From: Closterium sp. NIES-65
Taxonomy: Eukaryota > Streptophyta > Zygnematophyceae > Desmidiales > Closteriaceae
Length of the DNA stretch: 64,000 nt
Assembly: GCA_948144175.1 (NCBI GenBank)
Contig: CANXME010001258.1
Span: 2,217,001 to 2,281,000 of the forward strand
Direction of reading: 5' to 3'
Shown here: one piece after another, positions 1 through 64,000 of the stretch
Layout of the letters: every line of letters begins with the position of its first letter
How positions within the stretch are numbered: position 1 is the first letter of the stretch
Program-made: the position numbers and the translations under genes
Notes under the pieces: generated by a model
Told to the model about the DNA's origin: nothing
The model's input: only the letters and a program-made list of their open reading frames with translations
The model's database searches: none

Positions 1-1600
1 CAAGGTAGCTGCGCAGTTCACCCAGGTCTGTGCACGTGTGTCTCTTCTGTAGCTCGAACTTCACGTAGGCGAGTCCAGCAGTGTCAACTGTGGCAAAGAC
101 CAAGTCGTCGACTTACACGAGGATTTAGAACGGCGGTAGAGAGGTGTCGGTGTGTAGAAACAGCGACGGGTCAGCAGTAGAGGGAGCAAACCCAAGAGCC
201 GCAAGTGTAGTCCTCAGTGTGTCGTGCCACTCACGCGGTGCCTGACGGAGACCGTAGACTGGCCGCCGGATGCTCCACTGGGTGCCAGGAGGAAAAGACC
301 CAGTGAAACCAGGTGGGCGACGCAGCCAGATCTCCTCGTGCAGGCTGCCCTGCAAGAAAGCAGTGCTGAAGTCAAGAGAGTGTAGCTCGTAGTCACGGTG
401 AGCAGCTATGTGCAGCAGTACCCGAAGAGTGGTCATCTTCGGGGTGGGAGAGAAGGTCTGAAAGTAGTCAACTCCCTGCCGCTGACTGAAGCCACAAGCC
501 ACGTAACGCGCCTTGAAGACAGGCGGAGAACCCGGCGGCCGCTTCACCTTGAAAATCCACATGCCACTGACGATGTTCGCCCCAGGAGGGGGGACAGCGT
601 CAACGTAGGTGTCTGTGGACTTCCAGGAAGCCATCTCTGCATCCATAGCTGCCTGCCACTGAGAAGAGTAGGGACCCTCTATCGCCTCCGCGTAAGAGCG
701 CGGAGTCGGGATGTCAAGTGCATCCGGGTCTCCCTCAGGGGTAAGCAGTACGGACACGAGATGAGGTGAAGCAGCGGCCAAGCACTGGAACTCCTCCTGC
801 CTGTCCTCAAGGACGTCCGTGCCAAGGGCACACTCACCCCCGACGGACGGAGGACAGACAGACTCAGACTCAGCGACAAGACTAGCAGCGTAGTCTAGAC
901 GACAGCGAGCAGCAAAGTCGACGAGCTCAGCAACTAGGGCAGACGCAGATTTGGACTCAAAAGAAGGGTCAGTGACGACAGTAGCAAGGAGACGCGTGAC
1001 AGTAGGACTGGTAGCACGAAGAGTGTCCGACTCCGGGTCGGGAAGAGCAGGAAGAGAGGACTCAGGAGGAGAAGGCAAAGGGGCACGCAGAGGAGCAGTG
1101 GACGGACGCAGAGACATCCGGTGCGTGCCAGGGACAGGAGGAGGACGCTGACGCGAACCGCAACCACTAGTGCGCGCAGTACGGACAGGCGACGCAGGGC
1201 GAGACGCAGGCTCACGACGCTCAGCAAGACCTCCAGTAGGACCAGTGTAGGGAAAAGGAGTAGGCAGTGGGGAGGCGGGCTGTAACCGTGACTGGACAGG
1301 CTGTGGACACTCTAAGGGAGGAGGAGGACCGAGAGAAGGCGGGAGACCAAGAACCTGCTGAAGGAGCGGAACGAAGTACGGCCGCTGCCGTGCAGCGACT
1401 CCAGAACCAGCAGAGACACCAACGCCAGGGTCCTCCGCACCAGCAGTAGCTCCAACGCCCGACTCCACAGCACCAGTAGCAACACTAGCTCCAGGGTCCT
1501 CAGCACCAGCAGCAGCTCCAACGCCCGGGTCCTCAGAACCAGCAGCAGCTCCAACGCCAGGGTCCTCCGCACCAGCAGCAGCTCCAACGCCCGACTCCAC
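1..1600 (-). pseudogene. Element A reverse transcriptase (RVT_2), with stops at the active site
   Basis: The minus-strand reading gives a linker of GADPGVGAAAGA-type repeats, then the copia RT: YSSQWQAAMDAEM, VDAVPPPGANIVSGMW, the first catalytic segment LDFSTAFLQG, and PVYGLRQAPREWHDTLR. The segment that should read YILVYVDDL has both tyrosine codons changed from TAC to TAA (plus-strand positions 125-127 and 113-115), shown by comparison with element I at about 55360. Beyond the stops the frame continues through VDDL and LQKRHTCTDLGELRSYL to the window edge. RT would copy element RNA into cDNA in the virus-like particle; this copy cannot make a full enzyme. Confidence 0.9.
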
Positions 1601-2345
1601 AGCACCAGCAGCAGCACCAGCTCTAGGGTCCTCAGCACCAGCAGGAGCTCCAACGCCCGGGTCCTCAGTACCAGCAGCAGCTCCAACGCCCGGGTCCTCA
1701 GCACCAGCAGCAGCACCAGCGCCCGGGTCCGCAGCACCAGCCGTAGCTCCAACGCCCGGGTCCGCATCACCTGAAACAGCTCCAACCTCTGGGGCCGCAG
1801 CACCAGCAAAACCAGTAGAGTCTCCAGCACCAGTAGCACCACCAGCAGCAGCGGGGTCCGCGACACCAGGCGCGCCACTTCGAAGAGTGCAGCGCCGCTC
1901 CTACCACTCACGGATCCGCTCACGGGAGGGGAGCTCCCGGCTAGGAGGAGAAGCACTAGCACCAGTCCCAGTAGTACGCCTGGCTCCAGAGGTACCTCTC
2001 CTTAGGCTGCAGTACTAGAAGTACCACTCACGCAGCTGCTCCGAGGAGAGGGCTCCGCCAGGTCTAGGACCCTCAGGCTCAGGACCTCCAGACCCAGAAC
2101 CCCCAGACTCCAGACTCTGCGGCTCAGCACCCCTAGGCTCAGTACTCCCAGGCTCAGCACCCCAAGGCTCAGCACCCCCAGGCTCCGCACCCCTAGGCTC
2201 CGCACCCCCAGGCTCCGCACCCCCAGGCTTAAAACCCCTAGGCTCAGCACCCCCAGGCTCCGCACCCACAGCAGGACGAGAGTCGACAGCTACCTCAACA
2301 GGCTCAACCGGGTCTACCTGAGACACACCTGAGGGAGCGGCACCC
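1440..2345 (-). repeat. Element A integrase-RT linker: pentapeptide and dodecapeptide repeats
   Basis: Between integrase and RT the DNA is a set of imperfect tandem repeats. At about 2080-2270 a 15-bp unit encodes GAEPG-type pentapeptides. At about 1440-1850 a roughly 36-bp unit encodes GAEDPGVGAAA-type peptides. A copy of the motif EQLREWY, also found in Gag, lies between the two arrays and ends at a TAG (2015-2017) where element J has CAG. The two arrays are read in different frames here. Similar arrays sit at the same place in F, G, I and J. Confidence 0.82.
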
Positions 2346-3377
2346 TTAGGGGGGAGGGGGTCTACGACAGCAGCACCTAGCGCGAGGAAGAGAGGCGGGG
2401 GGGGGGAGCGGGGCAGTGCGGTAGGGGAAGAGGCGGTAGTAGGGGACGGACTCGTCAAAAGTGACGTCCTGAGAGGGCAAGACCCGGCGTGAGGTGGCGT
2501 GGTAAAACTGCCAACCAGGCGCGTCCGAGACAAAGCCGAGGAAGACGCAGGGAACAGCACGGGAGGAGAGCTTCTCCGCAGACGTATCGCGGACAAAAGC
2601 TTGAGATCCCCAGACCCGGAAACGCGACGCATCGCCAACCTCCCCCGTCCACAACAGTGTGGGCGAGGTCACCAGCAAGGAGACACGGGGCCAGAGGTTG
2701 AGCTGATGCGCAGCGTACCGGACCGCAAACGGCCACAGAACATGGGGGGCAGCCGCATGGATCAAGGAGGTACGGGCGACCTCCATGACCAGGCCAATGC
2801 GGCGCTCCGCAACCCCATTCTGCTGTGGTGAGGCCGGAAGCGTGAACGACTGCTCAATGCCGTGCTCAGCACAGTAGGCTGCCAAGAGGTCGGAGGAGAA
2901 CTCACCACCTCTGTCAGAGTGCAAGCGCAGGACAGGAAAGTCCGAGTGGAAACGCTCGCTGAGCTGGAGACGGGCTCTGCGGATCCAAGGGATCAAGACA
3001 TCAGGGACCTCACCCTTGGTGCGCAAGGGGAAGACCGTGGTGTAGCACGAGTAGTCGTCAACAACTATCAGGAAGTACCTCTCCTGACCCTGACCACGGA
3101 CGCGGGCTGGGCCCCACACGTCCATGTGGATCGTCTGCAAGGGAGCAGTCGTCGGGGGAAACGAGGAGGAGTGAGGAGCGGCGCGCTGCCGCCCCTCGAC
3201 ACAGGGAAGACAGGGAGGAGCAGGCGAGGGTGGGAGGGGAGGGAGGACTCTGGGAAGACCGGAGACAAGGTACCGGGAATGCATGGCACGAAGGCGCTGC
3301 ACAGACGGGTGGCCAAGTCGGTGGTGCCAGAGGACAGTCTCGTGCGCCAGAGAGCGACACGAGCAGGGGGCAGACAG
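2346..3377 (-). pseudogene. Element A integrase
   Basis: Copia integrase core following the GAG-pre-integrase region: CLPCVEGRQRAAPHSS, then catalytic Asp in HMDVWGP, second Asp in LHSDRGGEFSS, and Glu in PQQNGVAERRIG (the D,D35E triad), followed by the C-terminal block FVRDTSAEKLSSRAVPCVFLGF. The enzyme inserts element cDNA into the host genome. The reading frame is lost near 2390-2410 in a run of G/C, where element J continues into a VDPPP stretch and the pentapeptide linker, so an indel in the homopolymer is likely. Upstream it is separated from gag-protease by a TAG at 3378-3380. Confidence 0.9.
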
Positions 3378-5273
3378 CTAACCTGACGCGGACGCAGACG
3401 CAGACGCAGCGACCTGAGGGGACTTAGTGGTCAGTGTGTACAGGTCCGACCCCGGCTGCCGAGTGAAGGTAGCCAAGTGGCGGCCCGTACGAGCACACGT
3501 GCAGTGTGTCACGCGCTCGTAGGCAGGGGTGAACTGGTGAACACCCCCGTCCTGGAGTGCACTACCTGCCACCAAGTTCGTAGAGAACGAGGGGAGGTGG
3601 AGACCTAACAGCATGCCCGACGGGACCGCAGGACAGGGAAGGACAGTGGAGGAGGTCGCAATGACCGGACCCCCAGAGGGGTCAGCGAGGGAGACAGCAA
3701 CTGGCCGAGCAAGCGGCTCAAGGGAAGTGCGGTCACGAAAGAAGCAGCGAGAAGCACCTGAGTCCAGTGTGAAGGTGTGCAGTGCTCCCGTCGACTCAGT
3801 ACCAGGGGGGGCAGACGCACAAGCACCTAGAGCAGCTGCCTCACCAGCACCTGGGGTATTAGAGATGCGAGTACCTGGAGCGGCAGACGCACTAGTCCTA
3901 ATGCCCGGGTCGGGCGGCACACACAGGTACTCAGCACCCTCTCCACTAGTAGACATCACATACATAGCAGTGAGAATAGCATCAAAGTCTAGAGCATAGA
4001 TATCAATCCCCTTCTTCAGGAGATCAACCCAGCGGGGCAGCTCAGTGGCCTGAGGGAACTGAACACGCCAAGCGTCGTTGAGACGAGCAAAGCAGCGCTG
4101 TGTGGCGTGCGGTCCCCCACACGGCTGACCAGTGCGGTCACCAGTGTGAATGACGTACGTGCAGCTAAAGCCACCCCCCCCCCCCCCCCCCCCCCTGTGC
4201 TGTGAGTACCACTCACGGACCTCCTGGGGCGACGTAGTGTGCTGCTGGCTCTGGCCACCGCCAGCGCCTCCACGACCACCACCACCGCCGCCACCTCCTC
4301 GACCACCCCAACCCCTGCTGCCGCCGCGTCCACCGCCACCCCCACCACCGCCTCCGCCCCTGCCACCTCCCCCGCCGCTGCCGCCACCACCCCCACCGCT
4401 GCCACTAGCCCCTCCAGTCGCGCCACCACCCCCACCGCCGCCACCGCCCCCACCACCGCCTCCCCCGCTGTCACCGCCACCGCCCTTGCCCCCTTTGCCC
4501 TTGCCGCTGCGGCGCCCGCTCGAAGCAGACGCAGTCCCGACCTTCTCAGCACCAAGGAGGTCGACAGCAGCAGCAGAGGCGATAGAGGGAAGAAGGGGGG
4601 AAGAAGAACACCCCCCAAAGAACGGGGTACGGGGGTCGCCACGAGAGGCACCTACAGCGACTATGCTAGCCTCAGGTGCAAGGAGTTCCTTCTCGAGGAG
4701 GGCAATGGTGAGCTCAGTGGGGCAGTGAGCTTGGAAGTGGTCCCTGACTGAGCGCAGAGTGTCAGGGAGGCGGGTAACTAGGTGGTAGAGAGTGAGCCAG
4801 AGTGGGGGTGGGTTCTTGGCAAGGAACTCATCAGGCATGGCGGCGCGGAAGCGAGCCTCACAAGTGCGGAGGTGCGTAATGAGGTCAGCGACTGTGTGGA
4901 AAGAGGCTAAGTCGGGGAACAGGTAGGGAAGAGAGAGACGGCCTAGTGCAGCAGAGGCCGGTGAGGAGTAGCGGGCAACGACAGCAGTATACAGTGCCTG
5001 TGCACTCTTGTGCTGCCCAAAGTGCTCGCGCTCATCTATCGGCAGGGAGTTGCGAATAGCGAAGCGAGCGTGAGCGTCACGAGTCTGCCACTGTGAGCGG
5101 GCAGTGCTGTCAGCAGTAGCAGTAGGAGCAGGAGCATGGCCTAGGGCGTGATCGTACAGTGAGATGTCCTCCTTGGCAGTGAGCTGTAGGAAGAGGTGTA
5201 GGTCATCTAGCCAAGTTTCGAACTTCACTGGGCGGCCCTCAGCATCGAAAGCCAGTACAGGAGGGCTAGCCAT
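3378..5273 (-). pseudogene. Element A Gag and aspartic protease
   Basis: A 631-residue reading frame starting MASPPVLAFDAEGRPVKF. Residues 1 to about 220 are a helical capsid-like Gag region (HYP/UBN2-like copia Gag). Then comes a long glycine tract (about 255-345), the motif PQEVREWYSQH, and a Cys/His motif with spacing C-X13-C-X3-H-X4-C in place of the usual CX2CX4HX4C knuckle. The retropepsin motif LDSGASRCFF follows, then VSLADPSGGPVIATSS. The frame ends after ASASASG at a TAG; element J reads through here with CAG, so this is a nonsense mutation inside the polyprotein rather than a true end. Gag would form the particle and protease would process the polyprotein. Confidence 0.9.
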
Positions 5274-5329
5274 AGCAGTAGTAGGAGTAATAGCAGTAGG
5301 GGCACCCCAAAAACAGTAGGCAGTGCGAC

Positions 5330-5990
5330 TCAGGTAGGGCGGCTCGGTCCAGTACGGGCGGCGCGGCTCGGTTCAGGTAGGGCGGCGCGGCTCGGGAAGG
5401 GCGGCGCGGCTAGGTTCAGGCGGCGCGGCTCGGTTTGGGCTGGGCGGCTCGGTTCGGGCGGCTCGGTTCGGGCGGCTCGGTTCGGGCGGCTCGGTTCGGG
5501 CTGGGCGGCTCGGTTTGGGCGGCTCGGTTCGGGCAGGGTGGCTCGGTTCGGGCTGCTCGGGTCGGGCGGCTCGTTCTGGGGGGGGGGGGGGGGGGGGCGT
5601 TCGGGGCCTCTAGGGGCGAGCGCGGGGCCGTAAGGGGCCGCTAAGGGCGAGCGCGGGGCCGTTCGGGGCCTCTAGGTGCGAGCGCGGGGCCATAAGGGGC
5701 CGCTAAGGGCGAGCGCGGGGCCGTTCGGGGCCTCTAGGGGCGAGCGCGGGGCCGTAAGGGGCCGCTAAGGGCGAGCGCGGGGCCGATTGGGGCCTCTAGG
5801 GGCGAGCGCGGGGCCGTAAGGGGCCGCTAAGGGCGAGCGCGTGGGCCGACGGGGCCTTAAGGGGCGGCGCGCGAGTCGCTAAGGGGCGGGTCGTGGGTCG
5901 CGGGGCCTTAGAGGGCCGTGAAAACCGAGGCGCCCTAGGGCGCAGGTAGGTAGGTAGGTAGGTAGGTAGGTAGTGGAGGGCCCTAGGAAG
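5330..5990 (-). repeat. Element A 5' leader: GC-rich tandem repeats
   Basis: Non-coding leader between LTR and gag. Part one (about 5340-5580) repeats a unit close to GGGCGGCTCGGTTC, followed by a G homopolymer near 5579-5597. Part two (about 5600-5860) repeats a roughly 61-bp unit that alternates GGGGCCGTTCGGGGCCTC and GGGGCCGTAAGGGGCCGC blocks. A (GGTA)n tract lies at 5945-5974. Element J has the complement of the same arrangement at 59230-59770, so the array belongs to the family and is not a chance satellite. Confidence 0.85.
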
Positions 5991-5995
5991 GACCT

Positions 5996-6139
5996 GCTCT
6001 GATACCATGTTGAAATGAATGAACAAGAATGATTGAACTAACAGTGAAATCAGTACAAGTACCTAACCCTAGAATTGTATACCCCCTATAGGCTAACCCA
6101 CTGTAGCCTAAACAAGCACAACATATATAATGTTTGACA
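5996..6139 (-). repeat. Element A 5' LTR and primer-binding site
   Basis: The LTR is 6008-6139 (132 bp), reading TGTCAAACATTATATATG at its start and ending ACA on the minus strand. The primer-binding site TGGTATCAGAGC (5996-6007) abuts it directly and matches the 3' end of plant initiator-Met tRNA, as in most copia elements. Near its middle are the blocks TACAGTGGGTTAGCC and GGGGGTA shared by most LTRs in the window. It closely matches the J LTR at 59052-59187. Confidence 0.88.
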
Positions 6140-9100
6140 TGACGCGGCCGTTTTTTTTAGGGCGTTGTTCAGTTGCCCAATTCGAACTCATGCGCGCATC
6201 ATGTGTCTTCTCGGCGTTGCATCATGCGCGCATCAAGGGCTCGTCATATTGCTAGGACGATAAATTTCTCGGAAAGCGGCAGCATGTAAATTGTGGTTGC
6301 CAAAATGACCGTTCTGCAGGCATTCGAGCTTGGTCTGCCTCGGCAGCAAAGCGCTTATCGCGAGCCTTGATAACCTTCCGGCTGGTTATCAAAGAAAGCT
6401 CCTGGAAAATCTGAAACAAATTGTAATGTACATTGATGCGGGCTAATGCGCCAGCAGAACGCGGCCTATATTTCTTTTCATACCAAGTGCATTACACAAG
6501 GCTGAAATCATCTCGCCAACCTTCAATATCCCAGCCAATTCCTGTGCGGAGATTTCTAAGGTTCGGGAAGGCTAGGGCATGAAATTGTGGGCACGGGAAT
6601 CTCGTTACGAAATGTACACTCTAGGTTGGGGCACAAAATCTTGTTGTAACGCCTTGTGAAAATTCTAAGTGCTGAGAGATTGTTCACACATAGCTTCACT
6701 AGGAAAAGAGAATGATTGAGTACAATTGGAAGGACCAGAACCATATAGGAACGAATCGACAACAGTCGCGAACGTTCACGCAAAACGTTCCGACAACTAC
6801 TCTAGCATGTGCGTTTCCAAGTCAGCAACGGCAGGTGAAATTAACATGCCAGGTAAATTTCTACTCAACTAGGAGTAGTTCATGTTTCTGCAACATTTGC
6901 AGTTACACATGCTTCGCTTGTGCAATATAGTCTCTTTCTTCGATTCTGTCCGTTTCTGTTTTGCGGATTAATGTCAGAAACGGAGTGTACTTCGCGAAAT
7001 TCCACTTCCGAAGTCAGGACTTAGTCCAATTTCGCCATGTACAGCTTTTCCGCGCCTCCTCCCGTCTCGTAACCCGCGGGAAATCCCGCAACGGTGACCC
7101 AACGCGAAACCTCCCAGGGGCGCGAAAACTTCGCCCCAGCACAGACGCGAAATCTCGATCCCGCGCAGACGCGAACCCATCTAGCAATCGAACATTTTCG
7201 CGGCTGCGGGAAAACGCTCTGCTGCGCGGGTACTTTTCGCTCAACGCCCTCACACACGAAAACAGGCTCGTGCAGGGCCTTTCGCGTAAACACCCTGTTC
7301 TTTGGCGTTCCCACTTTTCCACTTGCAAGACATCTTCGTTCTTGTTGGGTGTTAGTCACTGATGTAGTGTGAAGGAAGGTTGACTAGTGTACGGTGGCAC
7401 CACTGTAACCCTGGCATGGAAAAGGACGTAACTTAAAAGTTAGAAGGTTTTTCGATGTCATGTTGAAGCTGACATCACAGCATATATTGTTGACGTGGCC
7501 AAGTATGCAGTTCCAACCAAGCCAGTTCGTGATACAATGTGTCATCTTTCGAAGTAATTAATGCGTACAATGCGCATTCCAAGTTGAGGGAAGAAAACCT
7601 TCTGAAGAGATGGGTGATGGACCCCTGTGCATGGATAGAAACGGAAATCCAAATCTTGACTGATCCCTAGCGCTACGTTCTGCCCAAGTGAAAGGTTCGC
7701 TTGCTTATAGACTCCAACATGAAAGCTTACTAACAGAGCAGAGAATGACCAGGTTACGCTTGTGCGCTTTTAGCTCAACACTTGCAAGTAGGTCCTAAGG
7801 AGGATATTAATAGCCACTTGTTCTTCCAAAATTGGGTGTCCCGCTCGTTAATTTGTATATTGGGCTCGACATGGGGAGGCTGCTGAAACGCAGTCGCTTT
7901 TGAATGTGCAGTGTGTGCCAAGAAGGAGAGTATGCTTCTTGTTGACGTAAGAGTCACTTGTGGAATTGCTTCTTCCTGTCTAGTGGTGACGATGTGTCTT
8001 AACATGATATGACATACCTTTCGCGTTGTTGTTCGCTTTCTTCACCTTCCGACTAAAATCTGCATACAGAAGACGGGTAACTCGTTAAAAGTCATGTGGA
8101 GGTGAGTTCCAACAGTGTTTGGACCGGTAGTTTCTTGCTGGTTCGGAGCTGTGCAATGACACGTTCAACCGAATAGCATATGCCGAATTCGTTCACCAGG
8201 TACGTCTTTCCGTCATAATAGCAGTCAACAAGTATCGTTGTGGGGATTATGAAATAGGATGAGACGGGAGAAGGCAGAAGTGATGTCGCTTCGTCAACAA
8301 CGGTTGTGTAGCATCAAGACACAGAGCTATGGAAGCCTGAATCGTCGCCAATTCAGCAGCACCTGAAAAGAAACTCAGAAGTTGGAAGATGCAATTTGTG
8401 CCTTTGAGGCTGTTCAAGTTTGAAACATGATTGGGATCTGCACATTCCCCTCGAGCCCTTTGGAATGTGAACTGGGAGGGATGCTCTCTGGTAGGGAAGT
8501 ACAGTCATTCCTCTTCGAGTTTATCTGAACCAGCTTTGACATTTGTTTGTCACCGAACCGAAGTCAGGTTTTCCGGCCAATATCATAGATACTCAAAGTA
8601 TTCCCGAGCGGATTCTCAGGTGTAATCACCAACAGAAACACAGTTTCGCGGTATAGTAGTAGGTGTTTCTTGCTGTTTTCTGAATACAGTCACGACAGAA
8701 AATGCAACACCTGAAAAAAAAACTTGTAGCGAACCTAGATGAATTTCGAGACAGATCAACATCAACTACGGGAAGCCGCCCATTTCATGAAAAATATATT
8801 GCACCCTCTTGACCCAAAAAATAAAACCCAATCGAGAAGGGATGCGACTCGGGAGGCATCAACCCTAAAATCAATGCCCTTTACCGTGTTTAGGGTTGAT
8901 CCCTCCCGCAAATGCGTCCAGATTCTATAGGGGTTTAATTTTTCTGCCCTGTCGTAAATTTACGTACTTTAATTTAACAAATCCAAGTCGGGAGGGTAAA
9001 CTAGATAGTTCTCTTTTTGTCACCTCCCAAACATTTCGACCAGCGTAAACAGTGTGACTAAACAGCAACAACCAATCAACGTCGAGAAAGTCCAGGTTGA

Positions 9101-9489
9101 TTACACCTGAGAACCTGCTCGGGACTAATCTGAGTATTTATGAAGTTGGCCGCAGGTTTGCACCATTTCTAGTGCTTGCCCCATTTCCCGCCAATCCAAA
9201 TCACCACAGATATTACCGACGTGGAGAATTCATCGTCAGCATCTGCCAGATGGCCCAGCCAAGACCACCACCACATCCCCTCACCACTTCGCCCAGCAAG
9301 TTTTCTCAACAGCTAACAAGTGATCACTGATCACACCCACCCAAGCCTCAAAAGCTGGATTCCTGGCCGATGGGGGACGAACGAGGAACGCGACTCGGTG
9401 AGGATCTCTTTTCAACAACCCAAGGCGCGATTCCCTTTGTTTGCCCTGTCCCTTCCCCTCCCCTCCACCTCCAGCGCCCCTCTACCAAA
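6140..9489. other. Intergenic DNA, no gene recognised
   Basis: About 3.3 kb of lower-GC sequence between element A and the LCIB-like gene. Short open frames exist, the longest about 130 codons at 6961-7362 in a CpG-rich patch, but none has recognisable domains or conserved composition. A 13-bp word CATGCGCGCATCA occurs twice near 6190-6235. A foldback at 8816-8943 is listed separately. A CCAAT word occurs at 9072-9076. The last few hundred bases probably hold the upstream control region of the LCIB-like gene. Confidence 0.6.
8816..8943. repeat. Imperfect foldback (about 55-bp arms)
   Basis: The left arm (8816-8870) and right arm (8888-8943) are near-perfect reverse complements, including CGGGAGG-ATCAACCCTAAA against TTTAGGGTTGAT-CCTCCCG, with an outer A/T-rich part ending in AAACCC / GGGTTT. 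The loop is about 17 bases. A third related fragment (GTCGGGAGGGTAAA) lies at about 8988. No target-site duplication was identified. It could be a foldback or MITE-like insertion about 550 bp upstream of the LCIB-like TATA box, or a strong RNA hairpin. Confidence 0.7.
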
Positions 9490-9496
9490 TATAAAA
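9490..9496 (+). promoter_or_regulatory. Candidate TATA box of the LCIB-like gene
   Basis: TATAAAA lies 127 bp upstream of the ATG at 9623, in a CT-rich, GC-poor stretch. Transcription would start near 9520-9530, leaving a 5' UTR of about 100 bp without an upstream ATG in a good context. The position and match fit a plant or algal core promoter. There is no direct evidence for the start site. Confidence 0.55.
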
Positions 9497-9622
9497 TGCA
9501 TCACCAAATCCATCCTTGTCAAATAAACAGCTTTTCATCCTGAATCCCTTGCTACCGATACTTACTCTGCAGCCGATAGCAGACTCCAAACAGTTTGCTA
9601 ATTTGATCTGCACGCGATCAGA

Positions 9623-11050
9623 ATGGCTGCTGTTGCCGCTTCCTCCCTCGCCGCCAAGGCCCCTGCCACCGCACTGGCACAGACTGGGTGGACTTCCTCA
9701 TCCAGCTCCGCTCTTCCCAGCTTCGCCGGACTCCGGGCCTCCGCTCCCGTCAAGGCCCCCAAGAAGACGAGCTGCGCGCGCGGCTGCAAGTGCGCGCTCC
9801 ATGCCGTCGTCGTGCGCGCCGCTGCTGAGTCCAACGAGGCGTCCGAGCAAGCTCTCTTCGCCAGCGTCAGCCAGTCCGTCGCCGCTCCCGCTGCTCCCGC
9901 CGCCAACTCCGGCGTGATCGTTCCATCAATTCTCGGCGCCGGTATTCTTGGCGGCGCTGCTCTCGCGCTCCTTTCCAAGAATTCCGTACCCGCCGCTTCC
10001 GCTGCTGCCGCCACTCCACCTGTCACCTTCGACGGCGGCTACGTTCCCCGCGCGAAGCGTGCGGCTCCGGCCGCGCTGGCAACGATGGCGGCGACGTTTC
10101 CGAACGCGATGCAGGAGGAGACGTTCATGCGCGCCGTGGCGGCGGAACTGTACAACCTTGGCTTCAAGCGCGACAACTGCATCGCGCTGGTGAACACGTG
10201 CCGCGACGAGGTGTGCCGGCCGATCGTGAACCTGATCGACCGCGAGTTCGGCATGAGCTTCAACATCGCCGGGCTGGGCGGGCTCGTGAACTGCGGGAAG
10301 ACGGGGTTCAAAGCCGCCATGAGCCACTCGCCCGAGTTCCCCTGCGACAAGAGCGGCAAGCCCAAGGAACGATGTAAGTACCTGAACCTGTTTCCAGCAT
10401 CGAACTGTGATAAATTACAGAACGCGACGAAAAAGGAAGAAAAAAGAGGAAAAAAATGAACTTGGTTCTTGGAAGAGAAAATTGTTGTCGTCATATGTTT
10501 CTGACTCACGCTCGCTCCTCGTGTTCCCTTTCGTCCCTTTCCAGACATCTTCTTCGGCTTCCCCCACGTGTCAATTGGCGAGACGGGCGAAGTCGGTTCG
10601 CTCCTCCGTCGCGGCCGCGGCAAGCCGTCCAACGCGTGTGGTGCGCTCATCGCCATCCGCGGCGACATTTGCGCCGGCGGTCCAATCGTTGAGGACCCCG
10701 ACAATGCCGAGTACGTGCTTCTCAAGAAGAAGGTCGCGTCTCGAGTTACCACCGACGAGCCTAATTTGGTGCAGGTCACCCGCGCTGCGCTGCAGGCTAT
10801 CACGGACGACCTTGAGTACCTTATCTCGCAAACCGTAGATCCCGCGACCGCGGATTACGCCGTTATTACCGGCGTTCAGATTCATTCCGGGAACAACCTC
10901 CCAGGCGAGCCATTTCAGACAGAGCGCCTCTGTGACTACATCGCCCCCAACGCTATGTACGCCGTGATCAACGGCGAGAAGCACATTCTCCACTGCGAGA
11001 TCAACCAGATCAGCGCCATTAAATCGGTCCCCGCTAGTCAATTTGCTTAA
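9623..11050 (+). CDS. LCIB-family (limiting-CO2-inducible B-like) chloroplast carbonic anhydrase, two exons
   Basis: Exon 1 is 9623-10373, the GT-AG intron 10374-10544 (171 bp), and exon 2 10545-11050, giving 418 residues. Splicing joins KPKER to YIFFGFPHVS in frame. The LCIB family is a beta-type carbonic anhydrase group that in Chlamydomonas recaptures leaked CO2 in the stroma around the pyrenoid. Residues 1 to about 66 form an Ala/Ser/Arg-rich transit peptide ending near VVVRAAA. Residues 97-117 are a hydrophobic helix followed by small residues. The catalytic domain runs from about 158 (FPNAMQEETFMRAV). Likely zinc ligands are Cys193 (NTCRDE), His258 (FPHVSIG) and Cys282 (NACGAL), with the Asp195/Arg194 pair beside the first. 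Length is close to algal LCIB (about 450). It is intact and the only host gene seen. The family call rests on remembered motifs; the hydrophobic helix is unexpected for a stromal enzyme. Confidence 0.9.
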
Positions 11051-11116
11051 GCTGGCGTCAGCACAAGGAGCAGCTAGTACCTCCCGTAGTTTTTCCACTC
11101 AATGAGTGCTTGCGCA

Positions 11117-11121
11117 TGTAA
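11117..11121 (+). terminator. Candidate polyadenylation signal TGTAA
   Basis: TGTAA, the typical green-algal poly(A) signal, lies 66 bp after the TAA stop of the LCIB-like gene, within TGTAAATAATTC, which also resembles the A-rich plant signal. From here to about 11460 the sequence is CT-rich and no further feature was seen. Confidence 0.45.
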
Positions 11122-11662
11122 ATAATTCTGGTAGTGCTGTATCTCCTGGGGAAAATCCCACACTCTCATGTCATGGATGCCATGTCCTAAAAGCACCAAA
11201 ACCATGATTCTTTCCTGCTGAGTTCTATTGTCAGGGGCATACGGCATCCACTATCACACCTTTCTCTGATCGCATGTGCCACCCCTTACTCCCGCATGTC
11301 CTACACACATTTCCTGAGCACCTGCCATCTCACATCCCTAGCCTCATCCCAACCTCCAAGGCTTCAGGCTCACACACTCTCCCCGACTATGTCGCTACCT
11401 AGGTATTCACCTAGGTTTCTAAGATCGTGTCCGTAGATTTGACATGTCAAGTTTATGCGTGTGAACCCGAAGCGTGAGTGTTTTTGCGTGTCAATCACTA
11501 TAGCTTCGGTGTCAGCTCCAAGCGCTTGTACGAAGATCCTCCAACGGCTCTCCAGGCACTACTCCTACTCCACCTCCTGTCTCTGGTCTACAGACAGAGG
11601 AAGGGACTACCACGAGACCAGCAGCTGGGTCTACGGAAACGCCCGCAGGCTTCGATCCAAGC

Positions 11663-11740
11663 ATGATGGAAAAGTTCTTCTCCTTCATGTCCTTCTACGA
11701 GCAGCACCAGCAAGGAGCACCTGCGCAATCAAACAACAGC

Positions 11741-11814
<74 letters not shown>

Positions 11815-13505
11815 CGTGACGCCTATGAGTCTCGATGGCTCATCCTACGCACGCGGGATTCAACAACAACAACAGCCTACCTTTGCGCCATACGAGCCCC
11901 AGCGTGGCTCCGTCAGCTTCATGCCGCAACCGCAACCTGCACCAGGACAAGAAAGGGCATTGGATGCGTTACAAGTTCAATCGCAATTCGCGCATGTCTT
12001 AAAACTACAAACGACAAAGCCTTTCGACGGCAAAGATTTCTTCACCTGGTCGTTCGAGTTCGAACTGATGATGGAAGGAGCACAGATTCTCGGCTTCTTC
12101 GGCGGGTCCCTGCCATATCCAACAAACGGGACGCAATATGAGAAGCAGCAATATACTTATCAATCGATGATGGCGTACACGATACTGCTGAGGAACATCA
12201 CCCCGACCCAGCAGCAGAACATCAGGACTTACCGAGGCTACGGCAACTCCGCGGAGCTCGCGTACAACCACCTGAAGAACCTGTATCAAGCAACAGACAG
12301 CATAAATCAAAGCAGGTTAATGGCGCAGCTGACAACGATTGAAATGAAACCAGGCGAGAAAGGCATGGCTTATATCAGCCGCTGTCGCGAACTGCGCGAC
12401 AAGCTTCTTCGATGCGGCGGGTCGATTTCAGAAGACGCCTTTGTCACGGTGGTCATCGGCGGTCTCGGCCCCCACTGGTGCTCCACTCGCGCCATATTAC
12501 GAGCACACGGGAGGATTTCCGAAGCGGCACTCTGCGCCGAAATTCATGCTGAGCAGCAAGACATGGACCTGCAAGAAGAAAGACACAAGAAGAAAGCATT
12601 AGCACCAGAGTTTGCGTTTCACACTCAGCGACGATACAACGGCAACAACAAGCGTCAACAACAAGTAAAGACAGTACCTCCGTTCTGCCACATCTGCAAG
12701 ACTTCGGGCCATCCTCGCACGCACTGCCCGTCTCGTCAGACAACACCACAGCGACAACTCCGGCCTTCAAGCTCCCAAGTTGCTTCAACGCAAGCAAGTC
12801 CGACGACCACAATCCAAGCTTCAACGACTTCAACTGGACAACCTGCACAAGGAACAAGAAGCATCGTCAATTGCATGGTGAAGATAACCGATTCGTGCAC
12901 AACCAAGTCACCACCCCACTACTCACCGGAAGAAGAGCTCGACAACAGGACGCCTCGCCGCGAATCACTCCAGCCGAATCCGACGTACGCCGCCATCGCT
13001 CAAAGCGAACCATCTGGCCAAGACACTTGGTTCTTGGATAGTTGCTGCGGACAACACATGTGCTCCTCCGGGCGCTTCGTTCAACGCGAACATCGACTCC
13101 AGCGAGAATTAGTCATCATGGTCGCCAACAATCAGAACCTGCGCACACGACGACAAGGAGCGGTACAGCTTCAGTCACGAGAAACAAATGTCATATTACA
13201 CATGTCAAAGGTACTTATCGCGGAGGGACTAGGCTACAACTTACTGAGTGTCAGCCAGTTGATGGCGAAAGGCATCCACTTGGAAGCCGACAGCACCACC
13301 CAGGAGTTTAAGTTATACCACGGGAAGGGCGGCCTCTACATCGGAAAAGCAGTGTTGAAGAATAACGTCTTCGTCCTCGATTTCGTCCCCGACCTGGGCA
13401 CTGCAGACAGCGACGCCATCGTCAACTTCACCGACTGGACTCATCCTCCGGATCTCGATCCCGACTTCAGCCCAGGAGGTTTCTGGTACTCGCACACCAT
13501 CCCTG
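11663..13505 (+). pseudogene. Element B Gag and protease part of the polyprotein
   Basis: The frame opens upstream of the ATG at 11663 (MMEKFFSFMSFYEQ), so the true start is uncertain. Features in order: a polyasparagine tract encoded by an AAC microsatellite; the copia Gag domain (PFDGKDFFTWSFEFELMM to about EIHAEQQDMD, roughly residues 110-310); the zinc knuckle CHICKTSGHPRTHC; a Ser/Thr/Gln-rich spacer; and the protease, with LDSCCGQHMCSS where copia enzymes usually have LDSGATSHM. The glycine after the catalytic Asp-Ser is therefore a cysteine here. The frame is cut at 13505 by N1 and resumes at 14746. Confidence 0.85.
11740..11815 (+). repeat. (AAC)n microsatellite encoding polyasparagine
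   Basis: About 25 uninterrupted AAC triplets inside element B gag, read as asparagine in the coding frame. The tract keeps the frame open. Length change by slippage would only add or remove asparagines. Confidence 0.95.
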
Positions 13506-14741
13506 TGTTGAAATGAGCGAGAGTTAGGTAAGTTTTAACTAGGGCCTAGGCTTAGGAGCCTAGGCCCAACTTAGGATGTCGAGCGGGTTTCACCTAGGGG
13601 AGGAGATCGAGAAAGTTGGAAAGATGAAAAGTAATGTTCACTATAGGTTCAAGGAACATATAGTATAGAAAACAAAAGGGTGCACCACCTAACAAATTTT
13701 GCAATAACTACACTAACTATAGCTACAGGCAGTTACAAATATAAATAATATAAAGTCTGACACTCCCCCATAACTGCCTACAGCAGAAGTTTGTGCAGAA
13801 CACAACTTGCAGGGGTACACAAGCAACACATTTAAGATAATAACCAAGCAACAGCAGGTACTGCACGCGGGCAGACACTAACTGGTCACCCCCTTCATCA
13901 CCTCACCCTCCTCCCTCCCCTCCCCCACACTGCTACAAGAGCAGCAGAGAAAGGGGGGAGAGAGGAGAGGTGGAGGGACGGCTGCTGGTTGCCTCACACC
14001 CGCCACCCCGGTGCCAATCCCCCTTCTCCCCCACACCCTCACACCCTTCCCCCCAGCGGCAGCTGCAGCAGTGGGAACAAAAGGAGGAGGAGGGGAAGGG
14101 AAGGAAACGACCCAAAGCTCCAACACCCGCCACCCCCATACCCTCCCCCCCACGGCTGCAGGGAAACAATGGAGGAGGGGGTGGGCGGGTAGTAAGCCAT
14201 AGAGCGGCTACCATGTGTCGAGGCAGGGAGGTAAGGGGCGGCTGTAGTTTGAGCAGGTGCGGAAAGGCCCGTCGCTTGCCACGGGGCGCACGACGGGTAA
14301 GAGCACCGTCGCAGGCGCCAAAGGCGGGTCCGCGACGGCTTAGTGCACCGCCGCAGGCGCCAAAGGCGGGTCCGCGACGGTTTGAACCACCACCACGGGC
14401 GCCAAAGGCGGGTCCGCGACGGCTAAGAGCGCCGTCGCAGGCGCAAGAGGCGGGTCCGCGACGGCTAAGAGCGCCGTCGCAGGCGCCAAAGGCGGGTCCG
14501 CGACGGGTAGAAAGGAAAAACGTCACGCGCCCGAGGCGCGTGACCAGAAATCCAGCAGCGGAAACGTTGGGCGGGCCCACAGGCCAGGACGAAACTGCTC
14601 TGATAACCATGTGAAGAACTGAACGAGAATGAATCAACTATGAATAAAGTGAGTACAAATATGAAACCCTAATTGGGTTGTACCCCCTATGGGATACCCC
14701 ACTATAGCCTACACAAATAAGTAAGCTATAATGTTCTGACA
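13506..14741 (-). mobile_element. Non-autonomous LTR element N1 with two unlike LTRs
   Basis: A 1236-bp insertion in element B flanked by the perfect duplication CCCTG (13501-13505 and 14742-14746). On the minus strand the left LTR (14610-14741, 132 bp, TGTCAGAACATTATAGC...CACA) is followed by a primer-binding site with one extra T (TGGTTATCAGAGC, 14597-14609), the block CTGGCCTGTGGGCCC, a GC-rich repeat leader built on CCGTCGCGGACCCGCC, a CTCCTCCTCC / CTGCTGCAGCTGCCGCTG segment, and the purine tract ATGGGGGAG (13763-13771). The right LTR (13506-13762, 257 bp) starts TGTCAGACTTTATATT and resembles the N4 LTR, not the left one. No gag or pol is present. Confidence 0.87.
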
Positions 14742-14745
14742 CCCT

Positions 14746-17700
14746 GAAGCAGAACGAACACGAGCATTAGCAACGATTCAACAAACGACAGCAGCAGAGA
14801 CAACATCGACATCAGCAGAGACAACATCGGCAGCAGCAGAACCATCATCGGCAGCAGCAGAACCATCATCGAAAGCAGCAGGACCAACGACACCAGTCAT
14901 CGAAACACCACCAACAGCCGCACAACAGCTGAACCCGACTCAACGAGAAGTCCACCGAAGCGCAAACATCGTCGCCAACTTCTACTCCAACTCTGACGCG
15001 TATCAACGCTCACCCGGACATCGCGCTCCTGAAGACATCTGGCACGCACGCATAGGACATCCAAGCAATACGGTGTTAAACAACACGATACGAGCAGGAG
15101 TTCTAGACAAGGATTCGCTACTACTACTCGACGGCAGAGAACTTCAACGTGCACGAGGGACTTGCCTCATCTGCCCCGAAGCCGACTTACCCCATCGACC
15201 GTTTTCCTCTCACCACAACCCGAGCGCACCTGCATACGCACCACTCGAGAAAGTTTACAGCGACATCCTCTACAATCGAGAACCAGGACAAGTCACCTAC
15301 AATTACACGATCACCTTCATCGACACCGCCACTCGATACGTCTGGCATCGCAACCTACCCAGCCGCGACATGGCACTCGCAGCATTCGCCGCTTGGCTAC
15401 CGGTAGCAGAGAGGGAATCAGGAACACAACTGAAAAGCTTCCAGTCAGACGGAGGAGGAGAGTACACCTCTCAGCGCTTCAAGCAGTACCTGGCGGAAAG
15501 AGGGATCAAGCAACTCCTCTCCCTTCCCTACGCACATCAGCAGCAAGGAGTAGCAGAAAGAATGAACAGGACTCTGCAAAACAGCATGCGCAAACTGCTA
15601 CGTGGCATGCGGCTACCCAACCACCAGTGGCCTGCAGCAATGGACCACGCTGTCATACTGCACAACTTGTTGTCGTCGTCGTCACTCCCGAACAACGCCT
15701 CACCGCATCTGCTATGGACAGGGAAGCTGGGCAGCACAAAAATGTTACGAGTTTTCGGATGCATGGTACAGTACAGACCCCCAGAAGCACGAGCGGGAAG
15801 ATTTTCACAACGGGCACAGTGGGGACTACACCTCGGCATCGAGAAACATTACAACGCGTGGAAAATCTTCGACGTCCACACAAAGGAAACAGTAGCAGCA
15901 CGTGATGTGATCTTCTACGAGCGACTCACCCTTCAGACGTACCTCGCCAACTTGCACGAGAATCGGGACCTCACAGGTGGCTTTCGTGGTGACCGAGCCT
16001 TCGCCTCAGCAGCGGACGAAGCAGACTGGGATGAACAGAACGTCGACAACGCATCGGAAGAAGCCGGACCTCTCCCGTACTGCTCCGTCGACGTGCCCAT
16101 GGACGAGGAAAATCCTCGCGACAGTAACAACGCCGAAGTCTTCTATCACTTCGCCGACAACGGTTACGTAACACCTGCGACAGTCAACACAAATGAAGCA
16201 GAAAGGATAGGGCCAAATTTCATACCCGATCTAGAAGCAGGAGACGAAGCAGCTTATCCAGAGGATACAACACTCCCCCGATACTCACAGACTGGGCTGC
16301 AAATCCTTGGTCTCGTCACCGCAGTCCACGGGAACACAGGCAGCACGCTTCCTAAAGAGCCTGCGACGGTTCAGCAGGCTCTGGAGGGGGAACACAGGGA
16401 GAAATGGCGTGAAGCCATGGACAGGGAATTAAAAGCATTAGAGGAACGCAACACCTGGAAGGTCGTTCCCGCAAGCGTGGCACGGAACAAGACCATTCTC
16501 ACCGGGAAATGGGTCTTCCGCATCAAGACGAAAGCTGACGGCACAATCGAGAAGTTCAAAGCACGCTGGGTCGTGCGTGGATTCGACCAGGAGCAAGGAC
16601 GAGACTTCACCGAAACATTCGCCCCAGTCAGTCGACATACCTCTCTCCGAATCCTTCTCGCCGTCGCCGCCATGAAGAAGAAGAAGCTGCGACAAATCGA
16701 TGTTGCCAACGCATTCCTCTACGCACCCGTCGATTCCGAAATCTTCGTCGAACTCCCACACGGCACTCACGGAAATCCTTATCAGATCTGCCAACTACTA
16801 AAATCGCTCTACGGAATCAAACAAGCCCCGCGACTGTGGCAACAGCACCTACACACCCGCCTCACTCGCATCGGATTCCGCCAACTGCCTCACGACCAAG
16901 GAATGTACCGCCTCACCAAAGGCGCAGACTACATTCTACTGATCGTCTATGTCGACGACTTGCTCTACATCGGCTCCACCGACGACGTCACCACCTAGTT
17001 CGAAGGGGAGCTGCAGAAAGACCTCACGCTCACGGTCTCTTCTACCGTGACCCAGTACCTCGGGCTCAACATCCGCGAAGAAGAAAATGCGATCTAGCTA
17101 AGCGCCGAGAAATACGCCGACACCATCGCCAAACGTTTTTCACTCACACCTACCGCCATCGCCACACCATACCGCTACACGGCAGGAAACGACAAGGGAA
17201 ATTCCGCTCCACTCAAAGCTGCCGGAATACGAGACGACCAAAGGAAACTGGGCTGCCTTCTCTTCGCAGCTGTCACCTGTCGCCCGGATCTATCCTACTC
17301 CGCAAGCCAACTCGCCACCTATCTCAAGAAATCCGAAGCAAAGCATCTGGCGGAGCTCGATCGCGCACTACACTACTTCGTGAGCACACCGACGATCGGC
17401 CTGACTTACTACAAAGGCGAAGCTACGACGACGAAACTAATCGGCTACGTTGATGCAGACCATGCCGGCGATTCTGATAACAGGCGCTCTCGCACTGGCT
17501 ACGTCTATCGTCTCGAGCCTATCGGACCTATCTCCTGGCAGTCGAGTAAGCAGGAACTAATCGCTCTCTCTTCAGCTGAAGCAGAATATATCGCCCTCTG
17601 TTCAGCCACCAAGGAAGGACTCTACCTTCGCGAGCTGCTGGAAGAAGCAAGGTTAGCCGAGTTACCCAACTTCACCCTATTCTGCGACAACCAATCTGCA

Positions 17701-17958
17701 ATTCGCATCGCCAACAAAAGCGGATTCGCGAACAGAACGAAGCATATCGCTCTGCGATACTTCTTCGTGAAGGACGAGATCGAGAAAGGGAAACTCGAAT
17801 TATCCTACTGTCCCACGTCCGAGATGGCAGCCGATTATTTGACCAAGAAACTCGGAAAACAGAAGTTCGAGTACTGCATGATGCTGACCGGACAAGGCCA
17901 CGTCACCATCAGCGACACTCCAGAAGCGAAGGGGAGTGTTGGGAATAATAAGTCTTAA
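14746..17958 (+). pseudogene. Element B integrase, reverse transcriptase and RNase H
   Basis: Continues the B frame after N1. An Ala/Thr-rich spacer leads to the pre-integrase zinc region (WHARIGHPSN ... CLICPEADLPHRPF), the integrase with catalytic Asp in YSDILYN, Asp in FQSDGGGEYTS and Glu in GVAERMNRTLQ, then the RT (KWVFRIKTKADG, IDVANAFLYAP, SLYGIKQAPRLW, intact YVDDLLYIG). RNase H has all three acidic residues (YVDADHAGD, SSAEAEYIAL, CDNQSAIRIA). Two TAG codons interrupt it, at 16996-16998 and 17095-17097, both where a glutamine codon CAG is the likely ancestor. The stop is TAA at 17956-17958, already inside the 3' LTR. This is one of the least decayed pol regions in the window. Confidence 0.92.
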
Positions 17959-18340
17959 GCGCCTCTGTCGTGTCGAAACTCAGGACACTAGCGAAGCAGA
18001 CCGAATCGAAGCATCGCGAGTCAACCCTCGGAGGTTAGGGTAACCGCCTGGAGGTTACGAGAAGGTCAAAGGTCAGCGACCTTTGACTTGACAAATACAG
18101 CGCGACAGCAAGGACACACAACTGACTCGACATTGAGCAGTTGCCCGAGTCGCACTGTATCGAATCGCAACAGTAAAACGGTTTTAACTTATCTATTCGT
18201 ATTCCTTGTACTCTTATATAAACCTTTGTATTTGCTTGTTTAATCAACTTACTTTGCCCTCACATACTAGCGCAAGGTGGTTCAAGTACTTTCATTCAAA
18301 CGCTTCCGCTACTACAATTCTACTCAGACTTAAACTCTAC
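17937..18340 (+). repeat. Element B 3' LTR (right border uncertain)
   Basis: Begins TGTTGGGAATAATAAG immediately after the purine tract. It contains short inverted words (GTCAAAGGTCAGCGACCTTTGAC at about 18064-18086 forms a hairpin) and a TATA box TATATAAA at 18215-18222. With no 5' partner the right edge cannot be fixed; CCTCACA at about 18258-18264 or a point nearer 18340 are both possible. Sequence from about 18357 belongs to element C. Confidence 0.7.
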
Positions 18341-18356
18341 AAAGATCCTAGGGCAC

Positions 18357-19526
18357 TTCAGCCCAACAGAACGAAGGGTGTCGTGCCACTCACGAGGAGC
18401 GTGACGGAGACCGTAGACCGGTTGCGGCTGCCTCCTCTGGGTCCCAGGAGAGAAAGTGCCAATGAAGGCAGAGGGATGATGCAACCAGACCTCCTCGTGT
18501 AGGCTACCCTGAAGAAAAACAGTAGAGAAGTCGAGAGAGTGTAACTCGTAGTCTCTCTATGCTGCTACGTGCAGTAACACCCGAAGAGTGGTCATCTTCG
18601 GGGTTGGCGCGAAGGTCTGAAAGAAGTCAACTCCCTCGCGCTCACTGAAACCTCTAGCCACATACCACGCCTTGAAGACCGGAGGAGATCCCGGTGGCCG
18701 CTTCAACCTGAAGATCCACATGCCATCAAATACGTTCGCCCCAAGGGGGGGAACCTCGTCGACGTAAGTGCCTGTTGATCTGTAGGAGGCCATCTTTGAG
18801 TCCATGGCAGCTCTCCACTGAGAGGCCCAAGGCCCTGACACTACCTCAGCTTAAGTGCGAGGAGTCGGTATGTCAAGGGCGTCGGGGTCTCCCTCAGGGG
18901 AGAGCAGCATGGCACAGATATGAGGGGAAGCAGCTGCCAGGAACTCTAACTCAAACTGCCTGTCCTCTAGGGCGTCACAACTAAGGGCGTCACAACTAAG
19001 GGCAGACTCACCCCCGACGGTCAGAGGAGTGGTAGGAGGAGCAACCACAAGACTGGTGGCGTAGTTTAGGCAGCGAGTAGAGGCAAACTCAGTGACTGCG
19101 GTAGTAAGAGCGGAGACAGAAGACAGAGAAGGACGTGGGTCGGTAACAAGAGAGGCGAGAACACGAGATTGAACAAGACGGAACATGCGGTAGTAGTCTG
19201 TGACAGGAGTAGAGGGAAGTAGTGATAGCCGACTCATGAGGAGAAGGAAATATAGAAGGAGACGAATGAGGCAGACTAAGACAAAACAGGGCAGTCCGAA
19301 GGCCATAGAAGGAAACAGGGGACGAGGGACGAGCACGAGGAGAGCGACGCGAAGGAAAAGTGTGAGAAAGAGGAGGGGACAAAGGAGGCGGAGAAGGAGG
19401 GAAAACTGCTGGGGAGGGGTCAGGAGGAGGAAGCGGAGGACCAGAGACAGGAGGAGAGGGTGGGGAGGGAGGAGATGGAGAGGGGAGACCAAGGGTTCGA
19501 AGGCCAGAGACAGGAGGAGGAGGTGG
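18357..19526 (-). pseudogene. Element C reverse transcriptase fragment
   Basis: The minus strand reads LEFLAAASPHICAMLL, a stop at the position of the ALDIPTPRTYAE block (TAA, + 18852-18854), then GPWASQWRAAMDSKM, STGTYVDEVPPLGANVFDGMWIFRLKRPPG, EREGVDFFQTFAPTPKMTTLRVLLHVAA, another stop, LDFSTVFLQGSLHEEVW and VYGLRHAPREWHDTLR, where it ends. The YVDD half of the palm and RNase H are missing. Upstream is the Pro/Ser-rich spacer. The sequence is closest to element D in the window (both have SGPWAS and PHLCAMLL-type blocks). Confidence 0.85.
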
Positions 19527-21069
19527 TGTCAGAATGTTATTCTCTAGCCTGTAGTGGGGTGCTCTATAGCGAGTACAACCCATCTAGGGTTTGCTATATG
19601 TATCCTCATTGCTGCTAGTGAAAAACCACTCTTTTGCCTAAACTGTTTCTTGCCTAGCTAGGAGTTACCTAGCTATGGCTCCTGATCCTAACTCTACACA
19701 CTGTCCTCACATGGAATCAGAGCACATACGCTCCTGGCCTGTGGGCCCTCCTACTGCTTCCGCTGCCCTACGCTGTGTCGCGCGCCCCGTGGTGCGCGGC
19801 CTCTTATTTTTCATCCCGCCGCGCGCCCCGAGCGCGCGGCGGTTTTCTGCCCGCCGTGCGCCCCGAGGCGCGCGGTGGTTTACTGCTGTGGGGGAGCCAG
19901 CGCGCGCCCCGCCCGTCCGTCGCGGAGCCCTGGGGAGCACGTGCGGCCCCCCACCCTGCCCGTCGCGGCGCGCTGGGGAGCCCGCGAGCCCCTCGTCCGT
20001 CCGTCGCGACGCCCTCGGGAGCCCGCGAGCGCCCCGCCCGTCGGTCGCGACGCACTGGGGAGCCAGCGGGCGCCCTGCGTGGTCGACGCGACGTCCTGGA
20101 GAGGCCGCGCGCGCCCCGTCAGCTCGTCGCGGCGCCCTCGGGAGGCCGCGCGCGCCCCGCCAGGCCGTCGCGGCGCCCAGGGGAGCAGCGCGCGCCACGC
20201 CCCTTCCCTCGCCCCACCCGTCCGTTCTGGCGCCCTAGAGGCGCGCGCCTTCCCCCCCCTCTCCGTCCCCCGCGCTCCTGCCCCTATCCCACCCGTTTTA
20301 GGGTTTGGGGGTGAGGAGTGTGGGGGTGGTGGTTGTGGGGGTGTCCGTTGTGCGCGCCGTGCCCTTCTCCTCCTCCTCCTTTGTCTCCCACTGCTGCAGC
20401 TGTCGCCGAGGGGGGTGGATGAGTTGGAGACTGGGGTTTAGGGTTTTAGGGGGGTGCGTGGGAGTGGAGCTAGGGTTTGAGCAGTGGGTGTGTGTCGAGG
20501 GTGTGGGGCAGTTGGAGGAGGTTGTGTGGAGGTACCTGTCGTGTCGCCTGCAGCGCCTATAGTCCGTCGCCCTTGCTTCGGTAGCCAGTGAGCCTGCTGC
20601 ACCAGTCGCCAGTGGGTCCGTTGCTCCTGCCGCTCTTCTATAGCCGCCGAGCCAGTTACTCCAGTAGACCGTCGCCCTTGCTTCGGTAGCCTCTGAGTCA
20701 GCTGCTCCTGTGCCCGTGCCTCTGCAGCTTCAGTCGTTGCCTCCCATCTTCTCTACCTCCACAGCTCCTCCTCCTCCTCACTTGCCCGCTGTGATTAGCT
20801 CTAGCTTTGCTTACCTTTGTGAACTCCTGCTCTATACCTGCTTGCTCATTGTACTGATTACACCCCACTTTGGCTATGGGGGTGTGTCAGAATGTTATTC
20901 TCTAGCCTGTAGTAGGGTGCTCTATAGTGAGTACAACCCATCTAGGGTTTGCTATATGTATCCTCATTGCTGCTAGTGAAAAACCACTCTTTTGCCTAAA
21001 CTGTTTCTTGCCTAGCTAGGAGTTACCTAGCTATGGCTCCTGATCCTAACTCTACACACTATCTTCACA
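19527..21069 (+). mobile_element. Non-autonomous LTR element N2
   Basis: A complete 1543-bp element flanked by GGTGG (19522-19526 and 21070-21074). LTRs of 185 bp at 19527-19711 and 20885-21069 differ at four positions by eye, all transitions. The primer-binding site TGGAATCAGAGC (19712-19723) has one change from the initiator-Met consensus. The interior has CTCCTGGCCTGTGGGCCC, a minisatellite of CCGTCGCGGCGCCC-type units with GGGGAGCCCGCG spacers (about 19880-20250), a CTCCTCCTCCTT / CTGCTGCAGCTGTCGCCG segment, and the purine tract CTATGGGGGTG before the 3' LTR. Long open frames in the repeat are in several phases and look like GC-rich artefacts. There is no gag, protease, integrase or RT. 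Confidence 0.93.
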
Positions 21070-21168
21070 GGTGGCTGCTGGTGCTGGTGCTGTTGCGGCT
21101 ACAACTGCCGCTCCTCCAGCTGCGGTGGCTGCTGCTGCTCCTGCTGCTGCGGCTGCTCCTGCTCCAGC

Positions 21169-22611
21169 TGTCAGAATGCTATAATTGTCTAGTCTGCAGT
21201 GGGGTACTCTATAGTGAGTATAGCCCAATTTAGGGTTTGCTAGATGTATCCTATCTGCAGCTAGTGCAATCCCTCTTCTGCTGTTTTTTCCTGCTTGCTA
21301 TCTCGACAATGCTATCCGAGCAGGTCGACCCTCCATGTGGATGGGCCCACCCTGCTGCTTCCGCTGCTGTCCTGCCTATCGCGTGCCCCGAGCGCGTGAC
21401 GTTCTCTGCCTGCTGCGCGCGTGGCGCGCGCGGCGTTTTTTCTTCCCGCTGCGCGCTCGGGGCGCGCGGTGGGTTTTTGCCCACCACGCGCTCGGGGCGC
21501 GTACTGATTTCCTGCCCGCCGCGCGCCCCGGGCGCGCGCGGCGGTTTTGTCGCCCGTCGCGGCGCCCCGAGGGCCCGCGCGCTGTCCCCTCCTGTCGCCC
21601 GTCGCGGCGTCCCGGGAACCCGCACGTCGCCCCCTCCCATCGCCCCCTCCCGTCGCCCGTCGCAACGCCCCGGGGGCCCGCGCGCCGCCCTACTCGTCGC
21701 CCGTCGCGGCGCCCTGGGGGCACGCGCGTCGCCCCCCCTCTCGTCGCCCATCGTGGCGCCCTGGGGGCCCGCGCGCCACCCTGACTGTCGCCCGTCGCAG
21801 CGCTCCAGAAATCTGCGCGCTGCCCCGCTTCTGCTCGCACGCCGCCCCAGCTGCTGCCCGCGTTTCTGTCCCGCGCCGCGTGCGCGCCGCCTGCGTTGGG
21901 GGTGTGGGGGTGGTGGGTATTGGGGTGGCGGGTGTGTGAGTTGTCCCTTGCTCCTCCTCCTCCTTCGTCTCCCACTGCTGCAGCTGCCGCTGAGGGGGGT
22001 GGGTGTGTGGGAGCCGAGGGAGTGGCGCTAGGGGGGTGTCGTGGGATTGGAGCTAGGGGTGCAGCAAGGGGTGTGTGAAAGGGGTTTGGGACAATTGGGG
22101 GAGGTTGAACGGAGGTAGCCGTCGTGACGTCAGCAGCGCCAGTAGTCCGGGGGTCACCCTTGCTCCGATAGCCCAGCGAGCCTGCTGCGCCAGTCACCCG
22201 TGGGTCCGTTGCTCCAGCCGCTCGTCTTAGCCGCGGAGCCAGTGACTTCAGTAGTCCGGATACCCTTGCTTGTGTCCGGTAGCCCATGCGCGCCGCTCCT
22301 GTTGCCCGTGTGTCTGCGGCTTCACCCGTCGCCTACTATCTCCACTCCTCTCACAGTCCCTCTTCCTCCTCGCTTGCCCTATGTGACTGCCTCTTGCTTT
22401 GCTTGAGCTTTATGAACTTCTTATGCGACTGCTTGCTATGTTGATCATACCCCACTTTGACTATGGGGGTGTCACAGAATGCTATAATTATCTAGTCTGC
22501 AGTGGGGTATTCTTTAGTGAGTACAACCCAATTTAGGGTTTGCTATATGTATCCTATCTACTGCTAGTGCAATCCCTCTTCTGCTGTTCATTCCTGCTTG
22601 CTATCTCGACA
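21169..22611 (+). mobile_element. Non-autonomous LTR element N3
   Basis: A 1443-bp element with LTRs at 21169-21308 (140 bp) and 22470-22611 (142 bp), flanked by CCAGC and CCAAC, a duplication with one mismatch. The LTRs differ by roughly 10 substitutions plus a 2-bp insertion, so it is older than N2. The primer-binding site is decayed (TGCTATCCGAGC, 21310-21321). The interior carries GCGCGCCCCGAGCGCG-like blocks, a CGTCGCGGCGCCC minisatellite (about 21540-21830), the CTCCTCCTCCTT / CTGCTGCAGCTGCCGCTG segment and the purine tract CTATGGGGG (22461-22469). It carries no pol genes. Confidence 0.9.
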
Positions 22612-23391
22612 CCAACTGCTGCTCCTGCTGCTGCTCCTCCAACCACTATAGCTCCAGCTGGTGCCGCTCCAACTCTCTCTCCTCTCGCTCCAACTCCAGC
22701 TGCTCCTCACAGGCATGTAGAACACGGGCCTTGTGCTGGGTCGGGTAGGGGTGGGGGGAGGAGTAGTGTCTGGAGCGGTGGTAGCCCCAAGACCGCTTTC
22801 CAAAGAACCAGTCGCACCACCCCCAGAGCCATCACCACCAGAAGTAAAAGGGCCCGTCCCAGGCTTTCCAAGTTTAGCAGAGGGTGCACCCCCAGTCGTA
22901 GCACCCCCAGGAACAGCTCCACTAACACCGACTCCCCGAAGACAAGAGTCTTCTGCAGTCACGGGCTCAGCTCCAACTCCAACACCCCTAGAACCAGGAC
23001 CTCGCACAGATACGCTCTCTGCTCCAACTCCAGCACCTCTAGAGCTAGCACCTCTAGGGTCCTCACCACAAAAACCAGCTCCCGCAAGGTCTGCTGTAGG
23101 CTGGGAGGAGGACCGTGGGGAAGGGGACGGCTCCTGAGGGGCTACCGAGGGGGGAGGGGTAGCGTCTGGCACACCTGACGAGGCTACACCAGGGGGGGGG
23201 GGGGGGGGGGGGGGGGGGGCTGTACCGGAGGGGCAGCAGGGAGGGCGGGAGTCAGGAAGAGAGGGGAGGAGGTACCGAAAGACCTCGACAGGGGTACCGG
23301 GTGTAGTAGGGGACTGACTCGACAAAACGAATGTCGCGGAAGTCAAAGAACCGGTGAAGGGGAGGGTGGATAAAAAGTGAAGTCAGAGGAG
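22612..23391 (-). pseudogene. Element C integrase-RT linker
   Basis: The minus strand reads a Pro/Gly/Ser-rich spacer after the integrase, including GVGVGAEP- and GVGAES-type repeats, with a G homopolymer of about 28-30 bases at 23190-23219 (polyproline on the coding strand). It ends at the N3 insertion; the same spacer resumes at 21070-21168 between N3 and N2. The frame is interrupted and no enzymatic domain is present. Confidence 0.7.
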
Positions 23392-24130
23392 TCAACGGGG
23401 AAACCAAAGGAAGACATAGGGAAGGGCGCGAGGGGAGAGCTTATCCGCGGAGGTGTCGCGAACAAGCGCCAAGCAGCCCCAGACACGAAAATGCGATGCA
23501 GCACCAGGGCACCCGGTCCAAAGACTGGTCGGTGAAGCCTCTGGCCGAGAGACACGTGGCCAGAGGTTCAGCTGGTGAGCGGCGTACTGAACCGCGTAGG
23601 ACCATAGAAAATGGGGCGCACGGGCGTGGATCATGGAGGTGCATGCAATTTCCATGATCAAGCCTATGCGGTGCTCAGCAACCCCATTCTGCTGTGGGGA
23701 CTCTAGAAGCGTCCAGGACTGACGGATGCCCTGCTCGCGACAGAATCCAGCGAGATTGCCGGAGCGAAACTCACCCCTACGGTTAGAGTGAAGGCAGCTG
23801 ACGCGACGACCACGAGTGTCCGCAGTGGTAAGTAACCACCGGATCAGCGTAGAAGTCACCTCACACTTCTTCGCCATGGGGAATACTATGATGTAACGAG
23901 AGTAGTCGTCAACGACCACCCAAAAGAAACTCTCTCGCTCAGGGCCAGGGCGAGGGGTGGGGCCCCAAACATCCAAGTGGAGAGTTGCAAAGGGCTCTGT
24001 GGCCACACGAAGGGAGGAGGAGTGAGGGGTGGCGCGCAGTCGACCCTCGACGCAAGGACCGCACGGTGGTGCAAGCGAAGGCGGCAGCGACGGCAAGACT
24101 CGCGGGAGGCCTAAGACAAGACGTGACTAG
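23392..24130 (-). pseudogene. Element C integrase fragment
   Basis: The minus strand reads GLPRVLPSLPPSLAPPC, CVEGRLRATPHSS, LHLDVWGPTPRPG, VVVDDYSRYIIVFP, a diverged second catalytic block LHSNRRGEFRSG (Asp changed to Asn), PQQNGVAEHRIGLIME, and LVRDTSADKLSPRALPYVFL. The change in the SDRGG block removes one of the three catalytic acids. The frame just upstream (about 24113-24130) contains a one-base loss, and the pre-integrase GHPS block is lost at the junction with element D. Confidence 0.85.
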
Positions 24131-24987
24131 ACATGACTCATCATTCTCCCCTCAGTCGTGCTGTGTCCCCAGAGCGTCGTCGGTCCCGTTACCGTGCAAA
24201 CGGTCCGTTCCACCTTGTTCTTCGCTCTCGTGTTCCACCTCCACCTGTCCTTCCACAGCCCCCTGAGTCGTCCCTCACTGTGCTTCACGACCCATTGTCC
24301 GACTACCTCCGTGCCTCCCGTCCTGTCGTCTCCCGTGTTTTGTCCGCGTTGGTGACTCACCCGATTGCACCCCTGTCGTCTGTCTCAGCTCTTGTTACCA
24401 CTGTCGCTGGCTTTGCCTCTTCCCACCGCCTTGACTACGTCACTCACGTGGTGAGTGGCCCTGCTTGTTCTCCATTCTCTGGGGGTGATCCTCTCTTTCC
24501 CTTGGAGGTCCTCGAGGACTGGCAGTTCGAGCTTGGTTTCCTTGCGGCCGCTGTTCCTCATCTCTGCGCCATGCTACTTGCCCCTGAGGGAGATCCAGAC
24601 GCCCTTGACATCCCGATACCTCGCACTCACGCCGAGGCGGTCTCGGGACCCTGGGCTTCGTACTGGATAGCAGCTGAGGAGGCAGAGATGGCATCTTATA
24701 GGTCCACAGGCACTTACGTCGACGCAGTCCCACCACTTGGGACGAACGTCGTCAGTGGCCGATGGCTCTACAAGGTGAATGTCAAGAATAATATATATTT
24801 CTATATATTGTTTTTGTAACTGCCTGTAGTGTAGACTAGTGTAGTTCTATAATGTTCTGTTTTGGTGGTGCACCTTTCATCTTGCCTATATGTACTGCTC
24901 GCTCTATAGTGAAAACCCTTCTTCTTCTCTTTTCAATTCTCTCGACTCTACTCAACTTACTCGAACTCAACTAGCTATGGCTCCTTT

Positions 24988-25334
24988 TGTCAGAGGTCCA
25001 CTGGTGATCCCCGATCGATCCTAGGGAAGGGTTACAGGCACATTTGCCTGGGGGGTTATGGGCGCACTGACCCGCTACTGAAACAAGCCCTTTTATCCCA
25101 ATGGTCTAGTGGTTGGGATTCTGAGATGGTATCAGAGCGAAGGTCTCGGGTTCGAATCCCGGTGTATGCACTTCGGGCATCCCAGTGCGGGGGGGTGTCA
25201 GAGGTCCACTGGTGATCCCCGATCGATCCTAGGGAAGGGTTACAGGCACATTTGCCTGGGGGGTTATGGGCGCACTGACCCGCTACTGAAACAAGCCCTT
25301 TTATCCCAATGGTCTAGTGGTTGGGATTCTGAGA
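24988..25334 (+). mobile_element. Element S: 347-bp miniature LTR retrotransposon (TRIM-like)
   Basis: Two LTRs of 139 bp (24988-25126 and 25196-25334) are identical by eye and enclose only 69 bp. The element is flanked by CCTTT (24983-24987 and 25335-25339) and sits in the 5' LTR of N4; the intact N4 3' LTR shows the empty site. A perfect primer-binding site TGGTATCAGAGC (25127-25138) abuts LTR 1, and a purine-rich GTGCGGGGGGG (about 25185-25195) precedes LTR 2. LTR ends are TG...GA instead of TG...CA. A pol III A-box-like word and a B box flank the primer-binding site. It has no coding capacity. Total size is at the very low end for TRIM elements. Identical LTRs and a perfect duplication point to very recent insertion. 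Confidence 0.95.
25102..25159 (+). promoter_or_regulatory. tRNA-like segment of S: A box, primer-binding site, B box
   Basis: TGGTCTAGTGG (25102-25112), inside the end of LTR 1, matches the D-arm/A-box of eukaryotic tRNA-Glu genes, and the next bases GTTGGGATTC keep the resemblance. GGTTCGAATCC (25149-25159) matches the pol III B box and sits in a T-arm-like hairpin (CGGG / CCCG). Between them TCTGA and TCAGA can form a 5-bp stem with a 7-base loop that holds most of the primer-binding site. No acceptor stem pairing was found, so this is not a functional tRNA gene. LTR 2 has the A box only. Confidence 0.75.
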
Positions 25335-28250
25335 CCTTTAGCCTAGCTAAGCTTTTGACATGGTACAGAGCACGTAACGCTCCTGGACTCCTGCTTCCGC
25401 TGCTACTAAGTGTTCTGCACGCCCCGTGGTGTGCCCTACTCTCGCGGCCCCGCCGCCCTTCTTAAGCGGCCCCGCCGCCCTACTGTCGCGGCCTCGCCGC
25501 CGCTCTACTGTCGCGGCCCCGCCGCCCTACGTCGCGGTCTCGCCGCCCTTCACTGCGGCCTCGCCGCCCGTGCGCCGACGTCTGCGAAGCCGCCGCCCGT
25601 GAGCCGCCGCCCGTGAGCCGCCAGTGGCCCGCCCGTGCGCCGACCGCCTGTGCGCCGCCCGTCCGTGAGCCGACGCCACCCGCGCGCAGCCCGACCGTGA
25701 GCCGGCGCCGCCCGTGAGCCGCCCGCCCGTGCGCCACCAGCCTGCCCGTGAGCCGCTGGCGCCGCCCGTGCGCCACCCGTCCGTGAGCCGCCCGCCCGTG
25801 CGCCGCCCGCCCGTGAGCCGCCCGCCCGTGAGCCGGCGCCACCCGTGGGCCGCCCGCCCGTGCGCCGCCCGCCCGTGAGCCGCCGCCTCTGAGCCGCCCG
25901 TCCGCGAGCCACCCGCCCGCCCGTGAGCCGCCCGTCTCCTACACCTGCGGTCCCGACCCCGTCCCGGCCATGCCTCGTCACCAGCTACGGCACACCGGGG
26001 GCACGTGCACCCCCCCCCCCCTTCTTCCCGTCACCTGTCGCGGCTCCTTCGGGGGCCGCACGCGGCCCCCTCAGGTCGCCTTGACAGGTGACGGGAGGGG
26101 TGACCTGAAAGGGGGGGGCAGTCGTCGCCCCCTCTGCCGCTTGCTTTGGCGCCCGGGGAGGCCGTGCGTCGCCCCCCCCCCCCCCCCCTCTTCTCCTCCT
26201 CCTTTTGTTCCCTCTGCTGCAGCTGCCGCTGGGGGGGAGGGTGTGGGAGTGTGGGGGAGCCCGGGGAGGGACTGGGGGTGGCGGGTGTGGGGGTGATGGG
26301 TGATGTGTGGTCCCCTGGCCCTACGGCCCCATTCTCCTCCGTTTACCCCCCCCCCCCCCCCCCCCCTCTGCTGCTCCTGCAGCAGTGTGAGGGGGATGGG
26401 GAGGGGGAGGGGGAGGTTGAGGAGATGTAGGGGGTGACCAACCAGAGCCTACCACCTCCTCTCCTCTCTCTCTCCTCTCTCCCTTCTGTTCTCTGTTTTC
26501 TGCACTGGTTGTCACTGCTCCTGCCTACTGCTGCTACTTCAACTGCACTCTGCTTGGTGTACCCCATTATGGGGGCGTTGACTGCATATTCTTCCCTACA
26601 AGCACTTATGGGGGCGTGTCAAGAATAATATATATTTCTATATATTGTTTTTGTAACTGCCTGTAGTGTAGACTAGTGTAGTTCTATAATGTTCTGTTTT
26701 GGTGGTGCACCTTTCATCTTGCCTATATGTACTGCTCGCTCTATATTGAAAACCCTTCTTCTTCTCTTTTCAATTCTCTCGACTCTACTCAACTTACTCG
26801 AACTCAACTAGCTATGGCTCCTTTAGCCTAGCTAAGCTTTTGACAGTGAAGCGGCCGCCTGGATCACCACCTGTGTTCAAGGCGCGCTATGTGGCGAGAG
26901 GCTTTAGTCAGCGAGAGGGGGTGGAATTCTTCCAGACCTTCGCTCCCACCCCGAAGATGAGTACTCTTCGGGTGTTGCTGCATATTGCAGCACAGCGCGA
27001 CTACGAGTTGCACTCCTTTGACTTTTCCACCGCGTTCCTTCAGGGGAGCCTGCACGAGCAGATCTGGCTGCGTCGCCCGCCTGGCTTCACTGGCTCTTTC
27101 CCACCTGGGACCCAGTGGCAGCTGCGTCGACCAGTCTACGGCCTGCGCCAGGCTCCACGTGAGTGGCACGACACACTTCGCTCAACCCTTGCAGCGCTTG
27201 ACTTCTTTCCGTCGTCTTCTGACCCGTCACTGTTCGTTCGCCGTGGCTCGACCCCGTTCTTTGTCCTGGTCTACGTCAACGACCAGGTGTTCGCCACTCC
27301 CGACCGACGCGCGCTGGCCTCCGTGAAGGAGGAACTGCAGAGGAGACACACTTGCACTGACATTGGTGAGCTGCAGCACTACCTTGGCCTACAGATCACC
27401 AGGGACAGGGCAGCTCGCACCATTACGCTGACTCAGTCGCATATGGTCGAGCAGATCCTCACGCGGTTTCGCTTCCCGTTCTCCAAGGTACAGCTCACCT
27501 CTCTTGGTGTGGATCATGGGCTCACGGCTCCACCTTCGAACGAGCCATTTGAGTCCAGCGGTCCATATCCTGAGCCGGTGGGTTGTCTCATGTACCTGAT
27601 GACCTGCACTCGCCCAGACCTAGCTTACCCTCTTAGCGTCCTTGCGCGTTTTGTTGCGCCTGGGAGACACCGACCTTCCCACTGGTACGCGGCTAAGAGG
27701 GTGGCGAAGTATGTGGCGAGTACATCAGGCATGGGACTTGTCCTTGGAGGGAAGCAGCCAATTACACTCACAGATTACTCAGACTCGTCGTGGGCCGACG
27801 ATGCGGAGACGCGCCGGTCTACACAGGGGTACTCCTTTAGCCTCGGAGCAGGTGTTGTTTCGTGGCGGTCGACTCGGGCGTCGTCTGTCGCCGGTTCCAG
27901 CTGTGAGGCAGAGGTGTACGCTGCGGCCATGGCCACTCAGGAGCTTCGTTGGCTGTCTTTTCTTCTCACCGACCTTGGTGAGCGGCCTCGCTCTCCCCCA
28001 GTCTTGTTCGCGACAACAAGTCTGCTGTCCTGTTGTGTGAGGAGCCTCGACTGGTTGGGAAGGCGAAGCACATCCAGCTTCGTTACTTCCTTCTGCGTGA
28101 GTTGCAGCAGCGTGGCCAGGCACGCGTGGTACGTGTGGTCTCTGAGGCCAACACTGCAGATATCTTCACCAAGGCGTTGCCGCCTTGTGACCACCAGCGT
28201 TTCTGCACCCAGCTTGGCCTTGTGTCTACAGGCCCTCACTTGCTTGTGTA

Positions 28251-28686
28251 GAGATGCTTTGCTTTGTACTCTGGCATCTTTTTATATTTGCTATATATGT
28301 ATATGCATCTAGAATGGCCTTGTGGCCCTGTGCTTCTGTAGAGATGCTTGTCGTGTACTCTTGCATCTTCTGTATTTGCTATATCCTTGCACGTGGACTG
28401 GCCTTGTGGCCCCTCGCTTGTTCTCGGACTGTGTGGCGATCTTGAGATCCACCCCGAGATTTGTTGTGTTTTTTTTTTGCGAACTGGTCCTGTGACCCTT
28501 GCTGTGTGTTGCTTTCCGCAGGACTACCGTCACCTAGACTATGGGGGTGTGTCAAGCTATATTTGTTATAGATTATTTGTATTAGTCTAGGTGTACTTCA
28601 TGTTTTACTAGGGTTAGGGTTATGCTTGCTATATCTTGCTTGTTTTCACTTTCCTTAGTCAACACTTTTACTTTTGTAACTTGACA
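28251..28686 (+). repeat. Element D 3' UTR, purine tract and 3' LTR
   Basis: The 3' UTR contains two diverged copies of an about 80-bp segment (GAGATGCTT...TATATTTGCTATAT... GGCCTTGTGGCC), then GGTCCTGTGACCC, the purine tract CTATGGGGGTG (28539-28549) and the LTR 28550-28686 (TGTCAAGCTATATTTG...TTGACA). The same UTR words (ACTGGCCTTGTGGCC, TGGTCTTGTGACCCC) occur in elements F and I. The LTR end meets element E directly. Confidence 0.75.
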
Positions 28687-28985
28687 GTGCGAACCTGGGT
28701 GAAGTGAGTCTCACTGCTAAGGGCGATGCAGGCCGCTGCGTCATACGACGTCCATGCTATGAGGTCAGCACGTTGGCGAGCGTAACGGTCCCTGTCTGTA
28801 GATCTAGGGTCTGCGCCTAAGGGTGCAGGATCGATGGGCTGAGGAATGTCGCCGGAAGCGTGCGACCACAGAGACACATCCGCCTGAACTTGACTCTCTA
28901 AAAGGCGGTGCGCACGCTGGAGTCAGATGGGAAACTCAAGCGGCCTACCCTCGGCATTAAAGCGCAGGACCCTGGGGGTCACCAT
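28687..28985 (-). pseudogene. Element E gag N-terminal fragment
   Basis: ATG at 28983-28985 (minus) starts MVTPRVLRFNAEGRPLEFPI, related to MASPPVLAFDAEGRPVKF of element A. A TGA at 28923-28925 replaces the tryptophan codon of the conserved TWL/IWL position. After it the frame continues as LQRAHRLLESQVQADVSLWSH to about HFTQVRT and is cut by the junction with element D. It is a diverged subfamily of the same Gag. Confidence 0.8.
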
Positions 28986-28999
28986 AGAGGAAGCGAAGA

Positions 29000-29790
29000 G
29001 ATGGGAACGATATCGCCGAAACCCTAAACGCGACAGGCAGTGTGACGCGACGGTACAGGACGCGACTGGCACGGACGGACGGGACAGGTGCGGACGGACA
29101 GGGCGCACCAGGCACGGCGGACGGGCAGGGCGGAACGAGGGCGCGACGGATGGGCAGGGCGCACTGGGCGCACGGACGGACAGGGCGCACGGAGCGCGAC
29201 GGACAGGCAGGGCACAGCGGGGGCGCGACGGACGGGCAGGGCGCAGCGGGGGCGCGATGGACGGGCAGGGCGCAGCGGGGGCGCGACGGACGCGCGGGAC
29301 GGGACACACGGGGCGCGTGCGACGGGATGCCCGGGACGGGACGCACAGGGCACGTGCGACGGGACACGCGGGACGGGACGCACGGGACGCGTGCGACGGG
29401 TCCCGCGCGAGACGGGACGCACGGGGCGTACGGGACGGGGGGGAAGGGACGGGGGGGACGGGACGCGCGGGACGGGGGGAACGGGACGCGCGGGACGGGG
29501 GGAACGGGACGTGCAGGACGGGGGGGACGGGACGTGCGGGACGAGGGGGGACGGGACGCGCGGTACGCGAGGGACGGAACGAGTGGGAGGGGACGGATGG
29601 CGCAGCAGGCGCTAGGGCACGTGAGAGACGAGCGCGAGAGGTGCTACGGGACGGTACGGGTGGCGCAGCAAGCGCTAGGGCACGTGAGAGACGAGCGCGC
29701 GAGGTGCTACGGGACGGTATAGGCGGGACGAGCACTAGGGTACGAGACAGGCTCGGGCGCTACGAACGTGATCGAGAGGAACGGGATCCC
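29000..29790 (-). repeat. Element E leader minisatellite
   Basis: Tandem GC-rich units of 10-15 bp built on GGGACGCGCGGGACG and GACGGGCAGGGCGCA (plus-strand view), with a longer duplicated unit at about 29580-29720 (GTGAGAGACGAGCGCGAGAG repeated). Both strands are open in several frames because of composition; Pro/Ser/Arg-rich and Gly/Arg-rich readings there are not genes. Confidence 0.8.
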
Positions 29791-29925
29791 ACGGGATCCT
29801 AACCTAGGTGATACCATGTTAAAAATAAAAGTGTTGGTTTCACTAAGTTTGGTTGGGGTACATAAACCTAACCCTAACAGTTGTACCCCCTATAACACAC
29901 ATCTCTAGGACTACAAAATTTGACA

Positions 29926-30092
29926 TCAGAATGTGTTATTCTCGTATAATTGCATGTCTAGTTCAGTAGTGTAGTATCACCCAACCTTTTTGTTAGGTGG
30001 TCTACCTCCCTTCACCACCTCCCCTTTCCTATATGTTGTACTCCTATTGTTAGCCTCTAGCTACTATTCTAACATCTAGCAGCCCCAGCTTA
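29926..30092. repeat. Possible degenerate solo LTR
   Basis: The stretch CATCAGAATGTGTTATTCTC ... GTGTAGTATC ... TTTGTTAGGTGGTCTACC ... CTATATGTTG resembles the right LTR of N1 and the N4 LTR in several short blocks in the same order. No clear ends or duplication were seen. It lies directly between element E and the left inverted repeat of transposon P. Confidence 0.35.
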
Positions 30093-30117
30093 CTGTATCC
30101 CCCCAGATAGTAGCGCA
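30093..30117 (+). repeat. Transposon P left terminal inverted repeat
   Basis: CTGTATCCCCCCAGATAG followed by TAGCGC, flanked on the left by TA (30091-30092). It pairs with the right end with about four mismatches. Just inside is GCATACGCGCTTAT, whose counterpart ATAAGCGCGT lies inside the right end. Confidence 0.8.
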
Positions 30118-30719
30118 TACGCGCTTATAATAAAATCGGTTTTTTTAGAGGGTGCCCTTGTAATTGGGGAAGGGCATAAGAGCATGCGCTTATGAAATGG
30201 AAAAAAGTGGGTTTTGTTTGTAAGGGTACCAAATCGAAGCTCTCATTAAGGCGAATACGCCCATCAAACGTTCACGTCGGTTTCAAGCATGAAATGCAGG
30301 CGAAAGCAGCAGCGACTCTATTTCCCACCGCACAAATCCTGTCACGGAGCAACGCATCTGCCAACGCTGACTTGGAAGCTGCCGTGCGGCCCAATCCTGC
30401 TGTCATGGATTGCCAAGCATGGATAGCTTATCCGATCCCTCTAGAAGGGGATCAAATATGCCCTACCACCGCAGCATGTGTGCCGCCCATTTTCATCCTC
30501 TGCGGGTTCAGGCTGTGGGGGTACCCGTCTATCATTGACGAGGACGGCGAGCCGCTTCCCCGTAGGGGTCCTGTCTGAAGTCTATTTCTTCTCATTTCTT
30601 GCTGTTTTTTATTCAGTTTAGCATGTTTCGCCCGCCAGGCTGCGGAATTCACTGGCACCCACTTTCTCTTCAAGAAGAAGCCTAGGCTTGCCTACTGTGT
30701 GGATGCTGACGGCTGATAT
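30118..30719 (+). other. Transposon P 5' region, coding status unclear
   Basis: Left internal part of P. It has an open frame at 30192-30578 (MKWKKVGFVCKGTK start, 128 residues) with no domain I recognise, a CT-rich stretch ending TTCGCCCGCCAG at about 30640 that could be a 3' splice site, and an open segment EFTGTHFLFKKKPRLAYCVD before the F insertion at 30720. A helper exon or the start of the transposase transcript are possible. Confidence 0.4.
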
Positions 30720-30851
30720 TGTCAAACTATAATGCTACTTCTGTTGTGTAGGCTGTAGTGGGGTAGCTTATATGGGGTAAAACCCAATTTGGGTTATACT
30801 TGTATTTAAATTGATGTCAATGCAATCATTCCTGCTCATTAGTTTCTGACA
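30720..30851 (+). repeat. Element F 5' LTR
   Basis: TGTCAAACTATAATGC at the start and TTTCTGACA at the end, with central GTAGTGGGGTAGC and ACCCAATTTGGGTT blocks. The primer-binding site follows directly. Confidence 0.92.
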
Positions 30852-30879
30852 TGGTTTCAGAGCAGTAGGTCCGTAGGAC

Positions 30880-31800
30880 CGTTTTTTTTTTCGGGCCCAC
30901 CATTACCTAGTGACCGACTGCGGTTACTGCGTTACCCCACGCCCTACCTTGCGCTGCGCGGTCAACGCACGCCCTGCCCTGCCCTGCCTTGCGTCGCGCT
31001 CCCCCGCATACGCCCTACCCTGCCCCGCGTCGCGCTGCCCCGCGTACGTCCTTCTCTGCCTCGCGTCGCGCTGCCCCTCGTACGCCCTGCCATACCCCGC
31101 GTCGCGCTGCCCCGCGCACACGCTGCCCTGCCCCGTGTCGCGCTGCCCCACGCATGCCTTGCCCTGCCCCGCGTCCTGCTGCAGCTCGCGCCCTACTGCC
31201 CTCCGCGTTGCGCCCTGCTGCCTTGCGCGTCGCGCTTTGCTGCCTTGCGCGTCACGCCCTACGGCTGCCCCACGCGTCGCGCTCTGCTGCAGCCCGCGCG
31301 TCGGGCCCTGCTGCCCTACGCGTCGCGCCCTACGGCAGCCCACGCGTCGCGCTCTGTTGCCCCGCGCGTCGCGCCCTGCTGCAGCCAGCGCGTCGCGCCC
31401 TGCTGCCCCGCACGTCGCACCCTGCTGCAGCCCGCGCCTCGCGCCCTGCTGCCTCGCGCGTCACGCCCTACTGCAGCCCACGCGTCGCGCCCTGCTGCAG
31501 CCCGCGCGTCGCGCCCTGCTGCCCCGCGCGTCGCGCCCTGCTGACCCGCGCGTCGCGCCCTGCTGCAGCCCGCGCGCCGCGCCCTGCTGCCCCGCGCGTC
31601 GCGCCCTGCTGCAGCCCGCACGTCGCGCCCTGCTGCTGTGCACAGCGTGCGCCCTGCTGCCCACGTCGCCCAGGCCGGGTTGCGCCGCCCAGCCCGAGCT
31701 GCCCTGCCCAACCCGATCCACCCTGCTGTTCGTGCTACTGCTGCTGCTGGTGGAGGTGCTGCTAGGAATGCTGGAGGTGTTGCAGCCTAGCCTCACCAAG
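30880..31800 (+). repeat. Element F leader minisatellite
   Basis: Tandem units of about 15-21 bp built on CGCGTCGCGCCCTGCTGC, with a first block of CGTCGCGCTGCCCCGCGTAC units (about 30960-31170). Element G has a shorter version at 42695-42880. Reading frames are open in all phases through composition only. Confidence 0.85.
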
Positions 31801-31895
31801 CCGCTATGCTGCTCTTACTACTGTTACTGCTGCTCGTGCTACTGCCTTCCCTCCGTACTGCCCTACTGGTCGCACGCCTCCTTACTTGGCCCGCT

Positions 31896-32945
31896 ATGAC
31901 TTCTCTTCGTGGTAGCGGTCGGAGCAGTGACGGCGGTGGTGACAGTAGCTGGAGTGGTGGCGGCGGCCATAGTGACAGTCGCGGTGGAGCTGTTCGGTGC
32001 GGAGTTTCCGGCAGTGGCCAGATGCAGCTGCTGCGGCGTCGGCGCGAGACCCTTACGCCCCAGCAGCTTTGTGAGTGGTACGCCAGTAGGTGTGGTGGCG
32101 GCGGCCGTAGTAGCAGTCATGGTGGAGCTGTCCAGTGCGGAGTTTCTGGCGGTGGCCAGATGCAACTAAAGCGGCGTCCGCGCGAGACCCTTACGCCCCA
32201 GCAGCTTCGTGAGTGTTACGCTCAGAGTGGGGGGACTTGGATTACTGTCCGCTTTCCATATGTCATTCGCACAAGTGATTGGGCTGGTCAGACTTGTGGG
32301 ACACTTGGTCATACATACGCTCGCTGCTTCGCCTGTTTGAGCGACACTTGGCGTGCAGTGTTTGGCGACGAGGCTAAGCTCCTCCGCTGGCTAGAGTTGC
32401 TTCGGAACAAGGTGGATATCTTTGCTCTAGACTATGACACTATCCTCACTGTCATGTATGCTTTAACAATTAGTACTCAGGGCGAATGTTACCTGTGTGC
32501 GCCGCCCGACCCTGGTATAGCGGCTGCTGCTTTAGGTGTTGGTGAGTCTGCTCTAGGTGCTGGTGAGTCTACTCTAGGTGCTGGTGAGTCTGCTCTCTCT
32601 GGTAGTGCGCCAGCTGAGGCCTTGCACACCTTCACGCTTGACTCAGGCGCTTCCCGTTGCTTCTTTTGCGACAGCACCACAGTCACACCACTTGCAGCAC
32701 CAGTTGCAGTGTCTTTGGCTGATCCCTCTGGACCAGTTCTTGCATGTTCCTCTACTACTCTCCCGTGTCCAGCGGTTCCGTTTGACTCACTGTTAGGTCT
32801 TCACCTCCCCTTGTTCTCTACGAACTTGGTGAGCAACGCCGTCCTTCAGGATGAATGGGTTAATACCTTTAATCCCGGGGGACAGCGTGTGGCGATCTGC
32901 ACGTGTGCATGGACGGGCCGTCACCTGGCCACGTTCACCCGTTAG
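31896..32945 (+). pseudogene. Element F shortened Gag and protease
   Basis: ATG at 31896 (MTSLRGSGRSS) starts directly in the Gly/Ser-rich region. The capsid-like N-terminal domain (about 250 residues in A and J) is absent. Two LTPQQLCEWYAS / LTPQQLRECYAQ repeats follow, then a Cys/His region ending in CGTLGHTYARC, the conserved LDYDTILTVMYALT, and the protease LDSGASRCFF with VSLADPSGPV. It ends in TFTR at a TAG (32943-32945) where J has TFTRQPG, so the stop replaces CAG. Confidence 0.87.
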
Positions 32946-34068
32946 CCAGGGTCGAGCCTGTACACAATGACTACTGTGCCTCCTCAGATAGGCGTGTCTA
33001 CGTCCTCGTCAGGTTAGCTAGCACCCTCCTGCTCGTGTCGCGCCCTGTCGCACCAGACTCTCCTTTGCCACCACTGCCTTGGTCACCCCTCTCTGTCACG
33101 CCTCCGTGGCATGCACTCTCGCCTTCTTGTCTCTGGTCTTCCCAGGTCTCTGCCTCCCCTCCCACCCTCGCCTGCCCCTCCCTACCTTCTCTATGTCGAG
33201 GGGCGGCAGCGCACCGCTCCTCACTCATCCTCGTTTCCCCCGACGACTGCTCCCCTGCAGGCTCTCCACTTGGACGTGTGGGGCCCAGCCCGTGTCCAAG
33301 GACAGGGCCGCGAGCGATACTTTCTGCTGGTTGTTGACGACTACTCGCGTTACACCACGGTCTTCCCCTTGCGCAGCAAGGGTGAGGTCCCTTATGTCTT
33401 GATCTCTTGGATCTGCGCTGTCCGTCTCCAGCTCCGCGAGCAGTTCGACACGGACCTTCCTGTCCTGCGTCTGCATTCTGACAGAGGTGGTGAGTTTTCC
33501 TCCGCCCTCTTGCAGGACTTCTGTCGTGGGGAGGGCATCACCTAGTCGTTCACGCTTCCGACCTCTCCGCAGCAAAATGGGGTTGCTGAGCGCCGCATTG
33601 GCTTAGTCATGGAGGTCGCTTGTACCTCTATGATCCATGCGGCTGCCCCCCATTTTCTGTGGCCATTTGTGGTCCGGTACGCTGCGCATCAGCTCAACCT
33701 CTGGCCCCGTGTCTCCTTACGTGAGACCTCGCCCACACTGCGTTGGACGGGAGAGGTTGGCGATGCGTGAGTGTTCCGGGTCTAGGGATATCGTGCCTTT
33801 GTTCGGAATACCTCCGCGGACAAGCTCTCCGCCCGCACCGTTCCCTATGTCTTCCTTGGTTTTCCCCCTGACGCGCTTGACTAGCAGTTTTACCACCCCA
33901 CCTCGCGCCGGGTTCTGTGTTCTCAGGACGTCACGTTCGACGAGTCGGTTCCCTTTTACCGTCTCTTCCCCTACTGCACTGCCCCTCCCCCTCCCCCGCC
34001 ACTCTTCCTTGCTCCAGGCCCCCCTCCAGTAGACCCCCTCTCCCCTGAGGGTCGTGCTCCTTCAGGTG
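32946..34068 (+). pseudogene. Element F integrase
   Basis: Pre-integrase sequence is present but frame-disturbed near 33040-33110, then GLPRSLPPLPPSPAPP, LHLDVWGPARVQG, VVDDYSRYTTVFPLRS, LHSDRGGEFSSALL, a TAG at 33543-33545 where relatives have Gln, PQQNGVAERRIG, then TGA (33768-33770) and TAG (33783-33785, in place of Trp) and FVRNTSADKLSA. All three catalytic acids are visible, but the protein cannot be made whole. Confidence 0.87.
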
Positions 34069-34079
34069 TGTCCCACTTT

Positions 34080-35480
34080 TTGGTTGAGCTTGTCAAGGTC
34101 TCTGGTGACTCTGGTGCTGCTGGGGGTGCTGAGCTTACGGGTGCTGAGCCTGAGTGTTGGGAGCCTAGGGGTGCTGAGCCTGTGCGCGAGGAGCCTGGGG
34201 GTGTTGAGCCTATGGTTGCGGAGCTTGAGCGTGAAGAGCCTGGAGGTGCTGAGCTTGCGAGTGCGGAGCCCGAGGGTGCTGCGTCTAAGCGTGCGGAGCT
34301 TGGGGGTGCTGAGCTTGAGCATGCGGAGCCTGGGGGTGCTGAGCCGGGGGGTGCTGAGTCTAGGGTTCTGAGCCTAGGGGTCCTGCGTCTACACTATGGG
34401 AGCCTCTCTCACCATAGCAGTTGCGCGAGTGGTACGCTCGGCGCTGTAGCCTTTGAAGTGGTGCTGCTGGAGCTGGAGGCCCTGGAGGTGCTAGTCCTGG
34501 AGGTGCTGGAGGTATTGCTGGTACTGGAGGCAGTGGAGGTGGTGGAGTTACTAGTCCTGGAGGTCCCACTGGTGCCTCGCCCCAACGGTCTAGCCGGTGG
34601 GAGCCTCTCTCACCACAACAGTTGCGCGAGTGGTACGCTCGGCGCTGTAGCCTTCGGAGTGGCACTGCAGGGGCTGGAGGCCCTGGAGCTGCTAGTGCTC
34701 GAAGTGCTGGTGGTGCTAGCACTGCTGGTCCCGGGGGTGCTCGTGCTGGTGACACTGGAGCTACGGGAGCTGGTGGTGCTGCTAGTGCTGGAGGTGCTGG
34801 AGGTAGTGGAGTTTCTGGAGCTGCTAGAGCTGGTGGTGCTGCTGCTGCTCGAGGTGCTGGAGCTGCTAGTCCCGGAGGTGGTCGTACTGGATGTACTGGA
34901 GCTGCTAGAGCTGTTGGTGGTGGTGCTGCTGCTGTAGGTATTGGAGCTACTGGTCCCGGAGGTGCTAGTCCTGGAGGCACTGGGGCTGCCGGAGCTGGTG
35001 GTGCTACTGCTACTGGAGGTACTAGAGGTGCTGGAGCTGCTGGTCCCGGAGGTGCTCGTACTGGAGGTATTGGAGCTAACGAAGCTAGTGGTATTGTTGG
35101 TACTAGTGGTGCTGGTGGAGCTGGCATTGCTAGTCCTGGAGGTGCTCGTTCTGGAGGTTCCGGAGATGCTCTCTTGCCGCAGCAGCTACGCGAGTGGTAC
35201 ACACAACACTCCCCCCTTCGGAGTGGCGCTGCTGGGGCTGGAGGCGCTGCGGCTAGAGGCGCATGAGCTGGAGGTACAGGAGCGGCCGGAGCTGGTGGTG
35301 CTGCGGACTCTGGAGCTGGAGGCCCTGGAGCTATAGGCGCTGGAGCTGGTGACCCGGGAGCTGGAGGTGCTGGAGCTGGAGTTTCTGGAGCTGCTGGAGA
35401 CCCTGGAGCTGCTGGTACCAGTACTGGAGGTGCTAGTGCTGGAGGAGCTGGTACTGGTGGTGCTGCACGACCGCGTCCGT
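34080..35480 (+). repeat. Element F integrase-RT linker repeats
   Basis: An about 1.4-kb repetitive linker. The first part (34110-34380) is a 15-bp unit GGTGCTGAGCCTGGG and variants, read as GAEPG-type pentapeptides. The second (34440-35440) is a 9-12 bp GGAGCTGCTGGTGCT-type unit, read as GAGGA-type repeats. Three copies of an about 50-bp word encoding SPQQLREWYARRC interrupt the arrays (about 34420, 34615, 35180). It is the longest such linker in the window. Confidence 0.85.
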
Positions 35481-37677
35481 TCTTCGCTCCGGTGTCACCA
35501 TCGTCTCTGCTGCCGCCTGGCTCGGTGCTCGCCAGGTTCTTAGTCTCCCGTCTTCTATTGGTCTCCCGTTACACCCAGGCTCCCCAATGCCTGCTCCCTC
35601 TCCTTACACTGAGCAGACAGGAGGTCTTACTGAGCGCCGTGAGCCTGCGTCTCGTCCTGCCTCGCCTATTCGCGCTGGTCGCACTGGTCGCCGTGTTCCT
35701 CGTAAGCGTCCTCCTCCTGTCCCCGGCACGCACACTATGGCACTTCGTCCTTCCTCTCTTCCACAGCGTGTTCCTCTGCCGTCTCCTCCTGCGTCCACTC
35801 TTCCTAACGGACCCGACTCTAAGTCTGACCTGGTTCGTGCTGCCAGTCCTACTGTTACGCGTCTTTTGGCCAGTTCGCGTTGGTCGCACTAGTACTCGTC
35901 TTCCGCGTCCGCGTCCTCCTCCTGTCCCCGTCACGCACCATATGGCACTTCGTCCTTCCTCTGTTCCACATCGTCTCCCCTTGCCGTCTCCTCCTGCGTC
36001 CTCTCTTGTTGACGGACCGGACCCTGAGTCTGACCTGCTTCGTACTGCTAGTCCTACTGTTACGCGTCTTCTGGCCACTATTGTCACTTACCCTTCGTTT
36101 GAGTCCACTGCTGCGTCTGCCCTAGTTGCTGAGCTTGTTGACGTTGCTGCTGCCTGTCGTCTCGACTACGCCGCTAGTCTTGTTGCTGAGTCTGAGTCTG
36201 TTTGTCCTCTGTCTATCGAGGGTGAGAGTGCTCTTGGCATGGACGTCCTTGAGGACAGGCAGGAGGACTTTGAGTGTTTTGCAGTTGCTGTACCTCATCT
36301 TGTGTCCATGCTGATTGCACCTGAGGGAGACCCGGATGCAACAAACATCCCGACCCTGCGCTCTTATGTAGAGGCGATAGAGGGTCCCTACTCCTCTCAG
36401 TGGCAGACAACCATGGATGTAGAGATGGCATCCTGGAAGTCTACAGGCACGTACAACGACGCAGTTCCCCCTCCTCGAGCGAACATAGTCGATGGCATGT
36501 GGATTTTCACGGTGAAGCGGCCGCCAGATTCTCCGCCTGCCTTCAAGGCTCATTACGTTGCACGAAGCTTCAGTAAACAATAGAGAGTTGACTTCTTCCA
36601 AGGCGACACACCGAGGACGACACTTGCGGCACTTGGGTTTGCTCCTTCGACTGCGAAACCGTCGCTGTTTCTCCGCACCGACACTTCGTTGCCGCTGTTC
36701 TACATCTTCGTGTACGTCGACGACTTGGGTTTTGCCACTGCTGACACTGAGGCACTCGCCCTTGTGAAGTCGGAGCTGCAGAAGAGACACACGTGCATAG
36801 ACGTGGGTGAGCTGCGCAGCTATCTTGGCTTGCAGATCACCCGGGACAGAGCACGACGCACCATCACCCTGACTCAGTCACACATGGTGCAGCAGGTCCT
36901 TCAGCGCTTCGGCTTCACTTGGTCCTCGCCACAGTCCACTCCTCTGGCTACCGGTCACTCGCTCTCAGCTACACCTTCGGACGAGTCTGTAGAGCCAAGT
37001 GGCCCGTACCCAGAGCTAGTGGGCTGCCTCATTTACCTGATGACCTGCACACGTCCTGACCTTGCGTACCCTCTTGGCCTTCTGGTAGGCACCGAAAGGT
37101 GCACATGGATGCTGCAAAGAGGGTACTACATTACTTGTGCAATACATTGGGCATGGGGCTCGTGCTTGGAGGGCGGGGACCAGTTGTCCTCGCTGGACAC
37201 TCAAACGCTTTGTGGGTTGACGACCTGACTACGCAGCGGTCGTCTCAAGGTTGCTCATTCAGCCTTGGCTCTGGCTCTATTCCTTGGCGGTTTACCCGCT
37301 CGTCTTTTGTTCTCAGCTCCAGTTGTGAGGCTGTGATCTACGCGACAGCCATGGCTGCACAGGAGTTACGCTGGCTCACCTACCTGCTGACCGACTTGAG
37401 AGAGCGGCCTCGTTCTCCTCCAGTTCTGTACGTAGACAACAAGGCTGCAATTGCCTTGTGTCAGGAGCACAGAATGGAGCACAGAACGAAGCACATCGCT
37501 CTGGGTTATTTCCTTGCTAGAGAGTTGCACCAGCATGGTCAGCGTCGTATTGCTTACGTGGCCACTCGGGCCAACACTGCTGATATTTTCATCAAGGCAC
37601 TTCAGCCTTGTGATCATCAGCGCTTCTGTACTGTGTTGGGCCTTGTGTCTGTTTTGCCTCACTTGCTCACTACTTGA
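35481..37677 (+). pseudogene. Element F reverse transcriptase and RNase H (deleted)
   Basis: Contains the ERREPASRPASP spacer, a local duplication of the RPSS/PSPPAS block (35700-36010), SSQWQTTMDVEMASW, VPPPRANIVDGMW, and a TAG at 36581-36583. At about 36600 the RT jumps from VDFFQ to TTLAALGFAPSTA: about 80 residues including the catalytic LDFSTAFL segment are deleted. YVDDLGFATAD is intact. RNase H (37099-37677) has HSNALWVDD in place of the DASWADD-type block, SSCEAVIYATAMA (catalytic Glu to Val-adjacent change), YVDNKAAIALC, and ends at TGA. Frame changes occur near 37085. Confidence 0.88.
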
Positions 37678-37904
37678 CTTTGCTTGTGCTGTGACCTATA
37701 TATATACCTGCATGCGTACTCTTGCTAGGTAGTGATCACTGTACTGTTTGCTCTCTTTTATATAACTCTGCTTGTGAACTGGCCTTGTGGCCACTTGCTT
37801 GTGCTCAGAGTGTGTGGTGACTTCGTGATCCACGCTTAGCTTGCTTTGTTTTTCTTGACTGGTCTTGTGACCCCTTGTTCTCTCCCACTTTGCCTATGGG
37901 GTTG

Positions 37905-38036
37905 TGTCAAACTATAATGCTACTTATGTTGTATAGGTTGTAGTGGGCTAGCCTATATGGGGTACAACCCAATTAGGATTATACTTGTACTCAGTCTGAT
38001 GTCAATGCAATCAATCGTGCTCATTAGTTTCTGATA
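37905..38036 (+). repeat. Element F 3' LTR
   Basis: Same length as the 5' copy; the terminal CA is mutated to TA. It is preceded by the purine tract CTATGGGGTTG. The surrounding 3' UTR (37678-37904) has the GGCCTTGTGGCC and GGTCTTGTGACCCC words also found in D and I. Confidence 0.9.
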
Positions 38037-38041
38037 GGTAT

Positions 38042-39754
38042 AGCCGTATCCCACCATCGCCCCCAGAGCCACCACAGCCTCCGGCGCCGCCTGCGCCACC
38101 ATCTCCTCCATGTCCTCCTGCACCTCCAGCTCCACCTTCTCCTCCGAGTCCTCCCGTGTTTGTAGGCCCATCGAATCCTCCCGTGTTGACGCTCCTGCAC
38201 TCGTCGGCGTTCCACGAGTACCTGTCAGAATCGGACAGCAACAAGCCCCCCGACGTCTGGGTTCCAGCTCCGCCCACGGCACCATGATGGGGCCAGTCGC
38301 AAGATTGTGCGTGGGACGAATCTGGTGTGGGCACTGACGACGATGTGCCCGACTCCAAGGCTGGCACCGAGGTCGGCATCGACAGTGGCACTGACACTGG
38401 CGCCGATGCCGGCACCGCGGAAGATGTGTTTCTTGGAGGTGCCCCGGGCGGCGAAGACGACGACGGTGTGGAGTATTGGTCGCACAACAGACTTTCCGAG
38501 AAGCTCCCTATCCCTACGTTTCCTCCGGTTAACCGCAAGCGCCCCCACCCCTCTTTTGAGAACCATGATGCCCGCCCCCCCTCTCCCAGGCTCAAGCCCT
38601 CACAGCATAAGTGCAATGTTTATACCGCGCAGGAGAAGCTGCGGTGGATTGGGCGCATGGATGTAGCGGTGTCGCTGCGGTCCTTGTCTCGCGAGTCTGG
38701 AATCCGCCAGTGGAAGAAAGCCGCCGCCATGCTCAAGGAAGCGCACTCAGCATGGAAGCGGATGCACGGGCGTGGGAGGGCATCGTGGAACAGGTCGATG
38801 GAGTTGAAAGTCTACGTGAAGCTTCTTGAGTGGCGCCGCAAAGGAACACCCGTCTCTGTCGGTCGCCTGCAGGAGTGGTCAAAGGAGTTCGTGAAGGATC
38901 TGTTCCCCGACGTGAAGTGGAAAGGCAGCCAGTGGTGGCTGGATCGGTTTCAAAAACAATGGAATCTGAGCGTGCGCATGAAGACGAGGATTGCTCAGCA
39001 AACCGTCGAGCTTAAGTACTGAAATTTTTTGTACCGTATGCTTGTTGTAGTTTTCAATCAAAAGTACCGTATTGACTAACCGCCGCCTCTTAACACTGTC
39101 CGTGTCTGCGTAGACGTCGCGGAGCTGTGCTAGCTGGAGGAGTGCGTAAAGCCCTTCCTCCGGCCTCGGTTTGGCAGGCAGGCGAGGAGTGCCATGGTTG
39201 TCCTGGACTCTTACCGCGGTCATCTCACTGACGAAGTGAAGCAGAAGTTTGTCGACCTTGACATCGTTACGGCGGTGATCCCATCGGGCTGTACGGCGGA
39301 GGTACAGCCCCTCGACGTCTCGATCAAGAAGCCCTTCAAAGCATCCATCTGCCAGCAGTACCAGACCTGGTTTGAAGAGGAGGGTCAGGAGCGGCCGACG
39401 CCTGCAGGTAAGAACCCCACCATTGATGGATAGATGGCTGCTTTGTTTCCCCCTGTATCTTGTGCAAACACCATCTCCCCCACTCTGACTTGTGGTGCAG
39501 GGAACATCAAGAAGCCGCCCCCTGCGGTGGTGCTCATGTGGATCTCACGGGCCTGGAAGGCTGTGCCACGAGAGCTTATCAAGAAGGCGTTTCTTTCCTG
39601 TGGCATCAGCAATGTGCTTGACGGCAGTGAGGACAACCTTGCCATGGCGCACAAGCGGAGCCAGCTGACCGACGAGGTCGACGTGGATGACAAGATCTTC
39701 GCCAACGGCTTCTTTGGCAACAACTGCGAGGAGCCGGAGTCTGACGACGAGTAG
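38042..39754 (+). pseudogene. Transposon P transposase (CENP-B-like HTH plus C-terminal DDE), defective
   Basis: A Pro-rich, then Asp/Gly-rich N-terminal region in one frame with a TGA at 38285-38287 (likely from CGA) leads to a helix-turn-helix region at 38620-39022 (YTAQEKLRWIGRMDVA ... WWLDRFQKQWNLSVRMK), like the CENP-B/Tc5 DNA-binding domains of pogo transposases. After a gap of about 100 bp come VAELC, a TAG (39131-39133), LEECVKPFLRPRFG, VVLDSYRGHLTDEVKQ (second catalytic Asp), VIPSGCTAEVQPLDVS (third Asp) and an intron 39408-39500 (GT-AG, 93 bp). The final exon, 39501-39754, is rich in acidic residues. The first catalytic Asp segment is absent. Related families are Tigger/jerky-like. 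Confidence 0.82.
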
Positions 39755-39924
39755 AGTTCTAGTTAGGAATGTGAATCGTAATGTGTAATGAGAATATTGG
39801 TAGAGAGGCATGCGTAGAAATCATATTAGTGCAGGTAAAAAATGTTAAGAAAAAAAAAGTGGAAAGATTATCCCCTATGGGGAAGGGATGCGCTCATAAT
39901 TGAGGACCGGCCATAAGCGCGTGG

Positions 39925-39983
39925 CTCCAGATAGAAGCGCCGACGCCTTTAATCAAGCGGCGCTTCTATCCGGGGCGATACGG
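39925..39983 (-). repeat. Transposon P right terminal inverted repeat with internal palindrome
   Basis: The terminal repeat ends at 39983 (GCGCTTCTATCCGGGGCG...ACGG), followed by TA (39984-39985). An inverted copy, CCAGATAGAAGCGCCG, lies at about 39926-39941, so the right end can fold into a hairpin. The doubled binding site may be a transposase recognition feature. Confidence 0.78.
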
Positions 39984-42417
39984 TACCTGCATATTCCACT
40001 GCACGATTGTCAAACCATCGCCGATTAGGCAGGTTCCCGTCACTCAACATCGTTTTGGCGCCAGATATGTCGGATTTCCTCCTCGGTCTACTTCCGCTAC
40101 CCACCTTGCTCACCTCGTTCACCCCGATCTCCCTTAAGAACTTCGCGCCGACATGCAGGGAACATGTCGCGACTATTCTTTATCAAAACCAGTCATTTCT
40201 TAGCATCCTACGTGGTTTCCTGCCCAGTCTCGCCCCTCGCCTCCCAGTTTTTATCTCTCACCGGTTTTCCCGCTTAACTACCCGACCGATATCGCTCGCC
40301 TGTCTGTGTTTCGACCTTCCTTTTTCGCGAAGCAAAAGAGGAGCCTCGTTAATGCCACGTAGCCGCCCAGGGACGTTCCTGCGCTGCTGGCCGCACCCTA
40401 CGGCTCCTGCGCCACCGCTAACGGATAACCCCCTGCCTCTGCCAGGAACCCGGCAGCTTGCACATGCGCTGGTCTTTATCGCTCCGCCCCCTCTCGCTCA
40501 CACGGGTTTTATCGCCCTGCCGGCTCCCTTTCCTAAGCGATGTCAACAATTTCACCGTCGCTTCCTTTCAACCGTGCCCCCCTCCCGCTTATGTTTCCCC
40601 CTCCTTCTCTTCCGACGTGTCTGCCATCATACATGCTGGTCCCACGCTCGCGCTTCACCTCCCAGCCATCTTCTCGTAGGTCGGGTGCATGCTCACCGAG
40701 ATACTGCAAATTTCACATCTCACCTTCGGCCCTTTTCTATTTTTGGCAGCGATGGCAACCGGAAGCCTGTCTACGCTACCTCACCCTCGCATACTCTCAG
40801 GTAAGGGATGCCGCACACCCTCCTGCCTCTCTCAGCCCTATGCCAACTTATCGCTTCATTACGCCTCGTGGTCTTATTCTTGTCCCTTACTTTCGCTACG
40901 TCGCTCTCTCTGTCGCTTTGTTGCTCCACACCTTGCCTCGCCACCCTTGCCTATATGCATGGTTTTCGGACTCGGGTTGCCGATTAGGCTTCCAGTCCAC
41001 CCCTGACTCGGGCTGCCAATCAGGCTTTCAGTCTATTCTTTTGAACAGCTGTGGCCAACGCCTTTGCGTTCACATCCTTGCTCTCTCCTCTACTTGCGCT
41101 TGGCCTCGTTACTCCCAGTCAGCGCTCTTAGACCGCCCTGGTCATGGCTCTCGGAATCGCCTGTCTGACCTCCTCTCCCACCGCCGGTGCCTCGCAGCCC
41201 TTGATTTCGACCTGCCTCTCGTGTATGCACGCTTGCCCTACCCCCTTGTTCGTTTGTCCAGCCTTCCTGCCCAGTCTTTGATGTCGCTTAACGCCTCGGC
41301 TAGTGACGTAACTCACACCCACTTCCCCAGATGTTCCCCCCTTTCTTCCCCTCCGAGGCTCGTGCCCCTTGCCAATACGACACCGCCCCTATCCCTTCCC
41401 CTATGCCGGCCTCCTCCCCCAGTTGTGGCTCACCGTGGCTGTCTCACCTCCTACCTTCCCCGCCCCACCCCGTCCTTACACCGCCCCTCCGTCCCCCTGG
41501 ATCATCCTTCCCCCCTCATGCTTCTCTGGTTTCACCCTGGGCCCTCAGGTGGCCCTGATATCCCGCTGCTCCACCTTCCGCCCTTTCTGATTTTTGAGGC
41601 GCCTTCACAAAGCCCCTCAGAAACCCCTGCTCCCTTGCCGCTCTACCTACCCCCACTTGTGGTACTCCCTGGCCCCTCTCTCACTCTGTGTGCCTGGCAG
41701 AAGCCTTTGCTACATGTGTTTCCAAGAAATGTTGCTTCCGTCTGAGAATTACCCCCCTCTACCTACACTCCCAGCAGCTTTTGCTGCCCCCTGGCTGCTT
41801 GCCCCACAATACTGTACATTAGATCGCGTCAAGCCGCTTCCATGCTTCAACTGCTTCACTTGTTATCGTGCACGTCCTGTCCCTGTCTTTACGCTCAGAT
41901 GCAACCCTTGTCCAAACTCTAGCTGGAAAAAGGGTTACTGTTACTATATTGGACACTGCCGTCAATGCAAACTAACAAAAGAGCATAACAATGATAGCGC
42001 GTCTCTGCACACCTTTGTTTAATGAAGGATAAAGGATCGTACAATTTCTTATTACTTGATCTACATACAAACCCCCGTATAGTCCATCAGTCAATCACTT
42101 TTCTGCACTTAACTATCTCAGTGCACCTCATGTCAGCCTTGCGGCTGCAGTGTAGCTCTGGTCACATTCGAAGAAAAACAGCACGCATAGATACGTCACG
42201 CACCCCACACTCCAAAGCACTGTTTCGACATCTTGGTGAATTCAAGTACCTACCGGTATGCCTCCTGAACTTGCAGACATGCAACCCAATGTCGCCTCGG
42301 CACCACAAAGCCCACCAAGCTTGGCACGCCCCCAGCCTCACCTTCACCCCTTGTACTCACCAGCGACAACTCGTGCTTAGGCCGTGGATACGCTCGATCT
42401 CCCGTGCGGTGGCCTTC
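39984..42417. other. Unassigned CT-rich region
   Basis: About 2.4 kb between transposon P and the possible LINE remnant. Two overlapping plus-strand frames are open for long stretches (40007-40804 and 40540-41745), giving Pro/Ser/Leu-rich readings with no domain recognised. A further reading at 41594-42022 ends with a Cys-rich segment (CFNCFTCY ... CNPCPNSSWKKGYCYYIGHC). They could be decayed ORF1 of a non-LTR element or simply pyrimidine-rich DNA. Confidence 0.45.
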
Positions 42418-42690
42418 ACGTCGTTGCCATGTTAACACACCTCCTCCGCATCCTATGCATCAACGAGACTCGCAAAATGGATGAGCTGAAATCAACGAGA
42501 CTCGCAAAATGGATGAGCTGAAATCAACGAGACTCGCAAAATCGATGAGCTGAAATCCTGGCTTTCGCGCCTCCCTGCCCCCACTAACTTGGTCATCCTC
42601 ATTGACACTCGACTCATCCTCAGAATACCCAACCTCGACTTGAAGTTTCGACCTCACGCCTCCGCCCACGCCCCGGCGCTGCTCTCGACT
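42418..42690 (+). pseudogene. Possible LINE endonuclease start with 32-bp triplication
   Basis: Reading through one copy of the repeat gives RILCINETRKMDELKSWLSRLPAPTN (two parts, joined at the repeat), LVILIDTRL and NLDLKFRPHASAH. This resembles the start of an APE-type endonuclease of L1-like elements, where an NxNGL motif and a QETRL motif are expected. The first is missing and the second is degenerate. A 32-bp unit (CAACGAGACTCGCAAAATGG...) is present three times at 42461-42492, 42493-42524 and 42525-42556, breaking the frame. It is cut off by element G. Confidence 0.4.
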
Positions 42691-43102
42691 GATAGCACTC
42701 TGCTGCCCCGCGCGTCGCGCTCTGCTGCAGCCCGCGCGTCACGCCCTGGTGCCCCGCGCGTCACGCCCTGCTGCAGCCCGCGCGTCGCGCCCTGCTGCCC
42801 TGCCCGTCGCGCCCTTCTGCAGCACGTGCATCGCGCCCTGCTGCCCTGCGCAGCGCGCGCCCTGTTGCCCACGCCGCCCAGGCCGAGCTGCGCCGCCCAG
42901 CCCGAGCCGCCCTACCCAACCCGATCCGCCCTGCTGCTCGTGCTACTGCTGCTGCTGGTGGAGGTGCTGCTAGGAGTGCTGGAGGTGCTGCAGCCTAGCC
43001 TCACCGAGCTGCTCTGCTGCTCATACTGCTGCTACTACTGCTCGTGCTACTGCCTTCCCTCCGTACTGCCATTCTGGTCGTGCGCCTCCTTACTTGCCCA
43101 CT

Positions 43103-43990
43103 ATGACTTCACTTCGTAGTAGCGGTGGGAGTGGTGACGACGGTGGTGGCAGCAGTGGGAGTGGTGGCGGCCGTAGTAGCAGTCGCTGTGGAGCTGTTCG
43201 GTGGGGAGTTCCTGGCGGTGGCCAGATGCAGCTGCAACAGCGTCCGCGCAAGACCCTTACGCCCTAGGAGCTTCGTGAGTGGTACGCCAGTAGGTGTGGT
43301 GGCCGCGGCCGTATTAGTGATCGCGGTGGAGCTGTTCAGTGCGGAGTTTCTAGCGGTGGCCAGATGCAGCTGCAGCGGCGTCCGCGCGAGACCCTTACGC
43401 CACAGCGGCGTCTGCAGCTTCGTAGGTGGTACGCTTAGAGTGGGGGAACTTGGAGTACTGCCCGCTGCCCATACGTCATTCGCACAGGTGATCGGGCTGG
43501 TCAGACTTGCGGGACAGTTGGTCACACACAGGCTCGCTGCTTCGCCTGTCTGAGCGACGCCTGTCGTGTAGTGTTTGGCGACGAGGCTAAGCTCCCCCGC
43601 TGGCTAGAGCTGCTTCGGAAAAAGGTGGATATCTTTGCTCTAGACTATGACACTATCCTCACTGCCATGTATGCTTTGACTATTAGTACTCAGGGTGACT
43701 GTTACCTGTGTGTGCCACCTCACCCTGGTAGAGCGGCCGCTGCTTTAGGTGCTGGTGAGTCTGGTTTAGGTGCTGGTGAGTCTTCTCAAGATGCTGGTGA
43801 GTCTGCTCTCTTTGGTACTGCGCCTGCTGAGGCCTTGCACACCTTCACGCTTGACTAAGGTGCTTCCCGCTGCTTCTTTGCGACAGCACCACAGTCACAC
43901 CACTCGCAGCACCAGTTGCAGTCTCTGTGGCTGACACCTCTAGGGGAACGGTTTTTTGCACGTTCCACCTCTGTTCTCTCGTGGCCGGCG
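43103..43990 (+). pseudogene. Element G shortened Gag and protease
   Basis: ATG at 43103 (MTSLRSSGGSGDD) begins in the Gly/Ser-rich region exactly as in F, without the capsid-like domain. In frame, CAG-type codons are replaced by TAG at 43265-43267 (LTP*ELREWY) and 43436-43438 (RWYA*SGG). The Cys/His motif CPYVIRTGDRAGQTCG ... HTQARC is intact. The protease motif is destroyed by TAA at 43856-43858 (LD*GAS), followed by a small deletion that changes frame. Confidence 0.85.
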
Positions 43991-45240
43991 GTTCTGTCTG
44001 GCTCACTGTCAGGTCTTCACCTCCCCTTGTTCTCCACGAACTTGGTGAGCAACGCCGTCCTTCAGGATGAATGGGTTAATACCTTTACTCTTGGAGGACA
44101 GTGTGTGGCGATCTGCACGTGTGCACGGATATGCCGTCACCTGGCCATGTTCACCCGTAGGCCTGGGCCGAGCCTGCACACACTGACTACTGTGCCTCCT
44201 CAGGTAGCTGCGTTTGCATCCGCGTCAGGTCAGCTAGCAGCCCCCTGTTCGTGTCGCCTCCTATCGCACCAGACTCTCCTTTGGCACCACCGCCTAGGTC
44301 ACCCCTCCCTGCCACGCCTCCGTGGCATGCACTCTCGCCTTCTTGTCTCTGGTCTTCCCAGGTCTCTGCCTCCCGTCCCACCCTCGCTTGCCCCTCCCTG
44401 CCTTCCCTGTGTTGAGGGGTGGCAGCGCGCCACTCCTCACTCCTCGTTTCCCCCGACGACTGCTCCTCTGAAAATCTCCATACGGACATGTGGGGCCCAG
44501 CCCGCGTCCATGGACAGGGTCGGGAGCGATACTTTCTGCTGGTTGTTGACGACTAGTCGCGTCACACCATGCTCTTCCCCTTGCGCAGCAAGGGGGAGGT
44601 CCCTAATGTTTTGATCCCTTGGATCCACGCTGTCCGTCTCCAGCTCCGTGAGCGGTTCGACATGGACCTTCCTGTCCTGCGTCTGCACTCTGACAGAGGC
44701 GCTGAGTTCTCCCCCAACCTCTTGCGGGACTTTTGTCGTGGGGAGGGCATCCTCCAGTCGTTCATGCTTCCGGTCTCTCCGCAGCAGAATGGGGTTGCTG
44801 AGCGCCGCAATGGCTTAGTCATGGAGGTCGCTCGTACCTTCGTGATCCATGCGGCTGCTCTCCATTTTCTGTGGCTGTTTGCGGTCCGGTACGCTGCGCA
44901 TCAGCTCAACCTCTGGCCTAGTGTCTCCTTGTCGGAGACCTTGCCTACATTGCGTTGGACGGGAGAGGTTGGCGATGCGTCGGTGTTCCGGGTCTGTGGC
45001 TATCATGCCTTTGTCCGCGATACCTCCGCGGACAAGCTCTCCTCGCACGCCGTTCCTTGTGTATTCCTTGGCTTTCCCCCTGATGCGCCTGGCTGGCAGT
45101 TTTACCACACCACCTCGCGTCGTGTCCTACCCTCTCATGATGTCACGTTTAACGAGTCGGTTCTCTTTTACCGTCTCTTTTTCCTGCCGCTCTTCCTCGC
45201 TCCAGGTCCCCCTCCGGTAGACCCCCTCCCCCCCTCAGGG
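43991..45240 (+). pseudogene. Element G integrase
   Basis: Pre-integrase LLSHQTLLWHHRLGHPSLPRL, linker GLPRSLPPVPPS, and the first catalytic block around 44490 (DMWGPARVHG), with a frame slip in the preceding PPTTAPLK. There is a TAG in VVDDYSR at about 44554-44556, then LHSDRGAEFSPNLL, PQQNGVAERRNG and FVRDTSADKLSSHAVPCVFLGF, ending in the LFLAPGPPPVDPLPPSG segment. GGE is changed to GAE in the second block. Confidence 0.85.
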
Positions 45241-45574
45241 TCCTGCTCCTTCAGGTGTGTCTCTGGTAGACCCACTCCCCTTGGTTGAGCCTGCCAAGGT
45301 CACTGGTGACTCTGGTGTTGCTGGGGGTGCTGCGTCTGGGGATGTTGAGTCTGCGGTTACGGAGCCTGAGCGCGCGGAGCCTGGAGGTGCTGAGCCTGAG
45401 CGTGCGGAGCTTGGGGGTCCTGAGCCTGAGCGTGTAGAGCTTGGAGGTGCTGAGCCTACGAGTGCAGAGCCCGGGGGTGATGTGTCTGAGCGTGCGGAGC
45501 CTGGGGGTGCTGAGCCTGAGCGTGCAGAGCCTGGGGGTGCTGAGCTTGAGCGTGCGGAGCCTGGGGGTGCTGAG
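45241..45574 (+). repeat. Element G linker, left part
   Basis: 15-bp tandem units (GGTGCTGAGCCTGAGCGTGCGGAG family) encoding AEPGGAEPERAEPGG-type repeats. It is interrupted at 45574 by element H and continues at 58580-59051 with SLSPQQLR(stop)WYARRISL and GAGGA-type repeats. The frame stays open into the H LTR for about 250 bp, an artefact. Confidence 0.85.
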
Positions 45575-46449
45575 TGTTATGTGATGCTATCATTTGCATT
45601 CACGTCTGTCTGCCTCCCATCACATGTTCGTGCGTTGCATGCGTGGTGTGAGCGTGTGCAAGTATTTGTGTTTTCTGTGGTTTGGATTTTCTTTGTGTGC
45701 GTGAATGTTATTTGGCTTGATCAGATATCTGAAGTGACTCCACTGCTCAAGAGCTTCCCGACGAACCAAGTATCGCTTCAATCGGAGCACGAACAAGAAA
45801 GTTACAAACGTTGGAAGTTCGTATGCTTTTGATGTTTGGTTGTGGTGACTATGGGAAGTTGTGGGGTTGACTCCATAAGGGGTACAGACTTTTGGGGGTT
45901 GGGAAATTCGTCAACATCACTGTAGATGCTGCCAAGTGGTTGGGAGGAGCCAAACCAGGTTGGCAAGTGTGGCCAAGTTGGGCAAGGTGGATGGCATGGG
46001 TTGGGAAAGTGACAAAAGTGAAAGTGGGGTTGCCTATGAAGAGGGGAATTGTGTGGCATGGGGTTTCCTTGGTTGGGGAATCTCTTGGGACCTTCCCTCT
46101 TGTCCTCCTCATTCCATCCCACCTGGTTTATTGCTACTCAAACTCTCTTGTGTAGTAATTGTGAAATTGTGAGACAATTGTGATTGAGTTAAGATTCGAT
46201 GGCACCTTACCCCCTAGTGCACCGAAATTCATAACTCAAGAAATACTTCATCTTATTGTACGATTCAAATTGGGAATTGTAGCCACAGACTAGGGCTACA
46301 ACATATCTGAGTTTGGTGAAGTTTTAACAGTGAATTTTGTGTCGACAACGTTTCTTGTGAACTCGGCTTTTCCGTCCAGAAACTAGGCCCAACGATTTTG
46401 AGATATTTCGGCTCCTAATCTTCATAGACTCCGTCGTTAGTCTCTAACA
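45575..46449 (+). repeat. Element H 5' LTR
   Basis: TGTTATGTGATGCTATC at the start, CTCTAACA at the end, 875 bp. It contains an open frame of about 87 codons in both LTR copies (45892-46155 and 58017-58280), with no known domain. The internal 5' UTR runs 46450-46726. Confidence 0.93.
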
Positions 46450-46726
46450 AGTGGTATCAGAGCTGATTAAGGACTTTGTGGAGAGTCTACTGAAGTGTGA
46501 AGACCCTCCTAGACCCACCATGGTCTGTGGGCGTGCCTAAGTGGAGTTCTGGAGGTTGCATGTGACTTCCGCTAAGGGGAAACTCTGCCGAAATTTCGTT
46601 GGCGCCGACACTTGTGAAGATTGTGTGGATCTACATTGTGACCAGCAAAGAGGTGAGCTGAAACCTCTGATTGAGACCAGAGGAGATGAGTCAAGGGAGT
46701 GGAGAAGCAGCTGAAAAGAAGAATGG

Positions 46727-48055
46727 ATGGCTTTGGATGGCTCCAATTATGAAGAATGGAGCGGGCGGATGCGGAGTGCCTTCAAGCGCTATAAGCTGCT
46801 GAAACTCGCGATGGGAGAAGAGAAGATGCCGGAGGAAGGAGATGCCCGCGATCGATGGATTGAGAAAAGCGCGGTGCTGTACGACTTGATTCTACAGCCG
46901 GTCAACAACGACATGTTCCAGCACATCAAGGATTTGGTAAAGCTCGATGACTCGGGACCAAAGACGTGGAAGCTGCTACGCGACATGGTTAAGCCCAACA
47001 CGCTGCCGATGGTGATCGTATTGGAGAAGGAGCTGGCTGCCCTCTCCATGCGGCCGGGAGACGATGTGAAGCCGGTGTTTGACAAGGTCAATGACACCTA
47101 TGCGAGGATGGCAGCGGCGGGCAGCAAGGTGTCGGAGATGCAGCAGTGCACCAAGATCATCTCAGTGCTCGACAACTCGTGGGACAACCTTATCCCCACC
47201 CTCAACGCTCAGGAGGACAAATGGACGCCTGAGTGGCTACGGCAGCAGATTCTACAGGAGGACTTCCGCAGGCACCACACGGGAGGTGGTGCTGCCAACA
47301 AAACTGCTGAGGGGTATGGAGCTGCTGGAGGCAGTAGAGGAAGAGGGGGAGGGAGAGGCCAAGGCCGTGGGAGAGGCTTTGGCAGAGGGAGAGGCCGAGG
47401 TGACTACAACGAGGGGCATGGGAGCTGTGGAGGAAGGGGGAGCACCCGAATGGAGGGTGCGTGCTGGTACTGCAAGAAGGCTGGACACCCATGGTTCAAG
47501 TGTTTCAGCCGGCCTGAAGGATGGGCGCCTCCAGGCATGAAGCCGCCAAGTGGTGAACGTGCACGAGGTGGTGCTGTGCAAGGTTCAGGTGCACTATGTG
47601 ATGGTGCACAAGGCAAAGCCGACCCTGGGATGTTCCTCATGGTTGAGGATGTCAAAGAGAGTGAGGATGATGTTGGTTCAGTTGGGAAGGTTGTGATGCA
47701 CCCCCTCACTCACTGGGTAATAGACTCGGGTTGCACGAGTCACATGACTCCGCGGGCAGATTTGCTTGATGAGGTGAAACCCCCCGGGAAGATCAAGTTT
47801 GTGGCTGCCGCTTCAGATGCTTTGCTCCCTGTAATTGGTGTTGGGACTGCCAAGGTGATGGGAGCCAATAGGGGGCTTGTGGGGCTTGGGAATGTCTTAC
47901 TGGTTGAAGGTTTGTCCGCTAACCTCCTCTCTGTGCGCCGGCTGCAGAAAAGCAAGGCCAAAGTTACGTTCAGCCCAACCAGCTGCCGTGCAAAGCTTGG
48001 GAAGTTGCTGCTGTGGGATTTGGACGAGAACAGCAGCTACATCAAGGACCTGTAG
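46727..48055 (+). pseudogene. Element H Gag and protease
   Basis: MALDGSNYEEWSGRMRSAF begins a typical copia Gag domain (UBN2, about residues 1-180), followed by a Gly/Arg-rich RNA-binding stretch (RGRGGGRGQGRGRGFG), the knuckle CWYCKKAGHPWFKC, and the protease motif WVIDSGCTSHMTPRADL with LSVRRLQKSKAKVTF near the end. It stops at TAG (48053-48055) within KDL-stop-QLPIIPWNG; the frame continues without shift, so the TAG probably replaces a sense codon, most simply CAG. Confidence 0.92.
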
Positions 48056-49330
48056 CAGCTGCCCATTATCCCTTGGAATGGGAAACCACCAGCAATGGCA
48101 AAGGCAGCGGCAGCGGCTAAAGAAACTGCAAGAGGAGAGGAGACTGCACCAACTGATAGGGCCCTGGATGCAGTCAAGAAGGTGCAGCAGCCACAGCAGC
48201 CACAGCAACCACATGGTGAGGTGCTTGCTGGTGTGGATGCGACTGCTGCATGGGCAAAGACTTCATCTGGGAGTGGTGAGGCTGATTGGGAGACGTGGCA
48301 CGAGAGGTTGTGCCACATTAACATTCCGATGCTGCAGAAGTTGGTGAAGGATGGGAGCTTGAAGGGGCTGGAGGTGAAGGGGGCAGCAAAGGAGATTGGG
48401 AGCTGCCCTACATGCCTTGAGACCAAATTCACGAAGTTTCCCTTCAGCAGCAGCACGGGACCAGCCAAGGCTCCACCCACGCTTGTGCACATGGATGTGG
48501 TGGGGCCTATGAGGGCCCTTTCTCTCTCGGGCAGCCGCTATTTCCTGACCATTGTGGACGACCACACGCGTGCGGTGTGGGTGTACCCTCTGAAGACTAA
48601 GGGGGAGGTGGCAGCGGCTGTTCTCAAGGAGTGGATGCCGAGAGCTCAAAGGGAGAGCGGACACAAGGTGAAGGTGATCCGCACCGACAACGGGGGAGAG
48701 TTCATTGGCGCTGATTTTGAGGCGGTGCTGAAGAAGAAGGGGATCCAGCATCAGCTCACAGTGCCCTACAACCCTCAGCAGAACAGCGTGGCTGAGCGGT
48801 TCAACCGGACCCTGCAGGAAGGTGCTCGCACTCTCCTTGGGCGTGCAGGGCTATCGGATCCGTTTTGGGTGACAGCACTGCGGCAGGTCGCCCTTGTGAA
48901 GAACAGGGTGTTGGCGACCGTGGGGGACAAGCAGTGGGTCCCCTACACCAAGAGGTATGGGAGTGCACCAGCAGTCAACATGCTGAGAGCCTTCGGCTGC
49001 ATGGTGGTGTTTCATGTGCCTAAGAAGAAGAGGGGAAAACTGGAAGCTTCTGGGAGATGGGGTGTGCACTTGGGGCTTGCTAAGGATCACAAGGGCTGGC
49101 TAATTTGGGATTTGACCAGCCAGCAGCTGACTGTGTCAAGGGATGTGAAGTTCCTTGAGTCCTTGTACTATAAGGAGTGGAAGCAGCAACAGCAGAAGCT
49201 TCCTACTACACCGCTGATCATTGAGGCTGATGAGGTGCAGCGGCCTTCGAGGCAAGTGCAAGTCACTGTCTCAGAGGAGGAGATTTCTGGGGTGACTAAG
49301 GATGGGGGAGAACCTGAGGTGGAGGAGTAG
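48056..49330 (+). pseudogene. Element H integrase
   Basis: In the gag frame: DWETWHERLCHINIPMLQKL and CPTCLETKFTKFPF (HHCC zinc region), VHMDVVGPMRALSLSG, TIVDDHTRAVWVYPLKTKGE, IRTDNGGEFIGADF and PQQNSVAERFNRTLQE (D,D,E triad complete), then AFGCMVVFHVPKKKRGK. It ends at TAG (49328-49330) in VEE-stop-QQQQQ, again where Gln is likely, and the frame runs on into the RT. Confidence 0.92.
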
Positions 49331-49978
49331 CAGCAGCAGCAGCAGCAAGATGCTCCACAAGGTGCCGCACGTCCGGCTGACCGTCCAAGGAGGGATGTGC
49401 GCCCTCCTAACCGGCTGACCTATCCGAGCTTTGGCAAGCCAAAGGTGGTCAGGGCTGGGAGTGTGGCTGAGCAGTGTGATGAGGAAGAGATAGCACACTG
49501 CTACTGGGCAGCCGTCCCTGAGCCCAAGACGCTAGCTGAGGCATTGAGCGGGCCCGATGCTGAAAAGTGGAAGCAGAGTGTGAAGGAGTATGACTCTCTG
49601 CTGGAGAATGAGACTTGGGAGCTGCGTGAGCTGCCTCCTGGGAAGAAGGCCATTTCTTCCAAGATGATTTTCAGGCACAAGTACGGACCTGATGGGGCGC
49701 TGACCGCTACAAGTCAAGGCTTGTGGCTAAGGGGTTTCAGCAGACAAAGGGGAAGGATTTTGACGAGATCTTTGCTCCTGTGGGGAAAGGCACAACACTG
49801 CGGGTGTCATTGGCAATGGCAGCAAACCGTGGATGGTGGGTGAAGCAGATGGACATTACCACCGCCTTCCTCAATGGGATCATTCTGGAGGAGCTGTACA
49901 TGTTACAGCCTGAGGGATTGGATGATGGGAGCGGCAGGGTGTGCAGGCTGAAGAAGGCCATCTATGGCCTGAAGCAGG

Positions 49979-50107
49979 TGTCAGAGCATTATAGCTTATG
50001 CTTTTGTGTAGGCTATAGTGGGGTAGCCTATATGGGGTACAACCCAATTAGGGTTAGTACTTGTACCCAACTCTTTCATAGTGCATTCACTCTCGTTCAT
50101 TCTCACA
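49979..50107 (+). repeat. Element I 5' LTR
   Basis: TGTCAGAGCATTATAGC ... TTCTCACA, 129 bp. It contains GTGGGGTAGCC, TATGGGGTACAACCC and AATTAGGGTTAG blocks shared with the other short LTRs, and resembles the left LTR of N1. Confidence 0.95.
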
Positions 50108-50119
50108 TGGTATCAGAGC

Positions 50120-51190
50120 ACATATGCTCCTGGCCTGTGGGCCCTACTACTGCTTCCGCTGCTACTCGATCTGTCGCACGCCCCGTGGCGTGCGACCTAT
50201 TGCGCGGCGATTTTCTCTCTGGCACGCGCCCCGAGGCGCGCGGCCTCGTTCCTTCTAGGCGCGCCACTCCCCGCTACCCCGTCGCGGCGGCCAGGGGAGC
50301 CACGCACGACCCCTCGCTGCCCCGTCGCGGCCCCATCTCGTCGCGCCGCCCTAGCGGCCGCGTCGTGCCGCCCTCGCGGCCCCGATCCGCCGCCCTAGCG
50401 GCCCCGTCACCTACCCCTGCGGCCCCTGCGCCGCCCATCCCGGCCCCGGCTCCGCCCTTCTTGGCCCCGGCGCCACCTCGGCTGGCCCCGTCGCCTACCC
50501 CGGCGACCCCGACGCCGCCCTTCCCGACCCGGCCCCGTCGCCTACCCCTGCGGCCCCGGCGCTGCCCTTCCCGGCCCCAGCGCCACCTCTGCTGGCCCCG
50601 ACGCCGCCCTTATCGGCCCCGGCGCCGCCTCTACTGGCCCCGTCGCCTACCTCTGCGGCCCCGGCGCCGCCCTTCCCGGCCCCGGCGCCGCCTCTGCTGG
50701 CCCCGTCACCTACCCTGCGGCCCCGGCGCCACCTCTTCTGGCCCCGTCGCCGCTCCACCCGGCCCCGCCGCCGTCCCCAAGTGGCCTCGCCGTCACCACC
50801 GAGCCGCCGGCGCCGCCGAGCTGCTACCGAGCCGCCCGAGCCACCCGAGCCGCCCGAGCCGCAGCGCCACCTGAGCCGCCCGAGCCGCCGGGTCGCCGAG
50901 CCACCGAGCTGCAGTTGCTGCAGAGCCACCATACCACCGAGCCGCCCGAGTCGCCCGAGCCGCCCGAGCCGCCGAGTCGCCGAGCCGCCCGAGTTGCCCG
51001 AGCCGCCGAGCTGCAGTTGCTGCCGAGCCGGCGTGCCGCCGAGCCGCCCGAGCCGCCGAGTCGCCGAGAAGCCGAGCCTGCTCTTCCCACCACTGGTGAG
51101 CCCCTGCCCTGCTAGCGCGCTGCCTGCCGCCTGCTTGCCTGCCTGCCTGCCTTTCGGCCCGCCTGGCTGCTCGCCTTACTACTGCTACTC
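50120..51190 (+). repeat. Element I leader with GC-rich minisatellites
   Basis: Begins with GCTCCTGGCCTGTGGGCCC, shared with N1 and N2, and a CGCGCCCCGAGGCGCGCGGC palindromic block. Then an array of CGGCCCCGGCGCCGCC-type units (about 50330-50760) and an array of GAGCCGCCCGAGCCGCC units (about 50800-51075). Pro/Arg readings here are compositional. The leader ends at about 51190, before the gag remnant. Confidence 0.85.
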
Positions 51191-51215
51191 TTGCTCCTGC
51201 TTCTACTGGTGGAGC

Positions 51216-53297
51216 CAGATGCAGCCCCAGCGACGCCCGCGTGAGTCCCTCACGCCCCAGCAGCTGCGTGAGAGGTACGCTGGTTGTGGTTGTAGGGGTG
51301 GCGGCGCTGCTACTCCTACCACTACTGCTGCTACTACTACTGGCGGCGGCCAGCTGCAGCTCCAGCGACGCCCACGCGCGTCTCTCACGCCCCAGCAGCT
51401 TCGTGAGTGGTACGCTCAGAGTAGAGGGTCTCTCAGTTCTGTTCGCTGCTCTTACGTGATTCGCACTGGTGCTCGGACTGGTCAGCCTTGTGGGACACCT
51501 AGTCACACACACTCCCGCTGCTTCGCCCATCTGAGCGACGCCTGGCGTACCGAGTTTGGCGACGAGGCTGAGCTCCCCGACTGGGTGGAGTTGCTAAGGC
51601 AGAGGGTAGATGTATTTGCTCTTGACTATGATGCTATTCTCACTGCCATGTATGCATTGCCTACTAGTGCTGACCGTGCTAGTCACCTGTGTGTACCGCC
51701 TGACCCGGGTATAGAGCCTGCTGCTCTAGCTGCTGGTGAGGCTGCTGCTCTGGGTGCTAGTGAGTCTCCTGCTCCAGGTACAGGTGCGGCTGCTGCTCTA
51801 GGTGCTAGTGAGTCTGCTTCCTCAGGTGCGGGTGAGTCTGCTCTCTCAGGTACCGCGTCGGCTCCGGCCTCTCACACCTTCACTCTTGACTCGGGGGCTT
51901 CCCGCTCCTTCTTTTGAGACCGCACCACACTCACGCCGCTTGGTCGGCCAGTTGCAGTCTCTCTTGCAGACCCCTCTGGGGGTCCTGTCCTTGCTCACTT
52001 CTCCACTGTCCTCCCGTGTCCAGCGGCCCCCTCTGGCACCCTGTCTGGTCTTTACCTCCCCTCGTTCTCTACGAACTTGGTGAGTGGTGCTGACCTACAA
52101 GATGCGGGGGTTCACCAGTTCACTCCTGCGAGTCAGCGGATGACCCAATGCACGGACGCTCGGACAGGCCGACACCTGGCCACGTTTACACGTCGGCTGG
52201 GGTCGAGCCTGTACACGCTGACCACTTCGTCTCCTCCAATCACTGCGTCTGGTCAGGTAGCTGCGTCGGGTCAGGTGTTTGCTGCAGCGTCCAAGTCCGG
52301 TCCTGAGTCTGCCCCCTGCTCGTGTCGTCTCCTGTCTCACGAGACTCTCCTCTGGCACCACCGCTTTGGTCACCCCTCCCTACTTCGTCTCCGAAGCATG
52401 GCCTCCCGTGTCCTTGTCTCTGGTCTTCCCCGGTCCCTCCCTCCCCTTCCTCCGGGGCCTGGCCCTACCTGCGTCCCCTGTGTCGAGGGGCGGCAGCGGG
52501 CTGCCCCTCACTCCTCTCAGTTTCCTCCGACACAGGCCCCGCTGCAGACGCTTCACATGGACGTGTGGGTTCCAGCTCGCGTCCGTGGACAGGGTCACGA
52601 GCGCTACTTCCTGCTGGTGGTTGACGACTACTCGCGTTACACCACAGTCTTCCCCTTGCGCAGCAAGGGTGATGTCACTGGGGTGTTGATCGACTGGATC
52701 CGCGCAGCTTGTCTCCAGCTCAGGCGGAGCTTCGGCTCGGACTTTCCTGTTCTGCGTCTGCACTCTGACAGAGGTGGAGAGTTTTCTTCTGGCCTTCTGC
52801 AAGCCTACTGTCGTTCAGGAGGCATCCGCCAGACCTTCACGCTTCCGGACTCTCCACAGCAAAATGGGATTGCTGAGCGCCGCATTGGCATGGTCATGGA
52901 CGTCGCCCGTACGTCCATGATGCATGCGGCTGCCCCCCATTTTCTGTGGCCGTTTGCGGTCCGGTACGCGGCGCATCAGATCAACCTTCAGCCCAGGGTC
53001 TCCATGCCGGAGACCTCCCCAGCTTTGCTGTGGACAAGGAAGGTTGGCGATGCGTCTGCGTTCCTTGTCTGGGGATCTCGGGCGTTTGTCCGCGACTTGT
53101 CTGCGGACAAGCTGTCCCCTCGTGCTGCTCCCTGCGTCTTCCTGGGTTTCCCCCCTGACGCGCTAGGGTGGTAGTTCTACCACCCCACCTCTCGCCGTGT
53201 TCTGTCCTCCCAGGACGTCACGTTCGACGATTCGGTCCCCTACTACCGTCTCTTCCCCTACCGCACTCCGTCCCTCCCCCCGCCACCACTCTTCCTT
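51216..53297 (+). pseudogene. Element I shortened Gag, protease and integrase
   Basis: One frame. The first ATG in the gag remnant is about 51220 (MQPQRRPRESLTPQQLRERY); the capsid-like domain is missing. A second LTPQQLREWYAQ repeat, a C-X13-C-X4-H-X4-C motif, VFALDYDAILTAMYALPT and an Ala/Ser-rich repeat spacer follow, then protease LDSGASRSFF, TGA (51915-51917, relatives have Arg), the pre-integrase LLSHETLLWHHRFGHPSL, integrase blocks HMDVWVPARVRG, LHSDRGGEFSSGLL and PQQNGIAERRIG, FVRDLSADKLSP, and TAG (53172-53174) in GW-stop-FYHPTSRR where relatives have Gln. Confidence 0.9.
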
Positions 53298-56200
53298 GTG
53301 CCAGGTCCCCCCCCGGTAGACCCCCTCCCCCCTCAGGGTCCTGCCCCTTCAGGTGTGTCCCAGGTAGACGCTGTTGAGCCTGTCAAGGTCGCTGGTGACT
53401 CTGGTGCTGCTGAGGGTGCTGAGCCTGGGGGTGCTGACTCTGGGGGTGCTGAGCGTGTGGGTGCTACGCCTGGGGGTGCTGAGCCTGGGGGTGCTGAGCC
53501 TGGGGGTGCTGACCCTGGGGGTGCTGAGCCTGGGGTTGCTGAGCCTGGGGGTGCTGAGCCTGGGGGTGCTCAGCCTGGGAGTGCTGAGCCTCGGGGTGCT
53601 GAGCCTGGGGGTGCTACGCCTGGGGGTGCTATGCGTGGAGGTGCTGAGCCTGGAGGTGCTGAGCCTGAGGGAGCTGGGCCTGCTCGTGTGGCGTCTGGCG
53701 GTGCTGTGCCTGGCGGTTCTCCGGGTGCTTCGTCTCGCCGGGAGCCACTCTCTCCACAGGAGCTGCGTGAGTGGTTTGCCCGGCGCTGGAGGCGAGCTGC
53801 TGGAGCTGGAGGTGCTGCGGGTACTGAAGGTTCTGCTGCTGCTGAGGGTGCTGGTGCCGCGGGTCCCGGAGGTGCTCGTACTGGGAGTACTGGAGCTGCA
53901 GGGCCTGCGGGTACTTCTGGAGTTGGAGCTGCTGCGGGTGTTGGCGCGGAGGCTACTGTTGTCGGTCCTGGAGGCGGTCCTGCTGGGGGTGCTACTGGTG
54001 CTGCTGGAGGTACTGGAGTTGGAGGTGCTGCTGGTGCTGGTGCTGCCGCTGGGGGTACTGGTGCTGTCCCTGCTGTGTCTGGAGTCGCCGCGCGGCCTCG
54101 GCCGTACTTCGTTCCGCTCCTTCAGCAGGTTCTTGGTCTCCCGCCTTCTACTAGTCCTCCTCCTCCCTTAGAGTGTCCACAACCTGTCCCGTCACAGTTA
54201 CAGTTACAGCCGGCCTCCCCACTGCCTGCTCCGTCTCCCTACACTGGTCCTACTGGAGGTCTTGCTGAGCGTCGTGAGCCTGCGTCTCGCCCTGCGTCGC
54301 CTGTCCGTGCTGCTCGCACTAGTGGTCGCGGTTCGCGTCAGCGTCCTCCTCCTATCCCTGGCACGCACCGGATGTCTCTGCGTCCATCCACTGCTCCTCT
54401 GCGTGCCCCTTTACCTTCTCCACTTGAGTCTTCTCTTCCTGCTCTTGCCGACCCGGAGTCGGACTCTCTTCGTGCTGCCAGTCCTACTGTCACGCGTCTC
54501 CTTGCTACTGTTGTCACTGTCCCTTCCTTTGAGTCCACTGCTGCGTCTGCCCTAGTTGCTGAGCTCGTCGACTTTGCTGCTCGCTGTCGCCTAGACTACA
54601 CCGCCAGTCTTGTTGCTGAGTTTGAGTCTGTCTGTCCTCCGTCCGTCGGGGGTGAGTGTGCCCTTGGCACGGACGTCCTTGAGGACAGGCAAGAGGAGTT
54701 CCAGTGTCTGGCTACTGCTTCACCTCATCTCGTGTCCGTACTGCTTACCCCTGAGGGAGACCCGGATGCACTTGACATCCCGACTCCGCGCTCTTACGCG
54801 GAGGCGATAGAGGGTCCCTACTCCTCTCAGTGGCAGGCAGCTATGGACGCAGAGATGGCTTCCTCGAAGTCCACAGGCACCTACGTTGACGAGGTTCCCC
54901 CGCCTGGGGCGAACATCGTCAGTGGCATGTGGATTTTCAGGGTGAAGCGGCCGCCGGGTTCTCCGCCTGTCTTCAAGGCGCGTTACGTGGCTCGTGGCTT
55001 CAGTCAGCGGCAGGGAGTTGACTACTTTCAGACCTTCTCTCCCACCCCGAAGATGACCACTCTTTGGGTACTGCTGCACATAGCTGCTCACCGTGACTAC
55101 GAGCTTCACTCTCTTGACTTCAGCACAGCTTTCTTGCAGGGCAGCCTGCACGAGGAGATCTGGCTGCTCCGCCCACCTGGCTTCACTGGGTCTTTTCCTC
55201 CTAGCACCCAGTGGAGCCTCCGGCGGCCAGTCTACGGTCTCCGCCAGGCACCGCGTGAGTGGCACGACACACTGAGGACTACACTTGCGGCTCTTGGGTT
55301 TGCTCCCTCTACTGCCGACCCGTCGCTGTTTCTGCGCACCGACACTTCTTTGCCGCCGTTCTACATCCTCGTGTACGTTGACGACCTGGTCTTTGCCACA
55401 GCTGACACTTCTGGACTCACCCACGTGAAGTCCGAGCTGCAGAAGAGACACACGTGCACAGACCTGGGTGAATTGCGCAGCTACCTTGGCTTGCAGATCA
55501 CCCGGGACAGAGCACGCCGCACCATTACCCTTGACTCAGTCACACATGGTGCAGCAGGTCCTTCAGCGCCTCGGCTTCACGTACTCCTCGCCTCAGGCCA
55601 CTCCTCTGCCTACTCGCCACTCGCTCTCAGCTCTGCCTTCGGATGAGTCCGTAGAGTCGAGTGGCCCGTACCCAGAGCTTGTTGGCTGCGTCATGTACCT
55701 GATGACCTGCACTCGACCTGACCTTGCATACCCTCTTAGCATTCTCGCACGCTATGTTGCTCCTGGGAGACACAGACCAGAGCACATGGCTGCAGCGAAG
55801 AGGGTGTTGCGCTTCTTGTGGAGTACGTCAGGCATGGGGCTTGTGCTTGGAGGGCAGAGTCCAGTGGTCCATACTGGGCACGTAGACGCTTCTTGGGCTG
55901 ACGACCAGGCTACGCAGCGGTCGTCACAGGGTTACACCTTCAGCCTTGGTTCCAGCTCTGTTTCGTGGCGGGCTACCCGCTCGTCTTCTGTTCTCGGCTC
56001 CAGTTGTGAGGCTGAGATCTACGCCGGGGCCATGGCTGCACAGGAGCTTCGCTGGCTCACCTACCTGCTGTCTGACCTCGGAGAGCCGCCTCGTTCTCCT
56101 CGAGTGCGGTACGTAGACAACAAGGCCATGCTGGCCTTGTGTCGAGAGCAGAGATTGGAGCACAGAACAAAGCACATTGCTCTCCGCTACTTCCTTGCTC

Positions 56201-56358
56201 GTGAGCTGCAACAGCGTGGTCAGCTGCGTCTTGCGTACGTGGCCTCTGAGGCCAACACTGCTGATATCTTCACCAAGGCGCTTGCGCCTTGTGATCATCA
56301 ACGCTTCTGTACTCAGCTGGGTCTTGTGCCTGCCTTGCCTCACTTGCTCACCTCCTGA
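53298..56358 (+). pseudogene. Element I linker, reverse transcriptase and RNase H
   Basis: PGPPPVDPLPPQGPAPSGVS leads into GAEPG pentapeptide repeats (53400-53700), LSPQELREWFARRW, Gly/Ala repeats, then SSQWQAAMDAEMAS, VPPPGANIVSGMWIFRVKR, LDFSTAFLQGSLHEEIW, VYGLRQAPREWHDTL, an intact YVDDLVFATAD and LGLQITRDRARRTITL. An extra T near 55531 shifts the frame; it resumes as TQSHMVQQVLQRLGF and continues through RNase H (VDASWADDQATQRSSQG, GSSCEAEIYAGAMAAQEL, YVDNKAMLALC, EANTADIFTKALAPCDHQRF) to TGA at 56356-56358. Apart from one frameshift it is complete. Confidence 0.92.
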
Positions 56359-56572
56359 CCTTGCTTGTACTGTTACATATATATATACACGTGCTCTTGC
56401 TTGTCTAGCCTTTTATATATATATGTACTCCTGCATGTGAACTGGCCTTGTGGCCTTGACCTTGTGCCCGGAATGTGTGGTGACTTTGTGATCCACCCTG
56501 AGCTTGCTTTGCTTTGCTTTGCTTGACTGGTCTTGTGACCCCTTGTACTCCCCCACTTTGCCTATGGGGGTG

Positions 56573-56701
56573 TGTCAGAGCATTATAGCTTATGCTTTTG
56601 TGTAGGCTGTAGTGGGGTAGCCTATATGGGGTACAACCCAATTAGGGTTAGTACTTGTACCCAACTCTTTCATAGTGCATTCATTCTCGTTCATTCTCAC
56701 A
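56573..56701 (+). repeat. Element I 3' LTR
   Basis: 129 bp, two transitions from the 5' copy. It is preceded by the 3' UTR (56359-56572) with GGCCTTGTGGCC, GGTCTTGTGACCCC and the purine tract. Confidence 0.95.
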
Positions 56702-57273
56702 GCAGGCTCCTCGCGCATGGTACCACAAGCTGGAGGAGACACTGCTGGCTGGGGGGTTCAAGAAGAGCGAGTGTGATCACAGCTTGTTCCCGCTGCAAGA
56801 GAAGGAGCAGTTTCTCATGCTCCTGGTGTATGTGGACAACATCCTGCTCTTCTCTGAGTCTTCTGCAATGATTGAGCATGTGGAGGAGATGCTGGAGATG
56901 TAGTTTAAGTGCTCCAAGATGGGAGAGGTGAAGTACTATCTGGGGATGCATGTGGAGAGGGACCTTGACAAGGGAGTGTTGAGGTTGCACCAGAGGAAGT
57001 ATTGTGAGGGGGTGGCTGAGAAGTATGGGTTGCAAGACGGAGGAAAGCTAGCCACCCCACTGCCTTCGGGGTTCACTGTGGAGCCCTGTGCTGATGAGGA
57101 GGTGGTGGGTGAGAGTGATAGGAAGCTTTTTCATTCCATGGTTTGGGCACTCAACTATGCGGCTAACCACACGCGGCCTGACATTGCCTTTGCAACATCC
57201 AGGCTTGCCAGTGTGGTTTCACGCCCCAGTCATGAGCAGCTGGAAGCGGCCAAGAAGTTGGTCCGCTATGTGA

Positions 57274-57642
57274 GTGCAACGGCAAGAGCAGAATGAGGTG
57301 GGGCAGTCCTCGTGTGAGACAGAGTACATGGCCCTGCATCATGGGGCAAAGAAGGTGGTGTGGCTGAGGCGTTTGTTGGAGGAGATTGGAGTTGGTCAGA
57401 GGGAGCCGACAATCATGTTCTGTGACAATGAGTCAGCAGTGAAGCTTGCCAAGAACGCCTGCCTTCATGGGCTGACAAAGCACATCAGGCCCAAGTGGCA
57501 CTGGGTGAGGAGGCTCCTGGACAAGGAGGTGCGACTGGAGATTGTGAAGACCCATCAGCAGGCGGCTGACATTCTCACCAAGCGTCTAGCCAAATCTGAG
57601 CATTGGAAGGGCATGAAGCTTGCTGGGATGAGTGTGCATTGA
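57274..57642 (+). pseudogene. Element H RNase H C-terminal part
   Basis: VGQSSCETEYMALHHGAKKVVWLRRLL (two parts), FCDNESAVKLAKNACLHG, TKHIRPKWHWVRRLLD and HQQAADILTKRLAKSEHW, stopping at TGA in GMSVH. The first about 60 residues of RNase H, with the first catalytic Asp (DADYAGD block), are deleted between KLVRYVSATA and this segment. Confidence 0.88.
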
Positions 57643-57699
57643 GGGTGCATGCTTGAGCTGTGGCATGTGGGATGATGTTAGGCAGCCAGAGGGGGAGTT

Positions 57700-58574
57700 T
57701 GTTATGTGATGCTATCATTTGCATTCACGTCTGTCTGCCTCCCATCACATGTTCGTGTGTTGCATGTGTGGTGTGAGCGTGTGCAAGAATTTGTGTTTTC
57801 TGTAGTTTGGATTTTCTGAGTGTGTGTGAATGTTATTTGGCTTGAGCAGATATATGAAGTGACTCCACTGCTCAAGAGCTTTCCGACGAACCAAGTATCA
57901 CTTCAATCGGAGCACGAACAAGAAAGTTACGAACGTTGGAAGTTCGTATGCTTTTGATGTTTGGTTGTGGTGGCTATGGGAAGTTGTGGGGTTGACTCCA
58001 TAAGGGGTACAGACTTTTGGGGGTTGGGAAATTCGTCAACATCACTGTAGATGCTGCCAAGTGGTTGGGAGGAGCCAAACCAGGTTGGCAAGTGTGGCCA
58101 AGTTGGGCAAGGTGGATGGCATGGGTTGGGAAAGTGACAAAAGTGAAAGTGGGGTTGCCTATGAAGAGGGGAATTGTGTGGCATGGGGTTTCCTTGGTTG
58201 GGGAATCTCTTGGGACCTTCCCTCTTGTCCTCCTCATTCCATCCCACCTGGATTATTGCTACTCAAACTCTCTTGTGTAGTAATTGTGAAATTGTGAGAC
58301 AATTGTGATTGAGTTAAGATTCGATGGCACCTTACCCCCTAGTGCGCCGAAATTCATAACTCAAGAAATACTTCATCTTATCGTACGATTCAAATTGCGA
58401 ATTGTAGCCACAGGCTAGGGCTACAACATATCTGAGTTTGATGAAGTTTTAACAGTGCATTTTGTGTCGACAGCGTTTCTTGTGAACTCGGCTTTTCTGT
58501 CCAGAAACTAGGCCCAACGATTTTGAGATATTTCGGCTCCTAATCTTCATAGACTCCGTCCTTAGTCTCTAACA
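57700..58574 (+). repeat. Element H 3' LTR
   Basis: Same 875-bp length as the 5' copy and highly similar. It is preceded by the purine tract at about 57687-57697. Confidence 0.93.
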
Positions 58575-58579
58575 CTGAG

Positions 58580-59051
58580 TCTGTTGGTGCTGAGCCTAGG
58601 GGTCCTGCGTCTACACTATGGGAGCCTCTCTCACCACAGCAGTTGCGATAGTGGTATGCTCGGCGCATTAGCCTTCGGAGTGGCGCTGCTGGAGCTAGAG
58701 GCCTAGAGCTGCTAGTGCTGGAGGAGCTGGTGGTGCTGGCACTGCTGGTCCCGGGGGTGCTCGTGCTGGTGGCTCTGGAGCTGCCGAAGCTGGTGGTGCT
58801 GCTAGTGCTGGAGATGCTGGAGGTTGTGGAGTTTCTAGAGCTGCTGGAGCTGCTAGAGCTGGTGGTGGTGCTGCTCCTAAAGGTGCTGGAGCTGCTAGTC
58901 CCGGAGGTGCTTGTATTGGAGGCACTGGATCGGCCGGAGCTGGTGGTGCTGCTGCTATTGGAGGTACTGGAGGTGCTGGAGTTGCTAGTCTCGGAGGTGC
59001 TTGTGCTGGAGGTACTGCAGGTGCTGGAGCTGCTGGTCTTAAGGGTGCTTG
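58580..59051 (+). repeat. Element G linker, right part
   Basis: Resumes after element H. Contains CCTCTCTCACCACAGCAGTTGCG (the SPQQLREWY word, with TGAGTGG changed so the motif is broken), then GCTGGTGGTGCTGCTAGTGC-type 9-12 bp repeats that match the second linker array of F. It ends at GGGTGCT where the J LTR starts. Confidence 0.8.
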
Positions 59052-59187
59052 TGTCAAACATTATATATGTTGTTGTGCTTGTTTAGGCTACAGTGGGTTA
59101 GCCTGTAGGGGGTACACAATTCTAGGGTTAGGTATTTGTACTGTTTTTCACTCTTAGTTCATTCATTCCTGTTTAGTGATTCCAACA
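59052..59187 (+). repeat. Element J 5' LTR
   Basis: TGTCAAACATTATATATG ... CCAACA, with CTACAGTGGGTTAGCC and GTAGGGGGTACAC blocks; high similarity to the element A LTR. Confidence 0.9.
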
Positions 59188-59229
59188 TGGTATAGAGCAG
59201 GTCCTTCGTAGGACCGAACTGTTAAGGGC

Positions 59230-59990
59230 CCACCACTACCTACCTACCTGCCTACCTACCTACCTACCTAGGGCGCCTAAGGCACTGACGCCCCGCCCCT
59301 AGAGGCCCCTCACGGCCCAAGTGCTTACCTCCCTAGCGGCCCCATCGACCCCTAAAAGGCCCCGAACGGCCCCGCGCTTACCTCCCTAGCGGCCCCAAAC
59401 GGCCCCGTCGGCCCCTAGTGGCCCCGTTAGGCCCCGCGCTCACCGTCCTAGCGGCCCCGTCGACCCCTAAACGGCCCCGAACGGCCCCGCACTTACCTCC
59501 CTAGCGGCCCCGTCGACCCCTAAAAGGCCCCGAACGGCCCCGCGCTTACCTCCCTAGCGGCCCCAAACGGCCACGTCGGCCCCTAGTGGCCCCGTTAGGC
59601 CCCGCGCTCACCGTCCTAGCGGCCCCGTCGACCCCTAAACGGCCCCGAACGGCCCCGCGCATACCTCCCTATCGGCCCCGTCGACCCCTAAAAGGCCCCG
59701 AACGGCCCGCGCTCACCTCCCTAAGGCCCCAAACGGCCCCGTTGGCCCCGCGCCCACCGTCCCTAGAGGCCCCGAGCGGCCTGGTACCGCCACAGCCCGG
59801 GACCGAACCGAGCCGCGCGACCGAACCGAGCCGCGCGACCCGAGCCGCGCGACCCGAGCCGAGCCGCGCGAACCCAGACGAGCCACGCGACCCGACCCGA
59901 ACCGAGCCGCCCCACCCGAGCCGCGCCGCCCTACCCGAACTGAGCCGTTGTAACTACTTCTTCTACTACTACTGCTGCTACTTCTACTGC
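59230..59990 (+). repeat. Element J leader minisatellite
   Basis: A (CTAC)n tract at about 59237-59270, then units of about 52-60 bp built on CCTCCCTAGCGGCCCC, GTCGACCCCTAAAAGGCCCC and GAACGGCCCCGCGCTTA (about 59320-59760), then GAACCGAGCCGCGC units (59800-59945). It is the reverse complement of the element A arrangement. A CTTCTACTACTACTGCTGC stretch precedes the gag ATG at 59995. Confidence 0.88.
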
Positions 59991-59994
59991 TCCT

Positions 59995-62943
59995 ATGGCT
60001 AGCCCACAGGTTCTAGTTTTTGATGCTGAGGGCCGCCCAGTGAAGTTTGACACCTCGCTAGATGACCTGCACCTCTACCTACAGCTCACAGCCAAGGATG
60101 ACATCTCACTGTACGATCACGCCCTAGGCCATGTCACTGCCCCTGCTGCTACTGCTGACAGCACTGCTCGCTCACAGTGGCAGACTCGTGATGCCCACGC
60201 TCGCTTCGCTATTCGCAACTCCCTGCCGATAGACGAACGCGAGCACTTTGGCCAGCACAAGACTGCACAGGCACTGTACACAGCTGTAGTTGCTCGCTAC
60301 TCCTCACCTGCCTCTGCCGCACTAGGCCGTCTCTCCCTCCCCTACCTGTTTCCCGACCTGGCCTCTTTTCACACAGTCGCTGACCTCATCACGCACCTCC
60401 GTACTAGCGAGGCCCGCTTCCGTGCCGCCATGCCCGCTGAGTTCCTTGCCACGCACCCCCCTCCACTCTAGCTCACTCTCTACCACCTAGTCACCCGCCT
60501 CCCTGACACACTTCGTGCTGTCAGGGACCACTTCCTAGCTCGCTGCCCCACTGAGCTCACCATTGCCCTCCTCGAGAAGGAACTGCTTGCAGCTAAGACT
60601 AGCATAGTCGCTATAGGTGCCTCTCGTGGCGACCCCCGTACCCCGTTCTTTGAGGGGTGTTCTCCTTCCCCCCTTCTTCCCTCTGTCGCCTCTGCTGCTG
60701 CTGTCGACCTTCTTGGTGCTGAGAAGGCCGGCGCTGCGTCTGCTTCGAGCGGGCGCCACAGCGGCAAGGGCAAAGGGGGCAAGGGTGGTGGTGGCGACGG
60801 CGGGGGAGGCGGCGGTGGGGGCGGTGGAGGCGGCGGGGGTGGTGGCACGACTGGGGGGAGTACTGGCAGCGGTGGGGGTGGTGGCGGCAGCGGAGGGGGA
60901 GGTGGCAGGGGCGGAGGCGGTGGTTGGGGTGGCGGTGGACGAGGCGGCGGCAGGGGTTGGGGTGGTCGAGGAGGTGGCGGCGGTGGTGGTGGCCGTGGAG
61001 GCGCTGGCGGTGGCCAGGGCCAGCAGCACACTCCTTCGCCCCAGGAGGTCCGTGAGTGGTACTCTCAGCACGGGGGTGGGGGTGGTCTTAGCTGCACGTA
61101 CGTTATTCGCACTGGTGACCGCACTGGTCAGCAGTGTGGACGACCGCACGCCACACAGCGCTGCTTCGCTCGTCTCGACGACGCTTGGCGTGTTCAGTTC
61201 CCCCAGGCCACTGAGCTGCCCCACTGGATTGATCTCCTGAAGAAGGGGATTGATATCTATGCTCTAGACTTTGATGCTATTCTATCTGCTATGTATGTGA
61301 TGTCTACTAGTGGAGAGGGTGCTTAGTACCTGTGTGTGCCGCCCGACCCGGGCATTAGGGCCAGTGCGTCTGCCGCTCCAGGTACTCGCGTGTCGGCTAC
61401 CCCAGGTGCTGGTGAGGCAGCTGCTCTAGGTGCTTGTGTGTCTGCCCCCCTTGGCACTGAGTCGACTGCAGCACTACACACCTTCACACTGGACTCAGGT
61501 GCTTCTCGCTGCTTCTTTCGTGACCGCACTGCCCTTGAGCCGCTTGCTCGGCCAGTTGCTGTCTCCCTTGCTGACCCCTCTGGGGGTCCGGTCATTGCGA
61601 CCTCTTCCACGGTCCTTCCCTGTCCTGCGGTCCCGTCGGGCACACTGTCAAGTCTCCACCTCCCCTCGTTCTCTACGAACCTGGTGGCAGGATGTGCGCT
61701 CCAGGACGGGGGTGTTCACCAGTTCACCCCTGCCTACGAGCGAGTGACACACTACACATGTGCTCGTACAGGCCGTCACTTGGCTACCTTCACTCGGCAG
61801 CCGGGGTCGGACCTGTACACACTGACCACTGAGTCCCCTCAGGTCGCTGCGTCTGCGTCTGCGTCCGCGTCAGGTCAGTTGTCGGCCCCCTGCTCGTGTT
61901 GCTCTCTGGCACACGAGACTGTCCTCTGGCACCACCGCCTTGGCCACCCGTCTGTGCAGCGGCTTCGTGCCATGCACTCCCGGTACCTTGTCTCTGGCCT
62001 GCCCAGGGTCCTTCCTCCCCTCCCACCCTCACCTGCTCCTACCTGTCTCCCCTGTGTCGAGGGACGGCAGCGCGCCGCTCCTCACTCCTCCTCGTTTCCC
62101 CCGACGACTGCTCCCTTGCAGACGCTCCACATGGACGTGTGGGGGCCAGCCCGCGTCCGTGGTCAGGGTCAGGAGAGGTACTTCCTGATAGTTGTTGACG
62201 ACTACTCGCGCTACACCACGGTCTTCCCCTTGCGCACCAAGGGTGAGGTCCCTGATGTCTTGATCCCTTGGATCCGCAGAGCCCGTCTCCAGCTCAGCGA
62301 GCGTTTCCACTCGGACTTTCCTGTCCTGCGCTTGCACTCTGACAGAGGTGGTGAGTTCTCCTCCGACCTCTTGGCAGCCTACTGTGCTGAGCACGGCATT
62401 GAGCAGTCGTTCACGCTTCCGGCCTCTCCACAGCAGAATGGGGTTGCTGAGCGCCGCATTGGCCTGGTCATGGAGGTCGCCCGTACCTCCTTGATCCATG
62501 CGGCTGCCCCCCACTTTCTGTGGCCGTTTGCGGTCCGGTACGTTGCGCATCAGCTCAACCTCTGGCCCCGTGTCTCCTTGCCGGAGACCTCGCCCACGCT
62601 GCTGTGGACGGGGGAGGTTGGTGATGCGTCGCGTTTCCGGGTCTGGGGATCTCGAGCTTTTGTCCGCGATACGTCTGCGGACAAGCTCTCCTCCCGTGCT
62701 GTTCCCTGCGTCTTCCTCGGCTTTGTCCCGGACGCGTCTGGTTGGCAGTTTTACCACGCCACCTCGCGCCGAGTCTTGCCCTCTCAGGACGTCACTTTTG
62801 ACGAGTCCGTCCCCTACTACCGTCTCTTCCCCTACCGCACTGCCCCGCTCCCCCCCCCGCCTCTCTTCCTCGCCCCAGGTGCTGCTGTTGTAGACCCCCC
62901 CCCCCCACTCTGGGTGCCGCTCCCTCAGGAGTGTCTCAGGTAG
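59995..62943 (+). pseudogene. Element J Gag, protease and integrase
   Basis: One frame with two stops. MASPQVLVFDAEGRPVKFD starts the capsid-like domain. TAG at 60469-60471 replaces Trp of PPPLWLTLYHL; then come the glycine tract, PQEVREWYSQH, a C-X13-C-X3-H-X4-C motif, and TAG at 61324-61326 (Glu in EGAEYLC). The protease LDSGASRCFFRD, pre-integrase LAHETVLWHHRLGHPS, and integrase HMDVWGPARVRG, VVDDYSRYTTVFPLRT, LHSDRGGEFSSDLL and PQQNGVAERRIG follow, all catalytic acids present. The frame slips in the C run at 62896-62908 and ends at 62943, while the linker continues in another frame. Confidence 0.92.
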
Positions 62944-64000
62944 ACCTGGTTGAGCCTGTTGAGGTAGCTGTCGACTCTCGTCCTGCTGGGGGTGCTGAGC
63001 CTGGGGGTGCTGAGCCTGGGGGTGTGGAGCCTGGGGGTGTGGAGCCTGGGGGTGCTGAGCTTGAGGGTACTGAGCCTGGGGGTGCTGAGCATGGGGGTGT
63101 GGAGCCTGGGGGTGCTGTTCTTGGGGGTGCTGAGCTTCGGGGTGCTCAGCCGCAGAGTCCGGAGTCTGGAGGTTCTGGGTCTGGAGGTACTGGACCTGGG
63201 AGTCCTACACCTGGAGGAGCCCTCTCCTCGGAGCAGCTGCGTGAGTGGTACTTACAGTACTGCAGCCTCAGTAGAGGTGCCGCTCGAGCCGGGCGTGCTG
63301 CTGGGACTGGTGCTAGTGCTTCTCCTCCCAGTCCGGAGCTCCCCTCCCGTGAGCGGATCCGTGAGTGGTACGAGCGGCGCTGCACTCTTCGGAGTGGCGT
63401 GCCTCGTGTTGCGGACCCCACTGCCATGGGCGCTGCTGCTGGTGCTGCGGACCCGGACGTTGGAGCTGCTGCTGGTGCTAAGGACCCGGGTGTTGGAGCT
63501 GCTGCTGGTGCTGCGGACCCGGGTGTTGGAGCTGCTGCTGGTGCTGAGGACCCAGGTGTTGGAGCTGCGGCTGGTGCTGCGGACCCGGGCGTTGGAGCTA
63601 CTGCTGGTGCTGAGGACCCGGGTGTTGGAGCTGCTACTGGTGCTGCGGGCCCGGGCGTTGGAGCTGCTGCTGGTGCTGCGGACCCGAGCGTTGGCGCTTC
63701 TGCTGGTGCTGCGGACCCAGGTGTTGGAGCTGCTGCTGGTGCTATGGACCCTGGTACTGGTGTCCCTGCTAGCTCTGGTGTCGCTGCACGGTCACGGCCG
63801 TACTTCGTTCCGCTCCTTCAGCAGGTTCTTGGTCAGCTCCCTCCTCCTTGTCCTCCTCCCTCCTTAGCGTGTCCTCCGTCTGTCCAGCTGCAGTCGCAGT
63901 TACCGTCTGCCTCCTCTCTCCCTGGTCCTTCTCCTTACACTGGTCCGACTGGAGGTCTTATTGAGCGTCGTGAGCCTGAGTTTCGTCTTGCGTCGCCTGT
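62944..64000 (+). pseudogene. Element J linker and start of RT spacer
   Basis: In the frame after the C-run slip: GVSQVDLVEPVEV, GAEPG/GVEPG pentapeptides (62980-63150), SSEQLREWYLQYCSLS, a second IREWYERRCTLRSG copy, an array of 36-bp units encoding ADPGVGAAAGA-type repeats (63430-63770), then SRPYFVPLLQQVLG and YTGPTGGLIERREPE, the conserved spacer before RT. The RT itself is beyond the window. Confidence 0.85.

Follow-up and report, generated by a model that had tools for sequence, protein, structure and literature searches.

We propose that S, a 347-bp LTR retrotransposon of the alga Closterium sp. NIES-65, is a copia-mobilised TRIM that is transcribed by RNA polymerase III (pol III) from a tRNA-derived promoter split by the border between the 5' LTR and the interior, with transcripts that end at a TTTT in the 3' LTR. 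We hold this sequence-based reading with moderate confidence. S itself was inserted recently and belongs to a multi-copy TRIM family. Its anatomy, its insertion, the existence of the family, the sequence of the boxes and of the T run, and the copia-like ends can all be observed directly.

Results

Structure and insertion of S

The window analysed here is the whole 64,000-nucleotide stretch of contig CANXME010001258.1. The following features define S and the element that it entered, N4.

24988-25334: S, whole element, 347 bp
24988-25126, plus strand: 5' LTR of S, 139 bp, TGTCAG...CTGAGA
25127-25195, plus strand: interior of S, 69 bp
25196-25334, plus strand: 3' LTR of S, matching the 5' LTR at 139/139 positions
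24983-24987, no strand: target-site duplication CCTTT, 5' copy
25335-25339, no strand: target-site duplication CCTTT, 3' copy
25127-25138, plus strand: primer-binding site (PBS) TGGTATCAGAGC, adjoining the 5' LTR
25189-25195, plus strand: polypurine tract-like run of seven G, directly before the 3' LTR
24780-26845, plus strand: N4, non-autonomous LTR element with LTRs at 24780-25360 (including S) and 26617-26845, ends TGTCAA...TTGACA and duplication GTGAA

S lies within the 5' LTR of N4, and the empty site is the single CCTTT in the 3' LTR of N4 (26617-26845). Positions 24780-24987 match 26617-26824 at 99.5%, positions 25335-25360 match 26820-26845 at 100%, and the two alignments overlap by exactly 5 bp, which are CCTTT. 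The PBS of S is what we take to be the complement of the 3' end of plant initiator tRNA-Met, and it fits a streptophyte initiator tRNA. An earlier note on this DNA, made from the sequence alone, had described S as an LTR retrotransposon, and the identical 139-bp LTRs, the 69-bp interior, CCTTT, the abutting initiator-Met PBS and the empty site bear this out. The identical LTRs, the duplication and the empty site likewise uphold its view that S is a recently inserted TRIM. S has two LTRs, is shorter than 1000 bp, is non-coding and carries a PBS and a polypurine tract at the ends of its interior, where we count the seven-G run as the tract and do not take the family's open 69-codon unit (see below) as coding. 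It also shows a duplication and belongs to a set of dispersed insertions; CCTTT and the empty site come from this copy alone, and the dispersal comes from the flanks of predicted proteins.

The age limit given by the identical 139-bp LTRs alone is loose. The N4 LTRs (229 bp) show one difference in 208 compared positions (99.5%); thus, both insertions look recent, S having followed N4. The note had also stressed how short S is. At 347 bp S is indeed extremely short, but it is not the smallest known LTR element: the length of FRetro129/SMART is given as 292 bp (PMC3281118).

The reading frame in which N4 is inserted encodes a copia reverse transcriptase (RVT_2), and both flanks of N4 match copia sequence at 54855-56348. 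The 1.26-kb interior of N4 contains GC-rich tandem repeats of the CCGCCCGTGAGCC type, and its PBS is one base short (TGGTACAGAGC).

copia elements in the window

The window holds a copia element of a type that could serve as a helper for S.

49979-56701, plus strand: copia element, candidate helper type, with TGTCAGAG start, PBS and 5-bp duplication GCAGG

S and this element share the TGTCAGAG start, the PBS and the length of the duplication, 5 bp. This supports the use of copia proteins in trans by S, in agreement with the note, which had suggested that S borrows copia machinery. Beyond the ends and the PBS, no stretch is shared between S and the copia elements in the window. When the translated copia frame at 26750-28312 was compared with proteins, 7917 of the 8000 candidates scored were matches; the matches listed, which are the best 120 of the 7917, all come from Closterium (NIES-53, NIES-54, NIES-64, NIES-65, Yama58-4 and Naga37s-1).

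A separate observation concerns the leaders of elements in the window. In five of the nine leaders tested (14597-14608 on the minus strand; 19712, 21310, 30852 and 50108 on the plus strand), the PBS is followed by a long collinear reverse complement of plant initiator tRNA-Met that covers the T-arm, the anticodon stem and the D-arm (z 3.2-6.5), while the other 11 tRNAs compared reach z of at most 1.3 in the same five. The leaders were those of ten PBS-like sites minus 38960 and 49976, plus that of N4. In Ty1, too, complementarity to the primer is described as reaching into the T and D arms (PMC4974528); in the present leaders it looks longer. An extended primer contact could account for it, as could a captured anti-tRNA.

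A tRNA-like unit across the LTR border

The tRNA-like features of S lie on both sides of the border between the 5' LTR and the interior.

25102-25112, plus strand: A box TGGTCTAGTGG, in the LTR end
25149-25159, plus strand: B box GGTTCGAATCC, in the interior, occurring once
25310-25320, plus strand: second copy of the A box, in the 3' LTR, not followed by a B box
25095-25119, plus strand: inverted repeat ATCCCAA / TTGGGAT, enclosing the A box exactly
25120-25136, plus strand: hairpin at the anticodon-arm position, with a 5-bp stem and a 7-nt loop, made of the LTR end and the PBS
25146-25162, plus strand: T-arm-like hairpin with the B box, its stem weaker in the family majority

Both boxes fit the consensus, 36 bases separate them, and the order across the border is A box in the LTR end, then PBS, then B box in the interior. 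The pair in S is the only one in the window, on either strand, in which an A box and a B box lie 20-60 bases apart; in 200 dinucleotide-shuffled windows the mean number of such pairs was 0.0000. No further B box was found in the window when one mismatch was permitted.

We compared positions 25091-25180 in the sense direction with 12 tRNAs, using 300 shuffles. The best score was that of an animal-type tRNA-Glu-TTC (z 10.4), followed by plant Gly (9.0), human Glu-CTC (8.7), human Pro (8.4) and plant Pro (6.7); none of the 300 shuffles reached the scores of animal-type Glu, Gly or Pro. Lower scores were obtained for plant Glu (5.9 and 6.0) and plant Gln (5.7), and those for Arg, Asp, Lys and iMet ranged from 3.8 to 1.0. 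The plant-type tRNA-Glu, with z of about 6, thus falls below the animal type, which counts against the reading that we favour. The note had called the unit tRNA-Glu-like. This label is fair in that animal-type Glu scored best; as Gly and Pro are also high, the source may be Glu, Gly or Pro. The A box, the B box and a tRNA match that extends from D-arm to T-arm do support the note's description of a unit that begins in the LTR end, takes in the PBS and continues into the interior.

Two other origins were considered. A tRNA-Pro source, whose anticodon TGG would equal the first bases of the PBS, lost its lead since animal-type Glu scored best of the 12. The B box was also considered as the reverse complement of the T arm of the primer, and the score of reverse-complemented iMet against S (z 0.6) gave this no support. 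Other reverse-complemented tRNAs gave z of up to 3.5, which we put down to the near-palindromic T arm.

The covariance-model check that the note had called for does name tRNA as the best Rfam match at the locus (25101-25163), but at 15.7 bits, below the gathering threshold of 29. ARAGORN, in its bacterial setting, found 0 tRNA genes, and 25092-25180 is predicted to fold into three hairpins in a row with no cloverleaf, at an energy no better than that of shuffles (z -0.76). For S as a whole, the predicted fold is slightly better than that of shuffles (z -1.76), of which 3 in 100 did as well. A search of viral contigs for the pattern of A box plus PBS gave 0 matches, and a scan for bacterial promoters and terminators gave no lead.

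Other copies of S in Closterium

We sought further copies by comparing translated S with predicted proteins at E up to 1, and 153 proteins matched. The 120 listed of these 153 all come from Closterium sp. NIES-53 or NIES-54; other Closterium strains are present in the database and do not appear among them. Every one of the 120 was matched to S in a tblastn comparison at E up to 1e-3, though a few of the matches are weak. These proteins dispose of the possibility, raised in the note, that S has no other copies. With a short antisense protein query, 5 proteins were found at E up to 1, all from NIES-54.

Among the 120 listed proteins, 47 contain the LTR/PBS/interior junction, 102 the interior/LTR junction and 42 both. 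More than one interior is present in 23 of the 120, which fits tandem arrays of LTR and interior. In the two sets of 89 proteins with a flank of more than 25 residues, the N-terminal flanks form 54 clusters and the C-terminal flanks 67, counts that undetected pieces of S in the flanks may bias. These clusters indicate that the copies are dispersed. S is a dispersed family, apparently often in tandem arrays. Thus, S is not merely a local tandem duplication, an outcome that the note had allowed for: the empty site, CCTTT and the many different flanks all speak to this.

The family majority unit appears to measure 207 bp, or 69 codons, with one sense frame open throughout; in gene models, tandem arrays can therefore yield long periodic reading frames. 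A frequent entry point of Closterium gene models into S is TATCAG/AGC within the PBS (25133-25138): in 51 of 114 sense-first proteins (P0124, P0160, P0174, P0182 and others) the first piece of S begins there or no more than a codon away. For some of these entries the donor is apparently at LTR position 16 (VRGPL/SEGLGF), as if S were spliced in; this is a matter of annotation only.

Conservation of the boxes and the T run

In the sense profile, codons at the B box read G in 103/113, F in 106/113, E in 106/113 and S in 106/115 copies, and those at the A box read N in 72/91, G in 85/91, L in 78/90, V in 80/92 and V in 69/93. A stricter set was drawn from 241 fragments. Of the 169 with at least 25 codons, 113 that were at least 75% like the majority were kept and 56 were dropped. 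In this set, the majority codon was found at 237 of 267 A-box positions (G-L-V; 0.888), 137 of 161 B-box positions (0.851), 3012 of 3263 U3 positions (0.923) and 358 of 415 positions in the interior after the B box (0.863). The corresponding counts were 500/522 for the KPFYP block, which contains the TTTT, and 127/189 for the PBS, a low figure that probably results from the gene-model edges at TATCAG/AGC. All seven box codons were kept in 20 of the 36 clean fragments that span both boxes. The note had raised the possibility that the boxes are not conserved in other copies; instead, the box codons mostly match the family majority. Selective constraint on the boxes above background was sought in the 113 fragments and was not found. 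As the box codons (0.888 and 0.851) do not stand above U3 or the later interior, no special constraint is indicated.

The codon that reports on the TTTT is F in 83 of 87 sense readings, and K in all 8 of the antisense copies shown that cover it; the B-box residues are kept in 5/5 antisense pieces. The readings in other frames were shown only above 55% identity, for 17 proteins selected out of 125. The sense F and the antisense K fit a conserved TTTT, the two readings coming from different copies.

Codons 113 and 125, which report on one pair of the hairpin around the A box, were N-V in 73 of 94 fragments, S-T in 9, N-T in 6, S-V in 3 and others in 3. They covary over the four main classes (Fisher p 1.1e-6). 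If S and T stand for AGT and ACT, this is a change from A-T to G-C, possibly a single inherited event. The fourth A-box codon is Thr in 15 of 94 fragments; if it is ACN, these A boxes are without their last G.

S differs from the family in several places. The note had pointed to its TG...GA ends. S does have them, but of the 57 residues aligned at the LTR-end codon 34 are Thr (ACN) and 13 are Arg (36 and 3 in the stricter set), so that the family mostly ends TG...CA and TG...GA is a minority form, ruled out as a family trait. The usual family end, CTGACA, is the perfect inverted-repeat partner of TGTCAG. Relative to most copies, S apparently carries an extra A at 25081-25083, which changes the frame. 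Codon 173 is Arg in S and Gln in 93 of 115 copies; the T-stem of S is thus better than that of the family.

Discussion

A model for the copying of S

Our model uses the following additional features.

25084-25086, plus strand: CAA, proposed pol III start area
25091-25094, plus strand: TTTT in the 5' LTR, the same run as in the 3' LTR, just after the proposed start
25299-25302, plus strand: TTTT in the 3' LTR, proposed pol III terminator

In plants, the start of pol III transcription follows a CAA rule, and a run of four T is a weak terminator. We infer the use of pol III, its start and stop points, the R region and the helper. The S LTR contains one TTTT, and no TATA, TATAA or AATAAA was found in it. 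We propose that the A box, the PBS as anticodon arm and the B box form an internal tRNA-derived pol III promoter that is split by the LTR border. Pol III would start near 25085-25095, pass through the interior and U3, and stop at 25299-25302. The TTTT at 25091-25094 counts against this scheme. The resulting RNA, about 210-218 nt long, would carry a tRNA-like head, and its R would measure about 10 nt; the predicted fold of this RNA is no better than that of shuffles (z -0.74). Initiator tRNA-Met would prime at the PBS, the short R would permit the first strand transfer, and copia proteins acting in trans would finish the DNA copy and integrate it, with a 5-bp duplication of the target. As S has a single B box, only a 5' LTR joined to an interior could start transcription. 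Thus, 3' LTRs and solo LTRs could not, whereas every unit of a tandem array could.

More tentatively, and with some doubt of our own, we suggest that the promoter is complete only at the LTR-interior join, that a tRNA-headed, SINE-like RNA is copied in the manner of an LTR element, that solo LTRs are promoter-dead, and that a SINE RNA which gained a PBS in its anticodon arm explains the layout. If this is true, a tRNA-type SINE RNA with a PBS in the anticodon arm would be a route from SINE to LTR element. A split promoter also predicts U-ended RNAs of about 210-218 nt and no pol III start from solo LTRs. More generally, the layout interleaves promoter and primer-binding site, and so bears on the capture of small-RNA promoters by LTR elements.

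Other explanations of S

S may instead be an ordinary TRIM transcribed by pol II from starts in U3, in which the tRNA-like piece was captured long ago and is now passive. We regard this as unlikely, though it deserves serious attention: conservation of the box codons does not exceed that of the rest of the element, the tRNA-like region has no structure beyond chance, and its tRNA score is below the gathering threshold. Against it, the LTR lacks TATA and AATAAA, both boxes are intact in S at a tRNA-like spacing, and the box codons and the T run match the majority in most copies. That the boxes arose as a chance match is highly improbable. Matches to the A box by itself are frequent (19 in the window against 19.8 expected), but an A box and a B box in register never occurred in the 200 shuffled windows, the tRNA match extends through D-arm and T-arm with z of up to 10.4, and the boxes are seen in independent copies; on these grounds we reject chance.

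We give even less weight to a tandem satellite or a SINE in place of an LTR-type element. The 23 of 120 proteins with more than one interior, which are consistent with LTR-interior arrays, are what such a reading has in its favour, but tandem arrays are also described for Cassandra and other TRIMs (PMC7215508, PMC4717578). The precise insertion with CCTTT and an empty site, the PBS and G run in place, and the varied flanks speak against it, and we reject it. Last, and least probable of all, S could be a strict member of Helenus, in which case we would have misread the border and the LTR would contain the entire tRNA-like sequence; its size is near that given for Helenus-1_SMo (see below), but the two identical repeats, together with the duplication and the PBS that adjoins the LTR, fix the border, and the only B box in the window, even with one mismatch allowed, is in the interior. 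As the B box lies outside the LTR, strict membership is refuted for this copy.

Comparison with known elements

The reading that we favour, a TRIM with a split pol III promoter, places S among several known systems. SMART/FRetro129 resembles S in being extremely short (292 bp) and non-coding with a 5-bp duplication, and it shares the type of PBS and polypurine tract with a larger candidate helper; unlike S, it has 85-bp LTRs with a TATAAAA motif (PMC3281118). A word search of the main text of that paper returned 'tRNA' 0 times and 'polymerase III' 0 times. S is not a tRNA gene, as tRNA finders see no cloverleaf in it. The proposed S RNA, with its tRNA-like head and SINE-length body, would resemble a tRNA-derived SINE (SINE2), but S differs in its LTRs, PBS, polypurine tract-like run and 5-bp duplication.

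Cassandra, as it is described, is like S in its PBS (TGGTATCAGAGC), its tandem LTR-interior arrays and its pol III promoter and terminator, the last two as we propose for S. Its R is 18 bp, as cited in PMC10886601, and that proposed for S is about 10 nt. Cassandra differs from S in its size (565-860 bp) and in its 5S rRNA-type promoter, which is present in each LTR. No Rfam family matched the window at the gathering threshold, and the three hits listed for 24960-25380 at E up to 10 were tRNA and two plastid UTR families, with no 5S; S is therefore not a Cassandra element.

The closest relatives are the Helenus elements, which belong to TRIMp3 and are described as TRIMs with tRNA-like LTRs (Kojima 2024, PMC10886601). 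The note had thought a TRIM with a tRNA-like promoter an undescribed class, a claim that this 2024 description overturns. At the sequence level, S carries a pol III promoter derived from a small-RNA gene, as TRIMp3 elements do, with an Rfam match below the gathering threshold. S and Helenus are alike in being TRIMs with tRNA-like A and B boxes, and in having a PBS and a polypurine tract between the LTRs. The 5-bp duplication is also common to S and to Helenus of plants and fungi, and in fungi Helenus is described as copia-mobilised (PMC10886601). The sole plant host reported there is Selaginella moellendorffii, whose Helenus-1_SMo has a 120-bp LTR, an 85-bp interior and a 5-bp duplication.

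Helenus, however, is described with its tRNA-like sequence, A and B boxes included, inside the LTRs, whereas S has its B box in the interior and its PBS between the boxes. S thus differs from Helenus in that the LTR border splits its promoter and the PBS takes the anticodon-arm position. It is by description that S is set apart, and Helenus-1_SMo may share the split. No promoter split by an LTR border was recognised in the literature that we searched, which included few subscription papers. TRIMs with a tRNA-like promoter are therefore known, and what looks new in S is the split promoter with the PBS inside it. S looks like an extension of tRNA-promoter TRIMs to a streptophyte alga and, together with the Helenus of Selaginella, it raises the question of whether such elements are old in streptophytes or have arisen repeatedly.
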